From Xanthobacteraceae bacterium 501b (GTDB taxonomy: Bacteria > Pseudomonadota > Alphaproteobacteria > Rhizobiales > Xanthobacteraceae), in contig KB899087.1 of the NCBI GenBank assembly GCA_000378025.1, positions 2,914,001-2,978,000 on the forward strand: DNA of 64,000 nucleotides, given 5' to 3'. Below, piece by piece: positions 1-64,000 of this stretch (position 1 is the stretch's first letter; each line of letters starts with the position of its first letter). A program made the translations under genes and the position numbers. The notes under the pieces are model-generated. The model saw only the letters and a list, made by a program, of their open reading frames with translations, did no database searches and had not been told where the DNA came from.

Positions 1-1
1 C

Positions 2-895
2 GACGGCGTCGACATCACCGAGGTGGAGCCCTACCGGCGCGACATCGGCATGGTGTTCCAGTCCTATGCGCTGTTTCCGCATATGAACGTGTTCGACAAC
101 ATCGCCTTCGGCCTGCGCATGCGCAAACTGCCCAAGGCCGAGATCGCGGCCGAGGTGCGCCGGGTGATCGAGATGATGAAGCTCGACGGCTTCGCCGAGC
201 GGCGGGTGAGCCAGCTTTCCGGCGGCCAGCAGCAGCGCGTGGCGCTGGCGCGCGCCATCGTCATCCGCCCCAAGGTGCTGCTGCTCGACGAGCCGCTCTC
301 GGCGCTGGACAAGAATCTGCGGGCGCAGATGCAGGTTGAACTGTCGGAACTGCACCGCAAGACCGGGCTCACCACCATCTTCGTCACCCATGACCAGGGC
401 GAGGCGCTGAGTCTCTCCGACCGCATCGTGGTGATGAACCGGGGCGAGGTGCAGCAGGTGGCGCGCCCGATCGAGCTTTACCGTACCCCGGCCAATGGCT
501 TCGTCGCCTCCTTCATCGGCGAGATCAACGCCCTCCCCGTGGCGCGCTATGAGCGCGACGGGCGCGAGGCCGCGCTGGTGCTGCCCGGCGTCGGCCGGCT
601 GGCGGCGCCGGCGCGGGACGACGGCCTGATCCATGGCAGCGCGGTGCGGGCCTTCCTGCGGCCCGAACATGTGCGCCCGGCCCTGCCTGATGAGGCCGGC
701 CCCAACATCGTGAGCGGCGTGGTGGCGGCGCATATCTACCAGGGCTCGCACACCATCACCCGGGTGGAGGTGGATGGGCTCGGCCTGATCGAGACCCGCG
801 TGACCGGCGCCGACATTGTCGGCGCGCACCCGGTGGGGGCGCCGATCGCGCTGATGCTGGACCTTGGCGAGGCGGTGCTGCTGGCCACGCCCTGA
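2..895 (+). CDS. ABC transporter ATP-binding protein (PotA/FbpC type), 5' truncated
   Basis: This is the ATPase of an ABC importer, probably for polyamines, iron or a similar small solute. The reading frame is open from the window edge, so the real start and the Walker A motif lie outside. Visible elements in order are the Q-loop (MVFQSYALFPHMNV), the signature LSGGQQQRVALARA, Walker B (VLLLDEPLSALD) and the H-loop (FVTHDQGEAL). A C-terminal TOBE-like region of about 130 residues follows, with the FLRPEHVR motif typical of PotA-like ATPases. Its permease and binding protein are not in the window, so the substrate cannot be assigned. Confidence 0.9.
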   Translation, partial: DGVDITEVEPYRRDIGMVFQSYALFPHMNVFDNIAFGLRMRKLPKAEIAAEVRRVIEMMKLDGFAERRVSQLSGGQQQRVALARAIVIRPKVLLLDEPLSALDKNLRAQMQVELSELHRKTGLTTIFVTHDQGEALSLSDRIVVMNRGEVQQVARPIELYRTPANGFVASFIGEINALPVARYERDGREAALVLPGVGRLAAPARDDGLIHGSAVRAFLRPEHVRPALPDEAGPNIVSGVVAAHIYQGSHTITRVEVDGLGLIETRVTGADIVGAHPVGAPIALMLDLGEAVLLATP

Positions 896-921
896 GCGGG
901 AGGGCTGCCCCCCTCGCCACG

Positions 922-1016
922 CCGGCTTGACTCGCAGGACCGGCTTGCCTCGAAGGACCGGCTTGCCTCGGCGGGCCGAGGCTTGCCTCGGCGGGCCGAG
1001 GCTTGCCTCGGCGGGG
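922..1016. repeat. Short tandem repeat, five imperfect units
   Basis: Five imperfect copies of an 18–22 base unit built on GGCTTGCCTCGGCGGGCCGA lie head to tail between the ABC ATPase and the DUF1275 gene. Units begin near 922, 940, 958, 980 and 1000. The last three are nearly identical, which suggests recent slippage. There are no spacers of CRISPR type and no gene in this gap. Confidence 0.8.
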
Positions 1017-1064
1017 TAATGGACTATGCCCTGCCGGGTCCGTTCCTTCCGGCGGGGGTCCCCG

Positions 1065-1763
1065 ATGAAATATGTTCTGCCCGGCCTGCTCTGCTTCAAT
1101 GCCGGCTTCGTTGACACGGCCGGCTTCGTCACCCTGCACGGCCTGTTCACCGCCCATGTCACCGGCAACATCGTCACCTTCGCCGCCGCGCTGGCCGAGG
1201 GGCACATGCCCTCGCTCTCCAAGATCATCGCGGTGCCGGTGTTCTGCTTCGTGGTCGTCGCCGCGCGGCTGGTCAGCCGCTGGCTGGTGACACGCGGCTA
1301 CGACGATTTCCGCATCCTGATGGCGGCCAAGCTGATCCTGCTCGCCCATGCCGCGCTGGTGGCGATCCAGCTCGGCGCGCCGCTGGCGGCCGACACGCCG
1401 AACGCGATCATGATGGGCATGACGCTGGTGAGCGCCATGGCGCTGCAGAACGCCCTGCACCGCACCCATCTCACCGACGCGCCGCCCTCCACCGTGATGA
1501 CCGGCACCATCACCCAGCTGCTGCTCGACCTGACCCATGTGTGGAAGCCGCATCCCGGCGCGGAGCCGGGCCAGGTGCGCGAGCGGCTGCGGCGCTTCGG
1601 CGTGTTCCTCGCCAGCTTCGCCGCCGGCTGCGCCATGGCGGCGCTGCTCTATCTGCTGGCCGGAATGTGGTGCTTCCTGCTGCCGCCGCTGGTGGCGCTG
1701 GTGGAAATCTATGTGCTGCCGGTGACGCCGGAGCCCGCCGCGCCCGCCAAGGGCAAGGGTTAG
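1065..1763 (+). CDS. DUF1275 (YoaK family) membrane protein
   Basis: This is a 232-residue integral membrane protein of the DUF1275/YoaK family, whose biochemical role is not known. The N-terminus carries the family pattern LPGLLCFNAGFVDTAGF, followed by TGNIVTFAAAL and several further hydrophobic segments. I chose the ATG at 1065, because it follows a GGCGGGGGT stretch and starts the conserved region directly. An in-frame ATG at 1026 would add 13 poorly conserved residues. It is monocistronic and converges on the arsR–arsC fusion, with only 6 bases between the two stops. Confidence 0.85.
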   Translation: MKYVLPGLLCFNAGFVDTAGFVTLHGLFTAHVTGNIVTFAAALAEGHMPSLSKIIAVPVFCFVVVAARLVSRWLVTRGYDDFRILMAAKLILLAHAALVAIQLGAPLAADTPNAIMMGMTLVSAMALQNALHRTHLTDAPPSTVMTGTITQLLLDLTHVWKPHPGAEPGQVRERLRRFGVFLASFAAGCAMAALLYLLAGMWCFLLPPLVALVEIYVLPVTPEPAAPAKGKG

Positions 1764-1769
1764 GCGCCC

Positions 1770-2687
1770 TCAGGCGGCGCGGGCGGCGAGCGTCATCTCG
1801 GTGGCGCCGTCCATGATGGCGATGGCGCCGAGCCGGGCCTTCAGGCTGGCAAGGTCGAGGGTTTCAAGCGGCAGGTTGACGAAGGCGGACATGCGCGCGG
1901 CGATCTGGCGGTAGCTGCGGACAAACGCCGCCCGCAGCTCCGCCTCGGTTCCGGCGCCGGCGGCGGGGTCGGCAAGGCCCCAATGCGCGCTCAGCGGGTG
2001 GCCGGGGAAGACCGGGCAGCTCTCGCCGGCGGCGGCATCGCAGACGGTGATGACGAAATCCATCGGCTCGGCGGCGCGGCCGGCGAACTCGTCCCAGCTC
2101 TTGGAGCGCAGATCGTCGGTGGTGTAGCCGAGATTGCGCAGCAATTCGAGCGCCAGCTTGTGCGGCGCGCCGCGCGGCACGCTGCCGGCGGAGAAAGCGC
2201 GGAAGCGCCCGCCGCCCTCGCGGTTCAGCACCGCCTCGGCCATGATCGAGCGGGCGGAATTGTGCGAGCAGACGAGCAGCACATTATAGCGGCGCTCCAC
2301 CGCCTCGCCCGGCCGCAGGCGCGGAAAGGCGGCGCCGGCATCGGCCTCACCAGGCAGTTCGCCCAGCAGCAGCTCCAGCACCGCCGCCGCCCGCCCGGCA
2401 ATGGCGGTGTAGATGATCGAGCGGCCCTCGCGGCGCGAGGCCACCAGGCCGGCCCGTTCCAGATGCGCCAGATGGGTCGACATGGTGTTGTGCGGCACCG
2501 CCAGCAGGCGCGCGACATCGCCGGCATTCAGCCCGAAGGGGGCGTAGCGCAGCAGCAGGCGGAAGGCGTCGAAGCGGGTGGGCTGGGCGAGGGCGTCGAA
2601 CATCGCGACCGCGTCATCCGACAGAAGACGCCGTATGCCGCCCGCCTGCCCGAGATTCGCCTGCCCGAGATTCGCCTGACCCTGCAT
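1770..2687 (-). CDS. ArsR regulator fused to low-molecular-weight phosphatase-type arsenate reductase
   Basis: This 305-residue protein joins an arsenic-responsive repressor to an arsenate reductase. Residues about 25–110 are an ArsR winged helix (ALAQPTRFDAFRLLL, VPHNTMSTHLAHLERAGLV). Residues about 133–270 are a low-molecular-weight phosphatase/ArsC domain with the loop CSHNSAR, C140 being the nucleophile and R146 the anion-binding residue. A later VCDAAAGESCPVF supplies further cysteines. The winged helix has no cysteine pair, so it may sense metalloid through the C-terminal domain or another site. The first residues hold a GQANL repeat from a 15-base tandem duplication. It lies 21 bases after pstS, probably in one operon. 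Such fusions occur in other alphaproteobacteria. Confidence 0.88.
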   Translation of the reverse strand: MQGQANLGQANLGQAGGIRRLLSDDAVAMFDALAQPTRFDAFRLLLRYAPFGLNAGDVARLLAVPHNTMSTHLAHLERAGLVASRREGRSIIYTAIAGRAAAVLELLLGELPGEADAGAAFPRLRPGEAVERRYNVLLVCSHNSARSIMAEAVLNREGGGRFRAFSAGSVPRGAPHKLALELLRNLGYTTDDLRSKSWDEFAGRAAEPMDFVITVCDAAAGESCPVFPGHPLSAHWGLADPAAGAGTEAELRAAFVRSYRQIAARMSAFVNLPLETLDLASLKARLGAIAIMDGATEMTLAARAA

Positions 2688-2708
2688 CGCCGCCCTCCTC
2701 GTCGTCGC

Positions 2709-3725
2709 TCAGCTGCCGCTCTTGAACGTCGCCGCCCAATAGGTCCGCACCTGCTGCACCAGTGGCGCCGGCAGCGGGACATAGCCGAGCTGTGAGGCAT
2801 AGTCGCTGCCTTCGCCGAGCGCAAAGTCGAAGAAGTCCAGCGCCGTCCGGTTGGCCGCGCCATCCGCCGGCGCCTTGTACAGAAGCGCAAAGGTGGTGGC
2901 GGCGATCGGGTAGGCCTCGGGAACGGCGGAATCGTTGATCGTGGCGTAGAAATCGCGGGTCTGCGCCCAGTCCACCCCCAGCGCCGCTGCCTGGAACGAG
3001 GCGGCGCTCGGGGCGATGAAGCGGCCGGCACGGTTCTGCACCAGACCGTAAGTAAGGCCGGCCTGCGTCACATAGGTGAACTCGACATAGCCGATGGCGT
3101 TGGGCGTGCGCTTCACCTCCAGCGCGACGCCTTCATTGCCGCGCGCGCCGCTGCCCACCGGCCAGGCGACGGAACTGCCCTCGCCCAGCTCACGCTTCCA
3201 GTCCGGGCTGGCCTTGGCGAGATAGGACACCCAGTTGAAGGTGGTGCCCGAGCCGTCCGAGCGGTGGATGACGGCGATCAGCGTGTCCGGCAGGTCGAGG
3301 TCCGGGTTCAGCGCCTTCAGCGCGGGATCGGACCAGCGGGTGATCCTGCCCATATAGATGTCGGCCAGCACCGCGCCGGTGAAGCGCATCGTGCCCGGCG
3401 CGACGCCCGCGAGGTTCACCACCGGAACGACGCCGCCGAACACGATGGGAAACTGGCCGAGGCGGAGGCGATCGAGATCCTCGGGCTTGAGCGGCTTGTC
3501 GGAGGCGCCGAAATCCACCGTTTTCGCGCGAATGCGGTTCACGCCGGCGGAGGAGCCGACCGACTGGTAGGCCACATCGGTGCCGGTGGCGGCGCGAAAC
3601 GCCTCCGACCATTTCCAGATGATCGGATAGGCGAAGGTCGAGCCGGCGCCGGTGAGGTCGCCAGCGCGGGCGCCCGGCGCCAGGACCAGCAGGACGGCGG
3701 CGATCAGGAGAAGCAGGCGGCGCAT
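2709..3725 (-). CDS. pstS: PstS-type periplasmic phosphate-binding protein
   Basis: This 338-residue secreted protein binds phosphate for a Pst ABC importer. It starts with a signal peptide (residues 1–21, ending ARA) and then shows the PstS pattern GAGSTFAYPIIWKWSEAF, YQSVGSSAG, VDFGASDKPL and HRSDGSGTTFNW, the serine and glycine loops that hold the anion. No pstCAB genes are nearby. It is instead first in a two-gene unit with the ArsR–ArsC fusion and has an ArsR-type inverted repeat 18 bases before its start. No clear Pho box is visible. This suggests a PstS induced by arsenic, perhaps keeping phosphate uptake selective when arsenate is present. Confidence 0.9.
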   Translation of the reverse strand: MRRLLLLIAAVLLVLAPGARAGDLTGAGSTFAYPIIWKWSEAFRAATGTDVAYQSVGSSAGVNRIRAKTVDFGASDKPLKPEDLDRLRLGQFPIVFGGVVPVVNLAGVAPGTMRFTGAVLADIYMGRITRWSDPALKALNPDLDLPDTLIAVIHRSDGSGTTFNWVSYLAKASPDWKRELGEGSSVAWPVGSGARGNEGVALEVKRTPNAIGYVEFTYVTQAGLTYGLVQNRAGRFIAPSAASFQAAALGVDWAQTRDFYATINDSAVPEAYPIAATTFALLYKAPADGAANRTALDFFDFALGEGSDYASQLGYVPLPAPLVQQVRTYWAATFKSGS

Positions 3726-3742
3726 GAGATTACCCTCAAATC

Positions 3743-3768
3743 AATATGTCGGGACGGATCGACGTATT
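3743..3768. promoter_or_regulatory. ArsR-type operator upstream of pstS–arsRC
   Basis: The inverted repeat AATATGTCG, 8 bases, CGACGTATT matches in 8 of 9 paired positions. The same arms and 8-base spacing recur at 21720–21745 and 26131–26156, both in the arsenic cluster. The spacer GGACGGAT is identical here and at 21720. It sits 18 bases before the pstS ATG, where a repressor would block the promoter. Confidence 0.7.
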
Positions 3769-4130
3769 AGGCTTTGAGATATAGCGCAGCCGGGCGGCGG
3801 GGGAAATGATTTCTTTGCGCGCGGCGTCCCCTGAGGTCCGAAATGGGGCGTTCACGGCGGCGGCGCAGCGCAGCTTGGCGTCGGCTTGGTGTCGTCTTGG
3901 CGCCGGCGAGGAGTCAGAGCCGCGCCAGGGCTCTACGCCTCCGCTTGAGAGCCCGACAGAAATGGACAGCCCGGCGCCGCCATGGCCGGCCTGTGGGGTC
4001 CGGGCGCCGGGCAGAAGCGGATCCGCCCGCTTCGCCACAGAATTCCTCGCCCTCTTGTCATCCATCGTCCACCAGCGCGCGGCCCTCCACAGGGTGGATG
4101 CCCGACGGTAAAGGCGCTCTTGTCTCGCCT
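3769..4130. other. Intergenic region between pstS and the acid-sugar operon
   Basis: About 360 bases separate the ArsR-type operator from the GntR-type control site. Open frames on both strands here have no recognisable protein features and biased, arginine-rich or serine-rich composition, so I see no gene. The last few bases, from 4119, begin the putative promoter of the oiaX operon. Confidence 0.5.
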
Positions 4131-4152
4131 GCTCAACTGGTATAATCACTAT
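4119..4152 (+). promoter_or_regulatory. Putative promoter with GntR-type motif for the oiaX operon
   Basis: A CTTGTC box (4119–4124) and TATAAT (4141–4146) are separated by 16 bases and make a good sigma-70 promoter. Overlapping the -10 box is CAACTGGTATAAT (4134–4146). This exact 13-mer recurs in reverse at 18262–18274, before the ABC operon, and ACTGGTAT recurs at 10883–10890, before the GntR gene. The overlap suggests repression by that GntR protein. Confidence 0.6.
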
Positions 4153-4265
4153 CTCAAGATATGAGTGAGCGCAGACTCACCGTGAGAGGAAACGCATGGA
4201 AGGCTGAGGCGGCGGCGCGGAAACGCGCGGCGGAGCGGCTTTGCGTGCCGAGCCAGGAGTGCCGC

Positions 4266-5525
4266 ATGCCCGCGCCCCACCGCATTGAAGCCGACTACCT
4301 GATCGAGACCGCCTATGATCCGCGCCGCGCCGCCGAGGCGATGGCGGGCGAACAGTCGAGCGGCACCTTTGTCGCCATTCCCGGCGAGACGCCGGAACTG
4401 AAGGAGCGCTCCGCCGCCCGCATTGAAGCGCTGGAGCTCGTGGGAACGGTCGACGCGCCCTCCCTGCCCGGCGCCGGCCATCCCCAGGGCGGGGTGATCC
4501 AGCGCGCGCGCGTCACCCTTTCCTGGCCGCTGGACAATCTCGGCCCTTCGCTGCCCAACCTGCTGGCGACCGTGGCCGGCAATCTGTTCGAGCTGAAGCA
4601 GTTCTCCGGCCTGCGCCTTCTCGACATCCGCCTGCCGCAGGCGTTCGCGCAGGCTTATGGCGGGCCGAAATTCGGCATTGAAGGCACCCGCCGCCTCGCC
4701 GGCATCGAGGGGCGGCCGATCATCGGCACCATCGTCAAGCCGAGCGTCGGCTTCGGGCCGACCGAGACGGCGGATCTGGTGAAGCTGCTGGCGGAAGCGG
4801 GGATCGACTTCATCAAGGATGACGAGCTGCAGTCCGACGGGCCGCAATGCCCGTTCGAGGACCGCGCCCGCGCGGTGATGCGCGTCATCAACGACCATGC
4901 CGACCGCACCGGCAAGAAGGTGATGTTCGCCTTCAACATCACCGGCGAAATCGACCAGATGCGCCGTCGCCACGATCTCGTGCAGGAAATGGGCGGCACC
5001 TGCGTCATGGCCAGCCTCAACTCGGTCGGCCTTGTCGGCATGATCGAATTGGGCCGGTTCACGCAGCTGCCGCTGCACGCCCACCGCAATGGCTGGGGCT
5101 ATCTCTCGCGCGCGCCGATGCTCGGCTGGTCTTATGTCGCCTGGCAGAAGATCTGGCGGCTGGCGGGGGCCGACCACATGCATGTCAACGGCCTCTCCAA
5201 CAAGTTCTCCGAGGCCGATGACAGCGTGATCGCCTCCGCCCGCGAATGCCTCACGCCGCTGTTCGACGACAAGCCCTGCATCGCCATGCCGGTGTTCTCC
5301 TCCGGCCAGTCGGCCAAGCAGGCGCCCGGCACCTATGCCGCGCTCGGCACGGCCGATCTGATCTTCGCCGCCGGCGGCGGCATCATGGCCCACCCGGACG
5401 GCCCGGCCGCCGGTGTCGCCTCGCTGCGGCAGGCCTGGGAAGCGGCGATCAGCCATGTGCCACTGGCCGACTACGCCCGCGACCATGCCGCACTCGCCCG
5501 CGCGCTGGAGACCTACGCGGCATGA
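4266..5525 (+). CDS. oiaX: RuBisCO-like protein, OiaX type (3-oxo-isoapionate-4-phosphate transcarboxylase/hydrolase)
   Basis: This 419-residue protein belongs to the RuBisCO large-subunit superfamily but is a form IV RuBisCO-like protein. It keeps the enolate-stabilising core: K158 in GTIVKPSVG, and the carbamylated-lysine metal site K184, D186 and E187 in DFIKDDE. It also has HAHRNGWG, PVFSSGQ and AGGGIMAHPDGP. The loop-6 lysine of true RuBisCO is not evident. Its neighbours are a DUF1537 kinase and an ApnO-like protein. This matches the D-apionate route, in which the RuBisCO-like enzyme turns 3-oxo-isoapionate 4-phosphate into 3-phosphoglycerate and glycolate. The start at 4266 follows an AGGAGT ribosome site; an upstream in-frame ATG at 4161 lacks support. 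Family call is firm, reaction is inferred. Confidence 0.82.
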   Translation: MPAPHRIEADYLIETAYDPRRAAEAMAGEQSSGTFVAIPGETPELKERSAARIEALELVGTVDAPSLPGAGHPQGGVIQRARVTLSWPLDNLGPSLPNLLATVAGNLFELKQFSGLRLLDIRLPQAFAQAYGGPKFGIEGTRRLAGIEGRPIIGTIVKPSVGFGPTETADLVKLLAEAGIDFIKDDELQSDGPQCPFEDRARAVMRVINDHADRTGKKVMFAFNITGEIDQMRRRHDLVQEMGGTCVMASLNSVGLVGMIELGRFTQLPLHAHRNGWGYLSRAPMLGWSYVAWQKIWRLAGADHMHVNGLSNKFSEADDSVIASARECLTPLFDDKPCIAMPVFSSGQSAKQAPGTYAALGTADLIFAAGGGIMAHPDGPAAGVASLRQAWEAAISHVPLADYARDHAALARALETYAA

Positions 5526-6910
5526 GCCCTTCCCCGCGCGCTTCCGCCCCGCGGTTGCCGGGCGGCCCGCTCATTGCCTTCTATGGCGACGACTACACCG
5601 GCTCGTCGGCGGTGATGGAGGTGCTGAGCTTTGCCGGCCTGCCGACCGTGCTGTTCCTCGGCCCGCCGACATCAGCGCAGCTCGCCCGTTTCCACGACCA
5701 GCGCGCCATCGGCATTGCCGGCGTCGCCCGCTCGCAGCCGCCGGAATGGATGGACGCGCAGCTGCCGCCGATCTTTGAACAGCTCGCCCGGCTGAAGGCG
5801 CCGATCAACCACTACAAGGTCTGCTCCACCTTCGATTCCGCCCCGCATGTCGGCTCGATCGGCCGCGCCGCCGAAATCGGCGAGCGCCTCCTCGGCGGCG
5901 CCTGGCATCCGCTCATTGTCGGCGCGCCGGCCATCGCCCGCTACCAGGCCTTCGGCAATTTGTTCGCCGGTATTGACGGCACCGGCTACCGGCTCGACCG
6001 CCACCCGGTCATGGCGCGCCACCCGGTGACGCCGATGAACGAGGCGGATGTGCGCCTGCATCTGGCGCGGCAGACCGATATGCCGGTCGGCCTTGTCGAC
6101 TTCGTCGCGATGAAGACCGGCCGGGCCGAGCAGCAGCTCGCGGCCGAACGCGCGGCGGGCGCCCGCATCCTGGCGCTCGACGTGCTCGACGACGAAACGC
6201 TGGCCGAGGCCGGTCGGCTGGTGTGGGAGCATCGCGGTGAGCGCCTGTTCGCCCTCGGCTCGCAAGGGCTGGAATATGCGCTCGTCGCCTATTGGCGCCG
6301 CGCCGGCCTGCTGGCGGCGGAAGTGCCGACGCCGGCCCCCGCGCGCACGGAACGTCTCGCCGTGGTCTCCGGCTCCTGCTCGCCGATCACGGCGGCGCAG
6401 ATCCGCCACGCGCTGGACCATGGCTTCGGCGGCGTCCGCCTTGACGCCACCCGCGCGGTCGACGCGGGCGCGTGGGAAGCCGAGGTCGCGCGCGGCGCGG
6501 CGGCGGCACTCAACGTGCTGGAGGCCGGGCAGGACCCGCTGGTCTTCACCGCCAGCGGCCCGGACGACCCGGCCGTGCCGGCGCTGGGGCAGGCGATCGC
6601 GGCGGCGGGCGTCGCGCCGTCGCTGGTCAATGCGCGCATCGGCGACGGGCTGGGGCGCGTGCTGGACGAGCTGGTGCGCCGGGCGGGGCTGACGCGCGCC
6701 ATCATTTCCGGCGGCGACACCTCAGGCCATGCCGGCATGGCGCTCGGCATCTATGCGGTGACCGCGCTGGCGCCGCTGGCGCCGGGCTCGCCGCTCTGCC
6801 GCGCCCATGCCGACGGCACCCATGACGGGCTCGAAATCGCGTTCAAGGGCGGCCAGATGGGCCGGCCGGACTTCTTCAGCGCCGCGAGGGGCGGCGCCAC
6901 CAACCACTGA
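5522..6910 (+). CDS. oiaK: DUF1537 four-carbon acid sugar kinase, OiaK type (3-oxo-isoapionate kinase)
   Basis: This 462-residue cytosolic kinase has the DUF1537 two-domain form. The N-terminal substrate domain opens with IAFYGDDYTGSSAVME, whose aspartates bind the sugar acid. The C-terminal nucleotide domain has VVSGSCSPITAAQI and ISGGDTSGHAGMALGI. Its ATG overlaps the oiaX stop (ATGA), so the two are translationally coupled. In the D-apionate pathway this family member phosphorylates 3-oxo-isoapionate to give the substrate of the RuBisCO-like protein. Other DUF1537 kinases act on erythronate or threonate, but no PdxA2 or related dehydrogenase is present here. Confidence 0.82.
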   Translation: MSPSPRASAPRLPGGPLIAFYGDDYTGSSAVMEVLSFAGLPTVLFLGPPTSAQLARFHDQRAIGIAGVARSQPPEWMDAQLPPIFEQLARLKAPINHYKVCSTFDSAPHVGSIGRAAEIGERLLGGAWHPLIVGAPAIARYQAFGNLFAGIDGTGYRLDRHPVMARHPVTPMNEADVRLHLARQTDMPVGLVDFVAMKTGRAEQQLAAERAAGARILALDVLDDETLAEAGRLVWEHRGERLFALGSQGLEYALVAYWRRAGLLAAEVPTPAPARTERLAVVSGSCSPITAAQIRHALDHGFGGVRLDATRAVDAGAWEAEVARGAAAALNVLEAGQDPLVFTASGPDDPAVPALGQAIAAAGVAPSLVNARIGDGLGRVLDELVRRAGLTRAIISGGDTSGHAGMALGIYAVTALAPLAPGSPLCRAHADGTHDGLEIAFKGGQMGRPDFFSAARGGATNH

Positions 6911-6929
6911 TCAAGGGAGAGGACCTCAG

Positions 6930-7781
6930 ATGAAAAAGATCGCCTTGCTGGGCGCCGGCGGAAAGATGGGCGTCCGCCTCGCCACCAATCTCCAGGGTTC
7001 GCCCTATGAGGTGATGCATGTCGAGCCGACCGAGGCCGGTCGTGCCCGCCTGAAGGAGAAGACCGGGCTCGACTGCATCGACGGCGACAACGCGCTGGCC
7101 GATGCCGACGCCGTGCTCATGGCCGTGCCGGACCGGCTGATCGGCAAGATCGCCCACACCTTCATCGAGAAGGTGAAGCCCGGCACCGCGATCATCATGC
7201 TGGACGCCGCCGCCCCGCATGCGGGCGAGCTGCCCAAGCGCGACGACGTCACCTATTTCGTCACCCATCCCTGCCACCCGCCGATCTTCAACGACGAAGT
7301 GACGGCCGAAGCCAAGAGCGACTTCTTCGGCGGGGTGCATGCCAAGCAGCACATTGTCTGCGCGCTGATGCAGGGCCCGGACGAGCACTATGCCCAGTGC
7401 GAGCAGATCGCCCGCACCATCTACAAGCCGGTCATGCGGGCGCATCGCTGCACGGTCGAGCAGATCGCCATCATGGAGCCGGCGCTGGCCGAGACCATCG
7501 GCGCCACGCTCTGCCTCGCCCTGCGCGAGGCCACGGATGAAGCGGTGCGCCGCGGCGTGCCGCGCCAGGCGGCCACCGATTTCCTGCTCGGCCATCTCAC
7601 CATCGAGCTGGCGATCGCCTTCGAGATCTTCCCCGAGGGCAAGTTCTCCGATGGCGCGCTCTATGCCATTGACCAGGCCCGGCCGCAGATTTTCCGCGAG
7701 GGCTGGCTGGAGCGCATCTTCGACCCCAAGGCCGTGCAGCGCTCGGTCGAGGAAATCTGCAACCCGCCCAAGGCCGCCTGA
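6930..7781 (+). CDS. apnO: ApnO-like D-apionate oxidoisomerase (phosphogluconate dehydrogenase-like)
   Basis: This 283-residue protein has an N-terminal Rossmann fold (KKIALLGAGGKMGVRL) and a helical C-terminal domain like 6-phosphogluconate dehydrogenases. THPCHPPIFNDE in the middle is likely part of the active site. In characterised gene sets such a protein beside a RuBisCO-like protein and a DUF1537 kinase is D-apionate oxidoisomerase, which makes 3-oxo-isoapionate from D-apionate. A good ribosome site (AAGGGAGAGGA) lies 7–17 bases before the ATG. It is third in the operon, 19 bases after the kinase. The function rests on context and family. Confidence 0.75.
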   Translation: MKKIALLGAGGKMGVRLATNLQGSPYEVMHVEPTEAGRARLKEKTGLDCIDGDNALADADAVLMAVPDRLIGKIAHTFIEKVKPGTAIIMLDAAAPHAGELPKRDDVTYFVTHPCHPPIFNDEVTAEAKSDFFGGVHAKQHIVCALMQGPDEHYAQCEQIARTIYKPVMRAHRCTVEQIAIMEPALAETIGATLCLALREATDEAVRRGVPRQAATDFLLGHLTIELAIAFEIFPEGKFSDGALYAIDQARPQIFREGWLERIFDPKAVQRSVEEICNPPKAA

Positions 7782-7867
7782 AGCGGCCCACCGGGCTTCA
7801 ATTGCCCGGCTCGTCCGGGGCCCTCGACGGCCCCGGACGCATCAAATCCAACAGGGACAGGAACGCC

Positions 7868-8845
7868 ATGAACCGGATCATCGCCCTCGCGGCCGCCGCC
7901 GCGCTCAGTCTCGCCGCCGTGCCCTTCGCCACGCCGGCCTTCGCCACCACCATCATCAAGGCCGGCCACGGCACGCAGACGGCGCACCCCACCCATATCG
8001 CCCTGCAGAAATTCGCTGACATCGTCGCCGAGAAGAGCAAGGGCGACCTGAAGATCGAGATCTATCCCGACCGCCAGCTCGGCGAAGAGCGCGAGATGGT
8101 CGAGGGCCTGCAGCTCGGCACGGTCGACATGGCGGTGGTCTCCACCGGCCCGCTCGTCGCCTTCGTGCCCTCGCTCGGCACGGTGGACCTGCCCTTCCTG
8201 TTTAAGAGCTCGGAGCATGCCTACAAGGTGCTGGACGGCGAGGTCGGGCAGGACCTGCTGGCCAAGTTCCAGGACCGCGGCATTATCGGCCTCGCCTGGT
8301 GGGAGAATGGCTGGCGCAGCCTGACCAGCAAGAAGGAAGTCAAGTCGCCGGCCGACCTCAAGGGCATGAAGCTGCGCACCATGCAGAACCCGGTGCACAT
8401 CGCCGCCTTCAAGGAGCTGGGCGCCTCCCCCATTCCGATGGTGTGGGGCGAAGTGTTCACCAGCCTCAGCCAGGGCGTGATCGACGCCCAGGAGAACCCG
8501 GTCACCATCGTCTACAGCAACTCGCTGTGGGAGGTGCAGAAGTACATGACGCTGACGCGCCACGTCTATGGCCCGCATCTCGTGCTGTTCAGCCAGCAGG
8601 TGTGGGACCGCCTGACGCCGGCGCAGCAGACCATCCTGAAGGAAGCGCTGATCGAGGCGACGACCTTTCAGCGCCAGACCTCGGCCCGGCTGGAAACCGA
8701 GCAGCTGAAGCTGCTGGCCGACAAGGGCATGATCGTCGAGCAGGTCGACATCACCCCGTTCCAGGAAGCCACCGCCAACACCGCCTCGGCGTTCAAGAAC
8801 ATCGATCCCGCTGTCGTGGCCAAGATCAAGGCCGCCGCGAACTGA
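7868..8845 (+). CDS. TRAP transporter substrate-binding protein (DctP family)
   Basis: This 325-residue periplasmic protein captures an organic or sugar acid for a TRAP importer. A signal peptide (residues 1–22, ending AFA) precedes the DctP fold, with GHGTQTAHPTH, YPDRQLGEERE, LKGMKLRTMQNPVHI and VIDAQENPV; the arginine in LRTMQ is the usual carboxylate ligand. Position inside the oiaX–oiaK–apnO unit suggests apionate or a related branched acid as ligand. A strong hairpin and repeats follow its stop, before the membrane subunits. Confidence 0.9.
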   Translation: MNRIIALAAAAALSLAAVPFATPAFATTIIKAGHGTQTAHPTHIALQKFADIVAEKSKGDLKIEIYPDRQLGEEREMVEGLQLGTVDMAVVSTGPLVAFVPSLGTVDLPFLFKSSEHAYKVLDGEVGQDLLAKFQDRGIIGLAWWENGWRSLTSKKEVKSPADLKGMKLRTMQNPVHIAAFKELGASPIPMVWGEVFTSLSQGVIDAQENPVTIVYSNSLWEVQKYMTLTRHVYGPHLVLFSQQVWDRLTPAQQTILKEALIEATTFQRQTSARLETEQLKLLADKGMIVEQVDITPFQEATANTASAFKNIDPAVVAKIKAAAN

Positions 8846-8856
8846 GCCGCGCGCGT

Positions 8857-8882
8857 CGGCCGCAGCCCAAGGGCTGCGGCCG
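8857..8882 (+). terminator. Strong intercistronic hairpin after the TRAP binding-protein gene
   Basis: A perfect 12-base-pair inverted repeat (CGGCCGCAGCCC, AA, GGGCTGCGGCCG) begins 12 bases after the dctP stop. There is no T run, so it may be a partial terminator or a 3' stabiliser of the dctP message. Either would let the binding protein outnumber the membrane subunits encoded downstream. Confidence 0.65.
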
Positions 8883-9034
8883 GTTCGTAAGCCAAAATTG
8901 CCGCAGCCCTGACGGCGGCGGCCGGCTCACAAGCCAAAATTGCCGCAGACCAACGGCGGCGGCCGGTTCGTCATCCAAAATGCCGCTCCCTCGCCGGGGG
9001 CGGCCTGCAAGCCAACGCAGCCGCAGCCCGGAGG
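8878..9034. repeat. About 42-base imperfect direct repeats between dctP and dctQ
   Basis: Three imperfect units begin at 8878, 8920 and 8961 with GGCCGG, followed in the first two by AAGCCAAAATTGCCGCAG. A fourth, more degenerate copy is near 9001–9026. The units are contiguous without unique spacers, so this is not a CRISPR array. They follow the hairpin directly and share its GCCGCAG sequence. Confidence 0.7.
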
Positions 9035-9061
9035 CCCCCGCCTCCACGGGAGAGGTGTGAC

Positions 9062-9550
9062 ATGCTCTTGAAGTTCTGGACCGGCGTGGAATGGCTGGCG
9101 CGTGGCCTGCTCTGCGCCCTGCTGAGCGCGATGGTGCTCGTGTGCCTCGGCCAGGTGATCTGGCGCTACGTCTTCAACGATCCCTTGACCTGGTCGGAGG
9201 AGCTGGCGCGCTACCTCTTCGTCTGGGTCGGCTATCTCTCGGCCTGGTTCGCCTGGACCAAGCGGGCGCATATCGCGCTCGACGCCGTGACCTATCTGCG
9301 ACTTCCGGGGCTGGAGCGGGCCTGCGGCCGGATCGTCGAGGCGCTGGTCCTCGTCTATTGCGGCTGGACGCTCTACGCCTGCCTCGGCTTCCTCAGCCTC
9401 ACCAACAACCAGCCCTCCGCCGTGCTCGACGTACCGATGAGCTACGTCTACGCCGGCTATGCGGCCATGTGCGTCCTCATCATCGGCGACATCCTGATCG
9501 GCTGGGCCTATGGCGCCCGCCAGCCCTCGCCGGCTGTTCCCCAGGAGTAA
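9062..9550 (+). CDS. TRAP transporter small membrane subunit (DctQ family)
   Basis: This 162-residue inner-membrane protein has four hydrophobic segments and the DctQ features VIWRYVFNDPLTWSEELARYLFVW and AWTKRAHIALD. It joins the binding protein to the large membrane subunit. The ATG at 9062 has GGGAGAGG just upstream. It lies 5 bases before the DctM gene and 216 bases after dctP, the gap holding a hairpin and repeats. Confidence 0.92.
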   Translation: MLLKFWTGVEWLARGLLCALLSAMVLVCLGQVIWRYVFNDPLTWSEELARYLFVWVGYLSAWFAWTKRAHIALDAVTYLRLPGLERACGRIVEALVLVYCGWTLYACLGFLSLTNNQPSAVLDVPMSYVYAGYAAMCVLIIGDILIGWAYGARQPSPAVPQE

Positions 9551-9555
9551 GATCC

Positions 9556-10836
9556 ATGGCCACGGTTCTCTTCGTCGCTTTCGCCGTGCTGCTCATTTTG
9601 AACATGCCGGTTTCCTTCGCCCTCGCCGTGGCGTCGGCGATGGCGCTGCTCTATGGCGGGCTGCCGCTGGCACTGGTGGTGCAGAAAATGACCGCCGCCA
9701 TGGACAGCTTCGTGCTGCTGGCGGTGCCGTTCTTTCTGCTTGCCGGGCATCTGATGGCCCGCAGCGGCATTGCCCGCGACATCATCGATTTCGCCGACAC
9801 GCTGGTCGGCTGGATGCGCGGCGGGCTGGCGCACGCCAATATCGGCGCCGGCATGCTGATGGGCGGGATGACCGGCTCGGCGGTGGCGGAAGCCTCCTCC
9901 ACCGGCGGCGCGCTGATCCCCCCCATGCTGAAGAAGGGCTATGGCGCGCCCTTCACCGCCGCCGTGACGGCGGCGGCCTCGACCATTTCCGTGGTCATTC
10001 CCCCCTCCATCCCGATGATCGTGTTCGCCGTCGTCACCGGCGTCTCGGTGAGCGACCTGTTCATTGCCGGCATCGTGCCGGGCATTCTGATGACGGTGGC
10101 GCTGATGGTCACGGCGTGGCTGATCGCGGTGCGGCAGGGCTACCAGCGCGGCCCGCGCCCGACGCTGGGCTCCATCGCCCGCGCCACCCGCGCCAGCGTG
10201 TGGGGCCTGCTGATGCCCGTCGTCATCATCGGCTCGATCCGCTACGGCATCGCCACCCCGACAGAGGCCTCGGTGGTCGCCGTCGTCTATGGCATGCTGG
10301 TGGGGCGCTATGTCTACCGCACCATCGCCTGGCGCGACCTGCCGGGCATCATTCTCGACAGCGCCGTCACGACAGGCATCGTGATGCTGATGATCGCCGC
10401 CGCGTCGGTGTACGGGCTGATCGTCACCCGCGAACAGATTCCGCAGGCGGCGGCGCAGTTCATCCTGGAGTTGACCAACAACCCGCAGCTGGTGCTGCTG
10501 CTGATCCTGTGCGTCTATCTCATCGCCGGCATGCTGCTGGACCTCGCCGCCAACATCATCATCTTGGTGCCGGTGCTGTGGCCGCTGGTGAAGCGGCTCG
10601 ACATCGACCCCGTCCAGTTCGGCGTCGTCACCGTCATCGGCCTCGCCATCGGCCTGATCACGCCCCCCGTCGGCGCCTGCCTGTTCGTCACCTGCGGCAT
10701 CGCCAAGACCGACCTGCTGCGCGGCAGCAGGGCGGCGGCGCCGTTCATCCTCGCGCTGATCGTCGTGGTGCTCCTCATCATCGCCGTGCCCGGCATCGCC
10801 ACCTGGCTGCCCTACAGCGCCAAGGCGATGCACTGA
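9556..10836 (+). CDS. TRAP transporter large membrane subunit (DctM family)
   Basis: This 426-residue polytopic protein is the sodium-coupled transport subunit of the TRAP system. It opens with LFVAFAVLLILNMPVSFALA and carries family signatures such as GGMTGSAVAEASSTGGALIPPM, SVVIPPSIPMI and GLITPPVGACLF, with about twelve membrane spans. The ATG at 9556 follows CCAGGAGTAAG, which includes the dctQ stop, so the two are coupled. It ends the transport part of the putative apionate operon. Confidence 0.93.
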   Translation: MATVLFVAFAVLLILNMPVSFALAVASAMALLYGGLPLALVVQKMTAAMDSFVLLAVPFFLLAGHLMARSGIARDIIDFADTLVGWMRGGLAHANIGAGMLMGGMTGSAVAEASSTGGALIPPMLKKGYGAPFTAAVTAAASTISVVIPPSIPMIVFAVVTGVSVSDLFIAGIVPGILMTVALMVTAWLIAVRQGYQRGPRPTLGSIARATRASVWGLLMPVVIIGSIRYGIATPTEASVVAVVYGMLVGRYVYRTIAWRDLPGIILDSAVTTGIVMLMIAAASVYGLIVTREQIPQAAAQFILELTNNPQLVLLLILCVYLIAGMLLDLAANIIILVPVLWPLVKRLDIDPVQFGVVTVIGLAIGLITPPVGACLFVTCGIAKTDLLRGSRAAAPFILALIVVVLLIIAVPGIATWLPYSAKAMH

Positions 10837-10881
10837 CGCGGGAAGCGAGCCGGGCAGGGCAGGCTGGCCCGCCGCGGACGC

Positions 10882-10901
10882 CACTGGTATGCTCAACATG
10901 C
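10882..10901. promoter_or_regulatory. GntR-type motif upstream of the gntR gene
   Basis: CACTGGTAT, 53 bases before the regulator ATG, repeats the ACTGGTAT core found before the oiaX operon (4134–4146) and the ABC operon (18262–18274). The shared word supports autoregulation by the FadR-type protein, although I cannot define a full palindrome. Confidence 0.45.
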
Positions 10902-10943
10902 CGATCCGCGGCGAGACGGCCCAGACCTGGCAGGAGCGTGTGA

Positions 10944-11654
10944 ATGGCTGATGTTTCCGACACCATAGTGCGACGAAAGCTGTCCCATGAGGTGTTCGAC
11001 CGCCTGAAGACGCTGATCACCTCGGGCGAGCTGGGGCCGGGCGACGCCCTGCCCTCCGAGCGCGACCTGATGGAGCGCTTCGGCGTCGGCCGCCCCGCCA
11101 TCCGCGAGGCGATGCAGGCGCTGGCCAATATCGGCCTGATCGCCATCACCCATGGCGAGCGGGCGCGGGTGCAGCAGCTCTCCGCGCGCTCGCTGTTCCA
11201 GCAGGTGGACCTCACGGCGCAGATCCTGCTCTCCGCCTCGCCGGACAGCCTCGAACATCTCAAGCAGGCTCGCCGCTTCTTCGAGCGCGGCATGGCCCGC
11301 GAGGCGGCGCAGCGCGCCACCGCCGAGGATGTGGCGCGGCTGCGCGGCATTCTCGACCAGCAGGCCAAGGCGGTGAGCGAGCCCAAGCAGTTCATCGCCT
11401 ATGACATGCGCTTCCACACCCAGATCGCGGCGATTTCAGGCAACACGATCTTCGAGGCGGTGAGCGAGGCGATGCTGTCCTGGCTGCGCCAGTACTATAC
11501 GGAAATGCTGACCTGGTCGGGCCGCGAGAATGTCACCCTGGTCGAGCATGAGGAGATCATCGACCACATCGCCCGCCACGATGCCGACGGCGCCGAGGCG
11601 CTGATGGTCAAGCATCTCGACCGCTCCAGCGCGCTGTTCACCCGGCAGGGGTGA
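10944..11654 (+). CDS. FadR-subfamily GntR transcriptional regulator of the acid-sugar island
   Basis: This 236-residue regulator has an N-terminal winged helix (ALPSERDLMERFGVGRPAIREAMQAL, residues about 10–75) and a C-terminal all-helical FCD ligand domain. It follows the TRAP operon in the same direction and converges on the lactonase gene. The motif ACTGGTAT occurs before it, before oiaX and before the ABC binding-protein gene, so it probably controls all three units in response to apionate or an intermediate. The ligand and effect are inferred. Confidence 0.88.
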   Translation: MADVSDTIVRRKLSHEVFDRLKTLITSGELGPGDALPSERDLMERFGVGRPAIREAMQALANIGLIAITHGERARVQQLSARSLFQQVDLTAQILLSASPDSLEHLKQARRFFERGMAREAAQRATAEDVARLRGILDQQAKAVSEPKQFIAYDMRFHTQIAAISGNTIFEAVSEAMLSWLRQYYTEMLTWSGRENVTLVEHEEIIDHIARHDADGAEALMVKHLDRSSALFTRQG

Positions 11655-11658
11655 TCCT

Positions 11659-13572
11659 TCACCCTTCCAGACGCAGCACGGCGTAGGGCGGCAGGGTGAA
11701 CGGCCCGGCGCCGATCTCCACCGGGCGCGGGCCCTCGCCACTCAGCACGCTCGTCTCATCCAGCAGCCGCGCCCGCCCACCGAAGGGCAGAGCCAGGGCC
11801 TGCTCGCGTGGCGTGAGATTCGCGGCCAGCAGCACCCGGTCCCCGGCTTGCGTCGCGCCGGCCAGCGCCAGCACCCGTGACGGGTCGGCGGAAACCAGGG
11901 CGATCGCCGGCGCGCCCCCGATCGCCGCCAGCCAGCGCGCCGCATGGAAGACCGGGCGGCGCCCGCCCTCCCCCGGCCCGGCCAGCAGGCCGAACGGGCC
12001 GGTGAGGGCGGCACCGATGAAGCTCTCCACCCCCGCTGCCGCGAGACGCGCGGCCGTGCCGACCATATAGGCGGCGGCGAACAGACCGTCCTGCCGTGGG
12101 TCGATCTGCGCCATCGGCACCCGCCGGCGCGCGGGATTGGGCATCACCCGCGCGCCATAGGGGTTCTGACGCATGCCGATGGTCGAGGGGCCGATGCGGT
12201 AGGGCTTATCCACGCCGATGATGGCCCGCGCCGAGCGCAGGATGAAGGGCAGCGCCTCCAGCGACTGCATCACCGCGCGGTCGTCGGCGTCGTGCACGAT
12301 CGGGCAGGTGCAATGGGTGACATAATCCAGCAGCGCCACCGGCGGGCGCTTGCGGTTCAGCTCGGTGAAATAGCTGAACATGCCACCGCCGAGCCGCAGC
12401 GCGGGAAAGGCGCGGCGGGCGGCTTCATAGACCTCCTCCAGCGGCGGACAGGGCGGCCAGACGCTGCCGGGCGGGGTGGAGCGCCGATCAACCGAGGGGC
12501 TGACGGCGATGGCGTCGAGCCGCAGCCCGGCCGCCGCCACCTGCCCGGCGAGGTCGCCGAATTCCGCGTCCAGCGGGCGGGCGCAGGGCACCACATATTC
12601 CAGCACGGCTTCCCCGCTTTGCGCGGCCGCGAGTTTGGCGAAGGCCGCGAGCTCCGCCGGCCCGTGCCCGGCGGTGGGGTCGAAATGAAACAGCAGGGTC
12701 TGGGGGGCGAGCGCGGCCAGCTCGTCGCCGGCCTCAAACGTCGCGGCGGCTTCCTCGGGGGCGATCGCCAGCCCGAAGCGCGGCAGCCGCCCGCGCGTCG
12801 CGCCTGGCGTGAGCGCCACCGGCGCATCGGCCTGCGGGGTGGGCGCCCCGGCGGCTTCCGCGAGGATGGCGAGCGTCACGCGCTGGCGCACCGGCACGCC
12901 GGCCGGCAGCACATAGGGCCAGGGCAGGGACAGCGGGCGGACATAGGTCTTGTAGGAAGCGTCCGACCAGTTGCGCTGGTCCTCCATCTCGAAAGCGTCG
13001 CCCTCCATGCGGCAGGTCGCCCGCACCCCCGGCGCGACACTGTGGCTGATCGCCCGCATGTCCTTGAAGGGCTGCGCCGGGTCGATCAGGTCCGGCAGGC
13101 GCGCCGGCACGCGGCGCCCATCGACATGCTCGACCTCGACCTCCGCGCCGGCGAGGCCGATAACGGGGTGAAGGACGGTGAAGCCGCAGCGATTGGTGAG
13201 GAAGTCGCCCTCCGGCACCGCCTCGCCCTCGAAGACGAGGCGAGCCGGTGTCCCCTCGATGCGCCCCGCATAGACCAGCCGCTCCCCGCCCGGCCCGACG
13301 CACTCGGCGCGGTAGCGGACCGCAAAGCGCCCCTCGCCTTCCTCGATGACGAGATCGCTGAGCGTGGGCGCATAAGTGCCCCAGTCCTTGTCGCGCACCA
13401 CGAAGGAGATCGCCCGCAGCACCTCCACGCCGTGGAAGCGGATATTGCGCAGATTGCCCTCGATCAGTTCCGCACTCAGTGGCCCGGCGGTGAGAATGCG
13501 CACCTCCGGCTCCGGCGCGGCGGTGCCATACAAAGCGAGGCGCAGCGCGTCGGACGAAAGGCCGGCGGTCAT
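11659..13572 (-). CDS. apnL: ApnL-like D-apionolactonase
   Basis: This 637-residue protein matches by overall pattern the large lactonase family that includes D-apionolactonase. Examples are IEGNLRNIRFHGVEVLRAISFVVRD cut short here to its first part IEGNLRNIRF, FLTNRCGFTVLHP and LIDPAQPFKDMRAISHSVAPG. The enzyme hydrolyses D-apionolactone to D-apionate, the substrate of ApnO. The ATG at 13572 overlaps the stop of the upstream permease, so it is the last gene of the ABC operon. The gene thereby links the sugar importer on one strand with the acid catabolic genes on the other. No signal peptide is evident. Assignment rests on family memory and context. Confidence 0.72.
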   Translation of the reverse strand: MTAGLSSDALRLALYGTAAPEPEVRILTAGPLSAELIEGNLRNIRFHGVEVLRAISFVVRDKDWGTYAPTLSDLVIEEGEGRFAVRYRAECVGPGGERLVYAGRIEGTPARLVFEGEAVPEGDFLTNRCGFTVLHPVIGLAGAEVEVEHVDGRRVPARLPDLIDPAQPFKDMRAISHSVAPGVRATCRMEGDAFEMEDQRNWSDASYKTYVRPLSLPWPYVLPAGVPVRQRVTLAILAEAAGAPTPQADAPVALTPGATRGRLPRFGLAIAPEEAAATFEAGDELAALAPQTLLFHFDPTAGHGPAELAAFAKLAAAQSGEAVLEYVVPCARPLDAEFGDLAGQVAAAGLRLDAIAVSPSVDRRSTPPGSVWPPCPPLEEVYEAARRAFPALRLGGGMFSYFTELNRKRPPVALLDYVTHCTCPIVHDADDRAVMQSLEALPFILRSARAIIGVDKPYRIGPSTIGMRQNPYGARVMPNPARRRVPMAQIDPRQDGLFAAAYMVGTAARLAAAGVESFIGAALTGPFGLLAGPGEGGRRPVFHAARWLAAIGGAPAIALVSADPSRVLALAGATQAGDRVLLAANLTPREQALALPFGGRARLLDETSVLSGEGPRPVEIGAGPFTLPPYAVLRLEG

Positions 13573-14555
13573 GGCGCCACAGCCTCCGGCTTGGGGGCGG
13601 CGCGGCGGCGGCGCACCGCGCGCCCGCCCGCCAGCGCCAGCACGGCGATGACGACGAGCCCCTGCACGATGTCCTGCGTCCCCGCCGGCAGGCCGGCGAT
13701 CTGCATGGTGGTGACGATGAGGATGAGAAGGAAGCTGCCGCACAGCGTGCCGAGCGCCGTCGACGAGCCGCCGAAAATCAGCGATCCGCCCAACACCACC
13801 GCGCCGAGCGACTGCAGCAAATAGGGCTGGCCCATCTCCAGAAACGCGCCGCCGACATAGGCGCCGAGCAGCATCCCCGTCAGCGCCGCCAGCAGGGCCG
13901 AGGCCAGGAACGCGGAAGCAATGACGCGGCCGGTGCGGATGCCGGCGAGCGCCGCCGCCCGCTCGTTCTGCCCCACGGCGGAGAGCCGGCGCCCATAGAC
14001 GGTGCGGCCCAGCAGCAGGCCGGCGAGCGCCACCGCGATCACCGCGATAACCAGCATCAGCGGCACGCCCTCGACCCGGCCGGCGGCCAGCGTCTTCAGG
14101 AAGGGGCTCATCGAGAAGCCCGCTGCCCAGCGATTGGCGATCAGCGTAGCGGTGGCGAGGATATAGCCGGTCGCCAGCGTGGCGATGATGGCGGGGATGC
14201 GCAGCACGACGACCAGCAGCGCATTGGCGAGCCCCGTCACCAGCCCGATGCCGAGCACCGCCGCCAGCGCCAGCGGCAGGCGGGCATCCGAACCGGCCGC
14301 CACCACGATGCTGGCAAAGGCGCTCAGCGTCAGCACGCTGGCGATCGACAGGTCGATATTGCCGCGCCCGGTGGTGACGACCAGCATCTGGCCGAGCGCG
14401 ACGAGGGTGAGAAAGCTCGCCGAAATCGCCACCCCGGACAGCGAATGCAGGCTGAACCGCCCGGTGGTGATCGACAGCACCGCCCAGAGCAGCAGCACGC
14501 CAAGCGCCGACCAGACCCAGCGGTGGCGTTCCAGCCGTTCCATCAGCGCGGTCAT
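13569..14555 (-). CDS. Sugar ABC transporter permease (RbsC family)
   Basis: This 328-residue inner-membrane protein has 8–10 hydrophobic spans and the RbsC-family signatures ALGQMLVVTTGRGNIDLSIASVL and VVLGGSLIFGGSSTALGTL. It starts 4 bases inside the preceding ATPase–permease gene and overlaps apnL at its end, so all are one transcript. The importer thus has two different permease domains, one free and one fused to the ATPase. Confidence 0.92.
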   Translation of the reverse strand: MTALMERLERHRWVWSALGVLLLWAVLSITTGRFSLHSLSGVAISASFLTLVALGQMLVVTTGRGNIDLSIASVLTLSAFASIVVAAGSDARLPLALAAVLGIGLVTGLANALLVVVLRIPAIIATLATGYILATATLIANRWAAGFSMSPFLKTLAAGRVEGVPLMLVIAVIAVALAGLLLGRTVYGRRLSAVGQNERAAALAGIRTGRVIASAFLASALLAALTGMLLGAYVGGAFLEMGQPYLLQSLGAVVLGGSLIFGGSSTALGTLCGSFLLILIVTTMQIAGLPAGTQDIVQGLVVIAVLALAGGRAVRRRRAAPKPEAVAP

Positions 14556-17077
14556 CGGCGGGCCTCCCGGCGGTCGGCGAGCGCGCGCAGCGCCAGCATG
14601 GACAGCAGCAGGCAGCCCTGCACGGCGGCATTGTAGTCGGTGGAAACGCCGAGAGCGCCGAGCAGCGCCCCCACCAAAGCGAGGGTGAGCGCGCCCGCCA
14701 CCACGCCGAGCGGCGAGATCATCCCGCCGATCAGCGCGCAGCCGCCCATGACCACGGCGGCGACGCTGATAAGGGTGAACGGGCCGCCGGCATTGATGTC
14801 GCTGGCGGTGTTGATGGCGGTGAGCGACAGGCCCGCCGCCAGCGCGAACAGGCTCGCCAGCATGTAGCGCATGATGGCGTAGCGCAGCGGCGACCAGCCG
14901 CCCAGCGTCATCGCCTGCGCGTTATTGCCGAAGCCGCGCAGCACGACGCCGAGCGGCGAGCGGTCGATCGCCAGGGCGATCACGGCCGCCACCGCGATGA
15001 GGATCAGCGTGGCCGGCACATCGGCCAGCGTCCAGGCGAAGGCCGCCGACAGCCATTCCGGCGACGCGCCGCCGGGGGTGGGCTGCAGCGTGTAGCCAAG
15101 GCCGAGCCAGATGAAGGACGCGCCCAGCGTGACGACGATGGCGGGGATGCGCCGCAGCTGGATCGTCGCGCCGATCAGCCCATAGGCGAGGACGCTGGCG
15201 AGGAGCGCCACCCCGCCAAGCCAGGGCGTGTCGAACAGCAGCGTGGCGCTCAGCACATTGATCAGGCCGGCAAAGGCGCCGACGCCGAGGTCGATCTCGC
15301 TGCCGCCGACCACGAACATCTGCGCCAGCGCCACCAGCACCAGCGCGATCGCCGGCCCCAGCAGCAATTCGAGCCCGAACATCGAGACGGTGAGCGGGTT
15401 CACCCACGCCATCAGCGCGAACACGGCGGCGAGGCTGGCAAAGGGGGCAAGATCGACCAGCCGGTCGAGCGGGCCGCGCGCGCCGGCGGTGGCGTCGCGC
15501 TCGGTCGCGCCGGTGCCGGCGAAGGACGCATCGACGATCGCCGCCTCGGTGATCTCGTCGCCCACCAGCTCGCGCACGATGCGCCCGCCTGAGAACACCA
15601 GCACCCGGTCGCATTCGAGGAATTCGATGTCTTCCGTCGAGTGCCAGATGACGAGGCGCCCGGCCCGCGCCACCGAGCCGATCAGCGCGTAGAAATCTTC
15701 CTTGGCCGCGACATCGACGCCGCGCGTCGGATCATCGAACAGGATCGTGTCGGCCTCGCCCACCAGCGCCCGGGCGACCAGCGCCTTCTGCTGGTTGCCG
15801 CCGGACAGGTCGAGGATCGGGGAATCGAAACGGGCGGGATCGAGCTTCAGCTTTTCGGCGGCGGCGCGGGCGGCGTCACGCTCCTGCCCGTCATCGACCC
15901 GCCCCAGCGGCGCCCGGCTTTCCAGCCGGCCGAGGGCGATGTTGGAGAGCACGCTCCAGAGCGGAAAGACGCCTTCCTTCTGCCGGTCGCCGGAGACGAA
16001 GCTGGCCTTGCCCGCGCGGGAGATGCCCGGGCCGGGCCTTCCATAGAGCCCGTGCAGCAGGTCGCGCTGGCCGGAACCTTCCAGCCCGGCAAGGCCGACC
16101 ACCTCGCCGGCGCGCAGCACCACGTCGCGTCCGAGCGGGGCAATGAGGGCGCCGCTCAGGCGGACCCTTTCGCGCGCGCCCTCGCCAATGGCGGGGCGGG
16201 CGGCGCGGCGGCTCGCCATCACTCCCTCAGTCGGGCCGCCCATCGCCTGCACCAGCGCTTCCACGCTCGCCTCCACGGCCGGCCCGGACCAGACGGAACG
16301 GCCATTGCGCAGCACCAGAACGCGGTGGGCGATGTCCACCACCTCCTGCAGCTTGTGGCTGATGAAGATAAAGGCGAGCCCCTCTCTGGTGCGGGCCTTG
16401 ATGAAGGCGCGCAGCTGCCGGCTGCGCTCCAGCCCGAGCGAGGAGGTCGGCTCGTCGAGAATGACGAGGCGCACCTGCGGGGTGGCGACGGCGCGGGCGA
16501 TCTCCACCATCTGCCGCTGGCCGATCTGCAGATGGGCGACGCGGGCGTCGACCGAAATCCCGTGATCGGGAAACACTTCGTCCAGCGCGGCGCGGGCGCG
16601 GGCGCGAAAGATGCGGCGCCAGCCCGGCAGCGCCCGCGCCGCTTCCGGCGCTTCCAGAAAGAAGTTCTCCGCCACCGAGAGATTGTCGCAGAGCGACAAT
16701 TCCTGATGGACGATGCGGATGCCGCCGGCCTGCGCCAGCGTGGTGTCGTAGAGGTCGGGGGCGATGTCGACGCCGCGGATCTGCAGGCTGCCTTCATCGG
16801 CGCGGGTGACGCCGCACAGCACACGCATCAGCGTCGACTTGCCGGCGCCATTGCCGCCGACGAGGCCCAGCACCTCGCCGGGCGCGACCACAAGATCGAT
16901 GCCGTCATTGGCCCGGGTGGGGCCGAACGCCTTGCAGATGCCGGACAGACGCACCACCGGCGGGTGGGGGGCGCCAGGGTCCGTCCCGGCGGCGGGGGGC
17001 GAGCGGCGAAGCGGCGCCGACACCCCGGCGCTGGCGGCCGGGGCGTCCTGCGCGGCAGGGAAGACTGCCGTCATCAT
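14552..17077 (-). CDS. Sugar ABC transporter ATPase–permease fusion (RbsA–RbsC type)
   Basis: This 841-residue protein fuses two parts that are normally separate. Residues about 40–510 are a double RbsA-type ATPase, with a first Walker A (GGNGAGKST) and a second half containing SGGNQQKALVARAL and DDPTRGVDVAAKED. The second Walker A is degenerate, as is usual in the family. Residues about 530–840 are an RbsC-type permease with MFVVGGSEIDLGVGAFAG and VVMGGCALIGGM. The reading frame is continuous with no sign of a frameshift. Its partners are the second permease and the binding protein. D-apiose or a related branched sugar is the likely cargo, from context only. Confidence 0.9.
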   Translation of the reverse strand: MMTAVFPAAQDAPAASAGVSAPLRRSPPAAGTDPGAPHPPVVRLSGICKAFGPTRANDGIDLVVAPGEVLGLVGGNGAGKSTLMRVLCGVTRADEGSLQIRGVDIAPDLYDTTLAQAGGIRIVHQELSLCDNLSVAENFFLEAPEAARALPGWRRIFRARARAALDEVFPDHGISVDARVAHLQIGQRQMVEIARAVATPQVRLVILDEPTSSLGLERSRQLRAFIKARTREGLAFIFISHKLQEVVDIAHRVLVLRNGRSVWSGPAVEASVEALVQAMGGPTEGVMASRRAARPAIGEGARERVRLSGALIAPLGRDVVLRAGEVVGLAGLEGSGQRDLLHGLYGRPGPGISRAGKASFVSGDRQKEGVFPLWSVLSNIALGRLESRAPLGRVDDGQERDAARAAAEKLKLDPARFDSPILDLSGGNQQKALVARALVGEADTILFDDPTRGVDVAAKEDFYALIGSVARAGRLVIWHSTEDIEFLECDRVLVFSGGRIVRELVGDEITEAAIVDASFAGTGATERDATAGARGPLDRLVDLAPFASLAAVFALMAWVNPLTVSMFGLELLLGPAIALVLVALAQMFVVGGSEIDLGVGAFAGLINVLSATLLFDTPWLGGVALLASVLAYGLIGATIQLRRIPAIVVTLGASFIWLGLGYTLQPTPGGASPEWLSAAFAWTLADVPATLILIAVAAVIALAIDRSPLGVVLRGFGNNAQAMTLGGWSPLRYAIMRYMLASLFALAAGLSLTAINTASDINAGGPFTLISVAAVVMGGCALIGGMISPLGVVAGALTLALVGALLGALGVSTDYNAAVQGCLLLSMLALRALADRREARR

Positions 17078-17118
17078 CAGGTTCCGTGGTCTGCCTCGGG
17101 AAGCGATCGGCCGGCGGG

Positions 17119-18168
17119 TCAGTTACCCGCCTTCGCCTTGAGCAGATTGTCCTGCACCCATTGCTGGGAATAGGACGGGCTGACGATAACGCCGGCCGGA
17201 AGGCTCTGATAGTCCTTGAGATTGTCGTCGGTGACGGTGGCGACCGGCATGATCATCAGCTTGGGCGGGTTGGCACCCTTGACCAGCTCATAGGCCAGCC
17301 AGAAGGCGGCGCCGCCAATGCCGGGCGTGGTGTTCATCGAGATGGTGGAATAGCCGTTGGCGTCCTTCTGCTTCGCCCACCACTGGATGAAGTTGGAGGA
17401 ACCGCCGCCCTCGATCACCGGCATCTTCTTGGCGTACTCGCCGCCATACTGGTCGAACGCCTGGGCGATGCCGGTGTCGTCCGAGCCGCCCTGGCCGAGC
17501 ACCGCATCGACATGCGGCAGGCTGGGCAGCGCATTGGCCACTGCCGACTGGGCGACGGAGGCGGTGGCCTGGCCATAGACGGTCGCCACCACCTTCACGT
17601 CGGGGTAGTTCTTCAGCACGGCTTCCTGCGCGCCATACATGTCGGCATCCGGCGCCGAGCCCTTCACGCCGCGCACGACGATGACATTGCCCTTGCCGCC
17701 GATCTTCTTCAGCACCCACTCGGCCTGCTCGCGCTTGTAGCCCTTGAAGTCGAAATTGAGCTGCCAGTTGCAGGGGGCGGAGGCGATGGAATCGAAGGAC
17801 ACCACCTTGATGCCGGCCTTGCAGGCCTTTTCGATGATGCCGTTCACCGCCGTCTCGGAAGCGGCGTCGACGGCGATGGCATCGACCTTCTTCAGGATCA
17901 GCTCGGCGATCTGGCTGTTCTGCTGGGCGACGGTGCCATCGCCATTCAGGATGATGTAGTCGGCGATCCTGCCATCGGCCTTGGCCTTCTCGGCGGCTTC
18001 CTTGAAGGCATCGACCATCTGGTGGCGCCAGCTATTGCCGAAATAGGCATTGGCGAGCGCGATTACCGGCTTGTCCGGCGTGGCGAGCGCCGGCAGGGCG
18101 CCGGCGGCAATAAGGGCAAAGGTCGCGCAGGCTGTGGCACAGGCGCGCGAAAGGGTTTTCAGGCGCAT
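17119..18168 (-). CDS. Sugar ABC transporter periplasmic binding protein (ribose-binding type)
   Basis: This 349-residue protein has a signal peptide (residues 1–29, ending ALA) and the periplasmic-binding fold of the RbsB/Peripla_BP_4 group: VIALANAYFGNSWRHQM, ILKKVDAIAVDAASE and VLGQGGSDDTGIAQAF. I chose the ATG at 18168, which follows GGGAGGAACG; an upstream in-frame start would precede the promoter-like region. It is first in the operon with the fused ATPase–permease, the second permease and ApnL. It diverges from the SMP-30 lactonase gene. Confidence 0.92.
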   Translation of the reverse strand: MRLKTLSRACATACATFALIAAGALPALATPDKPVIALANAYFGNSWRHQMVDAFKEAAEKAKADGRIADYIILNGDGTVAQQNSQIAELILKKVDAIAVDAASETAVNGIIEKACKAGIKVVSFDSIASAPCNWQLNFDFKGYKREQAEWVLKKIGGKGNVIVVRGVKGSAPDADMYGAQEAVLKNYPDVKVVATVYGQATASVAQSAVANALPSLPHVDAVLGQGGSDDTGIAQAFDQYGGEYAKKMPVIEGGGSSNFIQWWAKQKDANGYSTISMNTTPGIGGAAFWLAYELVKGANPPKLMIMPVATVTDDNLKDYQSLPAGVIVSPSYSQQWVQDNLLKAKAGN

Positions 18169-18261
18169 ATCGTTCCTCCCATTGGCCCCGTTGGTGGGGC
18201 TCTTGATGGATTTCCCAGGCATCGGCGGTCTTCTGCCGCTCGATGGTAGCAAGAGTATCTC

Positions 18262-18274
18262 ATTATACCAGTTG
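18262..18274 (-). promoter_or_regulatory. GntR-type motif with -10 box in the divergent ABC/lactonase control region
   Basis: ATTATACCAGTTG read on the other strand is CAACTGGTATAAT, identical over 13 bases to 4134–4146 before oiaX. It includes a TATAAT directed at the ABC operon. It lies between the two divergent genes, 94 bases before the binding-protein start and 77 before the lactonase start. Confidence 0.6.
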
Positions 18275-18350
18275 CGCAAGCCCGTCGGCCGGGTTCATCT
18301 GTCTCCCGGCAGGGCCGGAGGCTCTCCATACCGCCACCGAGAGTACCCCG

Positions 18351-19277
18351 ATGCTTGATGTGTTCGAGATCATCGATCCCCGCTTCCGCGACCTCATCCT
18401 CCCCATTGCCTGGCTGGAGCGGCTGCATACGGGGATGCGCTGGTGCGAGGGGCCGGTCTATTTCGCCGACCAGCGCTGCCTGATCTGGAGCGACATTCCC
18501 AACAACCGGCTGATGCGCTGGTGCGAGGACACGCAGGCCGTCGGCGTGTTCCGGGCCGATTCCAACTTCGCCAATGGCAATACGCGCGACCGGCAGGGGC
18601 GGCTTGTGACCTGCGAGCACCGCACCCGCCGCCTCACCCGCACCGAGCCGGATGGCACGCTCACCGTTCTCGCCGACCGCTACCGGGGGGCCCGGCTCAA
18701 TTCGCCGAACGATGTGGTGGTGAAGTCGGACGGCACGCTCTGGTTCACCGATCCGACCTACGGCATCGCCTCGGACTATGAAGGCGGCCGGGCGGAGCCC
18801 GAGCAGGACGGGCGCTATGTGTTCCGGCTGGACCCGCGCGCGGGCACGCTGGCCGTGGTGGCCGACGATTTCGGCCAGCCCAACGGCCTCGCCTTCTCAC
18901 CCGATGAAAGCCTGCTCTACATCGCCGATTCCGGCGGCATCGGCCGCGAGGCCGGCAACCGCCATATCCGCGCCTTCACCGTCCGCGCCGACAACACGCT
19001 CGCCGATAGCAGGGTCGTCACTGAGGTGACGCCCCATGCCCCGGACGGGTTTCGCGTCGACGAGGCCGGGCGCCTGTGGTCGAGCGCCGGCGACGGGGTG
19101 CATTGCTACACACCGGAGGGGGACCTGCTCGGCAAGATCCGCGTGCCCGAGCGCGTCGGCAACCTCGCCTTTGGCGGCGCGGCCGGCAACCGCCTGTTCA
19201 TCTGCGGCCACACCTCGCTCTACGCCGTCTTCGTCAACACGCGCGGCGCGAGGCCGCCGGCGCCGAAACGGCTTTAG
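18351..19277 (+). CDS. SMP-30/gluconolactonase family sugar lactonase
   Basis: This 308-residue protein is a six-bladed SMP-30/regucalcin-type beta-propeller that opens sugar lactones with a divalent metal. Typical elements are RWCEGPVYF (metal glutamate), SNFANGNTRDRQGRLVTCEH, RLNSPNDVVVKSDGTLWFTDP and the late APDGFRVDE. No signal peptide is evident. It diverges from the ABC operon and shares its control region, so it may hydrolyse another lactone fed into the pathway or act beside ApnL. Its last 4 bases overlap the convergent arsJ gene. Confidence 0.88.
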   Translation: MLDVFEIIDPRFRDLILPIAWLERLHTGMRWCEGPVYFADQRCLIWSDIPNNRLMRWCEDTQAVGVFRADSNFANGNTRDRQGRLVTCEHRTRRLTRTEPDGTLTVLADRYRGARLNSPNDVVVKSDGTLWFTDPTYGIASDYEGGRAEPEQDGRYVFRLDPRAGTLAVVADDFGQPNGLAFSPDESLLYIADSGGIGREAGNRHIRAFTVRADNTLADSRVVTEVTPHAPDGFRVDEAGRLWSSAGDGVHCYTPEGDLLGKIRVPERVGNLAFGGAAGNRLFICGHTSLYAVFVNTRGARPPAPKRL

Positions 19278-20542
19278 TGGGCGGCTCGAACCGTCGGCCT
19301 CGGTGAATCCGCCCGCGTCGGCAGCGCCAGCGTGATCAGCCAGCAGAGGAACAGCATCAAAGCCGAGCCGAGAAGGCAGGCATAGATTCCGCCGAACTGG
19401 TAGAGGAAGCCGGAGGCGAGGATGCCGAGGAAGCGCCCGGCCGCGTTGGCGGCATAGTAGAAGCCGACATCCTCCGCCGCCTTCTCCGAGCCCGCATAGG
19501 CGAGCACGAGATAGGAATGCACCGACGAGTTAACCGCGAAGGCGACGCCGAACACGCCGAGGCCGATGACCAGCACCAGCGTCGGATCAGGCGGCGCCAG
19601 CGCCAGCGCGGCGGCGATCAGCGCCGGCACGAGGGCGAGCCCCAGCGACCACCACCGCGCCGCCGGCACCTCGCGCGACAGCCCGTCGGGGCTGCGCGCG
19701 ACCAGCGCGGGCGCCGCCGCCTGCACCAGCCCGTAGCCGATGGTCCACAGCGCCAGAAACGCCCCGACCATGGTGAAGGTCCAGCCGCTGGCATAGAGGA
19801 AAACCGGCACGCCGACGACGAACCACACATCGCGCGCGCCAAACAGGGCGACGCGGGCGGCCGCCAACAGGTTGATGCCCTTCGACTTGGCGAAGAGTTC
19901 GCGCGCGCTGGCGCTGGCCTTGGCCTTGCCCATCATGGCGGGGAGCGAGAACACCACGCCGAGCATGACGAGAAAGAGCGCGCCCGCCATCAGCCACAGC
20001 CCATAGCGGAAGCCGACCAGCTGCAGCAGCAGCCCGCCGAGGAAGAAGCCGACGCCCTTCATCGCGTTCTTCGAGCCGGTGAACCACGCCACCCATTTGA
20101 ACAGCCGGCCCTCGGCCTGCCCGCCCGCCTGCGATTCCGTGATCTTGATCGCCGATTTCGAGGCGGTCTTGGTCAGGTCCTTGGCGACGCCGCACACACC
20201 CTGCGCCAGCAGCACCCAGGTGACGAGCAGCGTGCTGCCCCATTCCGGCGAGGCGGCGGAGAGCAGCAGGAAGCCGGCGATCTGCGTCACCAGCCCGACG
20301 GTGAGCATGCGGGTGATGCCGTAGCGCGCCGCCAGCCAGCCGCCGATGAAATTGGCGCCGATGCCCGCCGCCTCATAGAGCAGGAACAGGAAGGCGAGCG
20401 TGAAGGGCGAATAGCCGAGCTGGAAGAAGGTGAACAGCACCAGCATGCGCAGGGCGCCATCGGTGAGGGTGAAGCCCCAATAGGCCGCCGTCACGATGGC
20501 GTAGTTGCGCAGCCCGCTGCCTGAGGAGCCTGTCATGGTCAA
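19274..20542 (-). CDS. arsJ: ArsJ, MFS efflux permease for 1-arseno-3-phosphoglycerate
   Basis: This 422-residue, 12-span protein matches ArsJ, with [23 protein letters not shown] at the start (family hallmark YWGFTLTDG), [33 protein letters not shown] and [14 protein letters not shown]. With the adjoining GAPDH it forms an arsenate-resistance route: the dehydrogenase makes 1-arseno-3-phosphoglycerate and ArsJ exports it. Its start overlaps the GAPDH stop by 4 bases. An alternative ATG two codons downstream is possible. Confidence 0.92.
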
Positions 20543-21582
20543 ATCCCGACCTTGTGCATGTGGCAGGCGAGATCGACCATGCGGCAGGCATAGCCCATCT
20601 CATTGTCGTACCAGGCGTAAACCTTCAGCAGGGTCTCGTCGGTGACCATGGTCGAGAGGCCGTCGACGATGGAGGAGCGGGTGTCGCGGGCATAGTCGGC
20701 GGACACCAGCGCGCGCGGCTCATAGCCGAGAATGCCGTTGAGCGCGCCCGCCGCCGCCGCGCGGAACAGGTCGTTCACCTCCTCGACGCTGGTCGGGCGC
20801 TGCATCTCGAACACCGCATCGGTGAGCGAGGCGTTGAGGACAGGCGCGCGCACCGCATGGCCGTTCAGCTTGCCCTTCAGCTCCGGATAGATCAGCGCGA
20901 TGGCGGTGGCGCTGCCGGTGGTGGTCGGCTGCAGCGAGAGCATGGCGGAACGGGCGCGGCGCAGATCCTTATGCGGCGCGTCGACCACCACATTGGTGTT
21001 GGTCGGGTTGTGGATGGTGGTGATCTGGCCGTGGCGGATGCCGATCGCCTCATGCACCACCTTCACCACGGGGGCGAGGCAGTTGGTGGTGCAGGACGCC
21101 GCCGTGACGATGGGGTGCATCGCCGGCTCATAAAGCTGCTCATTGACGCCGACGACGACATTGAGCACCGACGGGTCCTTAACCGGCGCGGCGACGATGA
21201 CGCGCCGGGCGCCCCGGTCCAGATGCCCCTGCAGCGCGGCCGGGGTGAGGAACCTGCCGGTGCATTCCAGCACGATATCGACACCGAGATCGCCCCAGTG
21301 GATGTCGGCCGGCGCGGCATGGGCGGAGAAGCTGATGCGCCCGCCATCGATGATGACCGCGTCTTCGCCTGACGCCTCGATCGGCGCGCGCCAGCGGCCC
21401 TGCACGCTGTCGAATTCGATGAGATGCGCGGTCGCCGCCGCGCCGCACTTGAGCTCATTGACATGGACAATGTCGAGCCGGTTGCCGGCGCGCGGGTCGC
21501 TCGCCTGGCGCTCGGCCGCCCCCATCGCCGCCCGCAGCGCCAGCCGCCCGATCCGCCCCATGCCGTTGATGCCGACTCTCAT
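20539..21582 (-). CDS. ArsJ-associated glyceraldehyde-3-phosphate dehydrogenase
   Basis: This 347-residue dehydrogenase has the NAD-binding start [15 protein letters not shown], the catalytic C164 in [12 protein letters not shown] and H191 in TIHNPTNTN, which replaces the usual HAYTNDQ. The C-terminus has [17 protein letters not shown]. In ArsJ systems it forms 1-arseno-3-phosphoglycerate from glyceraldehyde 3-phosphate and arsenate. It is coupled to arsJ and has an ArsR-type operator 138 bases upstream. It is more likely dedicated to arsenic than to glycolysis. Confidence 0.93.
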
Positions 21583-21719
21583 GCCCGGTTTCCTCTCGGC
21601 TGGCTGACGCGCGCGATCTCTCGCAGCTCGCTGCGCCGTAGCAGTCCGGGATGACAGTTCAGTGACAGTGCCGGCACCTCTGGAGCGCGAAACGGCGGAG
21701 AAGCGCCATTTCTATCGGC

Positions 21720-21745
21720 TTTATTTCGGGACGGATCGACATAAT
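21720..21745. promoter_or_regulatory. ArsR-type operator upstream of GAPDH–arsJ
   Basis: The inverted repeat TTTATTTCG, 8 bases, CGACATAAT matches in 7 of 9 pairs and has the same GGACGGAT spacer as the pstS site at 3743. It lies between the arsH stop and the GAPDH gene, 138 bases before the GAPDH start, so it should control GAPDH–arsJ separately from arsH. Confidence 0.65.
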
Positions 21746-21758
21746 CAGGCGCGGCCTG

Positions 21759-22511
21759 TCACCGCGACGGGGCCGTCTCGGTCATGGCGATGGTGGAGAG
21801 ATCCGCCTCCGCCGCCACCGCCGCCTTGAGCGCGGCCTCGCGGCGCTCGCTGTAGCGGCTGGTGAAATAGTCCCGGCGGTCGCGGGTGAGCAGAGTGAAC
21901 TTCATCAGCTCCTCCATCACATCGACCACCCGGTCATAATAGGGCGACGGCTTCATCCGCCCGTCCTCATTGAACTCCTCGAACGCCTTGGCGACCGAGG
22001 ACTGGTTGGGGATGGTGATCATCCGCATCCAGCGGCCGAGCACGCGCAGCGTGTTCACCGCATTGAAGGATTGCGAGCCGCCCGACACCTGCATCACCGC
22101 CAGCGTGCGCCCCTGGGTCGGGCGGATGCCACGATATTCCAGCGGCAGCCAGTCGATCTGGCTCTTGAACACGCCTGTGATGGTGCCGTGCCGCTCCGGG
22201 CTGCACCAGACCTGGCCCTCCGACCATTCCGACAGGCTGCGCAATTCCTGCACCTTGGGATGGTCGGCCGGCACGGCGTCCGGCATCGGCAGGTCGCGCG
22301 GATCGAAGATGCGGGTTTCCGCCCCCATGGCGGTGAGCAGGCGCGCCGCCTCCTCGACCAGTAGCCGGCTATAGGACCGCTCGCGCAGCGAGCCGTACAG
22401 CAGCAGGATGCGCGGGGGATGGCTCAGCGGGCTAGCGGGCGACAGCTTGTCCGCGTCCGGCCGGTCGAAATGGGCGGGGTCGAGCGCGTCGGTGAAATCG
22501 TCTGTGGTCAT
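21759..22511 (-). CDS. arsH: ArsH, NADPH-dependent FMN reductase / organoarsenical oxidase
   Basis: This 250-residue flavoprotein matches ArsH, with [16 protein letters not shown] (FMN phosphate loop), [42 protein letters not shown] and [14 protein letters not shown]. ArsH oxidises trivalent methyl- or aryl-arsenicals to less toxic pentavalent forms. Its ATG overlaps the MFS gene stop (ATGA), making it third in the arsR–MFS–arsH unit. Confidence 0.94.
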
Positions 22512-23764
22512 CGGGCAGCCTCGGATGATGCGCGGCGCGACAGGAAGGCGGCGAGCCAGAAGCCGCACGCCAGCAGCAGCGTCAGGACGATGATGGCGGC
22601 GAGCACGCCGTCATAGGAGCCCGACATCGACCAGATGAGCGCGGCGCCGAGCGGGGCCACCGCGCGCGAGATCGTGCTCGGCGCCGACATCGCTCCGTTC
22701 ACCGCGCCATAGGCCTCGCGGGTGAGCATTTCCGGTACGGAGAGCCCGCGCACGATGGTGGTGATGCCGTTCGCCGCGCCATAGAACAAAGCGACGAGCG
22801 CGATCAGCAGGAAGCTCGGCGGCAGCACGTCGAGCGCCACCAGCGCCAGCGGGAACACCGCCACCGTGACCGAGCCGATCAGCCGCACCGGCGCACGCGG
22901 CGCGAACACCCAGATGGCGACGCGCCCCGCCACCTGCGCCGGGCCGATCAGCGTCATGGCGGCGACAACGGCGGAGACCTCGAACCCCTTCTCCACCAGC
23001 ATCGGGTAGAGATGGAAGGTGAAGGCCGAGAAGGCGGCGGAATAGGCGGTGAACGCCACCGCCAGCGCCCAGAACACCGGCTGCCGCGCCGCCCATGCCA
23101 CCGCTGCCCTGCCGCTGAGCGGCGCCGCCGAGGAGGAGCGGTGCGGCGGCGCGTCGGCGGCGGGGTCGATCACCGACCAGTAGCAGCCGGCGCAGACAAG
23201 GATGTTGATGCAAGCCAGCACCATGAGCGCCTCGCGCCAGCCCACCGTATCGAGCAGCAGTTGCACCAGCGGGATGAACACGGTGGAGGCGAAGCCGCCC
23301 CACAGGGTCAGCGCCGTGATCCCCGCCCGCGCATGCGAAGGGCCGGAGCGGCGGGCGATGACGGCGAAGGCGGGATCGTACAGTGTCGCCGCCTGCAGGG
23401 CGCCGATGCCGGCCACCGCGACATAGAACAGAGCGAGGCTCTCGACCTGCGACCACAGCACCAGCAGCAGGCCGGCCAGCACCGAGCCAATGGTCATGAT
23501 CACCCGGCCATGGCCGCGGTCGATGGCGGCGCCGATGGGATAGGCCGCAAGCCCTGCGAAGGCGAGCCCCAGCGTCGCCGCGCCATAGAGCGCGCTCTTC
23601 GACCAGCCGAGTTCATGGCCCATCGCCTCGGCGATCAGCGGGAAGCTGTAATAGAGCGAGCCCCAGGAGCAGACCTGGCCGATGCCGAGCCCGGTGACGA
23701 ACAGGCTGCGCGCGCCGGGCGGGCGATGCTCGCCGGCACCGGCGACAAGAACATTCTCGCTCAC
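22508..23764 (-). CDS. MFS transporter linked to arsR and arsH
   Basis: This 418-residue, roughly 12-span MFS protein resembles monocarboxylate-porter-like carriers ([20 protein letters not shown] at the start, [15 protein letters not shown] in the middle). The GTG start at 23764 overlaps the arsR stop, and its stop overlaps the arsH start, so it is tightly bound to arsenic genes. A role in exporting arsenite or an organoarsenical is likely, but the cargo cannot be read from the sequence. Confidence 0.82.
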
Positions 23765-24126
23765 GCCCGCACTCCGCCCGCCCGCGCCACGCCGTCCGTG
23801 ACGGGTGCCCCCTGCCCGCCGCTGTCGTGCGCGGCGCAGCCGGCATCGGCGCAGCATTCGTCGGCGAGATAGCCGATCAGCGCCTCCATGGCGGGGTAAT
23901 GCGCGCGGCAGATCAGCGTCGTGGCGTGGCGCTCCTGCGTCACCAGCCCGGTGTCGACGAGGCGCTTGAGATGATGCGACAGCGTCGAGGCGGCGATGCC
24001 GATCCGCTCCTGCAGGCCGCCGACCGGCAGGCCGGCATGCCCCGCCCGCACCAGCGTCCGGTAGATCTGCAGCCGGGTGGGGTTGCCGAGGGATTCAAGC
24101 TGGCGGGAGGCTTGTTCGAGATTCAT
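23761..24126 (-). CDS. arsR: ArsR-family repressor with C-terminal cysteine cluster
   Basis: This 121-residue repressor has the ArsR winged helix (LESLGNPTRLQIYRTLV, ASTLSHHLKRLVDTGLV) and a C-terminal DECCADAGCAAH. Such a vicinal pair plus one more cysteine binds arsenite in ferrooxidans-type ArsR proteins. It heads the arsR–MFS–arsH unit. A perfect palindrome, TTTCGACA-AA-TGTCGAAA, lies 43 bases before its start and is its likely operator. It differs from the other two ArsR proteins, which share another operator type. Confidence 0.92.
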   Translation of the reverse strand: MNLEQASRQLESLGNPTRLQIYRTLVRAGHAGLPVGGLQERIGIAASTLSHHLKRLVDTGLVTQERHATTLICRAHYPAMEALIGYLADECCADAGCAAHDSGGQGAPVTDGVARAGGVRA

Positions 24127-24168
24127 GGAAATAAGCTAGGCGCCGCCGCCATCAGTGGTCAAGCCCTG

Positions 24169-24186
24169 TTTCGACAAATGTCGAAA
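24169..24186. promoter_or_regulatory. Perfect palindrome, operator of arsR–MFS–arsH
   Basis: TTTCGACA, AA, TGTCGAAA is a perfect inverted repeat with 8-base arms. It lies between the acr3 stop (24203) and the arsR start (24126), where it can only serve the leftward arsR–MFS–arsH unit. Confidence 0.7.
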
Positions 24187-24202
24187 TATCACTTACCGCC
24201 CC

Positions 24203-25282
24203 TCAAGAGGCGCCGGGCGCCGTCCGTGGAAACCACCACCGGCCGAGCCGCAGCGCGACATGCACCAGGAGGATCAGCACCGGCACCTCGACCAATGGCC
24301 CGATGACGGCGGCGAAGGCCACCGGCGAGGCAAGGCCGAAGGCGGCGATGGCGACCGCGATCGCCAGCTCGAAATTATTGCCGGCGGCGGTGAAGGCGAT
24401 CGCCGTGGTGCGGGGATAATCCGCCTCGATCAGCTTGCCCATGGCGAAGCTGATGAGGAACTGGACGATAAAATAGATCGTCAGCGGAATGGCGATGATC
24501 ACCGCGTCCATCGGCAGGCGCACGAGATCGCCGCCCTTCAGGCTGAACATGGCGACGATGGTGAACAACAGCGCGCCGAGCGTGATCGGGCTGATCTTCG
24601 GCAGGAACACGTTGGCGTACCAGTCCGGCCCCTTGCGGGCGATGAGGACGCGGCGGGTGAGGAAGCCGGCGAGGAAGGGAATGCCGAGATAGATCAGCAC
24701 CGCCTCGGTGATGGTCCAGAAGCTGACATCCACCACGCTACCCTCCAGCCCGAACAATGGCGGCAGCACGGTGAGGAACAGCCAGGCATAGGTCGAGAAG
24801 AACAGGATCTGGAAGATCGAGTTGAACGCCACCAGCCCGGCGACATACTGGTTGTCGCCCTTGGCCAGCTGGTTCCACACCAGCACCATGGCGATGCAGC
24901 GCGCCAGCCCGATGAGGATCAGCCCGGTCATATATTCCGGGTAGTCGCGCAGGAAGATCACCGCGAGGGCGAACATCAGCGTCGGGCCGATCAGCCAGTT
25001 CTGCACCAGCGACAGCACCAGCACCCGCTTGTCGGCGAAGACGCGGTGCAGCTCCTCGTAGCGCACCTTGGCGAGCGGGGGATACATCATCAGGATCAGC
25101 CCGATCGCGATCGGGATGTTGGTGGAACCGACCGAGAGCGTGTTCAGCGCCTCCGGCAGGCCGGTGAACACCGTGCCGAGGATAACGCCCAGCGCCATCG
25201 CCGCGAAAATCCACACGGTGAGGTAGCGGTCGAGAAAGGACAGCCGCGCGGGCCGGGGCGTCATCGCCATTGTCTGGGACAT
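24203..25282 (-). CDS. acr3: ACR3-type arsenite efflux permease
   Basis: This 359-residue protein has ten membrane spans and the ACR3 signatures [38 protein letters not shown] with the essential C129, and [21 protein letters not shown]. It exports arsenite using the proton gradient. It follows arsC by 19 bases in the arsR–arsC–acr3 unit, so reduction and export are co-expressed. Confidence 0.95.
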
Positions 25283-25301
25283 CGGGGGTTCCGGTTCTCG
25301 T

Positions 25302-25739
25302 TCAGCCGGCGCGATGGCCGCTGGCGTCGATGACCAGCTCGCCGTCTTCCTTGCGGAATTCGCCGCGCTGCGGGGCGTCGATGAGGTCCAGCACCGCCTC
25401 CGAGGGCCGGCACAGTTTTACACCGCGCGGGGTGACGACGATGGGGCGGTTGATCAGGATCGGGTGCGCCATCATCGCGTCGAGCAGCGCGTCGTCGCTG
25501 AGCGCGGGATCGCCGAGCCCAAGCTCCGCATAGGGCGTGCCCTTCTCGCGCAGCAGGGCGCGGACCGGAATGCCCATGCAGGTGATAAGCGCCACCAGTT
25601 CCTCGCGGCTCGGCGGGGTCTTCAGATATTCGATGATAACAGGCGTGATCCCGGCATTGCGGATCAGCCCCAGCACGTTGCGCGAGGTGCCGCAGGCGGG
25701 GTTGTGAAAGATGGTGACGGCGGCACTCTCAGGCGACAT
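25302..25739 (-). CDS. arsC: Arsenate reductase, glutaredoxin-linked ArsC type
   Basis: This 145-residue enzyme reduces arsenate with glutathione and glutaredoxin. It has the ArsC/Spx fold with [12 protein letters not shown] near the start (C16 is catalytic), [24 protein letters not shown] and [15 protein letters not shown] with the conserved arginines. I chose the ATG at 25739, which overlaps the end of arsR by 11 bases. The window therefore has two unrelated arsenate reductases, this one and the phosphatase-type domain at 1770. Confidence 0.95.
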
Positions 25740-26133
25740 CGCAGGCCTCCTCGGTGGAGTTTCCTTGGGCGTCATAGGCGTCGGCCTCATGGGCCCCGGT
25801 AGGGCAGCAGGGCTGAAGATCGGCGATCAGCGGGGCGCAGATCTCCGGCTTGCCGCCGCAACAATCCTTCAGGAGAAAGGAAGCCAGATGACGTACCGCC
25901 TCCAGCTGGGCGCGGTAGATGATGAGCCGGCTCTGGCGCTCGGCGCCGATCAGCCCGGCGCGGGCGAGAATGCCGAAATGGGTGGAGAGCGTGTTGTGCG
26001 GCACGTCGAGCCGGCGCGCCACCTCGCCGGCCGCCAGCCCCTCCGGCTCATGGGCGACGAGCAGCCGGAAGACATCGAGCCGGGTCGGCTGCGAAAGCGC
26101 CGCGAAGGCGGAGAGAGCTTGATCCGTGTCCAT
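25729..26133 (-). CDS. arsR: ArsR-family repressor of arsR–arsC–acr3
   Basis: This 134-residue repressor has the winged helix AALSQPTRLDVFRLLVAHEP and PHNTLSTHFGILARAGLI, closely resembling the ArsR half of the fusion at 1770. Its C-terminus is rich in cysteines (DCCGGKPEIC and PCCPTG), the likely arsenite sensors. The ATG at 26133 lies in the left arm of the operator repeat 26131–26156. Binding there would block its own transcription. The likeness to the fusion protein fits their sharing one operator type. Confidence 0.93.
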   Translation of the reverse strand: MDTDQALSAFAALSQPTRLDVFRLLVAHEPEGLAAGEVARRLDVPHNTLSTHFGILARAGLIGAERQSRLIIYRAQLEAVRHLASFLLKDCCGGKPEICAPLIADLQPCCPTGAHEADAYDAQGNSTEEACDVA

Positions 26134-26156
26134 ATGTCGACGATAGCCGACACGTG
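26131..26156. promoter_or_regulatory. ArsR-type operator overlapping the arsR start codon
   Basis: CATATGTCG, 8 bases, CGACACGTG is an inverted repeat with 7 of 9 pairs and the same spacing as the sites at 3743 and 21720. Its left arm contains the arsR start codon, which implies a very short leader or a promoter just upstream. Confidence 0.68.
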
Positions 26157-26160
26157 GACG

Positions 26161-26181
26161 CAAATCAAGCTCTCTGATTTG
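26161..26181. promoter_or_regulatory. Inverted repeat upstream of arsR–arsC–acr3
   Basis: CAAATCA, 7 bases, TGATTTG is a perfect inverted repeat 28 bases before the arsR start and 35 bases past the stop of the iron-binding protein gene. It could be a second operator or part of the promoter. It is AT-rich and unlikely to be a terminator. Confidence 0.4.
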
Positions 26182-26215
26182 GCCCACCGTGTATGTCCGA
26201 TGACCGGGCGGTGCC

Positions 26216-27355
26216 TTAGGGCGGCATCGCGGTCCAATAGGTGCCTTCCAATGGGAAGGGCTGGAAGCGCTGGTGCAGCCGGCGCAGCAGGCCTTCCGGG
26301 TCGAGATCGGCGAACAGCTCGGGGTGGAGCCACTTCGCGAAGGCCTGCAGCGCCGCGACATTGAACGGCGAATTGTAGAAATGGTGCCACACGGCAAACG
26401 CCCGGCCGGCTTTCACCGCCGGCATTTCGGCGATGCCGACGCGCCCGGTGGCGCGGGCAAGGCTCTCGGCCGCCTGCCGGGGCGCGACATCCGGCCCGAG
26501 CGCGATCCACGGGCTGTCGGGCGGGCTCGCGGCACTGCCGATGGCGGTGCCGATATAGATATCCGGCGGGTTGACCAGCAGATATTCGAGACTGACCGTG
26601 CCGGCATCGGCGGGGATGACGCCGGCGGCGAGGTTGCTGCCGCCCGTCGCGGTGACGAAATCGCCCATCATGCCGCGCACCATGGTCTCGCAGCAGGGCA
26701 TCAGGCCCACCCGGCTCTCAATGAAGACGCGCGGCGCCGGCGGGCGGTGCCGCGCCAGCCGATCGCGCACCTGCTCATAGGCGGCGCGCCATTCGGCGAC
26801 AAACGCCGCCGCCTCCTCCTCCCGCCCCAGCACGGCGCCAAGCACTTCGATGCTTTTGGGCGTATTGACCAGCGGATCGGTGCGGAAATCGATGAAGACG
26901 ATAGCGATGCCGGCCTGTGCGAGCACCTCGATCACCCGCGCATTGCTCGCTCCCGGGCCGTGCCCGTCGAGCCCGAAAATGGCCACCTGCGGGCGCAGCG
27001 CCAAAGCCCGCTCCAGGCTGAAACTGTCCTGGGAAGCGCGGCCGAAGCGGGGAATGTCGGCGATGGCGGGGAAGCGGGCGCGGAAGCGGGCATAGGTCGC
27101 CGGATCGACCTGCTCATACTCGCCCATCATGCCGACGACGCGGCCGATGGGGTCGTCGCGGTCGAGAATGGCGAGGGCCGGGATATAGCGGCCCTCGCCG
27201 AGGATGAGGCGCTCGACCTTGTCGGGCACGATGACCGTGCGGCCGGCGAGGTCGACGATCTCCCGCGCCGCCGCCGCCGCCGGCCAGAGCGCGACCAGCC
27301 CGGCGACCAGCAGGGAAATAAGCGCGGCGGCGCGCGCGGCAGGGCGTGCCGTCAT
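26216..27355 (-). CDS. Periplasmic iron-chelate/cobalamin-type binding protein (BtuF/FepB family)
   Basis: This 379-residue secreted protein has a signal peptide (residues 1–31, ending AAAA) and the BtuF/FepB fold, with EIVDLAGRTVIVPDKVERLI at the start and FGLDGHGPGASNARVIEVL, GIAIVFIDFRTDP later. It is 7 bases after the TonB-dependent receptor gene, so it probably takes over the receptor's cargo in the periplasm. No ABC permease or ATPase is next to it. The start at 27355 follows that small gap; upstream in-frame codons lie inside the receptor gene. Confidence 0.88.
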   Translation of the reverse strand: MTARPAARAAALISLLVAGLVALWPAAAAAREIVDLAGRTVIVPDKVERLILGEGRYIPALAILDRDDPIGRVVGMMGEYEQVDPATYARFRARFPAIADIPRFGRASQDSFSLERALALRPQVAIFGLDGHGPGASNARVIEVLAQAGIAIVFIDFRTDPLVNTPKSIEVLGAVLGREEEAAAFVAEWRAAYEQVRDRLARHRPPAPRVFIESRVGLMPCCETMVRGMMGDFVTATGGSNLAAGVIPADAGTVSLEYLLVNPPDIYIGTAIGSAASPPDSPWIALGPDVAPRQAAESLARATGRVGIAEMPAVKAGRAFAVWHHFYNSPFNVAALQAFAKWLHPELFADLDPEGLLRRLHQRFQPFPLEGTYWTAMPP

Positions 27356-27362
27356 CGACGGG

Positions 27363-29696
27363 TCAGAACTTCGCCGATGCGGTGACGATGAAAGAGCGCC
27401 CCGGCTGGTAGAGCGGCACGACGTCCGCGATGTCCTGGCCATAGGTGCCGCGGCTGGCATAGGTCTCGTCGAACAGATTGTTGATGTCGAGCCGCAGCAT
27501 CAGGTGCGGCGCGGTGACCGGCCGGTACTCCGCATAGACATTGACGACAGTATAGCCGGGAATGGTCGTCGTCAGCGTCTCGCCATCCGGCAGCAGCGCC
27601 GGCACGTCGTCCATCTCCAGCGCCACCTCGATGTTGCCGCCGATGGTGAGGCCCCATTCGGGAATCCTGTGGGCGGCGACGAAGGTGATCATCTGGCCGA
27701 CCGGCGTGGCGAGGTAGTTGCCGGTGTCGGAATCCGCCGCCTCGCCGTCGATGGTGACGTCGATATCGGCATATTTCACCCTGACGAAGCCGGTCTCCCA
27801 TTCATAGCCGCCGGCAATCTCGAAGCCGCGCGATTCGATGTCACGGGCGCGGATCGCACCCAGGACGCGGTTGCTGTAGGTGACGACGCGGGCATTGTAG
27901 ATGTCGGTGCGGAAGATGCTGCCTTCCAGGGTGAAGCCCTGATAGGTCGCCTTCAGCCCCGCCATGGCGTTGTTCGAGGTCACCGGCTCGGCGCCGCCGT
28001 CATAGTCCCAGGCCGGGTTCATGTAGAAATTCTCGGCCAGCGGAATACCGGCCCAGACATGGGAATAGCCGGCGCGCGCGGTCAGGAAGTTCTCGATCAC
28101 ATCGTACTCGCCCGAGACATTGCCGCTGAGCCCGGCATTGTCCCACGACTCGCCTGTGGTGCCGGTGAACCACTGGTTATCAGCGCGGCCGCCGAAGGAC
28201 AGGCGGGTGCGCTCCCACGGCTCCAGCCGCGCCTGGGCGTAGAGGCCGACATTGGTCGCCTTTTCGGTGGCGGCGTCATAGGGATCGTAGAGCTGGGCGG
28301 TGTCGTCGTAGAAGTCGATGCCGGCGATGACATCGCCGATGCCGAAGGCGAACTTGTTCTCGAACTTGCCGTTGAAGCTGTCGGTCTTGCCGGAGACCGT
28401 ATAGGGCGAGGGCAGCCCGGAGCGGGGGTTGAGATAGGTGAGCTTGGAGATCTCCGTCGAGCTATAGGCCAGCACCAGCTTGGGATCCCACCAGCCCTCG
28501 GGCGTGGAGTCGGTGTAGGTGAACACGGTGTTCTGGCGCTGGATATCGTAGGGCGTCAGTTCCGGGTCCCAGGGCCGCGCACCGGGAAAGTCCGAGCCAT
28601 TAGCGCGGTAGGGGCGCGGGGCGTCGTCGCTCACGCTCTCATAGCTGATGCTGAAGCGGTCGCCGGTGGGGGCCTCGTAGGACACCTTGCCGATGCCGTT
28701 GATGAGGTTGGTGCTGGTGCCCATCACCACATCGCCATTGCCGGCGGTGAACTCGTTGCCCTGGCCGATGTTGAAATAGCCCAGCGTCTCGAAGCCGCCC
28801 TGCCGGGCGTAGCCGGTGATGTTGGCGAGCGAGGTGTCACCATTGAAGTTGAAGGAGTATTTGCCGAAGCCGCCGAAGCCGTCGGCATCGAGAAAGTCCC
28901 GCGCGTCCTTGGTCTCATAGGCGATCGAGCCGGCGAGCGCGCCGGGGCCGGCATCGGCGGGGGCGACGCCCGCATCGACGCGCACGGCCTTCAGCACGCC
29001 CGGGTCGATCAGGTTGGTGCCCATATGGTGGAACACCTTGTTGTTCTGCCGGCTGCCGTCGATGGTGACGGCGAGGTTGGTCTCCTCGATGCCGTGGACA
29101 TAGACCTTCTGCGACATCGGCACCGAGCTGCCGACCTCAATGCCGGGCTGCTCGCGGAACACATCGGCGAGGTTCTGCGGGTTGAGCCGCTCCAGCGCCT
29201 GCGGGCCGATCACCGTCTCGGCCACGCCGCCCCGGCTGATGCCGTCGCCGGCGACCGAGATGACGTCCAGCAATTCGCCCTCGACCGCGCCGCCGGCATG
29301 GCTTTCCACCGGCGCGCTCTGGCCGACCACGGCGGTGCCTTCGCCTGTTATGCGGAAGGCGATGCCGGTGCCTTCCAGCATGCGGGCAAGCGCCTGCTGC
29401 GGGGTGAGGCTGCCCTGCACCGGCCGCGAGGTGACGCCACGCGAGGTCGCGGAGGCCAGCGTCACCTGCAGGCCCGATTGCCGCCCGAAGGCGTTCAGCG
29501 CGCTGGCGAGGGGCTGGGCGGGAATGTTGAACGGGCGGGCCGCGCTGGTGGCGACGGGCGCCGGCGCTGTCTGCGCCACGGCGGAGGACAGGGCCGCCAG
29601 AGAGACAAAGGCCGTCGTCGCCATCAGGCGCAGCAGGCGCCGGTTCGTGCAGGATCGCGCCGCGTGATCGTCGGCGGGGCGCATCGGCGCGCTCAT
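27363..29696 (-). CDS. TonB-dependent outer-membrane receptor with STN signalling domain (FecA type)
   Basis: This 777-residue receptor has a long signal peptide (cleaved near AVAQ), a secretin/TonB N-terminal STN domain (FNIPAQPLASALNAFGRQSG), a plug domain (NLADVFREQPGIEVGSS) and a beta-barrel that ends in the aromatic IVTASAKF. The STN domain talks to an anti-sigma protein, and FecR and FecI lie immediately upstream. The ATG at 29696 is preferred to the TTG just before it. A FecI-type promoter candidate is at 29749–29775. The cargo is an iron chelate or haem-like compound, not further defined. Confidence 0.92.
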   Translation of the reverse strand: MSAPMRPADDHAARSCTNRRLLRLMATTAFVSLAALSSAVAQTAPAPVATSAARPFNIPAQPLASALNAFGRQSGLQVTLASATSRGVTSRPVQGSLTPQQALARMLEGTGIAFRITGEGTAVVGQSAPVESHAGGAVEGELLDVISVAGDGISRGGVAETVIGPQALERLNPQNLADVFREQPGIEVGSSVPMSQKVYVHGIEETNLAVTIDGSRQNNKVFHHMGTNLIDPGVLKAVRVDAGVAPADAGPGALAGSIAYETKDARDFLDADGFGGFGKYSFNFNGDTSLANITGYARQGGFETLGYFNIGQGNEFTAGNGDVVMGTSTNLINGIGKVSYEAPTGDRFSISYESVSDDAPRPYRANGSDFPGARPWDPELTPYDIQRQNTVFTYTDSTPEGWWDPKLVLAYSSTEISKLTYLNPRSGLPSPYTVSGKTDSFNGKFENKFAFGIGDVIAGIDFYDDTAQLYDPYDAATEKATNVGLYAQARLEPWERTRLSFGGRADNQWFTGTTGESWDNAGLSGNVSGEYDVIENFLTARAGYSHVWAGIPLAENFYMNPAWDYDGGAEPVTSNNAMAGLKATYQGFTLEGSIFRTDIYNARVVTYSNRVLGAIRARDIESRGFEIAGGYEWETGFVRVKYADIDVTIDGEAADSDTGNYLATPVGQMITFVAAHRIPEWGLTIGGNIEVALEMDDVPALLPDGETLTTTIPGYTVVNVYAEYRPVTAPHLMLRLDINNLFDETYASRGTYGQDIADVVPLYQPGRSFIVTASAKF

Positions 29697-29721
29697 CAAG
29701 TCTACTCCCCAGATCGTTCCG

Positions 29722-29738
29722 TGCGTTCAGCGAACGCA
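29722..29738. promoter_or_regulatory. Small inverted repeat in the receptor leader
   Basis: TGCGTTC, AGC, GAACGCA is a perfect inverted repeat with 7-base arms between the putative FecI promoter and the receptor start. It may be an operator or an RNA hairpin in the leader. Confidence 0.4.
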
Positions 29739-29748
29739 TCCCGGGTGT

Positions 29749-29775
29749 CAGACGATCGAGCGGATGCGGTTTTTC
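29749..29775 (-). promoter_or_regulatory. Putative FecI-type (ECF) promoter of the TonB receptor gene
   Basis: On the minus strand GAAAAA and CGTCTG are separated by 15 bases, resembling the GGAAA and CGTC boxes used by iron-starvation sigma factors. The element is in the gap between fecR and the receptor, about 53 bases before the receptor ATG. Confidence 0.42.
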
Positions 29776-29795
29776 ATCCCGACGGGCAAAATCTT

Positions 29796-30776
29796 CTAGA
29801 AGCGCGAGAGAACCCGCATATAGGGCGAGATTTCCCGCATCCTGCCACCATGCGGCTCCACCAGCGCGCGCAAAGCGCGGTCGGGATCGGTGAGATCATA
29901 GAGGCCGGTGACGCGCTGCTGCGCCAGGGTGCCGTCCGGCACGGTGATCCAGGCGCGGTGGTAGCGCTGCAGCTGCTCGACCACGGCGGCGATCGTCGCG
30001 TCCTGGACGAACAGCCGGCCCTCGCGCCAGACCGCGATGTCGTCCACCGCGATCTCGCCCTTCTCCAGCGCGCCGGTGCGCAGGTCGACCCGCGCGCTCT
30101 CGCCCGGCACCAGCCGGGCATGCGCCTGCCCATGGCCGGGATAGTCCAGGCTCACCGCCCCCTCCGCCAGCTCGACGCCGGCATCGGTGGAGGTGAGCCG
30201 CACATTGAAGCGGGTGCCGAGCACGGTGACATCGACACCGCCGGCATCGACCACGAAAGGGCGGGCCGGATCGGGGCGCACATCGAAGAACGCCTCGCCC
30301 GCCAGCAGCCGGACGACGCGCGCGGAGCCGCTGAGGTCCACCGCCACCGCGCTGTCGGCGCCGAGTTCGATCCGGCTGCCATCCTCAAGCGCAAGCGCCT
30401 GCCGCGCGCCGGTGCCGGTGCGGTAATCCGCCTCCAGCAGCAGAAGCAGCGCGGGAAAAGCGAGAAAAGCCGCAAGGCCCGCCGCCAGCGCCGCGCCGAT
30501 CGCCAGCGGGCGCCACAGGCGTCGCGGAAAGGAAACGACGCGGGAATCGGCGGCGTCCTGCCGCTCATCGGCCCGAGGCTCCGCAGGGGCCGGCGCCAGC
30601 GCGGCCATGAGCTGCCAGGAATGTTCGACACGGGCATAGGCACGGCGATGCTCGTCCCGCTCCTCCAGCCATTGCGCCAGCGCGCGCGCCAGCGCGGCAT
30701 CGCCGGGCGCTTCCCGCACCCGCATCAGCCAGTCCGCCGCCACCTCGTGGAGCGACAATGTTGCATCGTCAGTCAA
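29796..30776 (-). CDS. fecR: FecR-family anti-sigma/sigma regulator
   Basis: This 326-residue protein has a cytoplasmic N-terminal DUF4880-like part (AADWLMRVREAPGDAALARALAQWL), a membrane span at about residues 90–112 and a periplasmic FecR domain (GSRIELGADSAVAV, ARVVRLLAGEAFFDVRPD, TVLGTRFNVR). It carries the receptor signal to FecI. The frame opens with TTG; no better start was found. It sits 100 bases after fecI and 99 before the receptor. Confidence 0.9.
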   Translation of the reverse strand: MTDDATLSLHEVAADWLMRVREAPGDAALARALAQWLEERDEHRRAYARVEHSWQLMAALAPAPAEPRADERQDAADSRVVSFPRRLWRPLAIGAALAAGLAAFLAFPALLLLLEADYRTGTGARQALALEDGSRIELGADSAVAVDLSGSARVVRLLAGEAFFDVRPDPARPFVVDAGGVDVTVLGTRFNVRLTSTDAGVELAEGAVSLDYPGHGQAHARLVPGESARVDLRTGALEKGEIAVDDIAVWREGRLFVQDATIAAVVEQLQRYHRAWITVPDGTLAQQRVTGLYDLTDPDRALRALVEPHGGRMREISPYMRVLSRF

Positions 30777-30876
30777 GGCGCGTATCGCCGCTCATTCGCG
30801 CTTCTCAGGAAGCGGCACCGTTACCATGCAGAAGACGATCTGCTGCGCGCTAGTTTTCATGTCCACATCGCGATTG

Positions 30877-31377
30877 TCACCCGCCCGCCCGGTCGAGCTC
30901 CTGCGCCAGCCGCGCCAGCGCCGCGCGCACATGCCGATGGGCGGTGGCTACCGAGATGCCCAGCCGGGCGGCGACCTCCTCCAGCGTGCAGCCGGCGAAA
31001 CGGTACATTTCCAGCGCCGCGCGCTGCTCGGGCGGCAGCTCGCTCACCAGCCGTGCCATCCGCCGCAGCTCGTCCCGGTCGATAAGCTGCCGCTCGGGCG
31101 AGGCCTCCGGCGCCGGCTGCGCCCAGTCGGGAAGCGCGTCCGATTGCGTGCGGGATTCGAGCCTGCGCCGCTTCAAGCTGTCGAAGGCAAGGTTGCGGAC
31201 GATGCGGTAGAGATAGCCGATGCCGCGCTCGGCCTCCTCGCTCGCGGGCGGGAATTTGAGGAAGGCGTCATGGACCACGTCCTCGGCCGCCTCGCGCGAG
31301 CCAAGGATCGGCGTCGCATAGGCGACCAGCGCCGAGCGATGCGTGGCGTAAAAGCCCGACCAATCATTCCGTCCCAT
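30877..31377 (-). CDS. fecI: FecI-family ECF sigma factor
   Basis: This 166-residue sigma factor has region 2 (SREAAEDVVHDAFLKF) and region 4 (LEEVAARLGISVATAHRHVRAALARL) joined by a short linker, as usual for FecI. It should drive the receptor gene under control of FecR. The ATG at 31377 is followed by MGRNDWSGFYATHRSALVAYA. Iron control by Irr or Fur is likely, and a weak TTTAGAA-like half site lies about 80 bases upstream. Confidence 0.92.
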   Translation of the reverse strand: MGRNDWSGFYATHRSALVAYATPILGSREAAEDVVHDAFLKFPPASEEAERGIGYLYRIVRNLAFDSLKRRRLESRTQSDALPDWAQPAPEASPERQLIDRDELRRMARLVSELPPEQRAALEMYRFAGCTLEEVAARLGISVATAHRHVRAALARLAQELDRAGG

Positions 31378-31553
31378 GCCGACAACATTGACCCTGGGTC
31401 ACAGCGGAATGGGAATAGACGGATCGGTTTTTCTACGCAATCACAATGATTTAGAAGGAATACAATGTGTGCGGGCGCGGACGCCCGGCACGGGACTGGC
31501 CGCGCCCGCCAGCGACGGACGGGATCAGGCCGGCACGCCGGCGCCGACCGCCC

Positions 31554-32876
31554 TCACAGCGGGCCCATCACATAGGTGGGAAGCCAGGTGGCGATTTCCG
31601 GGAACAGGCTGAGAATGACGATGCCCATCAGCATCAGCACCACATAGGGCACCGATCCACGCAGCACCTGCTGGGCCGGCACCTGCGGCGCGATCGCCTT
31701 GACCACGAACAGATTGAGCCCGACCGGCGGGGTGATGAGGCCGATCTCCATATTGATCGTCAGCACCACCGCGAACCAATAGGGGTCGAAGCCCGAGGAC
31801 ACGATGATCGGGTAGAGCAGCGGCGCCGACATCACGATGATGGCGACCGGCGGCAGGAACATGCCGGATACCAGCAGGAACAGGTTGATCAGCGCCATCA
31901 GCACCCAGCGGTTCACGTCGAGCCCGGCGATGGCGGCGGCGACGGTCTGGGTGATGAACAGCGAGGACAGCGCGAAGGCGAAGAGTTCCGCCGACGCCAT
32001 GATCATCATGATCATCACGCTTTCGCGCAGGGTGGAGGAGAAGATCTCGAAGATCGGCTTCGGCTGGAACAGCCGGTACATGATGATGACGACGCCGAGC
32101 GTCAGGAAGGCACCCGCGCCGGCCGCCTCGGAAGGCGTGGCGACGCCGCCATAGAGCACATAGAGCGTGCCGACGATGATGATGAGGAAGGGCGTGACCT
32201 TGGGCAGCGCGGCAATTTTCTGGCCGAAGGTGAAGCGATTGCCGCTGATGTCGAAGGTGAAGTTCTTGCGGCGGCAATCATAAAGCGCCCAGGCCATGAA
32301 CATGGCGGTGAGCATCAGCCCCGGCATGACGCCGGCCAGGAACAGCCGGCCGATCGAGGTCTCGGTGGCGATGCCGTAGACGATCATCGTCACCGACGGC
32401 GGAATGAGGATGCCGAGCGTGCCGCCGGCGCAGATCGAGCCGGTGGCGACCGAGGCGGGGTAGCCGCGCTTGAGCATCTCCGGGATGCCCATCTTGCCGA
32501 TGGCGGCGCAGGTCGCCGGGCTGGAGCCGGTCATGCCGGCGAAGATGGCGCAGGCGCCGATATTGGACAGAACCAGCCCGCCCGGCACCCGGTTAAGCCA
32601 GCGGTCCAGCGCCTCGTAGAGATCGCGTCCCGCCGGGGTGGCAGCCACCGCCGCGCCCATCAGCACGAACATCGGGATCGAGACATAGGCGAGGTTGGCG
32701 ATGCCGGCGAACATGGTCTCGGCCAGCACCTCGAACACGCCGATGCCGTTCGCCATCAACAGCCCGCCAATGGCGGTGAGGCCCAGCGCGAAGGCGATCG
32801 GCATGCCGGTGGCGAGCAGCAGAAACAGCAGGCCGATGATGAGCCCGCCGGACAGAGTGGGGGAAAGGCTCATCAT
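31554..32876 (-). CDS. matM: TRAP transporter large membrane subunit, malonate operon (DctM family)
   Basis: This 440-residue polytopic protein is the transport channel of the malonate TRAP importer. DctM hallmarks include GGTLGILIPPSVTMIVYG, GMTGSSPATCAAIGKMG and IGLITPPVGLNLFV. Its start codons ATGATG overlap the dctQ stop. It is last in the unit matA–matB–matP–matQ–matM, an order known from a sinorhizobial malonate system. Confidence 0.88.
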   Translation of the reverse strand: MMSLSPTLSGGLIIGLLFLLLATGMPIAFALGLTAIGGLLMANGIGVFEVLAETMFAGIANLAYVSIPMFVLMGAAVAATPAGRDLYEALDRWLNRVPGGLVLSNIGACAIFAGMTGSSPATCAAIGKMGIPEMLKRGYPASVATGSICAGGTLGILIPPSVTMIVYGIATETSIGRLFLAGVMPGLMLTAMFMAWALYDCRRKNFTFDISGNRFTFGQKIAALPKVTPFLIIIVGTLYVLYGGVATPSEAAGAGAFLTLGVVIIMYRLFQPKPIFEIFSSTLRESVMIMMIMASAELFAFALSSLFITQTVAAAIAGLDVNRWVLMALINLFLLVSGMFLPPVAIIVMSAPLLYPIIVSSGFDPYWFAVVLTINMEIGLITPPVGLNLFVVKAIAPQVPAQQVLRGSVPYVVLMLMGIVILSLFPEIATWLPTYVMGPL

Positions 32877-33379
32877 GCGTGACCCTCGGCTTCATAGGCG
32901 CCGCTCAGGCGGCGGACCAGCTCGGCGACATATTGCAGCGACAGCAGGGCGAAGCTGACCGGCAGCGGCAGCAGCGGGATCCACAGGGTGATGGCCGCGA
33001 CCGTCGAGGTGCGCCATTCGTTGACATAGGCCTCGTGAAAGAACGTCGCGCTGGCGATGGTCATCAGCACCGCGAAGGTGAGGCCGAGCAGCGCACCAAC
33101 GATGCCGAGAGCCCGCCTTGGGCCGGGCGGCAGCGCGATCTCGATCACGTCGACGCCCACATGGCCGCGGGTCTTCAGCACATAGGGCGCGCCGAGGAAC
33201 ATCGCCGCCGTGGCGGAGAACACCACGAAATCGGTCTGCCAGATGGTGGGGGCGCGGAAGACATAGCGCAGGAAGATCATCTCGCAGATCACCAGCATCG
33301 CCGCGACGAGCAGCAGCCCGGCGATGAGGCCAGCGACTTTGGAGAGAAGATCGACCGCTCGCAGGAACAGGCTGACCAT
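32873..33379 (-). CDS. matQ: TRAP transporter small membrane subunit, malonate operon (DctQ family)
   Basis: This 168-residue protein has four membrane spans and the DctQ motif FLRYVFRAPTIWQTDFVVFSATAAMF in part (RYVFRAPTIWQTDF), followed by VLKTRGHVGVDVIE. It couples binding protein and channel. A gap of 134 bases with two hairpins separates it from the binding-protein gene, while it overlaps the matM gene. Confidence 0.88.
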   Translation of the reverse strand: MVSLFLRAVDLLSKVAGLIAGLLLVAAMLVICEMIFLRYVFRAPTIWQTDFVVFSATAAMFLGAPYVLKTRGHVGVDVIEIALPPGPRRALGIVGALLGLTFAVLMTIASATFFHEAYVNEWRTSTVAAITLWIPLLPLPVSFALLSLQYVAELVRRLSGAYEAEGHA

Positions 33380-33426
33380 GGGGAGCTTTCGCGTGTCGAA
33401 GGGAGGGGCGCGCGGCGCGGTGACGA

Positions 33427-33506
33427 CGCCCCCGCCTTCTCGCGGGGGTGCGCCGTCACAGCTGCGCAGGCCAACGTCCCGCGGCGCCCGGGCGGGGCCG
33501 CGGGAC
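33427..33506 (-). terminator. Two intercistronic hairpins after the malonate binding-protein gene
   Basis: GTCCCGCGGC (33476–33485) pairs perfectly with GCCGCGGGAC (33497–33506) across an 11-base loop. A second GC hairpin lies at 33427–33450 (CGCCCCCGC and GCGGGGGTG). Both follow the matP stop and precede matQ. No T run is present, so partial termination or message protection is more likely than full termination. Confidence 0.6.
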
Positions 33507-33513
33507 GGGCGGG

Positions 33514-34536
33514 CTACTGGACGGACAGCGCCTTCTTGATCAGTTCGTCGCCGCCCTTCACCTTCTCGGCGAAGTTCTTGTAGGAGCTTTCCTGCGCCAC
33601 CTTCAGCCAGGCGTCGTAATCGGCGGCGGACATCTCCACCACTTCGACCCCGGCCTTCTTGTAGGTGTCGATCAGCTTCTGGTCGCCCTTGCGCACCTCC
33701 TTGGCGAACCAGGCCTGCGCCTTCTTGCCGGCGTCGAGAAGCGCCTTCTGCTGCGCCGGGTTCAGCCGGTCGAAGGACTGCTTGGACATCAGCACCGGCT
33801 CATACATGAACCAGATCGCGTTCTCGCCGGGCGCGGTCAGGCACTTCACCTGCTCATAGAGGCGATAGGAAACGAAGCTCTCCGAGGAGGTGTTGGTGGC
33901 GTCGAGCACGCCGGTCTGCATGCCGGAATAGATTTCCGAGGACGGCATCGAGGCGATGGAGGCGCCGGCGGCCGCGAGCATCTGCTCGAAGGCCGGGCCG
34001 GCGGCGCGCGTCACCTGTCCCTTGATGCTGTCGGGCCCGGTGATGCAGCCCTTCTTGGAGGCGAAGGCGCCCGAGAGCCAGGCATCGGCGATGACCAGGG
34101 CGCCGTTCTTCTCGATGATCGCCTTGATCTCCTGCATGAAGGGCGAGTCGTTGAGGCGGTCGGCGCGATCGAAATTGCGCACCAGCCCCGGCATCAGCGT
34201 GGCGGAGAATTGCGGCACGCGGCCCGAGGCGTAGTCGAGCGGGAAGGAGGTGATGTCGAGCTGGCCCTTGGTGATGGCGCCCCATTGCTCGTTCGCCTTG
34301 AACAGCGACGCGCCCGGGAAGACCTGGATCTTCAGCCCGACATTGGCCGCCTCGACGTCGCGGGCGATCATCTGCACCATCTCGTCGCGGGGATCGCCCT
34401 TGCCGCCCGGGAACTGGTGCGAGGCGCGCAGGGTGATGTCCTGCGCGAAGGACGAAGTGGCGAGGGCGAGGCCACCGGCCAGGCTGAGGGCGCAGCCAAG
34501 GGTCAGGGCGCGCGCAAGGCGTCGCGTTGCGTTCAT
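33514..34536 (-). CDS. matP: TRAP transporter substrate-binding protein, malonate operon (DctP family)
   Basis: This 340-residue protein has a signal peptide (residues 1–31, ending SFA) and the DctP fold (ITLRASHQFPGGKGDPRDEM, QVFPGASLFKANEQWGAI, GMQTGVLDATNTSSES). A malonate role is inferred from the adjoining matA and matB. The pattern QFPGGKGDPRDEM differs from the apionate binding protein at 7868, in keeping with different ligands. Confidence 0.86.
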   Translation of the reverse strand: MNATRRLARALTLGCALSLAGGLALATSSFAQDITLRASHQFPGGKGDPRDEMVQMIARDVEAANVGLKIQVFPGASLFKANEQWGAITKGQLDITSFPLDYASGRVPQFSATLMPGLVRNFDRADRLNDSPFMQEIKAIIEKNGALVIADAWLSGAFASKKGCITGPDSIKGQVTRAAGPAFEQMLAAAGASIASMPSSEIYSGMQTGVLDATNTSSESFVSYRLYEQVKCLTAPGENAIWFMYEPVLMSKQSFDRLNPAQQKALLDAGKKAQAWFAKEVRKGDQKLIDTYKKAGVEVVEMSAADYDAWLKVAQESSYKNFAEKVKGGDELIKKALSVQ

Positions 34537-34662
34537 GGTTTCCTCCGTGTCGCCGCCTTCCGGCGGACTGTTGGCGTTTCCTCGGTATCGTCGCGTCGGG
34601 CGGTTGATCCGCCACCTTGTCGCGTTTTCCGCAGCCGGTGTGATCGCAGTGGATCAACGATG

Positions 34663-36186
34663 TCAGGCACTCCGGCGGTAGATATCCTTGTAGCTGTCGC
34701 GCAAAATGTTCTTCTGCACCTTGCCCATCGTGTTGCGCGGCAGCTCCTCGACGAAGAACACCCGCTTGGGCTGCTTGAACTTCGCCAGCCGGCCTTCGAG
34801 CGCCTGCAGCACGGCCTGCTCGGTCAGATCCGCCCCCTTGGCCGTCACGACAACGGCGGTGACGCCCTCGCCGAAATCGGGATGCGGCACGCCAATGACG
34901 GCGCTTTCCACCACGCCCTCAATGGCGTCGATCTCGCCTTCGACCTCCTTGGGGTAGACGTTGAAGCCGCCCGTGATGACGAGATCCTTGCCCCGGCCGA
35001 CAATGCTGAGATAGCCGCGCGCATCGATGCAGCCGAGATCGCCGGTGACGAAGAACCCGTCGTGAAATTCGCTCGCGGTCTTCTCCGGCATGCGCCAATA
35101 GCCCTTGGTCACGTTCGGGCCCTTCACCTCCACCATGCCGATCTCGCCGGCCGGGAGTTCAGCGCCGGTGGCGGGATCGGTGATGCGCAGAGAGATGCCC
35201 GACAGGGGAAAGCCGACCGTGCCGGCGATCCGCTCGCCCTCATAGGGGTTCGAGGTGTTCATGCAGGTTTCGGTCATGCCGTAGCGTTCCAGAATGGCAT
35301 GGCCGGTGCGCTCGCGGAACGCCCGGTGCGTCTCCTCCAGCAGCGGGGCGGAGCCGGAGACGAACAGGCGCATGTTCGCGGTCGCCGCGCGCGTCAGGCC
35401 CGGCTGGTCGAGCAGGCGGGTGTAGAAGGTGGGCACGCCCATCAGGCAGGTGGCGTGTTCCATCAGCGCGATCGTCTCGCGCGGGTCGAACTTGGCGCGG
35501 AAGACCATCGACGCCCCGCTGAGCAGCACGATGTTCACCGCCACGAACAGGCCGTGGGTGTGGAACAGCGGCAGGGCATGGATCAGCACGTCCGCCTCGG
35601 TGAAGCGCCAGCACTCTTTCAGCGCCCGCGCATTGGAGAGCAGATTGCCATGGCTGAGCATGGCGCCCTTGGCGCGGCCTGTGGTGCCTGAGGTGTAGAG
35701 GATGGCGGCGAGGTCGTCCGGCCCGCGCGGCACGTCATCGAAGTCAGACGGGAAACCGGCGGCAGCGTCCATCAGCGAGCCGGCGCCCTCGCCGTCCAGC
35801 GTCTCGACGGCGGCCACGCCAAGCTCGCCCGCCAGCGCGCGGGCCTCGGCCGCGCTCTCCGGCCGGCAGACGAACAGCGCCGGCTCGGCGTCACCGAGGA
35901 AGTACCTGACCTCGTTGAGGGTGTAGCCGGTGTTGAGCGGGAGGTAGACCGCACCGGCGCGCACCGTGGCGAGATAGAGGGCGAGGCAGGGCCAGGATTT
36001 CTCGACCTGCACCGCCACCCGGTCGCCCGGCTTCACCCCGCGCGCGACGAGAAGGCCGGCGAGCCGGGCGGAGAGCGCCAGCATCTCGCCATAGGTGACG
36101 GCCGAACCGTCCGCCAGCAGGGCCAGCTTCTTGTCGCGGGAGGGGGCGGCGGACGCCAGGGCGGAGAACAGATGATTGTCGGACAT
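34663..36186 (-). CDS. matB: Malonyl-CoA synthetase
   Basis: This 507-residue adenylate-forming enzyme joins malonate to CoA with ATP. It has the AMP-binding P-loop ILYTSGTTGRAKGAM, the A5 motif ERYGMTETCMNTSNP, the hinge aspartate in FFVTGDLGCID and the C-terminal catalytic lysine in RNTMGKVQKN. The TETCMNTSNPYEG pattern and the matA neighbour point to MatB rather than to other acyl-CoA synthetases. Its ATG is 8 bases after the matA stop. Confidence 0.92.
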   Translation of the reverse strand: MSDNHLFSALASAAPSRDKKLALLADGSAVTYGEMLALSARLAGLLVARGVKPGDRVAVQVEKSWPCLALYLATVRAGAVYLPLNTGYTLNEVRYFLGDAEPALFVCRPESAAEARALAGELGVAAVETLDGEGAGSLMDAAAGFPSDFDDVPRGPDDLAAILYTSGTTGRAKGAMLSHGNLLSNARALKECWRFTEADVLIHALPLFHTHGLFVAVNIVLLSGASMVFRAKFDPRETIALMEHATCLMGVPTFYTRLLDQPGLTRAATANMRLFVSGSAPLLEETHRAFRERTGHAILERYGMTETCMNTSNPYEGERIAGTVGFPLSGISLRITDPATGAELPAGEIGMVEVKGPNVTKGYWRMPEKTASEFHDGFFVTGDLGCIDARGYLSIVGRGKDLVITGGFNVYPKEVEGEIDAIEGVVESAVIGVPHPDFGEGVTAVVVTAKGADLTEQAVLQALEGRLAKFKQPKRVFFVEELPRNTMGKVQKNILRDSYKDIYRRSA

Positions 36187-36194
36187 GACGCTTT

Positions 36195-37562
36195 TCAGGT
36201 GACGGGAACAAGGGCGCGGGAGGCGGGATCGACCTTGAGCAGCTTGCGCACCTGCGGGCTCGCGACGATCTCGCCTTTTCCGGCGAAGGCTTCGTGGTTC
36301 TTCTCGATATCGGCGGGGGTGTAGCGGTAGTTCACCATCAGCCCCGCCGCCTGGGCGAGGCCCTTGGGCGAGAGGTCGCCCATCGGGTTGATGCGCTCCA
36401 GCCGGGCGCCATTGCCGAGATGGAAGCGGGCGACCGGATCGACCGGCGTACCCTTCGGCGTGCGGGCGGCGAGGAAGTAATAGGCGGCGATGGGGGCGAG
36501 CACGCCCGCCAGTTCCTCGCGCAGTTCCGGCTTCTCCGCCCAGTCCGGCGCGTCGAGCGCCTCCAGCGCCTTGCGGTCGGCGGCGGAGAGCACCACGCTC
36601 TGCTCCGCCCGGCGCTCGGCGTCGAGCCATTTGCGGAAGCCGGGCACCGGCGAGAGCGTGACGAAGGTGGTCAGGACAGGCAGTTCGCGCGAGATCTCCT
36701 CCAGCACCTGCTTGATGAGGAAATTGCCGAACGAAACCCCGGCAAGGCCCTTCTGGCAGTTGGAGATCGAATAGAACACCGCCGTGGTGGCGTCCTGCGG
36801 CCGCAGGAGCGGCCGGGCCGGGTCGAGGATCGGGAAGATCGCGCCGGGGCTTTCCTTCATCAGCGCGACTTCGACGAAGATCAGCGGCTCGTCGACCAGC
36901 GCCGGGTGAAAGAAGGCGTAGCAGCGCCGGTCCGGGGAATCGACCCGGGCCCGCAGATCGTCCCAGTCGCGGATGGCGTGCACCGCCTCGTAGCGGATGA
37001 TCTTCTCCAGCACATTGGCCGGGGTCGACCAATCGATGCGCTTGAGCACCAGGAAGCCGCGATTGAACCAGGAGGAGAACAGGTGCGCGAAATCGCGGTC
37101 GACCTCGGCGAGGTCGCGCCGGCGCACCATCGCCTCCATCAGCTGCTCGCGCATCCGCACCAGCGAGAGCGTGCCGCCCGGCGCGAGGTTGAAGCGGCGG
37201 AAAAGCTCCTGCCGGCGCGGCTCGCTGGCCCGGTGCAGGTCGGCGACGGCGGACGGCACCTTCCGGCCATAGGCCTCGATCGCGGCGGCGAGGCCGTCGG
37301 GATCGGGGCCGAACTTCTCGGCCAGCACCTCGAAGAAGGCGATGGCCTCGCCGGTCTTCATATGGGCGTAGCGATCGAGAATATCGGCCGCGAGGGCGAC
37401 ACCGGAGGCTTCGCCGCGCCCGGACAGCAGCGTCTGGCAGCGCTCCGCCAGCGTCTCCACCCGCGTCGCCCCGCTCACCCTTTGCGAGCGGTCGAGCAGC
37501 GTGCGGCCGCGCTCGGCGATGGAGGCGAGCAGGTCTGCCACGAAGGAGGTGTTGGATCCCAT
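36195..37562 (-). CDS. matA: Malonyl-CoA decarboxylase
   Basis: This 455-residue enzyme converts malonyl-CoA to acetyl-CoA. It has a helical N-terminal part and a catalytic acetyltransferase-like domain with FHPALVDEPLIFVEVALMK, VFYSISNCQKGLAGVSFGNFLIKQV (first part VFYSISNCQKGL), TLSPVPGFRKWL and DPVARFHLGNGARLERIN with the conserved histidine. I chose the ATG at 37562 because the upstream alternative at 37649 would begin at the edge of the operator. It is first in the malonate operon and diverges from the GntR gene. Confidence 0.92.
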   Translation of the reverse strand: MGSNTSFVADLLASIAERGRTLLDRSQRVSGATRVETLAERCQTLLSGRGEASGVALAADILDRYAHMKTGEAIAFFEVLAEKFGPDPDGLAAAIEAYGRKVPSAVADLHRASEPRRQELFRRFNLAPGGTLSLVRMREQLMEAMVRRRDLAEVDRDFAHLFSSWFNRGFLVLKRIDWSTPANVLEKIIRYEAVHAIRDWDDLRARVDSPDRRCYAFFHPALVDEPLIFVEVALMKESPGAIFPILDPARPLLRPQDATTAVFYSISNCQKGLAGVSFGNFLIKQVLEEISRELPVLTTFVTLSPVPGFRKWLDAERRAEQSVVLSAADRKALEALDAPDWAEKPELREELAGVLAPIAAYYFLAARTPKGTPVDPVARFHLGNGARLERINPMGDLSPKGLAQAAGLMVNYRYTPADIEKNHEAFAGKGEIVASPQVRKLLKVDPASRALVPVT

Positions 37563-37650
37563 GGCCGTTCCAGCGGTGGAATTTGCCAATGGCCCCGCCA
37601 AAGCGCGGCCTTCTGTATGGGATGATGACGGATTTGCATCGCCAGTCAAC

Positions 37651-37668
37651 CATCAAGTATACAAGATG
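37651..37668. promoter_or_regulatory. GntR-type operator of the malonate operon
   Basis: CATCAAGTATACAAGATG is an inverted repeat centred on GTATAC; only the AA pairs beside the core break symmetry. TTGTATACAA-like sites are known targets of the GntR proteins that govern rhizobial mat genes. It lies between the divergent matA and gntR genes, 26 bases before the gntR start. Confidence 0.7.
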
Positions 37669-37694
37669 ATGCCTCTTGCATTGCAGCACGGGAA

Positions 37695-38387
37695 ATGGCT
37701 TTCTCTGCGCGGAGGTATGCCGTGCGTGGTGAACAGACGCCGAGGCTTCGCGAAGCCCTTGAGGAAGACATCGTCGCCGGGCGGCTGCGCCCGGGGCAAC
37801 GGCTTGACGAGGCTGGCCTCGCCGAGCGCTTCCATGTGTCCCGCACGCCGATCCGCGAGGCGCTGATCCAGCTCTCCGCCTCCGGCCTCATCGAGATGCG
37901 GCCCCGGCGGGGGGCCTATGTCGCGCTGCTCGGCCCGCGCGAACTGGTCGAATCCTTCGAGCTGATGGCGGAAATCGAAGCCTCCTGCGCGCGGCTGGCG
38001 GCGCAGCGGCTGGGGCCGGCGGACCGGGCCGCGATCTCGGACGCCCATCTCGCCTGCCAGCAGGCGGTAACGGCGGGCGATGACGACGCCTATTACCCCG
38101 CCAATGCCCATTTCCACGCCGCGATCTACGCCGCGACCGGCAACCGCGTGCTGCGGGCCGAGGCGACACGGCTGCAAACCGCCCTTCAGCCCTATCGGCG
38201 GCTTCAGCTGAAGGTGCCGCGCCGGATCGCCACCTCGCTTGCCGAGCACGAGGCCATTCTGGAAGCGCTGCTTGCCGGCGACGGCGCCGGGGCGGCCGAG
38301 CGCATCCGGGCGCATGTGCTGGTGCAGGGCGAGCGCTTCATGACGCTGCTGGCCGCCCTCCAGCAGGAAGCGCAGATGGCGGATTGA
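37695..38387 (+). CDS. GntR-family (FCD) regulator of malonate genes
   Basis: This 230-residue regulator has a winged helix (GQRLDEAGLAERFHVSRTPIREAL cut to its core LAERFHVSRTPIREAL, residues about 42–57) and a FadR-type C-terminal domain with metal-site residues such as NAHFHAAIY and LAEHEAIL. It diverges from the malonate operon and probably represses it unless malonate or malonyl-CoA is present, like MatR or GtrA of rhizobia. It also may bind its own promoter because the operator is so close. Confidence 0.9.
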   Translation: MAFSARRYAVRGEQTPRLREALEEDIVAGRLRPGQRLDEAGLAERFHVSRTPIREALIQLSASGLIEMRPRRGAYVALLGPRELVESFELMAEIEASCARLAAQRLGPADRAAISDAHLACQQAVTAGDDDAYYPANAHFHAAIYAATGNRVLRAEATRLQTALQPYRRLQLKVPRRIATSLAEHEAILEALLAGDGAGAAERIRAHVLVQGERFMTLLAALQQEAQMAD

Positions 38388-38432
38388 CCGGGGCGACGCC
38401 CGGGTGTGCCAGTGGCCGCGGCCGGCTGTGGC

Positions 38433-38466
38433 GGAAGCCCACCCCCTGGCAAGTCAAGGGGCTTCC
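38433..38466. terminator. Hairpin between convergent gntR and dhaL
   Basis: GGAAGCCC (38433–38440) and GGGCTTCC (38459–38466) form a perfect 8-base-pair stem with an 18-base loop. It lies in the 126-base gap between the convergent genes and could end transcription from both sides. No T run is present. Confidence 0.45.
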
Positions 38467-38513
38467 GATCAAGTGAGGCCACCGGGCCGGAAACCACCTC
38501 GCGCGAAAAGGCT

Positions 38514-39158
38514 CTAGGCGAGCCCGGCGACGAAATCGGACATTGTCCTCACCAGCAGCACGCCGACCGTGGCGCCGGCATCCTGCAGCCCCACCGTCTT
38601 CTCCTGGAACGCCGCCGCCTTGCCGTGTTGGGCCACCATGGTCTTGGTCCGCTCCAGCGCCGCGTCGGCGGTGTCGGCGGCTTCCTTCAGCGCCGGCGCC
38701 AAAGCGAGGCCGGAAGCCGCCGCCTGTTCCAGCGCGCCGGCCACCGGGTCCAGCACGTCGAGAATGGTCTTGTCGCCGAGCTTGGCCTTGCCACGCTCGG
38801 CGATGCCGGTGGCGAAGGCGCGCCAGAACTGGGCGAGCTCGGCGGTGCCGATGGCCTCCACCCCCTCCAGCGCCTTGGCGCCTCGCAAAAAGCCCGTGGC
38901 GGTGAGCGTGCCCATGGTGGAGGGCGCGGTCTTGGCCATGATCGCGCCGGCGGAGCGCAGCAGCTTGGTGATCCCCGCCGCCGGCCCTTCCGCCGTTACC
39001 GTGTCGGCGGCGGCGGCGAAGGACTTCGCCATGGTGATACCGAGATCGCTGTCGCCGACCTTGCCGTCGAGCGCGATCAGGAAGTCGCGCTGTTCGGCGA
39101 ACATGTCGCACCAGCGCTGGAAAAGGCCGATCAGATCATCGGCGCGGAGCGCGTCCAT
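38514..39158 (-). CDS. dhaL: DhaL-type kinase subunit (ATP-binding domain)
   Basis: This 214-residue protein is the nucleotide-binding half of a dihydroxyacetone-kinase-like enzyme. It has the magnesium site DGKVGDSDLGITMAKSF, the STMGTLTATGF segment and the C-terminal DAGATVGVLLVRTM. It follows DhaK by 9 bases. No DhaM phosphotransferase is nearby, so it may use ATP directly. Related kinase pairs act on erythrulose or apulose as well as dihydroxyacetone, so the sugar is open. Confidence 0.9.
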   Translation of the reverse strand: MDALRADDLIGLFQRWCDMFAEQRDFLIALDGKVGDSDLGITMAKSFAAAADTVTAEGPAAGITKLLRSAGAIMAKTAPSTMGTLTATGFLRGAKALEGVEAIGTAELAQFWRAFATGIAERGKAKLGDKTILDVLDPVAGALEQAAASGLALAPALKEAADTADAALERTKTMVAQHGKAAAFQEKTVGLQDAGATVGVLLVRTMSDFVAGLA

Positions 39159-39167
39159 GCGGAAACC

Positions 39168-40169
39168 TCAGGCCTTGATGTGGGCGAAGAACGGGGTATT
39201 GGCCGACGCGGCGACCAGCGGGTCAAGCTCGGCGTCGAGCTTCAGCACCGAGATGGAGGCGCCGGCCATTTCCATCGCGGTGGCGAACTCGCCGATCCAG
39301 ACATGCTTGACCTTGGAACCGCGCGCCTCGAACAGCTGCGACACCCGGCGGAACAGGATGTACAGCTCCTCCTTCGGCGTGCCGCCGAGGCCGTTGACCA
39401 GCACCGCGAACTCGTCGCCATTGCCGGCGGGCAGCTCGGCGAAGATGCGCTCCATCATCTCGTCGACCACGGCATCCGCCGGGGCCAGCTTGGTGCGTCC
39501 GATGCCCGGCTCGCCATGGATGCCCATGCCGATTTCCATCTCGTCGTCACCGACCGAGAAGGTGGCGTGGCCGATCTCCGGCACGACGCAGCTCGACAGG
39601 GCGACGCCGATGGTGCGCACATTCGCCCGCGCCTTGTCGGCGAGGCGGGTCACTTCGTCGAGCGACAGCATGTTGGCGGCGGCGGCGCCGGCGACCTTGT
39701 AGACGAAGAAGATGCCGGCGACGCCGCGCCTTTTGTGCTCCTCGCCGACGACGGAGGAGGCCACGTCGTCATTGCCGACGACCTGCTTCACCGTGATGCC
39801 GTCAATGTCGGCCAGCTCGGCGGCCATGTCGAAATTGATGATGTCGCCGGAATAGTTGCCATAGATGTAGAGCACGCCCGCGCCCTGATCGATGTACTTG
39901 GTGACCTCGTGCATCTGGTCGGCGCTGGGGGACTGGAACACCCCGCCCACCGCGCAGCCGTCGAGCATGTTGTCGCCGACATAGCCGAGGAACAGCGGCA
40001 AATGGCCGGAACCGCCGCCGGTGGCGATGCCCACCTTGCCCGGCTTGCGCGTGGCGACGACCAGGCAGCGCTTGTCGCCGTTCACATAGGTCACCTGCGG
40101 ATGCGCCCGGTAGATGCCGTCCAGCATCTCGTCGACGAAATGCGCGGGATCGTTGAGAAACTTCTTCAT
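39168..40169 (-). CDS. dhaK: DhaK-type kinase subunit (ketose-binding domain)
   Basis: This 333-residue protein binds a short ketose covalently. The hemiaminal histidine is H218 in MEIGMGIHGEPG, and H56 is in ATGGGSGHLPLF, both at the positions known from Escherichia coli DhaK. The usual GGGSGHEP is changed to GGGSGHLP, and NYTGDVLNF to NYSGDIINF, which hints at a substrate other than dihydroxyacetone, for example a tetrulose or branched ketose. It ends the ABC operon with DhaL. Confidence 0.9.
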   Translation of the reverse strand: MKKFLNDPAHFVDEMLDGIYRAHPQVTYVNGDKRCLVVATRKPGKVGIATGGGSGHLPLFLGYVGDNMLDGCAVGGVFQSPSADQMHEVTKYIDQGAGVLYIYGNYSGDIINFDMAAELADIDGITVKQVVGNDDVASSVVGEEHKRRGVAGIFFVYKVAGAAAANMLSLDEVTRLADKARANVRTIGVALSSCVVPEIGHATFSVGDDEMEIGMGIHGEPGIGRTKLAPADAVVDEMMERIFAELPAGNGDEFAVLVNGLGGTPKEELYILFRRVSQLFEARGSKVKHVWIGEFATAMEMAGASISVLKLDAELDPLVAASANTPFFAHIKA

Positions 40170-40204
40170 GTCGGTCCTCGTGAGCTCAAATCGGGCGGTC
40201 TGTT

Positions 40205-41236
40205 TCAGTTTTTCTTCTGGCTGAACACGAAGAAGGCGGCGGCCATCAGGATGAAGCCGCCCACCACCACGCGCTGCCAGGTGGAGGGAATGCCGACCAT
40301 GACCAGCACGCTGTTCACCACCACCACCAGCAGCACGCCCAGCAGCGTGCCGAGCACGGTGCCGGTGCCGCCGGTGATGCGCGCACCGCCCAGCACCACG
40401 GCGGCGATGACGTTGATCTCGCTGCCGACGAGATCGAACGGATTCGCCTGCCGGTTAGCGCAGGTGTGGATGATGCCGGCGAGGCCCGCGAGGCCGCCGG
40501 CATAGGCGAACAGGAAGATGTGGATGGTGCGCAGATTATAGCCGAGCCGCTCCGCCACGCTGGCATTGCCGCCCACCGCGAAGATGGCGCGGCCCATCAG
40601 CGTGCGGTTCAGCATCCACCAGGTGATCAGCGCGGCGATGGGAAGCACCAGGAAATAGAACGGCAGGGTGATGGTGCGCCCGTCGGCGGCGTCGAACTGC
40701 AACAGCGGCAGGCGGCCAAACGCGCCCATCTGCGGCGGCAGCGACATGATCCACACCGTGCCGATGAAGGCGAGCAGGATGCCGCGAAACAGATATTGCG
40801 TGCCGATGGTGACGATCAGCGAGGGCACGCGCAGATAATGCACCAGCAGGCCGTTGATCACGCCGAGCCCCGCGCCACCAAGCACCGCCGCCAGCACGAT
40901 CAGCGCCATCGGCGCGTCGGGAAAGTGGTTCTTCACCAGCAAAGTGAGCGAATACATGGTGAAGGCGGCGATGGCGGTGAAGGAGACGTCGATGCCGCCC
41001 GCCGCCAGGATGATGAACACGCCAAGCGCGAACAGCCCCATCACCACGCTGGAGCGTCCGATGTCGATCAGCGAGGAGGGTTGCAGGAACGCCGGATTGG
41101 CGATCGCCACCGCGACGCAGATTCCGACCAGCAGGATGAAGGTGATCACCTCCGGCCGCCGCCGCACCAGCTCCAAAAGCGGGTTGGCGCGGGCGATGGG
41201 TAGCTCGGCGCTGTCGATCGGGTGCGTGGTGCTCAT
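40205..41236 (-). CDS. Sugar ABC transporter permease (RbsC family), second permease
   Basis: This 343-residue protein has about ten membrane spans and the RbsC-family segments IILAAGGIDVSFTAIAAFTMY, INVIAAVVLGGARITGGTGT and VNSVLVMVGIPSTWQRVVVGG. It starts 4 bases inside the ATPase gene. A different permease of the same family is at 43991, so this importer probably has a heterodimeric channel. Confidence 0.92.
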   Translation of the reverse strand: MSTTHPIDSAELPIARANPLLELVRRRPEVITFILLVGICVAVAIANPAFLQPSSLIDIGRSSVVMGLFALGVFIILAAGGIDVSFTAIAAFTMYSLTLLVKNHFPDAPMALIVLAAVLGGAGLGVINGLLVHYLRVPSLIVTIGTQYLFRGILLAFIGTVWIMSLPPQMGAFGRLPLLQFDAADGRTITLPFYFLVLPIAALITWWMLNRTLMGRAIFAVGGNASVAERLGYNLRTIHIFLFAYAGGLAGLAGIIHTCANRQANPFDLVGSEINVIAAVVLGGARITGGTGTVLGTLLGVLLVVVVNSVLVMVGIPSTWQRVVVGGFILMAAAFFVFSQKKN

Positions 41237-42822
41237 TGAATCGTCTCCGGCGGGGCGGAAGGCTGCGGCCGGGAGGCAAGCATGGCCTGGTAAAGCTGAT
41301 CTTCGGTCGCCGCGCCGGCCTCATATTCGGCGACGATGCGGCCGCTGTTCATGACCAGGATGCGGTCGCAGTTCTGCAGCAGTTCCGGCAGGTCGTCGCT
41401 GACGATGAGAAGGCCCATGCCGGCCTCGGCAAGCTGCTGGATCACCTTGTAGATCGTGTCCTTGGAGCCGACATCGACGCCCACCGTCGGGCCGTGCAGG
41501 ACGAGGAGCTTCGGCAGAATCGAGAGCCAGCGGCCGATCAGCACGCGCTGCTGGTTGCCGCCGGAGAGCGCGCCGACCGGCAGGTCGATATTGCCGGTGT
41601 TGAGCCGCATGTCCTTCGAGATCTTGTCCGCCAGCGCCCGGCCCTTCGCCCGGTCGACAATGCCCACCGCATTGGCGAGGTCCTGCACGACAAGGGCGAT
41701 CTCGTTCTCGAAGATCGACTTGTCGAGGAACAGCCCCTCCCCCAGCCGGTCTTCCGGGACATAGCCGATGCCGAGGCGGATCGCCTGCGCGGGATGGCCG
41801 ATGCGCTGCACCTTGCCATCGATGCGGATGCGCCCCTCCGCCGCCGGGGTGACGCCGGCGATGGCGGTGGCCAGCTCGTTGCGGCCGGAATCGGCAAGGC
41901 CGGTAATGCCGAGGATCTCGCCGCGCCGCAGGCTGAAGCTCACGCGGGCAAGGCTCGGCGGCAGCGACAGCCCGTCCGCCGCGAACAGCTCCTCCGCCAT
42001 CGGGGCGCCGGTGCGGTAGCGCGCGCCGTCAATGTGGCGGCCGGTCATCATCTCGGTGAGCTGGTGCTTGGTGTAGTTGGCCAGCGGCCCCTGCCCCACG
42101 CACTGCCCGTCGCGGAACACGATGGCATGGCCGCCGATGCGGTAGCACTCATCCAGCTTGTGGGTGACGAACAGCACCGCGACATTCTCCGAGCGCAGGC
42201 GCTCGACCACGGCGATCAGATTGTCGACCTCGCGGCGGGTGAGCGAGGTGGTCGGCTCGTCCATGATCACCATCTTCGCCTTGGTGGCGATGGCGCGGGC
42301 GATGGCGACCAGCTGGCGCTGCGCCAGCGGCAGGTCGGAAACGATGGCGGAGAGATAGGCCGGCGCCGTCGGCAACCCGACCACCTCAAGCGCCGCCTCG
42401 GCGGTGCGCCGCAACCGGCCACGGTCGAACAGCCGCCCCAGCCGGCCGCCATGGGCGACGAGCTGCTCGTTCAGCGCGACATTTTCCGCGACGGTGAGGT
42501 TCGGCAGCAGCGACAGGTCCTGGTAGACCGTCTCGATACCGGCGGCGAGCGACTGGATGGGGTTGAGCGCGCGGAAGCTGCGCCCCTCCAGCACAATCTC
42601 GCCCTCGTCCGGGGCGTGGGCGCCGGACATGATCTTGATAACGGTGCTCTTGCCGCAGCCATTCTCGCCGAGCAGATGATAGGCCTCGCCCGGCTCAATG
42701 GTGAAGCCGACGCCGCGCAGCGCATGGACGCCGCCGAAACGCTTGTGAATGCCGCGCAGTTCGAGGAACGCGCGGGAGGCAGACGCGGCTGGGAGGCCCT
42801 GGGACATTAAGCCGTGGGACAC
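41233..42822 (-). CDS. Sugar ABC transporter ATPase (RbsA family)
   Basis: This 529-residue protein carries two ATPase halves. The first has LLGENGCGKSTVIKIMSG, LPLAQRQLVAIARAIA and VIMDEPTTSLTRRE. The second has ILGITGLADSGRNELATAI and LSGGNQQRVLIGRWLS with HGPTVGVDVGSKD in place of the usual DEPTRGIDVGAK, so its Walker B glutamate is missing. It lies between the binding protein and the second permease. The start may be the ATG at 42822 or the one five codons on. Confidence 0.92.
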   Translation of the reverse strand: MSHGLMSQGLPAASASRAFLELRGIHKRFGGVHALRGVGFTIEPGEAYHLLGENGCGKSTVIKIMSGAHAPDEGEIVLEGRSFRALNPIQSLAAGIETVYQDLSLLPNLTVAENVALNEQLVAHGGRLGRLFDRGRLRRTAEAALEVVGLPTAPAYLSAIVSDLPLAQRQLVAIARAIATKAKMVIMDEPTTSLTRREVDNLIAVVERLRSENVAVLFVTHKLDECYRIGGHAIVFRDGQCVGQGPLANYTKHQLTEMMTGRHIDGARYRTGAPMAEELFAADGLSLPPSLARVSFSLRRGEILGITGLADSGRNELATAIAGVTPAAEGRIRIDGKVQRIGHPAQAIRLGIGYVPEDRLGEGLFLDKSIFENEIALVVQDLANAVGIVDRAKGRALADKISKDMRLNTGNIDLPVGALSGGNQQRVLIGRWLSILPKLLVLHGPTVGVDVGSKDTIYKVIQQLAEAGMGLLIVSDDLPELLQNCDRILVMNSGRIVAEYEAGAATEDQLYQAMLASRPQPSAPPETIQ

Positions 42823-42920
42823 TGGCGACCCCTTCCTCGATTGGCGGCGCGGCGGAACGGCGCGCGGGAGAGCTGCCGGGGACGCGCGCGGCGCCCCCGG
42901 AGGCCTGGTTGGTCAGGGGA

Positions 42921-43931
42921 TCAGAAGAGGTATTCCTTGTAGTTGGCCTTGTCGGCCAGAACCATGCCGTTGCCGATGATCAGCACGCCGACGCCCGGCC
43001 CCTTGGTGACCTTCACCTTCTCATAGCCCGGCACGCCGAGATTGGCGCCGTCCTCGATCTTCTTGCCGGCGATCAGGCTCTTGGCGACGGAGTTCATCGC
43101 CATGCCGGCCTTCTGCGGATCCCAGAAGCCGATGGCGGTGATGGCGCCTGACTCCAGCAGGTCCTGCGAGGGGTTCGGCAGGCCGGTGCCGACCAGGCAC
43201 ACCTTGCCCGAGAGGCCCGCCTCGTCGATGGCGCGGCCGACGCCGAGCACGTCATTGCCGGCCGAGGTCTGGAAGCCCTTGATATCCGGGTGCTTGCGCA
43301 GGATTTCCTTGGCCTTCTCATAGGTGGCGTTGGCGTCGTCGAACGACTCATTGTTCGCGTCGACCAGCACCATCTCCGGGTGGGTCTTGGCATTGGCCTC
43401 GCCGGCGCCGACCCACTGCATGTGCGTGCGGCTGCCGAGCGAGCCGACAAAGGTGGTCCACTTGCCCTTGCCGCCCATGCACTGCGCCAGGCGCTCGTTC
43501 AGCGCCTTGCCGTAATCGGCATTGTCGAAGGCCTCGACATCGGCATGGGTGTTCTTCTGGTTGTCGGCCTCATGGGTGACGACGATGATGCCGCGATCCA
43601 TGGCGCGCTTCAGCGTGCCTTCCAGCACGGACGGGTCCATCGGCACCACGGCGAGGCCGTTCACGCCCTTGGCGACGAGATCGGTGACGATCTGCAGCTG
43701 CTGGGCGGCATCGGCGGTGGCGGGGCCGTACTGGGTGGCGACGACGTCCGGGTTTTCCTTCTGGAACAGCTTCACGCCGGTTTCCATGCGGTCGAACCAC
43801 GGAATGCCGCTGATCTTGACCACGGTGGCGATGACAGGCTTGTCCTGCGCCACCAGCGCGCCGGCCGAGCCTGCCACCAGAGCCACGGCCATGGCCGAGC
43901 CGAGCAGCATCTTCTTGGAAAGAGCTCCCAT
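42921..43931 (-). CDS. Sugar ABC transporter periplasmic binding protein
   Basis: This 336-residue protein has a signal peptide (residues 1–28, ending LVA) and the periplasmic-binding fold of the RhaS/LsrB group, with VVKISGIPWFDRMETGVKLF, VNGLAVVPMDPSVLEGTL, ASSAGN-like FQTSAGNDVLGVGRAID and GTGLPNPSQDLLESG. The ATG at 43931 follows GGAGGAAAC. The ligand is unknown; the LsrB-like pattern GLPNP does not prove an autoinducer ligand because no lsrF, lsrG or lsrK is present. Confidence 0.92.
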   Translation of the reverse strand: MGALSKKMLLGSAMAVALVAGSAGALVAQDKPVIATVVKISGIPWFDRMETGVKLFQKENPDVVATQYGPATADAAQQLQIVTDLVAKGVNGLAVVPMDPSVLEGTLKRAMDRGIIVVTHEADNQKNTHADVEAFDNADYGKALNERLAQCMGGKGKWTTFVGSLGSRTHMQWVGAGEANAKTHPEMVLVDANNESFDDANATYEKAKEILRKHPDIKGFQTSAGNDVLGVGRAIDEAGLSGKVCLVGTGLPNPSQDLLESGAITAIGFWDPQKAGMAMNSVAKSLIAGKKIEDGANLGVPGYEKVKVTKGPGVGVLIIGNGMVLADKANYKEYLF

Positions 43932-43990
43932 AGTTTCCTCCATTTTTGTTGCTTCCCTCATGGCGAGTTTCGATGCGTGAGGGGATCGCA

Positions 43991-44986
43991 TCACACGAGC
44001 CGTTTGCTCTTGTTGGGCGTCAGGAAGCCGACCACGTTGTAGCGGCCGACCGCCAGGAAGGTCAGAAGCAGCGCGCCCCAGGCGAAGTCGCGCACGAAGT
44101 TCGACAGCCCGCCGAAATTCAGCATGCTGGACATCAGCTGCAGGGCGATGGTCGCCAGCACCACGCAGATCACGCGGCCATAGCCGCCCTCGGGCCGCAC
44201 GCCGGCCATGACCGCGATGAGGATGGCGATCAAGAGATAAGAGGTGCCGTAGTCCCACTTCACGTTGACGTTGCGGGACGCGATGATGATGCCGGCAAGG
44301 CCGGAAAGCAGGCCGCTGGTCGCATAGGTGGCGATGAGCACGCGCGTCTTCGGGAAGCCGGCATAAAGCGCCGCCTTGGGGTTCGTGCCCATCAGCATCA
44401 GCCACAGCCCGAAGGGCGTGAACTTCAGCAGCGCGGCGATGAAGGCGGCGACGCCGATGAAGATGAGGAAGCTGATCGGCACGCCGAGGAACAGGCCGTT
44501 GCCGATCTCCGACAGCAGGTCCGGGGTGCCAACCGCCACCGCGCGCCCATCCGAGGCGACGACCGCAAGGCCGGTGAACAGCATCTGCGTGCCGAGCGTG
44601 CAGAGAATGGGGGTGATATTCAGCCGGCTGATCAGCAGCCCGTTGAACGTGCCGCCGAGGACCCCGACCAGCAGCGCGCCGACGATGAAGGCGAGCGAAT
44701 AGGCCGCCTGCTGGTCCGTGCTCGACAGGAACGAGCCCACGACCACCGCCGAGACGACGCCGGAAAGATTGGCCAGCGCGATGCCGGAGAGGTCGATGCC
44801 GCCATTGCCGGCGCACATGGCCAGCATGACGCCGATGGCGAGGAAGCCGATCTCCGGCAGCTGGCCGGCCATGGACTGGAGGTTGAACGGCGACAGGAAG
44901 GCGCCGCCTGATATGGCCGCTCCCAACGCCAGCACCGCCACATTGATGGCGATGAGCATGACCAGCTGTCCGCCGGTGGCTCGCAT
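43991..44986 (-). CDS. Sugar ABC transporter permease (RbsC family), first permease
   Basis: This 331-residue protein has about ten spans, with LPEIGFLAIGVMLAMCAGNGGIDLSG (family mark CAGNGGIDLSG) and ILIAVMAGVRPEGGYGRV. It is the first gene of the leftward transport–kinase operon and diverges from the LacI gene across a 481-base control region. The ATG at 44986 follows GGGAGGAGA. Confidence 0.92.
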   Translation of the reverse strand: MRATGGQLVMLIAINVAVLALGAAISGGAFLSPFNLQSMAGQLPEIGFLAIGVMLAMCAGNGGIDLSGIALANLSGVVSAVVVGSFLSSTDQQAAYSLAFIVGALLVGVLGGTFNGLLISRLNITPILCTLGTQMLFTGLAVVASDGRAVAVGTPDLLSEIGNGLFLGVPISFLIFIGVAAFIAALLKFTPFGLWLMLMGTNPKAALYAGFPKTRVLIATYATSGLLSGLAGIIIASRNVNVKWDYGTSYLLIAILIAVMAGVRPEGGYGRVICVVLATIALQLMSSMLNFGGLSNFVRDFAWGALLLTFLAVGRYNVVGFLTPNKSKRLV

Positions 44987-45014
44987 GGTCTCCTCCCGGA
45001 GTCGCGCTGGCATT

Positions 45015-45024
45015 TTTAGTAAAC
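45015..45024. promoter_or_regulatory. LacI-type operator candidate, ABC side
   Basis: TTTAGTAAAC is the reverse complement of GTTTACTAAA at 45405–45414. It lies 29 bases before the first permease start, a fitting place for a repressor of the transport operon. The flanking bases give a weaker palindrome than the other copy. Confidence 0.5.
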
Positions 45025-45403
45025 TATGACCAGCTTCACTAAATTCGTAGCAAAGGCTTTTGCCCGGCGCAAGCGGCCTGCGGCGCCGCTGCGACACCGA
45101 ATTTCCGCCCGGCCGGAACCTGCCGAAAAGCGCGGCGGGATCAAAAAAGCGGCAACATCCGGCGCCGGCAGGGACGCACCGCCGCATGAAATGCCGTATG
45201 CAAAATCCTTATGGGACAGCCCTTCTTACGCATTTGCGGCTCTCGTCGCACCGCCGAGAGGGCGAACGGCGACGCCATCTCGGCGGCGGAGACGCGGGCA
45301 CGTTCCGGACAGGTCGGCCACCCGCGACGGGCGGGCCGCACCATTCTTGCAAGACGGTTGCAAGGTCGAGATTTTTGGCTTAACGCTCGAAAAGGCACCC
45401 GAA

Positions 45404-45416
45404 TGTTTACTAAACA
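45404..45416. promoter_or_regulatory. LacI-type operator palindrome, lacI side
   Basis: TGTTTA, C, TAAACA is a perfect odd-centred inverted repeat 52 bases before the lacI start. Its core recurs in opposite orientation at 45015–45024, so one repressor could bind both ends of the divergent region and possibly loop it. Confidence 0.6.
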
Positions 45417-45467
45417 AAATCTGCATCACATGTGCATCACGGGTTCCATGAGGACACGTAGCCGGAC

Positions 45468-46556
45468 ATGAAAGCCAAGACGTCTTTCACCATTCGGGAC
45501 ATAGCCGGGGCGGCGGGCGTCTCGCCGGCCACAGTCTCGCTCGTGCTAAACGGCAAGGGGGAAATCTCCGGCCTCACCCGCGCCCGGGTGCTGGAGGCCG
45601 CCGCGCGGCTCAACTATGTCCCCCGCCTCGTCAAGGCGCGGCCGGAGGCCACCGGCACCATCCGCTTCCTCAAGATCGCCAAGCACGGGCACACCGTGAA
45701 CCGCGACCACAGCGTCTTCGTCTCGGACTATATCGACGGCATGTCGGCCGAGGCGACCCGGCGCGGCTATGCGCTTGAGGTGGTGAGCCATGAGGGCCAG
45801 GGCATGACGGCGGTCGCCGACATGATCGCGGTCGCCCCGGTCAGCGGCATCATCGCGCTCGGCACCGAAATGTCGGAATCCGACATCCGCGTGCTGCAGG
45901 GCGTCGGCCGGCCGATCGTTTTCATCGACACCTTCTACGACGTGGTGGAAGCCAATTTCGTCAATATGAACAATGAGGATGCGGTCCATCAGGTGATGGC
46001 CCGGCTGCGCCAGCAGGGCTTTTCGCGCATCGGCTTCGTGGCGAGCCATGTCGAGACCACGAATTTCCAGCTCCGCCAGCACGCCTTCCACCGCAACGCC
46101 GCGCGGCTGGGGCTGACCATCGACCCCGCCCATATAATTTCCGTCGAATCCACCTTCGACGGCGCCCATATCGATACCGTCAAGGCGCTGAGCGAGGGGC
46201 TGGCGCTGGCCGACGCCTATTTCTGCACCAATGACGTGATCGCCTATGGCTTCATCAAGGCGCTGCGCGAATTCGGCATCCGCATCCCTGAGGATGTCGG
46301 GGTGATCGGCTTCGACAATCTCCCGCTCGGCGCCACCATGGAGCCGGCTCTCACCACGATCGACGTGTCGAAGCGCAAGATCGGCAATCTTGCCGTCACC
46401 CTTCTCGACGATCTCATTAACGCCGCCGAACCACAGCGGCCGGTAAAAATCCTGGTCGGCGCCAGCCTCGTCGCGCGGGCCAGCGACCGTGGCCCGGCCG
46501 ATCCCCGCCCCGCCCCGCGCGCCGTGCGCCGCCGGGGCGTCGTCCCGGCCGCGTGA
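45468..46556 (+). CDS. LacI-family transcriptional regulator
   Basis: This 362-residue regulator has the LacI helix-turn-helix FTIRDIAGAAGVSPATVSLVLN with hinge helix TRARVLEAAARLNYVP, then a periplasmic-binding-like sensor domain (VSDYIDGMSAEATRRGYALE, AYFCTNDVIAYGFIKAL). It probably controls the divergent transport–kinase operon and the downstream racemase-like and reductase genes. The inducer sugar is unknown. Confidence 0.92.
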   Translation: MKAKTSFTIRDIAGAAGVSPATVSLVLNGKGEISGLTRARVLEAAARLNYVPRLVKARPEATGTIRFLKIAKHGHTVNRDHSVFVSDYIDGMSAEATRRGYALEVVSHEGQGMTAVADMIAVAPVSGIIALGTEMSESDIRVLQGVGRPIVFIDTFYDVVEANFVNMNNEDAVHQVMARLRQQGFSRIGFVASHVETTNFQLRQHAFHRNAARLGLTIDPAHIISVESTFDGAHIDTVKALSEGLALADAYFCTNDVIAYGFIKALREFGIRIPEDVGVIGFDNLPLGATMEPALTTIDVSKRKIGNLAVTLLDDLINAAEPQRPVKILVGASLVARASDRGPADPRPAPRAVRRRGVVPAA

Positions 46557-46566
46557 GGAGAAACCC

Positions 46567-47253
46567 ATGCCGACGCTGGCGATGATTCACACCGTTCCCG
46601 CGCTGCCCGCGCGGCTGGAAACACTGGCCGCGCAGGCGCTGCCGGGGTGGAGCTTCACCCATTCCGTCGATGAGAGCCTGCTCGCGGAGACGATCCGCGA
46701 GGGCCGGCTCACCGACGCGACGCGGGCGCGCCTCGCCGCCGGGGTGCAGGAAGCTGCCGCCGGGGCCGATGCGGTGCTTGTCACCTGCTCGACGCTGGGC
46801 GAGGCGGTCGATGCCCTGCGCCCGACCCTTGCCGTGCCGCTGTTCCGCATCGATCGCGGCATGGTCGAGGAAGCGGTGCGCCGCGCCCGCCGCATCGGCG
46901 TGCTGGCGACGCTGTCGACCACGCTGGAGCCGACCGGTCGGCTGATCGACGCCACCGCCGCCGCGACGGGGCGCGAGATCACCATGGTCGCGCGGCTGTG
47001 CGAGGGCGCCTTCGCCGCGCTCGCCGCCGGCGACCGCGAGACGCATGACCGGCGGGTGCGCGAGGCCTTCGAGGAGGTCGCGCCGCAGGTCGATCTCGTC
47101 GTGCTGGCGCAGGCCTCGATGGCCGATGCGCTGCCGGCTTCCGTGCGCGCGGCGGGCACCGTCCTTACCAGTCCCGAACTCGGGATCGCCGCCGTCGCGG
47201 CTGAACTGACAGGTCGCGCACCTGCGACCGCGCTTTCCGGGAGAGAGCCCTGA
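46567..47253 (+). CDS. Asp/Glu racemase-like protein of unknown substrate
   Basis: This 228-residue protein has the Asp/Glu/hydantoin racemase fold. The first catalytic cysteine is present in LVTCSTLGEAVD, but the second position has VVLAQASMADAL without cysteine. A classical two-base racemase would need both, so it may be an isomerase, decarboxylase or lyase-like member. It lies 10 bases after lacI and overlaps the reductase gene (TGATG), so it belongs to the sugar pathway. Confidence 0.82.
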   Translation: MPTLAMIHTVPALPARLETLAAQALPGWSFTHSVDESLLAETIREGRLTDATRARLAAGVQEAAAGADAVLVTCSTLGEAVDALRPTLAVPLFRIDRGMVEEAVRRARRIGVLATLSTTLEPTGRLIDATAAATGREITMVARLCEGAFAALAAGDRETHDRRVREAFEEVAPQVDLVVLAQASMADALPASVRAAGTVLTSPELGIAAVAAELTGRAPATALSGREP

Positions 47254-48314
47254 TGAAATACCGCACGCTCGGCCGCTCCGGCCTCAAGGTTTCCGCCCTC
47301 AGCATGGGGACGTTCTCCTTTGGCGGGGTCGGCGCCTTCGCCATGGTCGCCAATCACGGCGTGCCGGAAGCGCGCCGGCTGGTCGATACCTGCATCGATG
47401 GCGGCATCAATGTCATCGACACCGCCAACATGTATTCGCTCGGCCGCTCCGAGGAGATCGTCGGCGAGGTGCTGGAAGGCCGCCGCGACCGCGTGCTCAT
47501 CTCATCCAAGGCGCGCATGCGGATCGGCGACGGACCCAATGACGAGGGCGTGTCGCGCTATCACCTCATCCGCGAGTGCGAGCGCAGCCTGAAGCGGCTG
47601 CGGACCGACCATATCGACATCTATTTCCTGCATGAATGGGACGGCGTGACGCCGCTGGAGGAGACGCTGTCGGCGCTGGATTCGCTGATGCGGCAGGGCA
47701 AGATCCGCTATATCGGCTGCTCCAACTATTCCGGCTGGCACATCATGAAGGCGCTCGGCATCGCCGAGGCCAAGGGCCTGCCGCGCTTCGTCACCCAGCA
47801 GATTCACTACACGCTGGAAGCGCGCGAGGCGGAGTATGAACTTCTCCCCATTGCCGTCGATCAGGGCGTCGGCGTCATGGTGTGGAGCCCGCTGGCCGCC
47901 GGCCTGCTCTCCGGCCGCTTCGGCCGCGACAAGTTCCCGGCCGATTCGCGCCAGGCCGCCGGCTGGAGCGAGCCGCCGATCCGCGACAGCGAGCGCCTGT
48001 GGCGGATCGTCGATGTGCTGAACGACATTGCGAGCGCGCGCGGCGTCACGGCGGCGCAGATTTCCATCGCCTGGACACTCTCCCGCCCCGGCATCGCCTC
48101 GCTGGTGGTCGGCGGCACCGAGGAAGCCCATTTCCGCGACAACATCGCCGCCGTCGACATCACGCTCACCGCCGAGGAGCTGGAGCGGCTGAACCTCGTC
48201 AGCCGTCCGCCCTATCTCTACCCCTACTGGCACCAGCACAATTTCGCCCGCGATCGCTTTTGCGAGGGCGATTGGGCGCTGCATGCGAGCTATGAGGACC
48301 TCGGCCAGGTCTAG
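47253..48314 (+). CDS. Aldo/keto reductase
   Basis: This 353-residue oxidoreductase has the AKR barrel with the catalytic tetrad visible in VIDTANMYSLGRSEE (Asp, Tyr), VLISSKARM (Lys) and IDIYFLHEWDG (His). The C-terminal part has GVTAAQISIAWTLSRPGIASLVVGG for NADP(H) binding. It resembles the voltage-gated-channel beta-subunit/YajO group that reduces sugars. It ends the lacI operon and may interconvert an aldose and a polyol or lactone before the DhaK/L step. Confidence 0.9.
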   Translation: MKYRTLGRSGLKVSALSMGTFSFGGVGAFAMVANHGVPEARRLVDTCIDGGINVIDTANMYSLGRSEEIVGEVLEGRRDRVLISSKARMRIGDGPNDEGVSRYHLIRECERSLKRLRTDHIDIYFLHEWDGVTPLEETLSALDSLMRQGKIRYIGCSNYSGWHIMKALGIAEAKGLPRFVTQQIHYTLEAREAEYELLPIAVDQGVGVMVWSPLAAGLLSGRFGRDKFPADSRQAAGWSEPPIRDSERLWRIVDVLNDIASARGVTAAQISIAWTLSRPGIASLVVGGTEEAHFRDNIAAVDITLTAEELERLNLVSRPPYLYPYWHQHNFARDRFCEGDWALHASYEDLGQV

Positions 48315-48635
48315 GCGTAGGGCTGTCGATCTGGACGGAGATGTGTTTCACCGTCTCCGTCCGGCCGGCTGCAACCTCGGCGAAATCATCGCCGTAACCG
48401 GCCTACCCAGCGCCGCGCGCCGGACATCCGCGACACGTCTTTCGCCCGCGTACGCACAAGGGCGGACAGCGCACGTGCCGAGCCTACGAACGTTCTGGAA
48501 ACGGGGTTCGTAAAACAGACTGCCCAAGACGAGGCGCAGGGTGGTTTGTGGGCGTTCGGGATACCGTCTGCGCGGTGGTGTCAGGCGATTCCACCGATGC
48601 CCTGTGGCAGATGGCGCTTGATCGCCACCCGCTGC
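48315..48635. other. Non-coding stretch after the reductase gene
   Basis: These 320 bases have no open frame with protein-like composition and no clear hairpin terminator. The stretch leads into decayed sequence at 48636–48936. Confidence 0.4.
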
Positions 48636-48744
48636 CCGCCGTCCGGCTGGATCGGCAGTCGCCTCGGACCGCGCGGCAGCGATCACCGGCACCGAGTACA
48701 TCATAGACGGCGGCACGGTTCCCACCGCCGAGCGCTGGGCCGAA
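48636..48744 (+). pseudogene. Remnant of a short-chain dehydrogenase (3' end)
   Basis: The frame reads [20 protein letters not shown] followed by TVPTAERW, the very C-terminus of SDR enzymes (usual form LASDRASFVTGTEYVIDGG then T-PT). Upstream in this frame a stop appears at about 48620, and no Rossmann start or YxxxK motif is found, so the rest of the gene is lost. An SDR end next to an aldo/keto reductase may be the trace of a former pathway gene. Confidence 0.75.
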
Positions 48745-48781
48745 CAAACCCGGGGCCGACCGGAAAAAACCCGTGCCGACG

Positions 48782-48806
48782 GGAATAAGCGGCGCGGCAG
48801 GGAGTC
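48782..48806 (+). promoter_or_regulatory. ECF-type promoter element A
   Basis: GGAATAA, 15 bases, GTC. The same boxes and spacing occur at 53806–53830 and, reversed, at 53692–53716 beside an ECF sigma operon. Here it precedes only a short open frame at 48859, and about 100 bases around it resemble the leader of the DUF305 gene. Confidence 0.6.
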
Positions 48807-48858
48807 CAACCTTCAGACGCCGCCAATAGACGCCGCTCGGCCGCCGAAGGAGAACGCC

Positions 48859-48936
48859 ATGCGACACGCCCTCTCGCCTGCCTCGGCCGCAGGGCTGGTC
48901 TCCGGGTGCACCGTGGAACACGCGCGGCGCGATTGA
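48859..48936 (+). pseudogene. Short open frame or gene remnant behind ECF promoter A
   Basis: An ATG follows GAAGGAGAACGCC and reads 25 residues, starting [21 protein letters not shown] resembles a lipobox, so this may be a decayed lipoprotein or secreted-protein gene. The leader matches that of the DUF305 gene (53782–53878). The frame ends soon after at a TGA, so I treat it as a remnant, though a real small peptide is possible. Confidence 0.4.
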
Positions 48937-49109
48937 TCGGCTGACGAGCGCCACCGGCAGCGCCGACCCGGCATCGACACCTACCTCACTAAGTATTGGA
49001 CATGTAAACGCGGAAGTCGTTTCCGCGATTGGCGCTACGCGCGGCCGTCACAACAGCGGATCACGCAGACGTGCCGATAATGATATCGCGTACAAAAAGG
49101 AAAAGCCTC
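48937..49109. other. Leader region of the secreted hydrolase
   Basis: This 173-base stretch is AT-richer towards its end (CTCACTAAGTATTGGACATG, then GATAATGATATCGCGTAC) and probably holds the hydrolase promoter. I see no ECF-type element of the GGAATAA form here. Confidence 0.4.
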
Positions 49110-49901
49110 ATGAATACAAAGACCAGAAACATCCTTGCCGCCACCGCAGCCGCCGCAGCCGTCATCGGCATGGAGCCGGCGCGCGCGGCCGACCCCATCC
49201 CGCAGAGCCAGGCGGTCAAGAATGTCGTGCTGGTGCACGGCGCCTTTGCCGACGGCTCGGGCTGGCGCGGCGTCTATGACCAGCTGACCCAGCGCGGCTA
49301 CCGCGTCACCATCGTCCAGAACCCGCTGACCTCGCTCGCAGACGATGTTGCGGCCACCACGCGCGCGCTGGAACGGCAGAGCGGCCCGGCCATTCTCGTC
49401 GGGCATTCCTGGGGCGGCACGGTCATTACCGAAGCCGGCGACAATCCGAAGGTGGCGGGGCTGGTCTATGTCTCCGCGCTCTCGCCCGACGCGGGAGAAA
49501 CGACCGGCCAGCAATATGAAGGCTTTGCGCCGGCCACGGACTTCGTGCTCGACAAGGCGGAGGACGGTTTCGCCTTTGTCGACCGCGAGAAGTTCAAGGC
49601 CGGCTTCGCCCATGACGTCAGCGATCAGGATGTCGCCTTCATGCGGGACTCGCAGGTACCCATCAACCTCTCCGCGTTCGGCACGAAGCTGACGAGGGCG
49701 GCCTGGCGCTCCAAGCCGAGCTGGGCGGTAATCGCGACCGAGGACAAGGCGTTCGACCAAGCGATGCTGCTGCACATGGCCAAGCGGATCGGTGCCGACA
49801 TCACCACGGTCTCCGCCAGCCACGCGCTCTTCATGACCCAGCCCAAGGTCGTCGCCGACACGATCGACAAGGCGGCGCGGACGGTTTCCAAGCAGCCGTG
49901 A
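49110..49901 (+). CDS. Secreted alpha/beta-hydrolase
   Basis: This 263-residue protein has a signal peptide (residues 1–27, ending ARAAD) and an alpha/beta-hydrolase fold. It shows the oxyanion segment VLVHGAFADGSGWRGVYDQL, the nucleophile elbow VGHSWGGTV, a likely acid in VIATEDKAFD and the catalytic histidine in SASHALFMTQP. This small group is close to plant-type esterases and methyl-esterase-like hydrolases. The ATG at 49110 follows AAAAAGGAAAAGCC. The substrate is unknown. Confidence 0.88.
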   Translation: MNTKTRNILAATAAAAAVIGMEPARAADPIPQSQAVKNVVLVHGAFADGSGWRGVYDQLTQRGYRVTIVQNPLTSLADDVAATTRALERQSGPAILVGHSWGGTVITEAGDNPKVAGLVYVSALSPDAGETTGQQYEGFAPATDFVLDKAEDGFAFVDREKFKAGFAHDVSDQDVAFMRDSQVPINLSAFGTKLTRAAWRSKPSWAVIATEDKAFDQAMLLHMAKRIGADITTVSASHALFMTQPKVVADTIDKAARTVSKQP

Positions 49902-49914
49902 CCCATCGATGATG

Positions 49915-49964
49915 CCGCCTTGTCGGGGTCGGCAGCTCCACGGGGCGCCGCCCCGACAAGGCGG
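49915..49964 (+). terminator. Strong hairpin after the hydrolase gene
   Basis: CCGCCTTGTCGGGG (49915–49928) pairs perfectly over 14 bases with CCCCGACAAGGCGG (49951–49964), with a 22-base loop. It starts 13 bases after the stop. No T run follows, so it may act with Rho or protect the 3' end. Confidence 0.65.
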
Positions 49965-50126
49965 GTCCCTGCCGTGGCGCGGCGACCGCCCGGTTGCGTC
50001 CTCTATCGTTTCGATCAAATCCAGCAACTCTCCCATTTTTTGCTGCGCGCCCTATAGTGCGGGATCCGCGCCCCTTCCCGACGCCTTCGCCGGGGTGGGA
50101 CGCCGATCTCCGCGTGTGGGAAGGCG

Positions 50127-51281
50127 ATGGGAAAGACGGACAAGGACATCCTGACCACGGCTGAAACTGCCAAAATACTCGGCGTGTCGGTCCGTACCGC
50201 GCAGCTGCTCATCGAGGGTGGCTCCGTGCCGTCGTGGAAGACACCGGGCGGGCACCGCCGGGTCTACCGCGCCGATGTCATGGGACTGATTGAGCGGCCC
50301 GCACCGGGCGCATCCGGCGCGCCGCTCGCGTCCGCCACCGTCATCATTGTCGCTGCATCCGAACAGCTTGCCCATTATGATCGCCTGTTCGCCGGCATTG
50401 CCGAATGCACGGTGGAGGCGGTCGACAATGTCCACCGGGCCCTGTTTGCCATCGGCTCCGTCCGGCCGCACGCCATCATCGTCGATCTTGAGCCGCCCGA
50501 TGCCGAGCGGGTGAGGCTGCTGCACAGCCTGTCGGTCAACCCGTCGCTGGGCCACAGCCGGATTCTCGCGGTCGCGGCCACAGGCACGATCGCCAGCGCC
50601 GATCTGCCCGGCCGTGTCGTGCCTGTCGAGACCGCCGAACAGGCGGCCGCCGCGATACGTGTGTCCCTGACCGACACGGGTGTGCCGACCCCGCCGCCCG
50701 CCGAGACGCTGTTTCCGATCGCGCTCAATGAGAGCCAGAGGCTGGTGGCGCTCGAGCGCTCGGGACTGTTGGACACGCTTCCCGAGGAAGCGTTCGACCG
50801 GCTGACGTGGCTGGCCGCCCGCACTCTCGACGCGCCGATCGCGCTGCTGACCCTGCTCACTCCCACGCGGCAATGGTTCAAGTCGCGTATCGGCGTTGAT
50901 GCGCCGGAAACCCCGCGCAGCTGGGCCTTCTGCAATCATACGATCCTGCAGAAGGGTGTGTTCTCGGTGGAGGACCTGCCCAGCGATCCGCGCTTTGCCG
51001 CCAATCCGGCCGTCGCGGGGGATCTCGGCTTCCGCTTCTACGCCGGCGCCCCCGTCCACGACAATGAGGGCTTCACCGTGGGGTCGCTGTGCGTCATCGA
51101 CCGGAGGCCGCGCACGCTGGACGATGGCGAGAGGCGGGCGCTGATGGCGCTTGCGGCGCTGGCATCGGACGAGGTGCGGCTGCGCTCCACCGAGCGGCAG
51201 TTGCGGGACGCGCTTCGCACGGCAGAGCGGCAGACACCGGGCCCAGGGCCCCATCGCGCCGGTCGCGCCAGCCGGGCCTGA
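50127..51281 (+). CDS. HTH (excisionase/MerR-like) – receiver-like – GAF regulatory protein
   Basis: This 384-residue protein has three parts. Residues about 8–60 are an excisionase/BldC-type DNA-binding helix (TTAETAKILGVSVRTAQLLIEGGSVPSWKTPGGHRRV shown in part as TAETAKILGVSVRTAQ). Residues about 70–185 resemble a receiver fold (ATVIIVAASEQLAHYD, AIIVDLEPPDAERV). Residues about 205–355 are a GAF domain (LLDTLPEEAFDRLTWLAA, APVHDNEGFTVGSLCVIDRRP). It looks like a one-component sensor regulator. Its targets and signal are unknown, and the neighbours give no clue. Confidence 0.85.
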   Translation: MGKTDKDILTTAETAKILGVSVRTAQLLIEGGSVPSWKTPGGHRRVYRADVMGLIERPAPGASGAPLASATVIIVAASEQLAHYDRLFAGIAECTVEAVDNVHRALFAIGSVRPHAIIVDLEPPDAERVRLLHSLSVNPSLGHSRILAVAATGTIASADLPGRVVPVETAEQAAAAIRVSLTDTGVPTPPPAETLFPIALNESQRLVALERSGLLDTLPEEAFDRLTWLAARTLDAPIALLTLLTPTRQWFKSRIGVDAPETPRSWAFCNHTILQKGVFSVEDLPSDPRFAANPAVAGDLGFRFYAGAPVHDNEGFTVGSLCVIDRRPRTLDDGERRALMALAALASDEVRLRSTERQLRDALRTAERQTPGPGPHRAGRASRA

Positions 51282-51323
51282 AGGTGGAGACCGATCTCAC
51301 AGAGGACGGCCGGCGCGAGGACG

Positions 51324-52940
51324 TCAGAGGTCGTAAGTCCGGCGGATCATTCCGGCGGCACGCTCGCCGATGACGGCGCAGGGGGCCTGCGTGTTTCCGG
51401 TGGTGACGCGCGGCATGATGGAGGCGTCGGCGATGCGCAAACCCTCGACCCCATAGACATTGAGAGAGGCGTCCACGACCGACATCGCGTCGCGGCCCAT
51501 CTTCGCCGTGCAGCTCTGGTGCCAGTAGGTGACGGCGGATTCGCGCACGAACTGCTTCATCGCCTCGCCCTTGAGCGGGCCCGGCATCGCCTCGCCCTTC
51601 ACCAGAGGCTGGAAGGCCCGGGCATTGCCAAGCTCGCGACAGAGCTCGATGCAGGCGAGTGCCGTCTCCATATCGGCCGGGTCCGACAGCATGTTCGCGT
51701 CGATCTCGATCGCGGACAGCGGATCAGCGCCGGTGAGGCGAAGCCGGCCACGGCTGCTTGGCCGCGCCAGCCCGGCGAACATCGTCCACCCCTGCGCGGG
51801 CACACCCCGTGCCGCCGTTCGCTCGCTCGGCACCGGGAACTCGGCCTGGCAGAACAGCAGGTCGGGCGATTCAAGCTCGGGACGAGTCTTCCAGTACAGT
51901 TTCGCCTCGCTGCCATTATTGCGTGGCGCGAGGGCGTCGCGGTACTCCCAGATGCAGCAGAAAGCCGTGTGATCCTGCAGGTTCGCACCGACGCCGGGCA
52001 GATGCTGGCGGACGGGGATGCCATGTCGGCCAAGCTCCGAGGCGTCGCCGATCCCCGAATACATCAGAACCTTTGGCGTATGGATGGCGCCGAGCGAAAG
52101 GATCACCTCCGCACTGGCGCAAATGCGCGAGACTTCTCCGTCGCGAACCACTTCGATCCCGACGGCGCGCCGGCCTTCGAAGATCACCCGGCGCACCGTC
52201 GTTCCGGTCATGACCGTTAGGTTGGGCCGGTCCATCCAGGGCCGCGCATAGGCGCGGAAGAGGGAGTGGCGTCGCCCATCCCGCACCAGCATGTCGGAGA
52301 GGGCGACGCCTCCGGCGCCTTCCATCATCGCGCCATTGGGATGATCGAAGCGCGGGATGCCGATTTCGGTTGCGGCATCGAGCAGGGCGAGCGCGACCGG
52401 GCTGGGATCGCGCGGCGGCTGCACCCACACCGGGCCCGATGTGCCGCGATAGTGCGGATCGGGCGTGCCCTGCCAGTTTTCGATTCCACGATAGATGTCG
52501 AGTACCGCCGGGTAGCCCCAAGCGGGATCGCCGCTCTCCTTGGCAAAGAAGTCCCAGTCGCTGCGGTGCCCGCGCGACCATACCATCACATTGATGCTGG
52601 ACCCGCCGCCGAGGCCCTTGCCCATCGACATCGACAGAGTCCGGCCGTCGAGGTGCGGATTGGGCGTCGCCTGAAAGCCCCAGTCACGCGCGCTGCCGAG
52701 ATTGAGCGGCCACTGCGACGGGTCGAGCACCGTCTCCGCGTCGTCGTCGCCCCCCGCCTCGACGAGGAGCACGTCGACATCGGGGTTCTCGGCCAGGCGC
52801 CGCGCCACCACCGAGCCGGAAGAGCCGGCGCCGCAGACGATGAAATTGTACTGCGCCGGCGGTCTTTCCCTCAGCCGGTGCTGGTTCTCGGCGGCTCGCC
52901 TGGCGAAATCCAGCGCCTCGTCCTTGTCCATCTCGCTCAT
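51324..52940 (-). CDS. GMC-family FAD oxidoreductase (choline/alcohol dehydrogenase type)
   Basis: This 538-residue flavoenzyme has the FAD-binding start YNFIVCGAGSSGSVVARRLAE, the GMC signature 1 (MGKGLGGGSSINVMVWSRGH), signature 2 (LSLGAIHTPKVLMYSGIGD) and the C-terminal catalytic site YWHQSCTAKMGRD and TTGNTQAPCAVIGERAA, with the histidine and asparagine. It probably oxidises a primary alcohol or choline-like compound. No betB, betT or partner cytochrome is next to it. The upstream 290 bases are AT-rich just before the start. Confidence 0.9.
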   Translation of the reverse strand: MSEMDKDEALDFARRAAENQHRLRERPPAQYNFIVCGAGSSGSVVARRLAENPDVDVLLVEAGGDDDAETVLDPSQWPLNLGSARDWGFQATPNPHLDGRTLSMSMGKGLGGGSSINVMVWSRGHRSDWDFFAKESGDPAWGYPAVLDIYRGIENWQGTPDPHYRGTSGPVWVQPPRDPSPVALALLDAATEIGIPRFDHPNGAMMEGAGGVALSDMLVRDGRRHSLFRAYARPWMDRPNLTVMTGTTVRRVIFEGRRAVGIEVVRDGEVSRICASAEVILSLGAIHTPKVLMYSGIGDASELGRHGIPVRQHLPGVGANLQDHTAFCCIWEYRDALAPRNNGSEAKLYWKTRPELESPDLLFCQAEFPVPSERTAARGVPAQGWTMFAGLARPSSRGRLRLTGADPLSAIEIDANMLSDPADMETALACIELCRELGNARAFQPLVKGEAMPGPLKGEAMKQFVRESAVTYWHQSCTAKMGRDAMSVVDASLNVYGVEGLRIADASIMPRVTTGNTQAPCAVIGERAAGMIRRTYDL

Positions 52941-53106
52941 GTCGCAAACTCCTTTGAATGGCGACGCGGTATCAATTTTATCAAATTCATCAAATATAGC
53001 TTTTGTGCTAAATCGCTGCGGCGGGCCGTGAACCGAGACAACAGGGCCTCGTTGCCGTAACGGCGGGCCCCGCTCGTGACCGCGCTTCGTCGTGCGCCGC
53101 CGATCA

Positions 53107-53137
53107 ACCGGCCTGAGGCGCCGTGCGTCTCAGGCCG
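53107..53137 (-). terminator. Hairpin between the NTF2-like and GMC genes
   Basis: CCGGCCTGAG and CTCAGGCCGG form a perfect 10-base-pair stem with an 11-base loop. It follows the leftward NTF2-like gene by 95 bases and precedes the GMC gene, so it could isolate the two units. No strong T run follows. Confidence 0.5.
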
Positions 53138-53232
53138 GCATGGGTGTGGGGGTGTCGGCCGTTCGGCGGGGGCCTATGCCTCGCCGGCTCGCCCGTCCGG
53201 GGGCGAGAACGCCCCCTGCGCGATCGGCCCGC

Positions 53233-53658
53233 TCAGTTCGTCGCGGCCGGATTGACCTGCCAGATTTCGTCGACCAGCTTGTCGCCGCGATAGAGCAGCA
53301 CGTAGCGCACCTTGACGGTGTTCGTGCCGGCGAAGGTGGCGTCCACCGTCACGGTGCCGCCCTTGGGATTGGCCGCCTCCACCGCCGCGGCGATGGTCGC
53401 GTTCTGGGCGCCCTGGGCGGCGAAGAAGGTCGACCAGACCTCCTTGATCTTGGCGGGCTGGCTATAGGTGCCGTCGAGCGGGCCGCCGACCCAGTGCAGG
53501 GTCGCGCCGGGGCCATAGGCCGCCGACACGCCCGCGAGGTCGCCGCTGGCGATCGCGGTGATGCGCGACCTGGCGAGGTCCTCGGCGGATCCCGCCAGCG
53601 CGGCCGAGCCGGGAGCGGCGATAAGGACGAACGTGGCGGCGAGGGTTGAAAGGCGCAT
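53233..53658 (-). CDS. Secreted SnoaL/DUF4440-like (NTF2 fold) protein
   Basis: This 141-residue protein has a signal peptide (residues 1–23, ending ALAG) and an NTF2-like cone fold, seen in SRITAIASGDLAGVSAAYGPGATLHWVGGPLDG and VRYVLLYRGDKLVDEIWQV. Such domains bind small molecules or act as isomerases, and none of this group's functions is clear. It starts at 53658 with a leftward ECF-type promoter (53692–53716) just upstream, so it is probably co-regulated with the divergent DUF305–sigma operon. Confidence 0.8.
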   Translation of the reverse strand: MRLSTLAATFVLIAAPGSAALAGSAEDLARSRITAIASGDLAGVSAAYGPGATLHWVGGPLDGTYSQPAKIKEVWSTFFAAQGAQNATIAAAVEAANPKGGTVTVDATFAGTNTVKVRYVLLYRGDKLVDEIWQVNPAATN

Positions 53659-53691
53659 GTACCTGAATCTCCAATGTGGCCTGCACCGGGA

Positions 53692-53716
53692 GACTCGTGC
53701 CGCGCCGCTTTATTCC
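53692..53716 (-). promoter_or_regulatory. ECF-type promoter element C (leftward)
   Basis: On the minus strand the element is GGAATAA, 15 bases, GTC, the same as elements A and B. The spacer GCGGCGCGGCA is nearly that of element A. It lies 34 bases before the start of the NTF2-like gene. Confidence 0.7.
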
Positions 53717-53805
53717 GCCGGACAGGGCCCACGTTCCGATTTTCGCGTCGGACGGGGGGGCGTCGGGGGCGGGGGCGAAGGGCCGGAGAAAATTCGCGCC
53801 CGGGC

Positions 53806-53830
53806 GGAATAATCGCGCCGGCTGCGAGTC
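53806..53830 (+). promoter_or_regulatory. ECF-type promoter element B (rightward)
   Basis: GGAATAA, 15 bases, GTC, placed 40 bases before the DUF305 start. It diverges from element C by about 90 bases. It probably serves the DUF305–beta-propeller–sigma–anti-sigma operon, so the sigma factor would regulate itself. Confidence 0.7.
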
Positions 53831-53870
53831 CCACCTTCCGAAGGCGTCATCGCCCGAAGGAGAAAAATCC

Positions 53871-54380
53871 ATGCGACAGCGACACCCATCTCGTGTCGGC
53901 GTGCTGCTCGCGCTCTGCCTGGCCGGCAGTGCGGCCGAGGCGGGCGACCACAGCCATGGCGCCGCTACGCCTTCCACAACCGGCGCCGAATCTCCGTTTC
54001 TCGCCGAGAACGCCGCCGCCATGGACAAGATGATGGCGGAGATGGAGGTGACGCCGACCGGCGACATCGACGCCGACTTCACGGCGATGATGATCCCGCA
54101 CCATCAGGGCGCCATCGACATGGCGGTCGCCTATCTGCGCTACGGCCAGAACCCGCAGCTGCGCCGCCTCGCGCAGGAGATCGTCATCGAGCAGCAGCAG
54201 GAGATCGCCGCGATGCGGCTTGCCCTCGGCCAGCCCCTGCCGCCTTCCGCGCCGGCGCCGACCCTGCCCGAGGCCGGCGCTGCCCATGACCCTTCCGCCA
54301 TGCCGCAAAACACCCTGTCGCCCCGCCCGATATCCGCCAGCACCATGGCGATGCCGGCCCTGCCGACCCCGGTGAAGTAG
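53871..54380 (+). CDS. DUF305 family secreted protein
   Basis: This 169-residue protein has a signal peptide (residues 1–24) and the DUF305 core DADFTAMMIPHHQGAIDMAVAYLRYG, then QEIVIEQQQEIAAMRLAL. The HH pair and the methionine-rich N-terminus (MDKMMAEME) suggest copper or another metal binding in the periplasm, as is often proposed for the family. The ATG follows GAAGGAGAAAAATCC. It is first in a four-gene unit and lies 10 bases before the beta-propeller gene. Confidence 0.9.
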   Translation: MRQRHPSRVGVLLALCLAGSAAEAGDHSHGAATPSTTGAESPFLAENAAAMDKMMAEMEVTPTGDIDADFTAMMIPHHQGAIDMAVAYLRYGQNPQLRRLAQEIVIEQQQEIAAMRLALGQPLPPSAPAPTLPEAGAAHDPSAMPQNTLSPRPISASTMAMPALPTPVK

Positions 54381-54390
54381 GAACCGTCCC

Positions 54391-55848
54391 ATGAACAGAT
54401 CCGTCCTCACCGGCCTGCTCGCCAGCGCCCTGCTCTCCTGTGCGGTGCCTGCCTTCGCCGGACAGGCGCCATTCGCCGCCGCCGCACCCGACATTCCGCT
54501 GAGCCGCCGCGACCGTGTCTATGCCGCCGAGCAGTTCTCCAACACCATCTCCGTCACCGATCCCGCCTCCAACCGGCTGGTCGGCATCATCCGGCTGGGC
54601 GAGCCGCAGCCGATGAACTTCAGCCCGCTCTACAAGGGGCAGGTGCTGGTGCATGGCATGGGCTTCGCGCCGGACGCCAAGACCCTCGTGGTGGTGTCGA
54701 TCGGCTCGAACGCCGTCACCTTCATCGACACCGCCACCAATGCGGTGAAACACACGACCTATGTCGGACGCTCGCCGCACGAGGCCTTCTTCACGCCTGA
54801 CGGCAAGGAGGTCTGGGTGACGGTGCGCGGCGAGGACTACATCGCCGTGCTCGACAGCGCCACCTATGAGGAGAAGACGCGCATCAAGGTGCCGAACGGG
54901 CCGGGCATGCAGATCTTCTCGCCCGACGGCACATACGGCTATGTCTGCTCTTCCTTCATGCCCGAGACGGTGGTCATCTCAGTCGCCGACCACGCGATTA
55001 TCGGCCATGTGAAGCAGGCGAGCCCGTTCTGTCCCAACATCGCCGCGACGCCGGACGGCAAGCAGGTCTGGCTCACGCTGAAGGACATCGGCAAGACGCA
55101 GGTGTTCAACGCGCAGCCGCCGTTCGAAATCATCAAGACGCTCGACACCGGCCCGCTCACAAACCACGTCAACTTCGTCCACAAGGCCAATGGCAGCTTC
55201 GCCTATGTGACAATCGGCGGGCTCAATGAGGTCAAGGTGTTCCGCACGGACGACTTCATGCCTGTGGCGACGATCCCGGTCGGCAAGCTGCCGCACGGCC
55301 TCTGGCCGTCGGGTGACGGCTCGCGCGTTTATGTCGGGCTGGAGAACGCCGATGCGCTGGCCACGATCGACACGCTGACAAACAAGGTGATTGCCACCAT
55401 CCCGATCGGCCAGGCGCCGCAGGCGGTCAACTATGTGCCCGGCGCCGTGCCGGAGGGCGAGGGCACGCAGAACCTCCAGCCGCTCGGCGTCGCGGGACAG
55501 GCGGCCCATCTCAGCCTGACCAAGGACGGCAAGGCCGCCGACAAGGCCCCGACCAGCATCACGCTGTTCGACCAGGGTCTGATCCAGGTCCTGCAGGCGT
55601 CAGTCACCGGGCTCGCGCCGAAGAAGCCGCATGTACTGGCGCTGGCCAGCCAGCCCGACGGCACGGGCGCGATCGAGCCGCTCTCGGCCTTCATGTCCAA
55701 TCCCGCCGGCTCGGCGATCGTCAACGCCGCCGGGCCGATCCGCCAGATCGTGCAGAACGAGGCCAAGGGCCAGCGCCGCTATCTCGTCATCACGGAGGGC
55801 ACGGTCGCGCAGCCCGGCGCCGTCGTCCAGCGCCAGGCGCTGGAGTGA
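54391..55848 (+). CDS. Secreted YncE-like (YVTN) beta-propeller protein
   Basis: This 485-residue protein has a signal peptide (residues 1–24, ending AFAG) and repeated blades such as DRVYAAEQFSNTISVTDPAS, NAVTFIDTATNAVKHTTYVG, DYIAVLDSATYEEKTRI and DALATIDTLTNKVIATIPIG. YVTN propellers act as scaffolds and are often found beside metal or redox proteins. A last domain of about 100 residues after the propeller is not recognised. It sits between DUF305 and the ECF sigma gene, so it is probably part of the same envelope response. Confidence 0.86.
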   Translation: MNRSVLTGLLASALLSCAVPAFAGQAPFAAAAPDIPLSRRDRVYAAEQFSNTISVTDPASNRLVGIIRLGEPQPMNFSPLYKGQVLVHGMGFAPDAKTLVVVSIGSNAVTFIDTATNAVKHTTYVGRSPHEAFFTPDGKEVWVTVRGEDYIAVLDSATYEEKTRIKVPNGPGMQIFSPDGTYGYVCSSFMPETVVISVADHAIIGHVKQASPFCPNIAATPDGKQVWLTLKDIGKTQVFNAQPPFEIIKTLDTGPLTNHVNFVHKANGSFAYVTIGGLNEVKVFRTDDFMPVATIPVGKLPHGLWPSGDGSRVYVGLENADALATIDTLTNKVIATIPIGQAPQAVNYVPGAVPEGEGTQNLQPLGVAGQAAHLSLTKDGKAADKAPTSITLFDQGLIQVLQASVTGLAPKKPHVLALASQPDGTGAIEPLSAFMSNPAGSAIVNAAGPIRQIVQNEAKGQRRYLVITEGTVAQPGAVVQRQALE

Positions 55849-55914
55849 CGCGCCACGCCTGCGCCAGGAAAGTCGCTCACGGGAGAGGTTCGCCTCTCCT
55901 CGAAAGGAGACACC

Positions 55915-56445
55915 GTGAATAACGAGATGGTGCGCCTTATCGAGCCGCTGATCCCGGCATTGCGGCGATATGCGCGCGCGCTGATGCGCGAGCGGACGGC
56001 GGCGGACGATCTGGTGCAGGATTGTCTGGAGCGTACCATCAGCCGCTGGCACCAGCGGCGGCCGGGCGAAGACCCACGGGCCTGGATCTTCACCATCCTG
56101 CACAATCTCGCCATGACGCGGCTGCGCCGGACGACGCAGCGCCCGATCCATATCGGGCTCGACGACGCCGATCCGGCGAGCTACGCCTCCGCGGCGCGAC
56201 AGGAGGACGGGCTGCGCCATCGCGACCTCGTCAATGCGCTGGCGCAGCTGCCGGATGAACAGCGGACGGTGCTTCTGCTGGTCACGGTCGAGGAACTCTC
56301 CTATGCCGACGCGGCGCAGGTGCTGGGCGTGCCGATCGGCACGGTCATGTCGCGCCTGTCGCGTGCCCGCGAACGCCTTGCGAAGCTGATGTCCGCCGAG
56401 CCGCGCGCAGCCCGCCCGTCGCCCCATCTCCGGAGCGTGAAATGA
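55915..56445 (+). CDS. ECF sigma factor
   Basis: This 176-residue sigma factor has region 2 (ADDLVQDCLERTISRWHQR) and region 4 (LSYADAAQVLGVPIGTVMSRLSRARERL). It opens with GTG at 55915 after AAAGGAG. It overlaps the anti-sigma gene by 4 bases and follows the beta-propeller gene, so it is most likely in the operon led by promoter B. It should recognise the GGAATAA, 15 bases, GTC element seen three times in this stretch; this link is inferred. Confidence 0.92.
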   Translation: MNNEMVRLIEPLIPALRRYARALMRERTAADDLVQDCLERTISRWHQRRPGEDPRAWIFTILHNLAMTRLRRTTQRPIHIGLDDADPASYASAARQEDGLRHRDLVNALAQLPDEQRTVLLLVTVEELSYADAAQVLGVPIGTVMSRLSRARERLAKLMSAEPRAARPSPHLRSVK

Positions 56446-57221
56446 ACCCTCTTCCGATCACCGAGGACGACCTGAACGGCTTCGTCGACGGCACGCTCAC
56501 TCCCGAACGCCGCGCCGAGGTGAGCGCCTATCTCGACGCTCATCCGCATATTGGCCGACGCATCGCGGTCTATGGCGAGCAGCGCGACATGCTGCGCGAC
56601 GCCTTTGCGCCTGTCATGGACGAGCCGGTGCCGACGGAACTCGACCTGTCGCGCATGATCGCGGAACGACGCCTGCCCCGGCAGGCGCCGCGCTGGGCGA
56701 TGGCGGCGGCGGCGGTGCTGCTGCTGTCGGTGGGGGCCGCCGGTGGCTGGTCGCTGCGCGACCTGAGGCCCCCGACCTCCGAAGGTGTCCAGGCGCTCGC
56801 CCGCGAGGCGGCGGCGAGCTATGCGACCTATGTGCCCGATCAGGTGCGGCCGGTCGAGATCCGGGCCAGCGATCGCGACGTGCTCGCGGCCTGGACCGCC
56901 AAGCGCATCGGCCGTCCGATCGGCATTCCGGACCTGACGGCGGCGGGCTATCGCCTGATGGGCGGGCGCGTGGTGCCGACCGAGCACGGTCCTGCCGCGC
57001 TGTTCATGTTTGACGATGATCGCGGAACGCGCCTCGTGATGCTGGCGCGGCCGATGAAAGCCGATCCGGCCCTGCCGATGTCGCCCCATACCGAAGGCGC
57101 ACTCAACGGCTTCGCCTGGGCCGATGACGGCCTCGGCTACAGCCTCGTCGGAGCGGTGGCCCCGGACCGGCTGCATCCGCTGGCAGATGAGCTGCGCCGG
57201 CAGATACGCAGCGAGGCCTGA
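56442..57221 (+). CDS. Membrane anti-sigma factor of the ECF sigma
   Basis: This 259-residue protein has a cytoplasmic part with EDDLNGFVDGTLTPERRAEVSAYL, a membrane span at about residues 85–103 (AMAAAAVLLLSVGAAGGW) and a periplasmic domain of about 150 residues. There is no HxxxCxxC zinc motif, so it is not a classical ZAS anti-sigma factor. The ATG overlaps the sigma stop. Periplasmic stress or a metal signal would free the sigma factor; the signal is not known. Confidence 0.88.
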   Translation: MNPLPITEDDLNGFVDGTLTPERRAEVSAYLDAHPHIGRRIAVYGEQRDMLRDAFAPVMDEPVPTELDLSRMIAERRLPRQAPRWAMAAAAVLLLSVGAAGGWSLRDLRPPTSEGVQALAREAAASYATYVPDQVRPVEIRASDRDVLAAWTAKRIGRPIGIPDLTAAGYRLMGGRVVPTEHGPAALFMFDDDRGTRLVMLARPMKADPALPMSPHTEGALNGFAWADDGLGYSLVGAVAPDRLHPLADELRRQIRSEA

Positions 57222-57347
57222 GCGACAGGCGATCACGCGCGTCGCCGGCTCACGCGCGCGGCTGGCCGGCAGGTCGCGCGGGCGGTCAATGGACCGCGAT
57301 TCGCGAAAAGCCCCCGGCCGACGCCGGCGCGCGCAAGCGGCTGTGGA
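57222..57347. other. Non-coding stretch before the recombinase remnant
   Basis: These 126 bases after the anti-sigma gene show no clear gene. They contain GC-rich inverted sequences but no typical terminator. Confidence 0.35.
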
Positions 57348-57617
57348 GAGGATGGTCCGAACGTCACCGCCGAGAGCCTGAAGCGCTTCTCTGAGGTCGC
57401 CCGCGCCAGGCTACGGATGGAAGCCGGGGAGCATCACCGGGATCATCTTCGCGCGCTGGCCCAGCGCGTCGAGGTGGTGAGCAAGTCGGAAATTCGGCTG
57501 ATGGGGAAGTCGGACCTTCTGCGCACGCGGGCTGCCGCATCAAGCGTAGGAGCGGCGGCGAACGACGTTCGCAGTTTTGTACCGAAATGGCGCGCCCGAA
57601 GAGATTCGAACTCCTGA
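57348..57617 (+). pseudogene. Remnant of a large serine recombinase (3' end)
   Basis: The frame reads NVTAESLKRFSEVARARLRM, then HHRDHLRALAQRVEVVSKSE and IRLMGKSDLLRTRAAASSVG, the C-terminal pattern of large serine recombinases. It ends PKWRARRDSNS, and those last codons are the 3' end of the tRNA-Arg gene on the other strand. No catalytic N-terminal domain is left, so the gene is decayed. It marks an old integration event. Confidence 0.78.
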
Positions 57618-57664
57618 CCCCCAGATTCGTAGTCTGGTGCTCTATCCAGCTGAGCTACGGGCGC
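57588..57664 (-). tRNA. tRNA-Arg (anticodon ACG)
   Basis: The minus strand folds as a standard tRNA. The acceptor stem is GCGCCCG with CGGGCGC, the anticodon stem is CCAGA/TCTGG around loop CTACGAA (anticodon ACG), and the T arm is AGGAG-TTCGAAT-CTCTT. CCA is encoded at 57588–57590. The 3' end overlaps the recombinase remnant, so the gene served as an attachment site and was restored on integration. Confidence 0.95.
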
Positions 57665-57914
57665 CCGGCTTCCTGCCCGTTAGGGAGGAAGCCTGTTCGC
57701 GGCCGGTCGGCAACACGTGATAACCAACCGCGAGGGCCCGTCTGCTACCCCGTTTGCGCGCGCATTGCAAGACGTCCTGGCAAGGAAGCGCGCTATCCAC
57801 AGGCTGCGGCCATCCAAGACCTCTTGGAACGCGGCAGGTATCGCGGCTCACCTGGACATACCCGTCTTGCATCACCGGCGGGCCGGGCGGCTCTTACGCC
57901 CGCCCCCGCTCCAG

Positions 57915-59261
57915 TCACCGCACCTCGAACGGCATGTTGGCGGTGGCGCCGGCGCCCTTGCCGTCGCGCAGTTCGACGAAGACGCGGTAGCGGCCCGGCT
58001 TGAGGCCGGAGATCCGGGCTCCCGTGGGGCCGCTCTGGCGCACCGAATCGGGAAACAGCGCCGGCACCTGCTCGGCATCGCCGCCCACGCCACGATCGGC
58101 GCTCTCGGCCATGACGAACCAGCGCACCTCCATCAGGTCGCCATCGGGCTCGATGGCATCCAGCGTGAAGGCGCCCTCGTCCTCGGCCGCCCAGGCGGCG
58201 AAAGGCGCGCTCGGCTCGCCCGCCACCCGCAGCGAGGCGATGCGGGGCGCCTGGTTGCCGCCCGGCGACTGGCCGCCCCAGGCCTGGGCCATCGCTTCCG
58301 CCGCCTCCAGCCACACGCCATCGGGCAGCAGCAGGCTGTGCCAGCTCGGCGTCACCTCCTGCTTCTGGCCCCAGAGGAAGAGGATGGTGCCGGCGCCCTG
58401 CTCTTCCAGCGCGGAGAGATAACGGCGCAGCTGGATCGCCTTCTGGGTCGAGCTCGGCTCAAAGGGCGCGCCCCAGGGGGCGTGCGCGGCCTGCCACTGG
58501 CCGAGCGCGCCGAGCTCGGTGATGATGATCGGCCCGTCCCAGCCCTGCTTGCGGGCCCGCTCGACCACCGAATAGAGCGCATCGCCATAGGAATTGAGGC
58601 CGAGCACCCTGATGCTGGGCGCCGTCTTGCGCAGCTTCTCCACCTTGTCGCTGCCGGTCTCGGCCAGCACGGCGAGCGGCGGGTGAAGCGGATCGACGCG
58701 GGCGACCATGGCGGCCACCTCCTCGATGACGGGCCAGACGGGCGAATCATCGGCGAGATCGACCTCCACCTCATTGCCGATGCCCCACATCAGCAGCGCG
58801 GGATGCTCGCGATATTTCGTCACCATGGCTTCCAGCGCGGCCAGCTGGCGGGCGCGGAAGGCGGCATCCGTGTAGTCGGCGCCCTGGCGCGGCTGGCCGA
58901 CCCACAGGCCGGCGATCACCTTCAGCCCGAGCTTGCCCGCTTCGTCGAGCAGCGGGCCGGGGTCCTCGCCATAGCTGCGCACGGTGGTAGCGCCGAGGCC
59001 CGGCAGCAGCGCCAGCGGCCCATCGCCCGCGACGCCGCGCACGGCGAAGGGCTGGCCGTCGACCTCGATCTCGCGGCCGGAGACCGTGACGGTGACCGGC
59101 GCCGCGCCCGGCGTGCCGGGAAGCACGGGGGTGGCGAGCTGGGGCTGGGCGAAGGCGGGCACCGCCATCAGAGGCAAAGAGGCCGCAAGGCCGGCGAGAA
59201 GGCGACGCCGGCTGACGCCGATTCGCGGGCGCCGGCTTTCGATGGTGGAGCTAATTTTCAA
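57915..59261 (-). CDS. Tat-exported glycoside hydrolase-like protein (TIM barrel)
   Basis: This 448-residue protein has a Tat-type signal (SRRRLLAGLAA at residues 17–27) and a clan-A-like TIM barrel. E164 in WGIGNEVEVD is a likely acid/base and E249 in GPIIITELGALGQW a likely nucleophile. The first residues of the mature protein match the start of GH2-like domains (REIEVDGQPFAVRGV). A C-terminal beta-domain of about 100 residues follows (AGEPSAPFAAWAAEDEGAFT). It might trim or transfer a glucan in the envelope. It lies 35 bases downstream of the sensor kinase gene, perhaps in one operon. Confidence 0.78.
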   Translation of the reverse strand: MKISSTIESRRPRIGVSRRRLLAGLAASLPLMAVPAFAQPQLATPVLPGTPGAAPVTVTVSGREIEVDGQPFAVRGVAGDGPLALLPGLGATTVRSYGEDPGPLLDEAGKLGLKVIAGLWVGQPRQGADYTDAAFRARQLAALEAMVTKYREHPALLMWGIGNEVEVDLADDSPVWPVIEEVAAMVARVDPLHPPLAVLAETGSDKVEKLRKTAPSIRVLGLNSYGDALYSVVERARKQGWDGPIIITELGALGQWQAAHAPWGAPFEPSSTQKAIQLRRYLSALEEQGAGTILFLWGQKQEVTPSWHSLLLPDGVWLEAAEAMAQAWGGQSPGGNQAPRIASLRVAGEPSAPFAAWAAEDEGAFTLDAIEPDGDLMEVRWFVMAESADRGVGGDAEQVPALFPDSVRQSGPTGARISGLKPGRYRVFVELRDGKGAGATANMPFEVR

Positions 59262-59296
59262 ATCGCATCCTCTCTCGGCGCTGCGCCCCCGCGCCC

Positions 59297-60892
59297 TCAG
59301 CCGTAGGATCGCAGCGCCCGATGGGCGTCGAGATCGACCGGGCGATCCGGCACCCGCAGCTGGAACGTAGCGCCGATCGTGCCCGGGACCAGCTGCACAT
59401 CGCCGCCATGGGCCTGCATCAGCTCGGCGGCGATGGCGAGGCCGAGCCCGGTACCACCCCGGCTCACCGAGCCCTGGAACGCCTCGAACAGATGCGCCTG
59501 CGCCCGCTCGGGCACGCCCGGGCCGGTGTCGGCAACCTCGATGACGACGATGGCGCCCTCGCGCCTTCCGGTGATGCGGATCTGGTCACGGGCGACATCG
59601 TTGGGCGCGCGAGCGCGCAGCGCCTCGACGGCATTGCGGCAGAGGTTCAGCAGCACGCGGAACAGCTGGTCGGGATCGGCGTCGACCATCAGGTCGCGGT
59701 CGATCGATTCGACGAAGCCGATGCCGGTCCCGTCCTCCCCCACGCCGAGGCCAAGCGTGTCGCGCACTTCGGCCACCAGCGGGGCGAGCGCCACCATGCG
59801 CCGCTCCGGCGGGGGCTCCTGCGCCTTGCCGTAGGCGAGCGTATGCTCGCAATAGGCGATGGCACGGTCGAGCGCCGCTTCCAGCTTGGGGGCGAATCGC
59901 TGCACCGCCGGGTCGCGTATGTCGGCGAGGCGGTCGGAAATCAGCTGCACCGAGGCGAGCAGATTGCGCAGGTCGTGGTTGATCTTCGACACGGCGAGGC
60001 CCAGCGCGGCGAGGTGGTTCTTCTGCTGCAGCGTTTCGGCGATCTGCCGCTGCATGGTGGTCAGCTCGCGCTCGGCCTGGCCGATCTCGTCCAGCCGCCG
60101 GTCGTCGTCCACTTCCAGCACCGGCAGGGCCGGGTTGAGGCGGAAGGCGACCATGCGCTGGGTGAGGCGGCGCATCGGGCGCACGAACATCCAGGCAAGG
60201 CCGAGATAGACCAGCGCCCCAGTGAGCGCGGCGATAACCAGCGATACCAGCAGCACATTGCCGGTGAAGCGCAGCATCGCCTTGCGCAGCGGCGTCTCGC
60301 TGATGACGATCTCGACGAAACCGTCGCCGCGCGGCGGGGTGCCGACGGCGCGGATCACCCGCCCATCCGGCGCCAGCAGCGTGTCGAACGCCTCGCGCAC
60401 CGCCTGCAGCGGCCCGACATCGCGCACATCGGCGTGGTGGTCGACTTCCGGCGGCATGTCGGAGGAGGCGAGCAGGCGGCGCGTGTTGTCGCGCTTGAGA
60501 GCGACGGTGATGGCGCCGACGCTGCGCAGAAGTTCCTGCGTCAGCTGCGGCGAGATCATGCCATCCGGCGCGGCGTCGAGCACCAGGGCAGCGGTACGGG
60601 CGGAGGCCAGCCGGTCGGAAAGCCAGTTGAGCCGGAAGGCGGCGACGGCCGGCACCAGAATCAGCACCTCCGCCAGCAGCACGAAGGCGAGGGTGAAGGC
60701 CAGCAGCTTGCCGGACAGGCCGAGATGGAAACGTCGCCCTTCGCAGAGCCGGGGCGCGGCCGGGTCGTCCGAGACGCCGAATCCCATCGCCCCCGCCAGC
60801 AGGCGTCCGCCGCCCGAACGCGCGCGATCGCCGCCCGCCGGGACGGCGGGCACGGCGACGCCATCGGTCCCGGCTTGCGATCGCTTCTTCAT
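59297..60892 (-). CDS. Membrane sensor histidine kinase
   Basis: This 531-residue kinase has two membrane spans around a periplasmic sensor of about 140 residues. The first span is near FHLGLSGKLLAFTLAFVLLA and the second near LVSLVIAALTGALVYLGLAW. A HAMP-like segment follows, then the phosphorylated H306 in VSKINHDLRNLLASVQL and the ATPase domain (RNAVEALRAR, DTGPGVPERAQ, GGTGLGLAIAAEL). No response regulator is next to it. I chose the ATG at 60892, which follows GGAAGCG; an in-frame GTG/TTG upstream adds poorly conserved residues. Confidence 0.9.
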   Translation of the reverse strand: MKKRSQAGTDGVAVPAVPAGGDRARSGGGRLLAGAMGFGVSDDPAAPRLCEGRRFHLGLSGKLLAFTLAFVLLAEVLILVPAVAAFRLNWLSDRLASARTAALVLDAAPDGMISPQLTQELLRSVGAITVALKRDNTRRLLASSDMPPEVDHHADVRDVGPLQAVREAFDTLLAPDGRVIRAVGTPPRGDGFVEIVISETPLRKAMLRFTGNVLLVSLVIAALTGALVYLGLAWMFVRPMRRLTQRMVAFRLNPALPVLEVDDDRRLDEIGQAERELTTMQRQIAETLQQKNHLAALGLAVSKINHDLRNLLASVQLISDRLADIRDPAVQRFAPKLEAALDRAIAYCEHTLAYGKAQEPPPERRMVALAPLVAEVRDTLGLGVGEDGTGIGFVESIDRDLMVDADPDQLFRVLLNLCRNAVEALRARAPNDVARDQIRITGRREGAIVVIEVADTGPGVPERAQAHLFEAFQGSVSRGGTGLGLAIAAELMQAHGGDVQLVPGTIGATFQLRVPDRPVDLDAHRALRSYG

Positions 60893-61220
60893 GCCACCAA
60901 CGCTTCTTCCGCTCCCGCGCCCCACCCCTCGCGAGTCGGGCGCGCGCGCCATCGGATGGGAGGATTACGGCAGGGAAACGACCTCGGATCAGGAAGGCGC
61001 GTGGCCGCCCCCTCCCCCGGCCCGCCTCCCGCGCCCGATCACATTCATGTAAGGCGCGGCGGCGCCGTTGCCAGAGGCCCCGCTGCCATGCTTGCGAGTC
61101 AAAATGCGCCGCAACAGCAGCTGACGCGCGCCGTCCGAGGCGACGGGGTGGAAGCGGCTGCGAGCGGTGGAATGGGCGGTGGATGGAGGGGCGCAACCGG
61201 AGTGGCGCAGGGACTCGGCA
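60893..61220. other. Region between the sensor kinase and the rpmH promoter
   Basis: This 328-base stretch has no plausible gene. It separates divergent units. The open frames on both strands are arginine- and proline-rich and look like shadows of GC-rich DNA. Confidence 0.45.
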
Positions 61221-61249
61221 TTGACTTGGGCAAGAGTGCCCCCTATAAG
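61221..61249 (+). promoter_or_regulatory. Sigma-70 promoter of rpmH–rnpA–yidC
   Basis: TTGACT (61221–61226) and TATAAG (61244–61249) are separated by 17 bases, a near-consensus housekeeping promoter. It lies 134 bases before the rpmH start, so the message has a leader of about 130 bases. Confidence 0.75.
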
Positions 61250-61323
61250 CCGCCCAACCACGGCTGCCCCGCCGTTGGGTTGCTTCCCGCATCTGCGTTT
61301 TTCGCCCCGGCTGGTTCCGTGGC

Positions 61324-61349
61324 GTGCCGGAACGGGAACCTTCCGGCAC
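61324..61349 (+). other. Hairpin in the rpmH leader
   Basis: GTGCCGGAA and TTCCGGCAC form a perfect 9-base-pair stem with an 8-base loop, ending 34 bases before the rpmH start. It may affect translation or stability of the ribosomal-protein message; no known leader family is recognised. Confidence 0.5.
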
Positions 61350-61383
61350 CAGGGCGGCAGATCGAACAAGCGGAGAAAGACCC

Positions 61384-61518
61384 GTGAAGCGCACTTATCA
61401 ACCGAGCAAGCTCGTGCGCGCCCGCCGGCACGGCTTCCGTGCGCGCATGGCGACCCGCACCGGCCGCAAGATTATCAATCTTCGCCGTGCTCATGGCCGC
61501 AAGCGCCTGTCGGCCTGA
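61384..61518 (+). CDS. rpmH: 50S ribosomal protein L34
   Basis: This 44-residue basic protein matches L34 throughout ([20 protein letters not shown], ending HGRKRLSA). The start is GTG at 61384, with GGAGAAAG upstream. It is followed by rnpA, as in most bacteria. Confidence 0.97.
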
Positions 61519-61583
61519 CCTAGCCTTTCGACCCCACATGGCTGGGGCGCGCCCCTCTGTTGCCTGAGGATCGGCGCCCTATC

Positions 61584-61982
61584 ATGGACCGGCTCGTCAA
61601 GCGCAAGGATTTTCTGGCCGCAGCGTCCGCGCTGCGTGCCAATTCCGGGCCGCTTCTACTCCAGGGCCGCGACCGCGCCGATGAGGCGCCGGCCCGCATC
61701 GGCCTCACCATTACCAAGAAACACGGCAATGCCGTGGTGCGAAACCGTATCCGCCGGCGCCTGCGCGCGGCGGCCCGCGACGCCTTGCCACGCGCGGCCA
61801 AGGACGGTTTCGACTATGTGATCGTCGCCCGGCGCGCTGCGCTCGGCACGCCTTTCACCGCCCTCATCCACGACATAGAGCGGGGAATCGCCCGCCTTCA
61901 CTCAGGAAGCCGGCGCCCGCCGAAGCCTGCGCGCGACGCCGCGCAGAGCCCGCCGCGCGCCGACGGAGAGCCCCTGCCATGA
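61584..61982 (+). CDS. rnpA: Ribonuclease P protein component
   Basis: This 132-residue protein binds the RNase P RNA for tRNA 5' maturation. It has RLVKRKDFLAAAS at the start, RIGLTITKKHGNAVVRNRIRRRLR (core TITKKHGNAVVRNRIRRR) and DYVIVARRAAL. The ATG at 61584 begins the conserved part; an upstream TTG in frame is less likely. Its stop overlaps the yidC start (ATGA). The yidD gene often found between them is absent. Confidence 0.95.
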   Translation: MDRLVKRKDFLAAASALRANSGPLLLQGRDRADEAPARIGLTITKKHGNAVVRNRIRRRLRAAARDALPRAAKDGFDYVIVARRAALGTPFTALIHDIERGIARLHSGSRRPPKPARDAAQSPPRADGEPLP

Positions 61983-63826
61983 CGTCCGAAAACCGCAATA
62001 TGATCCTCGCCATCGTCATGTCGATGGCGGTGCTCATTGCCTGGCAGTTCTTCTCCGGCGTGCCGCAGATGGAGCAGCAGCGCCAGGCGGCCCAGCAGCA
62101 GGCGGCCCAGCAGGCCGCCGCGCCGGGCCAAGCCGCCGCGCCGGGCCAGGCCGGCAGCGAGGCCGGCTCGCAGGCCCCCGCGCCCGGAACCGCCGCCCCC
62201 ACCGCCGCCGGCACCGCGCCGCGGGCGATGACCCGGGCCGAGGCGCTGGCCCGCACGCCGCGCATCGCCATCGAGACGCCGAGCGTCATCGGCTCCCTCG
62301 CCCTCAGGGGCGGCCGCATCGACGACCTGTCGCTGAAGGGCTATCACGAGACCGTCGACAACAGCAGCCCGATCATCGTCCTGCTCTCGCCCTCGGGCGG
62401 ACCGAATCCGTTCTACGCCGAATTCGGCTGGGTGCCCGGCGCCGGCGTGAATGTCGCGGTGCCGGCCGGCGACACGCTGTGGACCGCCCCGGAAGGCGCG
62501 CGCCTCACCCCCGAGACGCCGGTTGTGCTGACCTGGGACAATGGCGCCGGCCTCATCTTCCGCCGCACCCTCTCCATCGACGCCAACTACATGTTCCATG
62601 TGCTTGATGAGGTGGACAACACCACCGCCGAGCCGGTCGCGCTGCACCCCTATGCGCTGGTCTCGCGCCACGGCACGCCGCACACGCTCGGCTATTACAT
62701 CCTGCATGAAGGCCTGATCGGCGTTACCTCCGAGGGCGGGCTGCACGAAATCAAGTACAGCGCGATCGCCGAATCGCGCAGCCAGACCTTCCCCTCGGTT
62801 GGCGGCTGGCTCGGCATCACCGACAAATACTGGGCGGCGACCATCATCCCCGGCTCGGCCGAGAAGGTGCAGGCCCGGTTCTCCGCCGCGCAGACCGGCA
62901 ATGACCTGACCTACCAGACCGATTTCCTCGGCGACGCCGTCACCGTGGCGCCCGGCGCCAAGGCCTCCACCGATGGCCGCCTGTTCGCCGGCGCCAAGGT
63001 GGTGCAGCTGGTGGACGGCTATCAGACCCAGTACAATATCGACCGCTTCGACCTGCTGATCGACTGGGGCTGGTTCTATTTCATCACCAAGCCGCTGTTC
63101 CTGGTGATCGACTGGATCTACCGCTTCGTCGGCAATTTCGGCGTCGCCATCCTGGTCGTCACCGTGCTGTTGAAGGGCATCTTCTTCCCGCTCGCCAACA
63201 AGAGCTACGCCTCGATGGCGAAGATGAAGGCGGTGCAGCCGGAAATCTCGGGGCTGCGCGAGCGCTATGGCGATGACCGCGTCAAGCTCCAGCAGGAGAT
63301 GATGGCGATCTACAAAAAGGAGAAGATCAACCCGGTCGCGGGCTGCCTTCCGATCCTGATCCAGATCCCGGTCTTCTTCGCCCTCTACAAGGTGCTGTTC
63401 GTCACCATCGAAATGCGGCATGCGCCGTTCTTCGGCTGGATCCGCGATCTCTCCGCGCCCGACCCGACGACCATCTTCAACCTGTTCGGCCTCATTCCCT
63501 GGGACCCCGCCACGGTGCCCGTCATCGGCCACTTCCTCATGCTCGGCATCTGGCCGATCATCATGGGCATGACCATGTGGGCGCAGATGAAGCTGAACCC
63601 GGCCCCGCCGGACCCGACGCAGAAGATGATCTTCGACTGGATGCCGCTGGTCTTCACCTTCATGCTGGCCTCGTTCGCCTCCGGCCTCGTCATCTACTGG
63701 GCTTGGAACAACACGCTCTCGGTGATCCAGCAGTCGATCATCATGCGGAAGAACGGCGTGAAAGTTGAATTGTGGGACAATCTGAAGAGCATATTTATCC
63801 GCACGAAGAAGCCGAAGGCCGGCTGA
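61979..63826 (+). CDS. yidC: Membrane protein insertase YidC
   Basis: This 615-residue insertase places proteins in the inner membrane. It begins with a first span (ILAIVMSMAVLIAWQFF), then a long linker rich in glutamine, alanine and proline (residues about 35–85), a large periplasmic beta domain, and the conserved five-span core. The core contains GNFGVAILVVTVLLKGIFFP, QEMMAIYKKEKINPVAGCLP, and MPLVFTFMLASFASGLVIYW. The linker length is at the upper end for the family. Confidence 0.96.
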   Translation: MTSENRNMILAIVMSMAVLIAWQFFSGVPQMEQQRQAAQQQAAQQAAAPGQAAAPGQAGSEAGSQAPAPGTAAPTAAGTAPRAMTRAEALARTPRIAIETPSVIGSLALRGGRIDDLSLKGYHETVDNSSPIIVLLSPSGGPNPFYAEFGWVPGAGVNVAVPAGDTLWTAPEGARLTPETPVVLTWDNGAGLIFRRTLSIDANYMFHVLDEVDNTTAEPVALHPYALVSRHGTPHTLGYYILHEGLIGVTSEGGLHEIKYSAIAESRSQTFPSVGGWLGITDKYWAATIIPGSAEKVQARFSAAQTGNDLTYQTDFLGDAVTVAPGAKASTDGRLFAGAKVVQLVDGYQTQYNIDRFDLLIDWGWFYFITKPLFLVIDWIYRFVGNFGVAILVVTVLLKGIFFPLANKSYASMAKMKAVQPEISGLRERYGDDRVKLQQEMMAIYKKEKINPVAGCLPILIQIPVFFALYKVLFVTIEMRHAPFFGWIRDLSAPDPTTIFNLFGLIPWDPATVPVIGHFLMLGIWPIIMGMTMWAQMKLNPAPPDPTQKMIFDWMPLVFTFMLASFASGLVIYWAWNNTLSVIQQSIIMRKNGVKVELWDNLKSIFIRTKKPKAG

Positions 63827-63845
63827 TGCGGGGACATTGAACGCC

Positions 63846-64000
63846 ATGGAACAGGCCGACGATACGTCTGCTGCGTCGGCCTTCACGGCCGACGAGATCG
63901 AAGCCGGGCGCCGGCTCTTTGCCGGCGAGTGGAACTTCCTCACGGCGGCGCCCACCATCGCCACGCTGCCGCCGATGCGCTCGATCGAGATCGCCTTCGC
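63846..64000 (+). CDS. engB: Ribosome-biogenesis GTPase EngB/YihA, 3' truncated by window edge
   Basis: The 51 visible residues begin MEQADDTSAASAFTADEIEA and go on with GRRLFAGEWNFLTAAPTIAT and LPPMRSIEIAFA, the N-terminal pattern that precedes the G1 loop of EngB. The G motifs lie beyond the window. It follows yidC by 19 bases, the usual order in alphaproteobacteria. Confidence 0.88.
   Translation, partial: MEQADDTSAASAFTADEIEAGRRLFAGEWNFLTAAPTIATLPPMRSIEIAF

Follow-up and report, generated by a model that had tools for sequence, protein, structure and literature searches.

Three GGAATAA-N15-GTC elements and a probable autoregulated ECF26 (RpoE1-type) unit in Xanthobacteraceae bacterium 501b

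Do the three identically spaced promoter-like elements that accompany an ECF sigma operon in Xanthobacteraceae bacterium 501b belong to a small regulon of this same sigma factor, and if so, which genes and which signal would it connect? The first-pass annotation had proposed an autoregulated envelope-stress or metal-response unit of genes with no assigned function, in which two of the elements diverge between a gene for a secreted NTF2-like protein and an operon of DUF305, beta-propeller, sigma and anti-sigma genes. Within the window (the whole 64-kb stretch of DNA that was analysed) this gene order was found to be right.

The sigma operon and its promoter elements

Based on its Pfam domains and on a scan of related loci, the sigma gene (55915..56445, forward strand) encodes an ECF26 (RpoE1-type) sigma factor of 176 aa, with Sigma70_r2 and Sigma70_r4_2 as its only Pfam domains. 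Among at least 459 related loci from that scan, the best match, 90% identical, is in Ancylobacter radicis, where the gene order is the same and both divergent elements are present. The adjoining gene (56442..57221, forward strand) was assigned to an anti-sigma factor from gene order, because it lies directly downstream of the sigma gene with a start that overlaps the sigma stop, and because this arrangement is kept across related loci. The protein is cysteine-free and has no Pfam match, its score with the NCBIfam antisigma profile is weak (29.7 bits against a cut-off of 100), and its membrane helix was recognised by eye only.

The operon has a characterised counterpart in the sulfur-oxidising soil bacterium Starkeya (now Ancylobacter) novellus, consisting of Snov_0990 (DUF305), Snov_0991 (YVTN propeller), Snov_0992 (SnRpoE1) and Snov_0993 (anti-sigma) (PMC6527743). 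The available text of that paper reports that the Snov_0990 duf305 promoter was strongly activated by SnRpoE1 in E. coli reporters, that the 270-base region directly upstream of the SnRpoE1 gene was inactive (data not shown there), that Snov_0991 was highly expressed on tetrathionate and SnRpoE1 probably activated on it, and that the promoter consensus of this ECF26 member reads GGAAT at –35 and CGTC at –10. Our locus shares the genus and the four-gene order with A. novellus DSM 506. Locus L189, which we take from its operon order to be that of DSM 506 and its sigma gene to be Snov_0992, encodes a sigma factor 84% identical to ours and carries GGAATAA-N15-GTC before duf305; its duf305–propeller gap measures 8 or 11 bases depending on the start codon, versus the 12 given in the available text of PMC6527743. 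Over its 19.5 kb, L189 differs from our locus in showing neither the hydrolase gene discussed below nor a third element. The promoter of our own sigma operon likewise contains GGAAT and GTC, although the base preceding GTC is an A instead of the C of the consensus in the consulted part of PMC6527743.

Further counterparts are RpoE1 and RpoE4 of S. meliloti, which, according to the available parts of PMC3511301 and PMC6180224, belong to ECF26 as well, respond to sulfite-generating compounds, and share with our locus similar promoter boxes, an autoregulated sigma/anti-sigma operon and a small regulon. However, by our own count on the sequences shown in PMC6180224, the promoters of the rpoE1 operon and of rpoE4 read GGAATAA-N16-GTC, thus with 16 bases between the boxes rather than the 15 found here, and the rpoE1 operon starts with SMc01418 instead of a DUF305–propeller pair. 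SMc01418 was considered as an NTF2-like gene and rejected, as the part of the source available to us names it a 'lipoprotein 15' gene.

Motif searching of the window returned exact GGAATAA-N15-GTC copies at 48782..48806 (forward strand, ahead of the alpha/beta hydrolase gene), 53692..53716 (reverse strand, facing the NTF2-like gene) and 53806..53830 (forward strand, facing the duf305 operon), precisely as first described in number, spacing, strand and position. Shuffled windows led to an expectation of 0.01 copies, and none of 100 shuffles reached three. The accompanying claim that the spacers are alike held in part: the core GCGGCGCGGC occurs only in the elements at 48782 and 53692, with an offset of one base, and the element at 53806 reads TCGCGCCGGCTGCGA in its place, while all three elements end in GAGTC.

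The genome-wide search that the first-pass annotation had called for yielded only five exact copies in 5,108,628 bases, three of them within the window; because the backward-read pattern occurred three times, the two copies found elsewhere in the genome do not exceed chance. One of them lies within an ORF on a small contig, and an identical copy of either (comparing sequence, not place) was absent among the exact matches of 29 other genomes of the genus. The contexts of four extra sites were examined. Those at C2:20845, C1:1238615 and C1:2806169 all lie within ORFs, although on the strand of the last one a cupin-type regulator ORF follows about 180 bases further on. The site at C1:2845225, which precedes a LysR-type gene by 69 bases, was treated as chance since no identical copy exists in the other genus genomes. 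A further recurring sequence, GGAATAATTCTCCGGCCGCCACGTC, was discounted as probably coding; it appears in genomes of the genus whether or not they have the sigma gene. With relaxed patterns the genome yielded 203 and 111 matches, compared to 36 and 35 when the patterns were reversed as a control, a surplus that may stem from base composition; as such patterns match 111–203 places, the short boxes alone prove little.

These numbers bear on the simplest alternative, namely that the three sites came together by chance in a genome rich in G+C. The chance-level frequency of copies outside the window would fit this explanation, but the expectation of 0.01 for the window itself does not, and conservation in related loci refutes it, leaving it a practically negligible probability. 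For this comparison, we used the best 80 of at least 459 related sigma loci from a GTDB genome scan, which are not independent of each other and include many from Bradyrhizobium and Methylobacterium. Within the 450 bases that precede the sigma operon, and with the seventh base left free, the element was present in 75 of these 80 loci (N15 in 71, N16 in 4). The reversed pattern was found there in none of the 80, and the element itself in only 9 of 1343 windows of 470 bases taken from elsewhere in these loci. Among the five loci without it (L014, L047, L064, L080 and L085), L014 is cut by a contig end that leaves only 52 bases, and the others are uncut. In the same best 80 loci, a DUF305 gene lies upstream of the sigma gene in 60 and a propeller gene in 63.

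The sigma gene (E 1e-40) is present in 15 of the 30 genomes of the genus, and the divergent pair of exact elements occurs in 12 of these 15 versus 0 of the 15 lacking it (Fisher 1e-5, counting related genomes as independent). The three sigma-bearing genomes without the pair (G009, G021 and G025) all have a more distant sigma factor; among the genus loci with such a distant sigma, L195 has one N15 element, and L194 and L196 have N16 elements.

The conservation at 75 of the best 80 of at least 459 loci, the co-occurrence within the genus, and the reporter and expression data available from PMC6527743 for the orthologous system strongly support both the ECF promoter set and its autoregulation. 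We therefore regard the unit as very probably a small autoregulated stress regulon of the ECF26 (RpoE1) type, whose sigma factor most likely switches on its own operon. The membrane anti-sigma factor would hold the sigma factor in resting cells, until a stress in the periplasm, by analogy with the relatives probably a reactive sulfur oxyanion, frees it to start transcription at the GGAATAA-N15-GTC promoters. The promoter at 53806 would then drive duf305, propeller, sigma and anti-sigma genes together, providing positive feedback along with its own brake, the promoter at 53692 would drive the NTF2-like gene and, less surely, the copied duf305 promoter at 48782 would drive the hydrolase gene.

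Alternatively, the elements might mainly be read by another ECF26-like sigma factor, of the SigE type that serves sulfite oxidase genes, with the operon's own sigma factor being secondary. In both S. meliloti and A. novellus, RpoE1 and RpoE4/SigE do cross-activate promoters, as far as the available texts describe. However, the next best sigma factors in the same genome are only 38 and 43% identical to this one, and a GGAAT box of this kind is absent within about 1 kb upstream of its three sulfite-oxidase-like genes, making this alternative very improbable. For want of a suitable element in these three loci, the sulfite-oxidase-like genes were also dropped as candidate targets; the two GGAAA...GTC matches on the gene's own strand at one of the sulfite-oxidase-like loci (L203) both fall inside ORFs.

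The original observation is thus confirmed, and its interpretation was right in outline; it is also largely published for the same genus, and the new content is modest. Since the regulon's core belongs to an already known system, this locus is mainly a clean new member.

A divergent NTF2-like partner gene

The gene facing the operon (53233..53658, reverse strand) encodes a secreted NTF2-like/SnoaL_2 protein of 141 aa, for which the fold was assigned from Pfam and from the secondary structure of its model (mean pLDDT 88.6). Comparison of loci makes it a candidate member of the regulon. We fetched 17 sigma loci of the genus in addition to the window. In all 12 loci (from 11 genomes) whose sigma factor is at least 79% identical to ours, the NTF2-like gene diverges from duf305 and both elements are present, while the gene is absent from the five loci with a more distant sigma factor (L194–L198). 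Alignment of the 13 NTF2/duf305 intergenic regions, window included, revealed both promoter boxes to be invariant in 13 of 13, with 20 of 20 box positions unchanged versus 43 of 162 positions elsewhere (Fisher 6e-11).

When the NTF2-like protein was used on its own as the query against 297 genomes of the order, seven gave a match, our own included, and in five of the other six the gene lies beside a related sigma/anti-sigma pair. Four of those loci (L206–L209) have the order NTF2–sigma–anti-sigma, divergent from duf305–propeller, and show a GGAAT-N16-19-GTC match in each direction with a loose pattern for which no control was run; this same pattern found no match in L210. The relative in L211 is 34% identical and has no sigma gene nearby. 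Across the best 80 of at least 459 loci, an NTF2-like gene lies near the sigma gene in only six, being divergent in L006, L008, L010 and L011 and within the operon in L083 and L085, which restricts its role as a partner to some lineages. From these comparisons, its promoter appears to be retained despite reshuffling of the genes.

Neither the NTF2-like gene nor Snov_0989 is mentioned in the main text of PMC6527743, and among the matches listed for ECF sigma factors together with NTF2-like or SnoaL proteins, none concerned the ECF26 group by its title. A divergent, genus-conserved NTF2-like candidate target with both boxes conserved was thus not seen in the papers searched, and adds to the published accounts of this system.

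A copied duf305 promoter ahead of a hydrolase gene

The third element, at 48782, has a different history. The region 48751..48890 aligns to the promoter, leader, ribosome-binding site and start codon of duf305 with a score of 91, compared to a maximum of 62 in 200 base shuffles, and the part past the box still scores 39 by itself, compared to a maximum of 34 in 500 shuffles. When used as a query, the region also recovers the duf305 promoters of four other genomes (G004, G005, G019 and G020). These matches identify the site at 48782 as copied from the duf305 promoter and leader, and its origin is not independent of the element at 53806. The ensuing leader (48807..49109, forward strand) retains, according to alignment and ORF comparison, the copied duf305 leader with its ribosome-binding site and ATG (48859), and no conserved ORF follows: the copied start opens only short or unconserved ORFs. 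Next comes the gene for a secreted alpha/beta hydrolase (Abhydrolase_6 by Pfam; 49110..49901, forward strand), a candidate regulon member with a signal peptide recognised by eye, which starts approximately 300 bases past the element.

This distance, the lack of a conserved ORF behind the copied start codon, and the very likeness to the duf305 promoter and leader would all be expected if the site were a dead relic of the copying event that controls nothing. We scored 23 candidates per genome and found the element and the hydrolase gene together in the window and in G015, G017 and G027; in G029 the hydrolase gene is present and the element absent, which again fits a relic. Within the four species that have both, however, the element itself is conserved at 23 of 25 positions (boxes 10 of 10), compared to 49 of 112 positions in its surroundings (20 of the 60 upstream bases and 29 of the 52 leader bases; Fisher 1e-5, four species), and the copied coding start at only 5 of 48. 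The stretch behind the leader is fairly well kept too (114 of 174), meaning that part of the conservation is simple kinship; the hydrolase gene is invariant at 34 of its first 41 bases. This conservation of the element speaks for a promoter that is still in use, even though four related species are few. An independent hint that the hydrolase family belongs to the regulon comes from L012, a Rhodospirillaceae MAG, where a relative of the hydrolase gene diverges from the duf305 operon behind an element of its own. Taken together, a dead relic is quite possible, though we lean towards a functional promoter. This copy of the duf305 promoter, kept ahead of the hydrolase gene in four species, was not encountered in the published accounts searched, and as a putative sigma promoter that was copied and then retained before another gene it forms a second addition to the known system.

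Operon products and the possible signal

The first operon gene (53871..54380, forward strand) encodes a secreted DUF305 protein (PF03713, 66.8 bits, cut-off 27) that resembles the CopM protein of Synechocystis. By sequence it matches the CopM structures in the PDB (E 3.8e-16), and because its score of 85.2 bits with the NCBIfam CopM profile does not reach the cut-off of 90, we refer to it as CopM-like only. Ten Met and His residues (M51, M54, M55, M58, M73, M74, H77, H78, M84 and M115) are each conserved in at least 73 of 78–79 sequences of at least 40% identity. It shares with CopM the DUF305 domain, an HH motif, a high number of Met residues and secretion; CopM differs, in the available text of PMC4335983, by having two DUF305 domains and CopRS as its neighbour, versus one domain and an ECF sigma neighbour here.

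The second gene (54391..55848, forward strand) encodes a secreted seven-bladed beta-propeller of the YncE/YVTN type, as concluded from Pfam, NCBIfam, its model (pLDDT 86.6) and its conservation, with a C-terminal beta domain that has no Pfam match. Residues H88, H130, H259 and H302 are identical in all covering sequences out of a set of 83, even at 27% identity, and C214 in 77 of 83 (in this set, L006 and L187 are probably one locus counted twice). Among nearer proteins, of which the best 120 of 8000 candidates were compared, these five residues are invariant and M173 varies once. In six blades of the model, the innermost strand has position 88, 130, 173, 259, 302 or 344 as its second or third residue, and 214 sits two residues before the innermost strand of the remaining blade. 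A conserved His, Met or Cys stands at a matching place in six of the seven blades. We infer from the model that these residues may form a metal ring, with one residue per blade, all level and facing the axis. YncE/YVTN propellers (1l0q, 3vgz), hydrazine synthase beta, NirF/NirN and NosZ share the seven-bladed fold, but differ from this protein in its ring residues, which read His, His, Met, Cys, His, His and Gln. A Foldseek search with the model returned the YVTN propeller 1l0q first, followed by many ordinary propellers with NosZ at rank 43, and the NCBIfam L-NosZ profile scored 55 bits against a cut-off of 700. An apparent DUF305–propeller fusion (P0259) was left unused, as it has an apparent signal peptide inside and may be misread.

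Together, the conserved residues of both proteins suggest copper handling, and they could explain the role of the DUF305–propeller pair, which is a third addition to the known system; no paper was found that brings DUF305, a beta-propeller and copper together. Given an ECF26/RpoE1 sigma factor, relatives induced (in the available texts) by sulfite, taurine, thiosulfate or tetrathionate, and a DUF305 protein that resembles copper-binding CopM, the earlier wording of 'no assigned function' and of an 'envelope-stress or metal' unit is less apt than the present assignments. While the relatives point to sulfur oxyanions as the signal, the product families point to copper, and both may apply.

The unit might in turn answer to copper, or to copper and sulfur oxyanions, rather than to a sulfur oxyanion alone. 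The CopM-like residues, the match to a protein that binds Cu(I) (per the available text of PMC4335983), the matching positions in six propeller blades, and an element ahead of a CopC gene in L071 are in line with this. Set against it, the published inducers of the relatives, as named in the texts available, do not include copper, the CopM cut-off is missed, the CopC site may be chance and the ring comes from a model; we therefore deem a copper signal rather unlikely. Still more tentative, and on the whole doubtful, is a scheme in which the RpoE1/ECF26 module serves periplasmic copper handling. Its DUF305 protein would act as a CopM-like carrier, and its propeller would bear a metal ring to which six blades each contribute a single His, Met or Cys; some lineages would add an NTF2-like protein as a partner. 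Sulfur oxyanions, by binding or mobilising Cu(I), would switch such a module on, and its regulon would grow by copying of the duf305 promoter ahead of neighbours such as the hydrolase gene.

Besides CopC, genes found behind such elements in single loci include those for SBP_bac_11 (L083), DJ-1 (L075) and a catalase-like protein (L064), which may likewise be chance. In Methylobacterium, an element of this kind precedes a gene for a peptide of about 90 residues.

Genes around the duf305 operon

In the window, the only tRNA detected was a tRNA-Arg gene (anticodon acg; 57588-57664, minus strand), located downstream of the anti-sigma gene of the duf305 operon. Genes for an HTH-GAF protein (50127-51281) and a GMC oxidoreductase (51324-52940) lie between the secreted hydrolase gene and the NTF2-like gene, a position that both have retained in several relatives (loci L182-L184 and L186). 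In the locus of a Rhodospirillaceae MAG (L012), hydrolase and GMC genes together adjoin the duf305 operon.

Hydrolase paralogs of about 50% identity were found at L182:9866-10549 (minus strand) and L188:7962-8675 (plus strand), each adjoining an NTF2-like gene with which it shares its orientation, and these paralogs might perhaps form part of the operon of that gene. The stretch at about 48907-49060 of the window, after the copied promoter and before the hydrolase gene, is common to four species and looks like the remnant of another gene.

Recurrent sequences and divergent elements in related genomes

The sequence GGAATAATTCTCCGGCCGCCACGTC recurs in several genomes of the genus, including genomes without the sigma gene, and is probably a piece of conserved coding sequence.

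Among the Methylobacterium loci, a minus-strand element divergent from the sigma gene is present in L021, L023, L026, L029, L031, L037, L040, L042 and L046. In five of these (L021, L026, L040, L042 and L046), the ORF behind this element encodes a small peptide with GQETGGPARELI-N at its C-terminus; the one peptide tested had no match in Pfam.

Further propeller genes

Downstream of a related sigma gene, a second propeller gene together with a DUF305 gene was found at L007:9483-11336 and L084:9590-11322. These second propellers are only 27-28% identical and retain all four histidines of the putative metal ring (H88, H130, H259 and H302); in L007, the set carries a GGAATAA-N15-GTC element of its own. 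Elsewhere in the genome of strain 501b itself, another YVTN-type propeller gene (L212:1133-2173, minus strand) contains a GGAATAA-N16-GTC match, located on the strand opposite to the gene.
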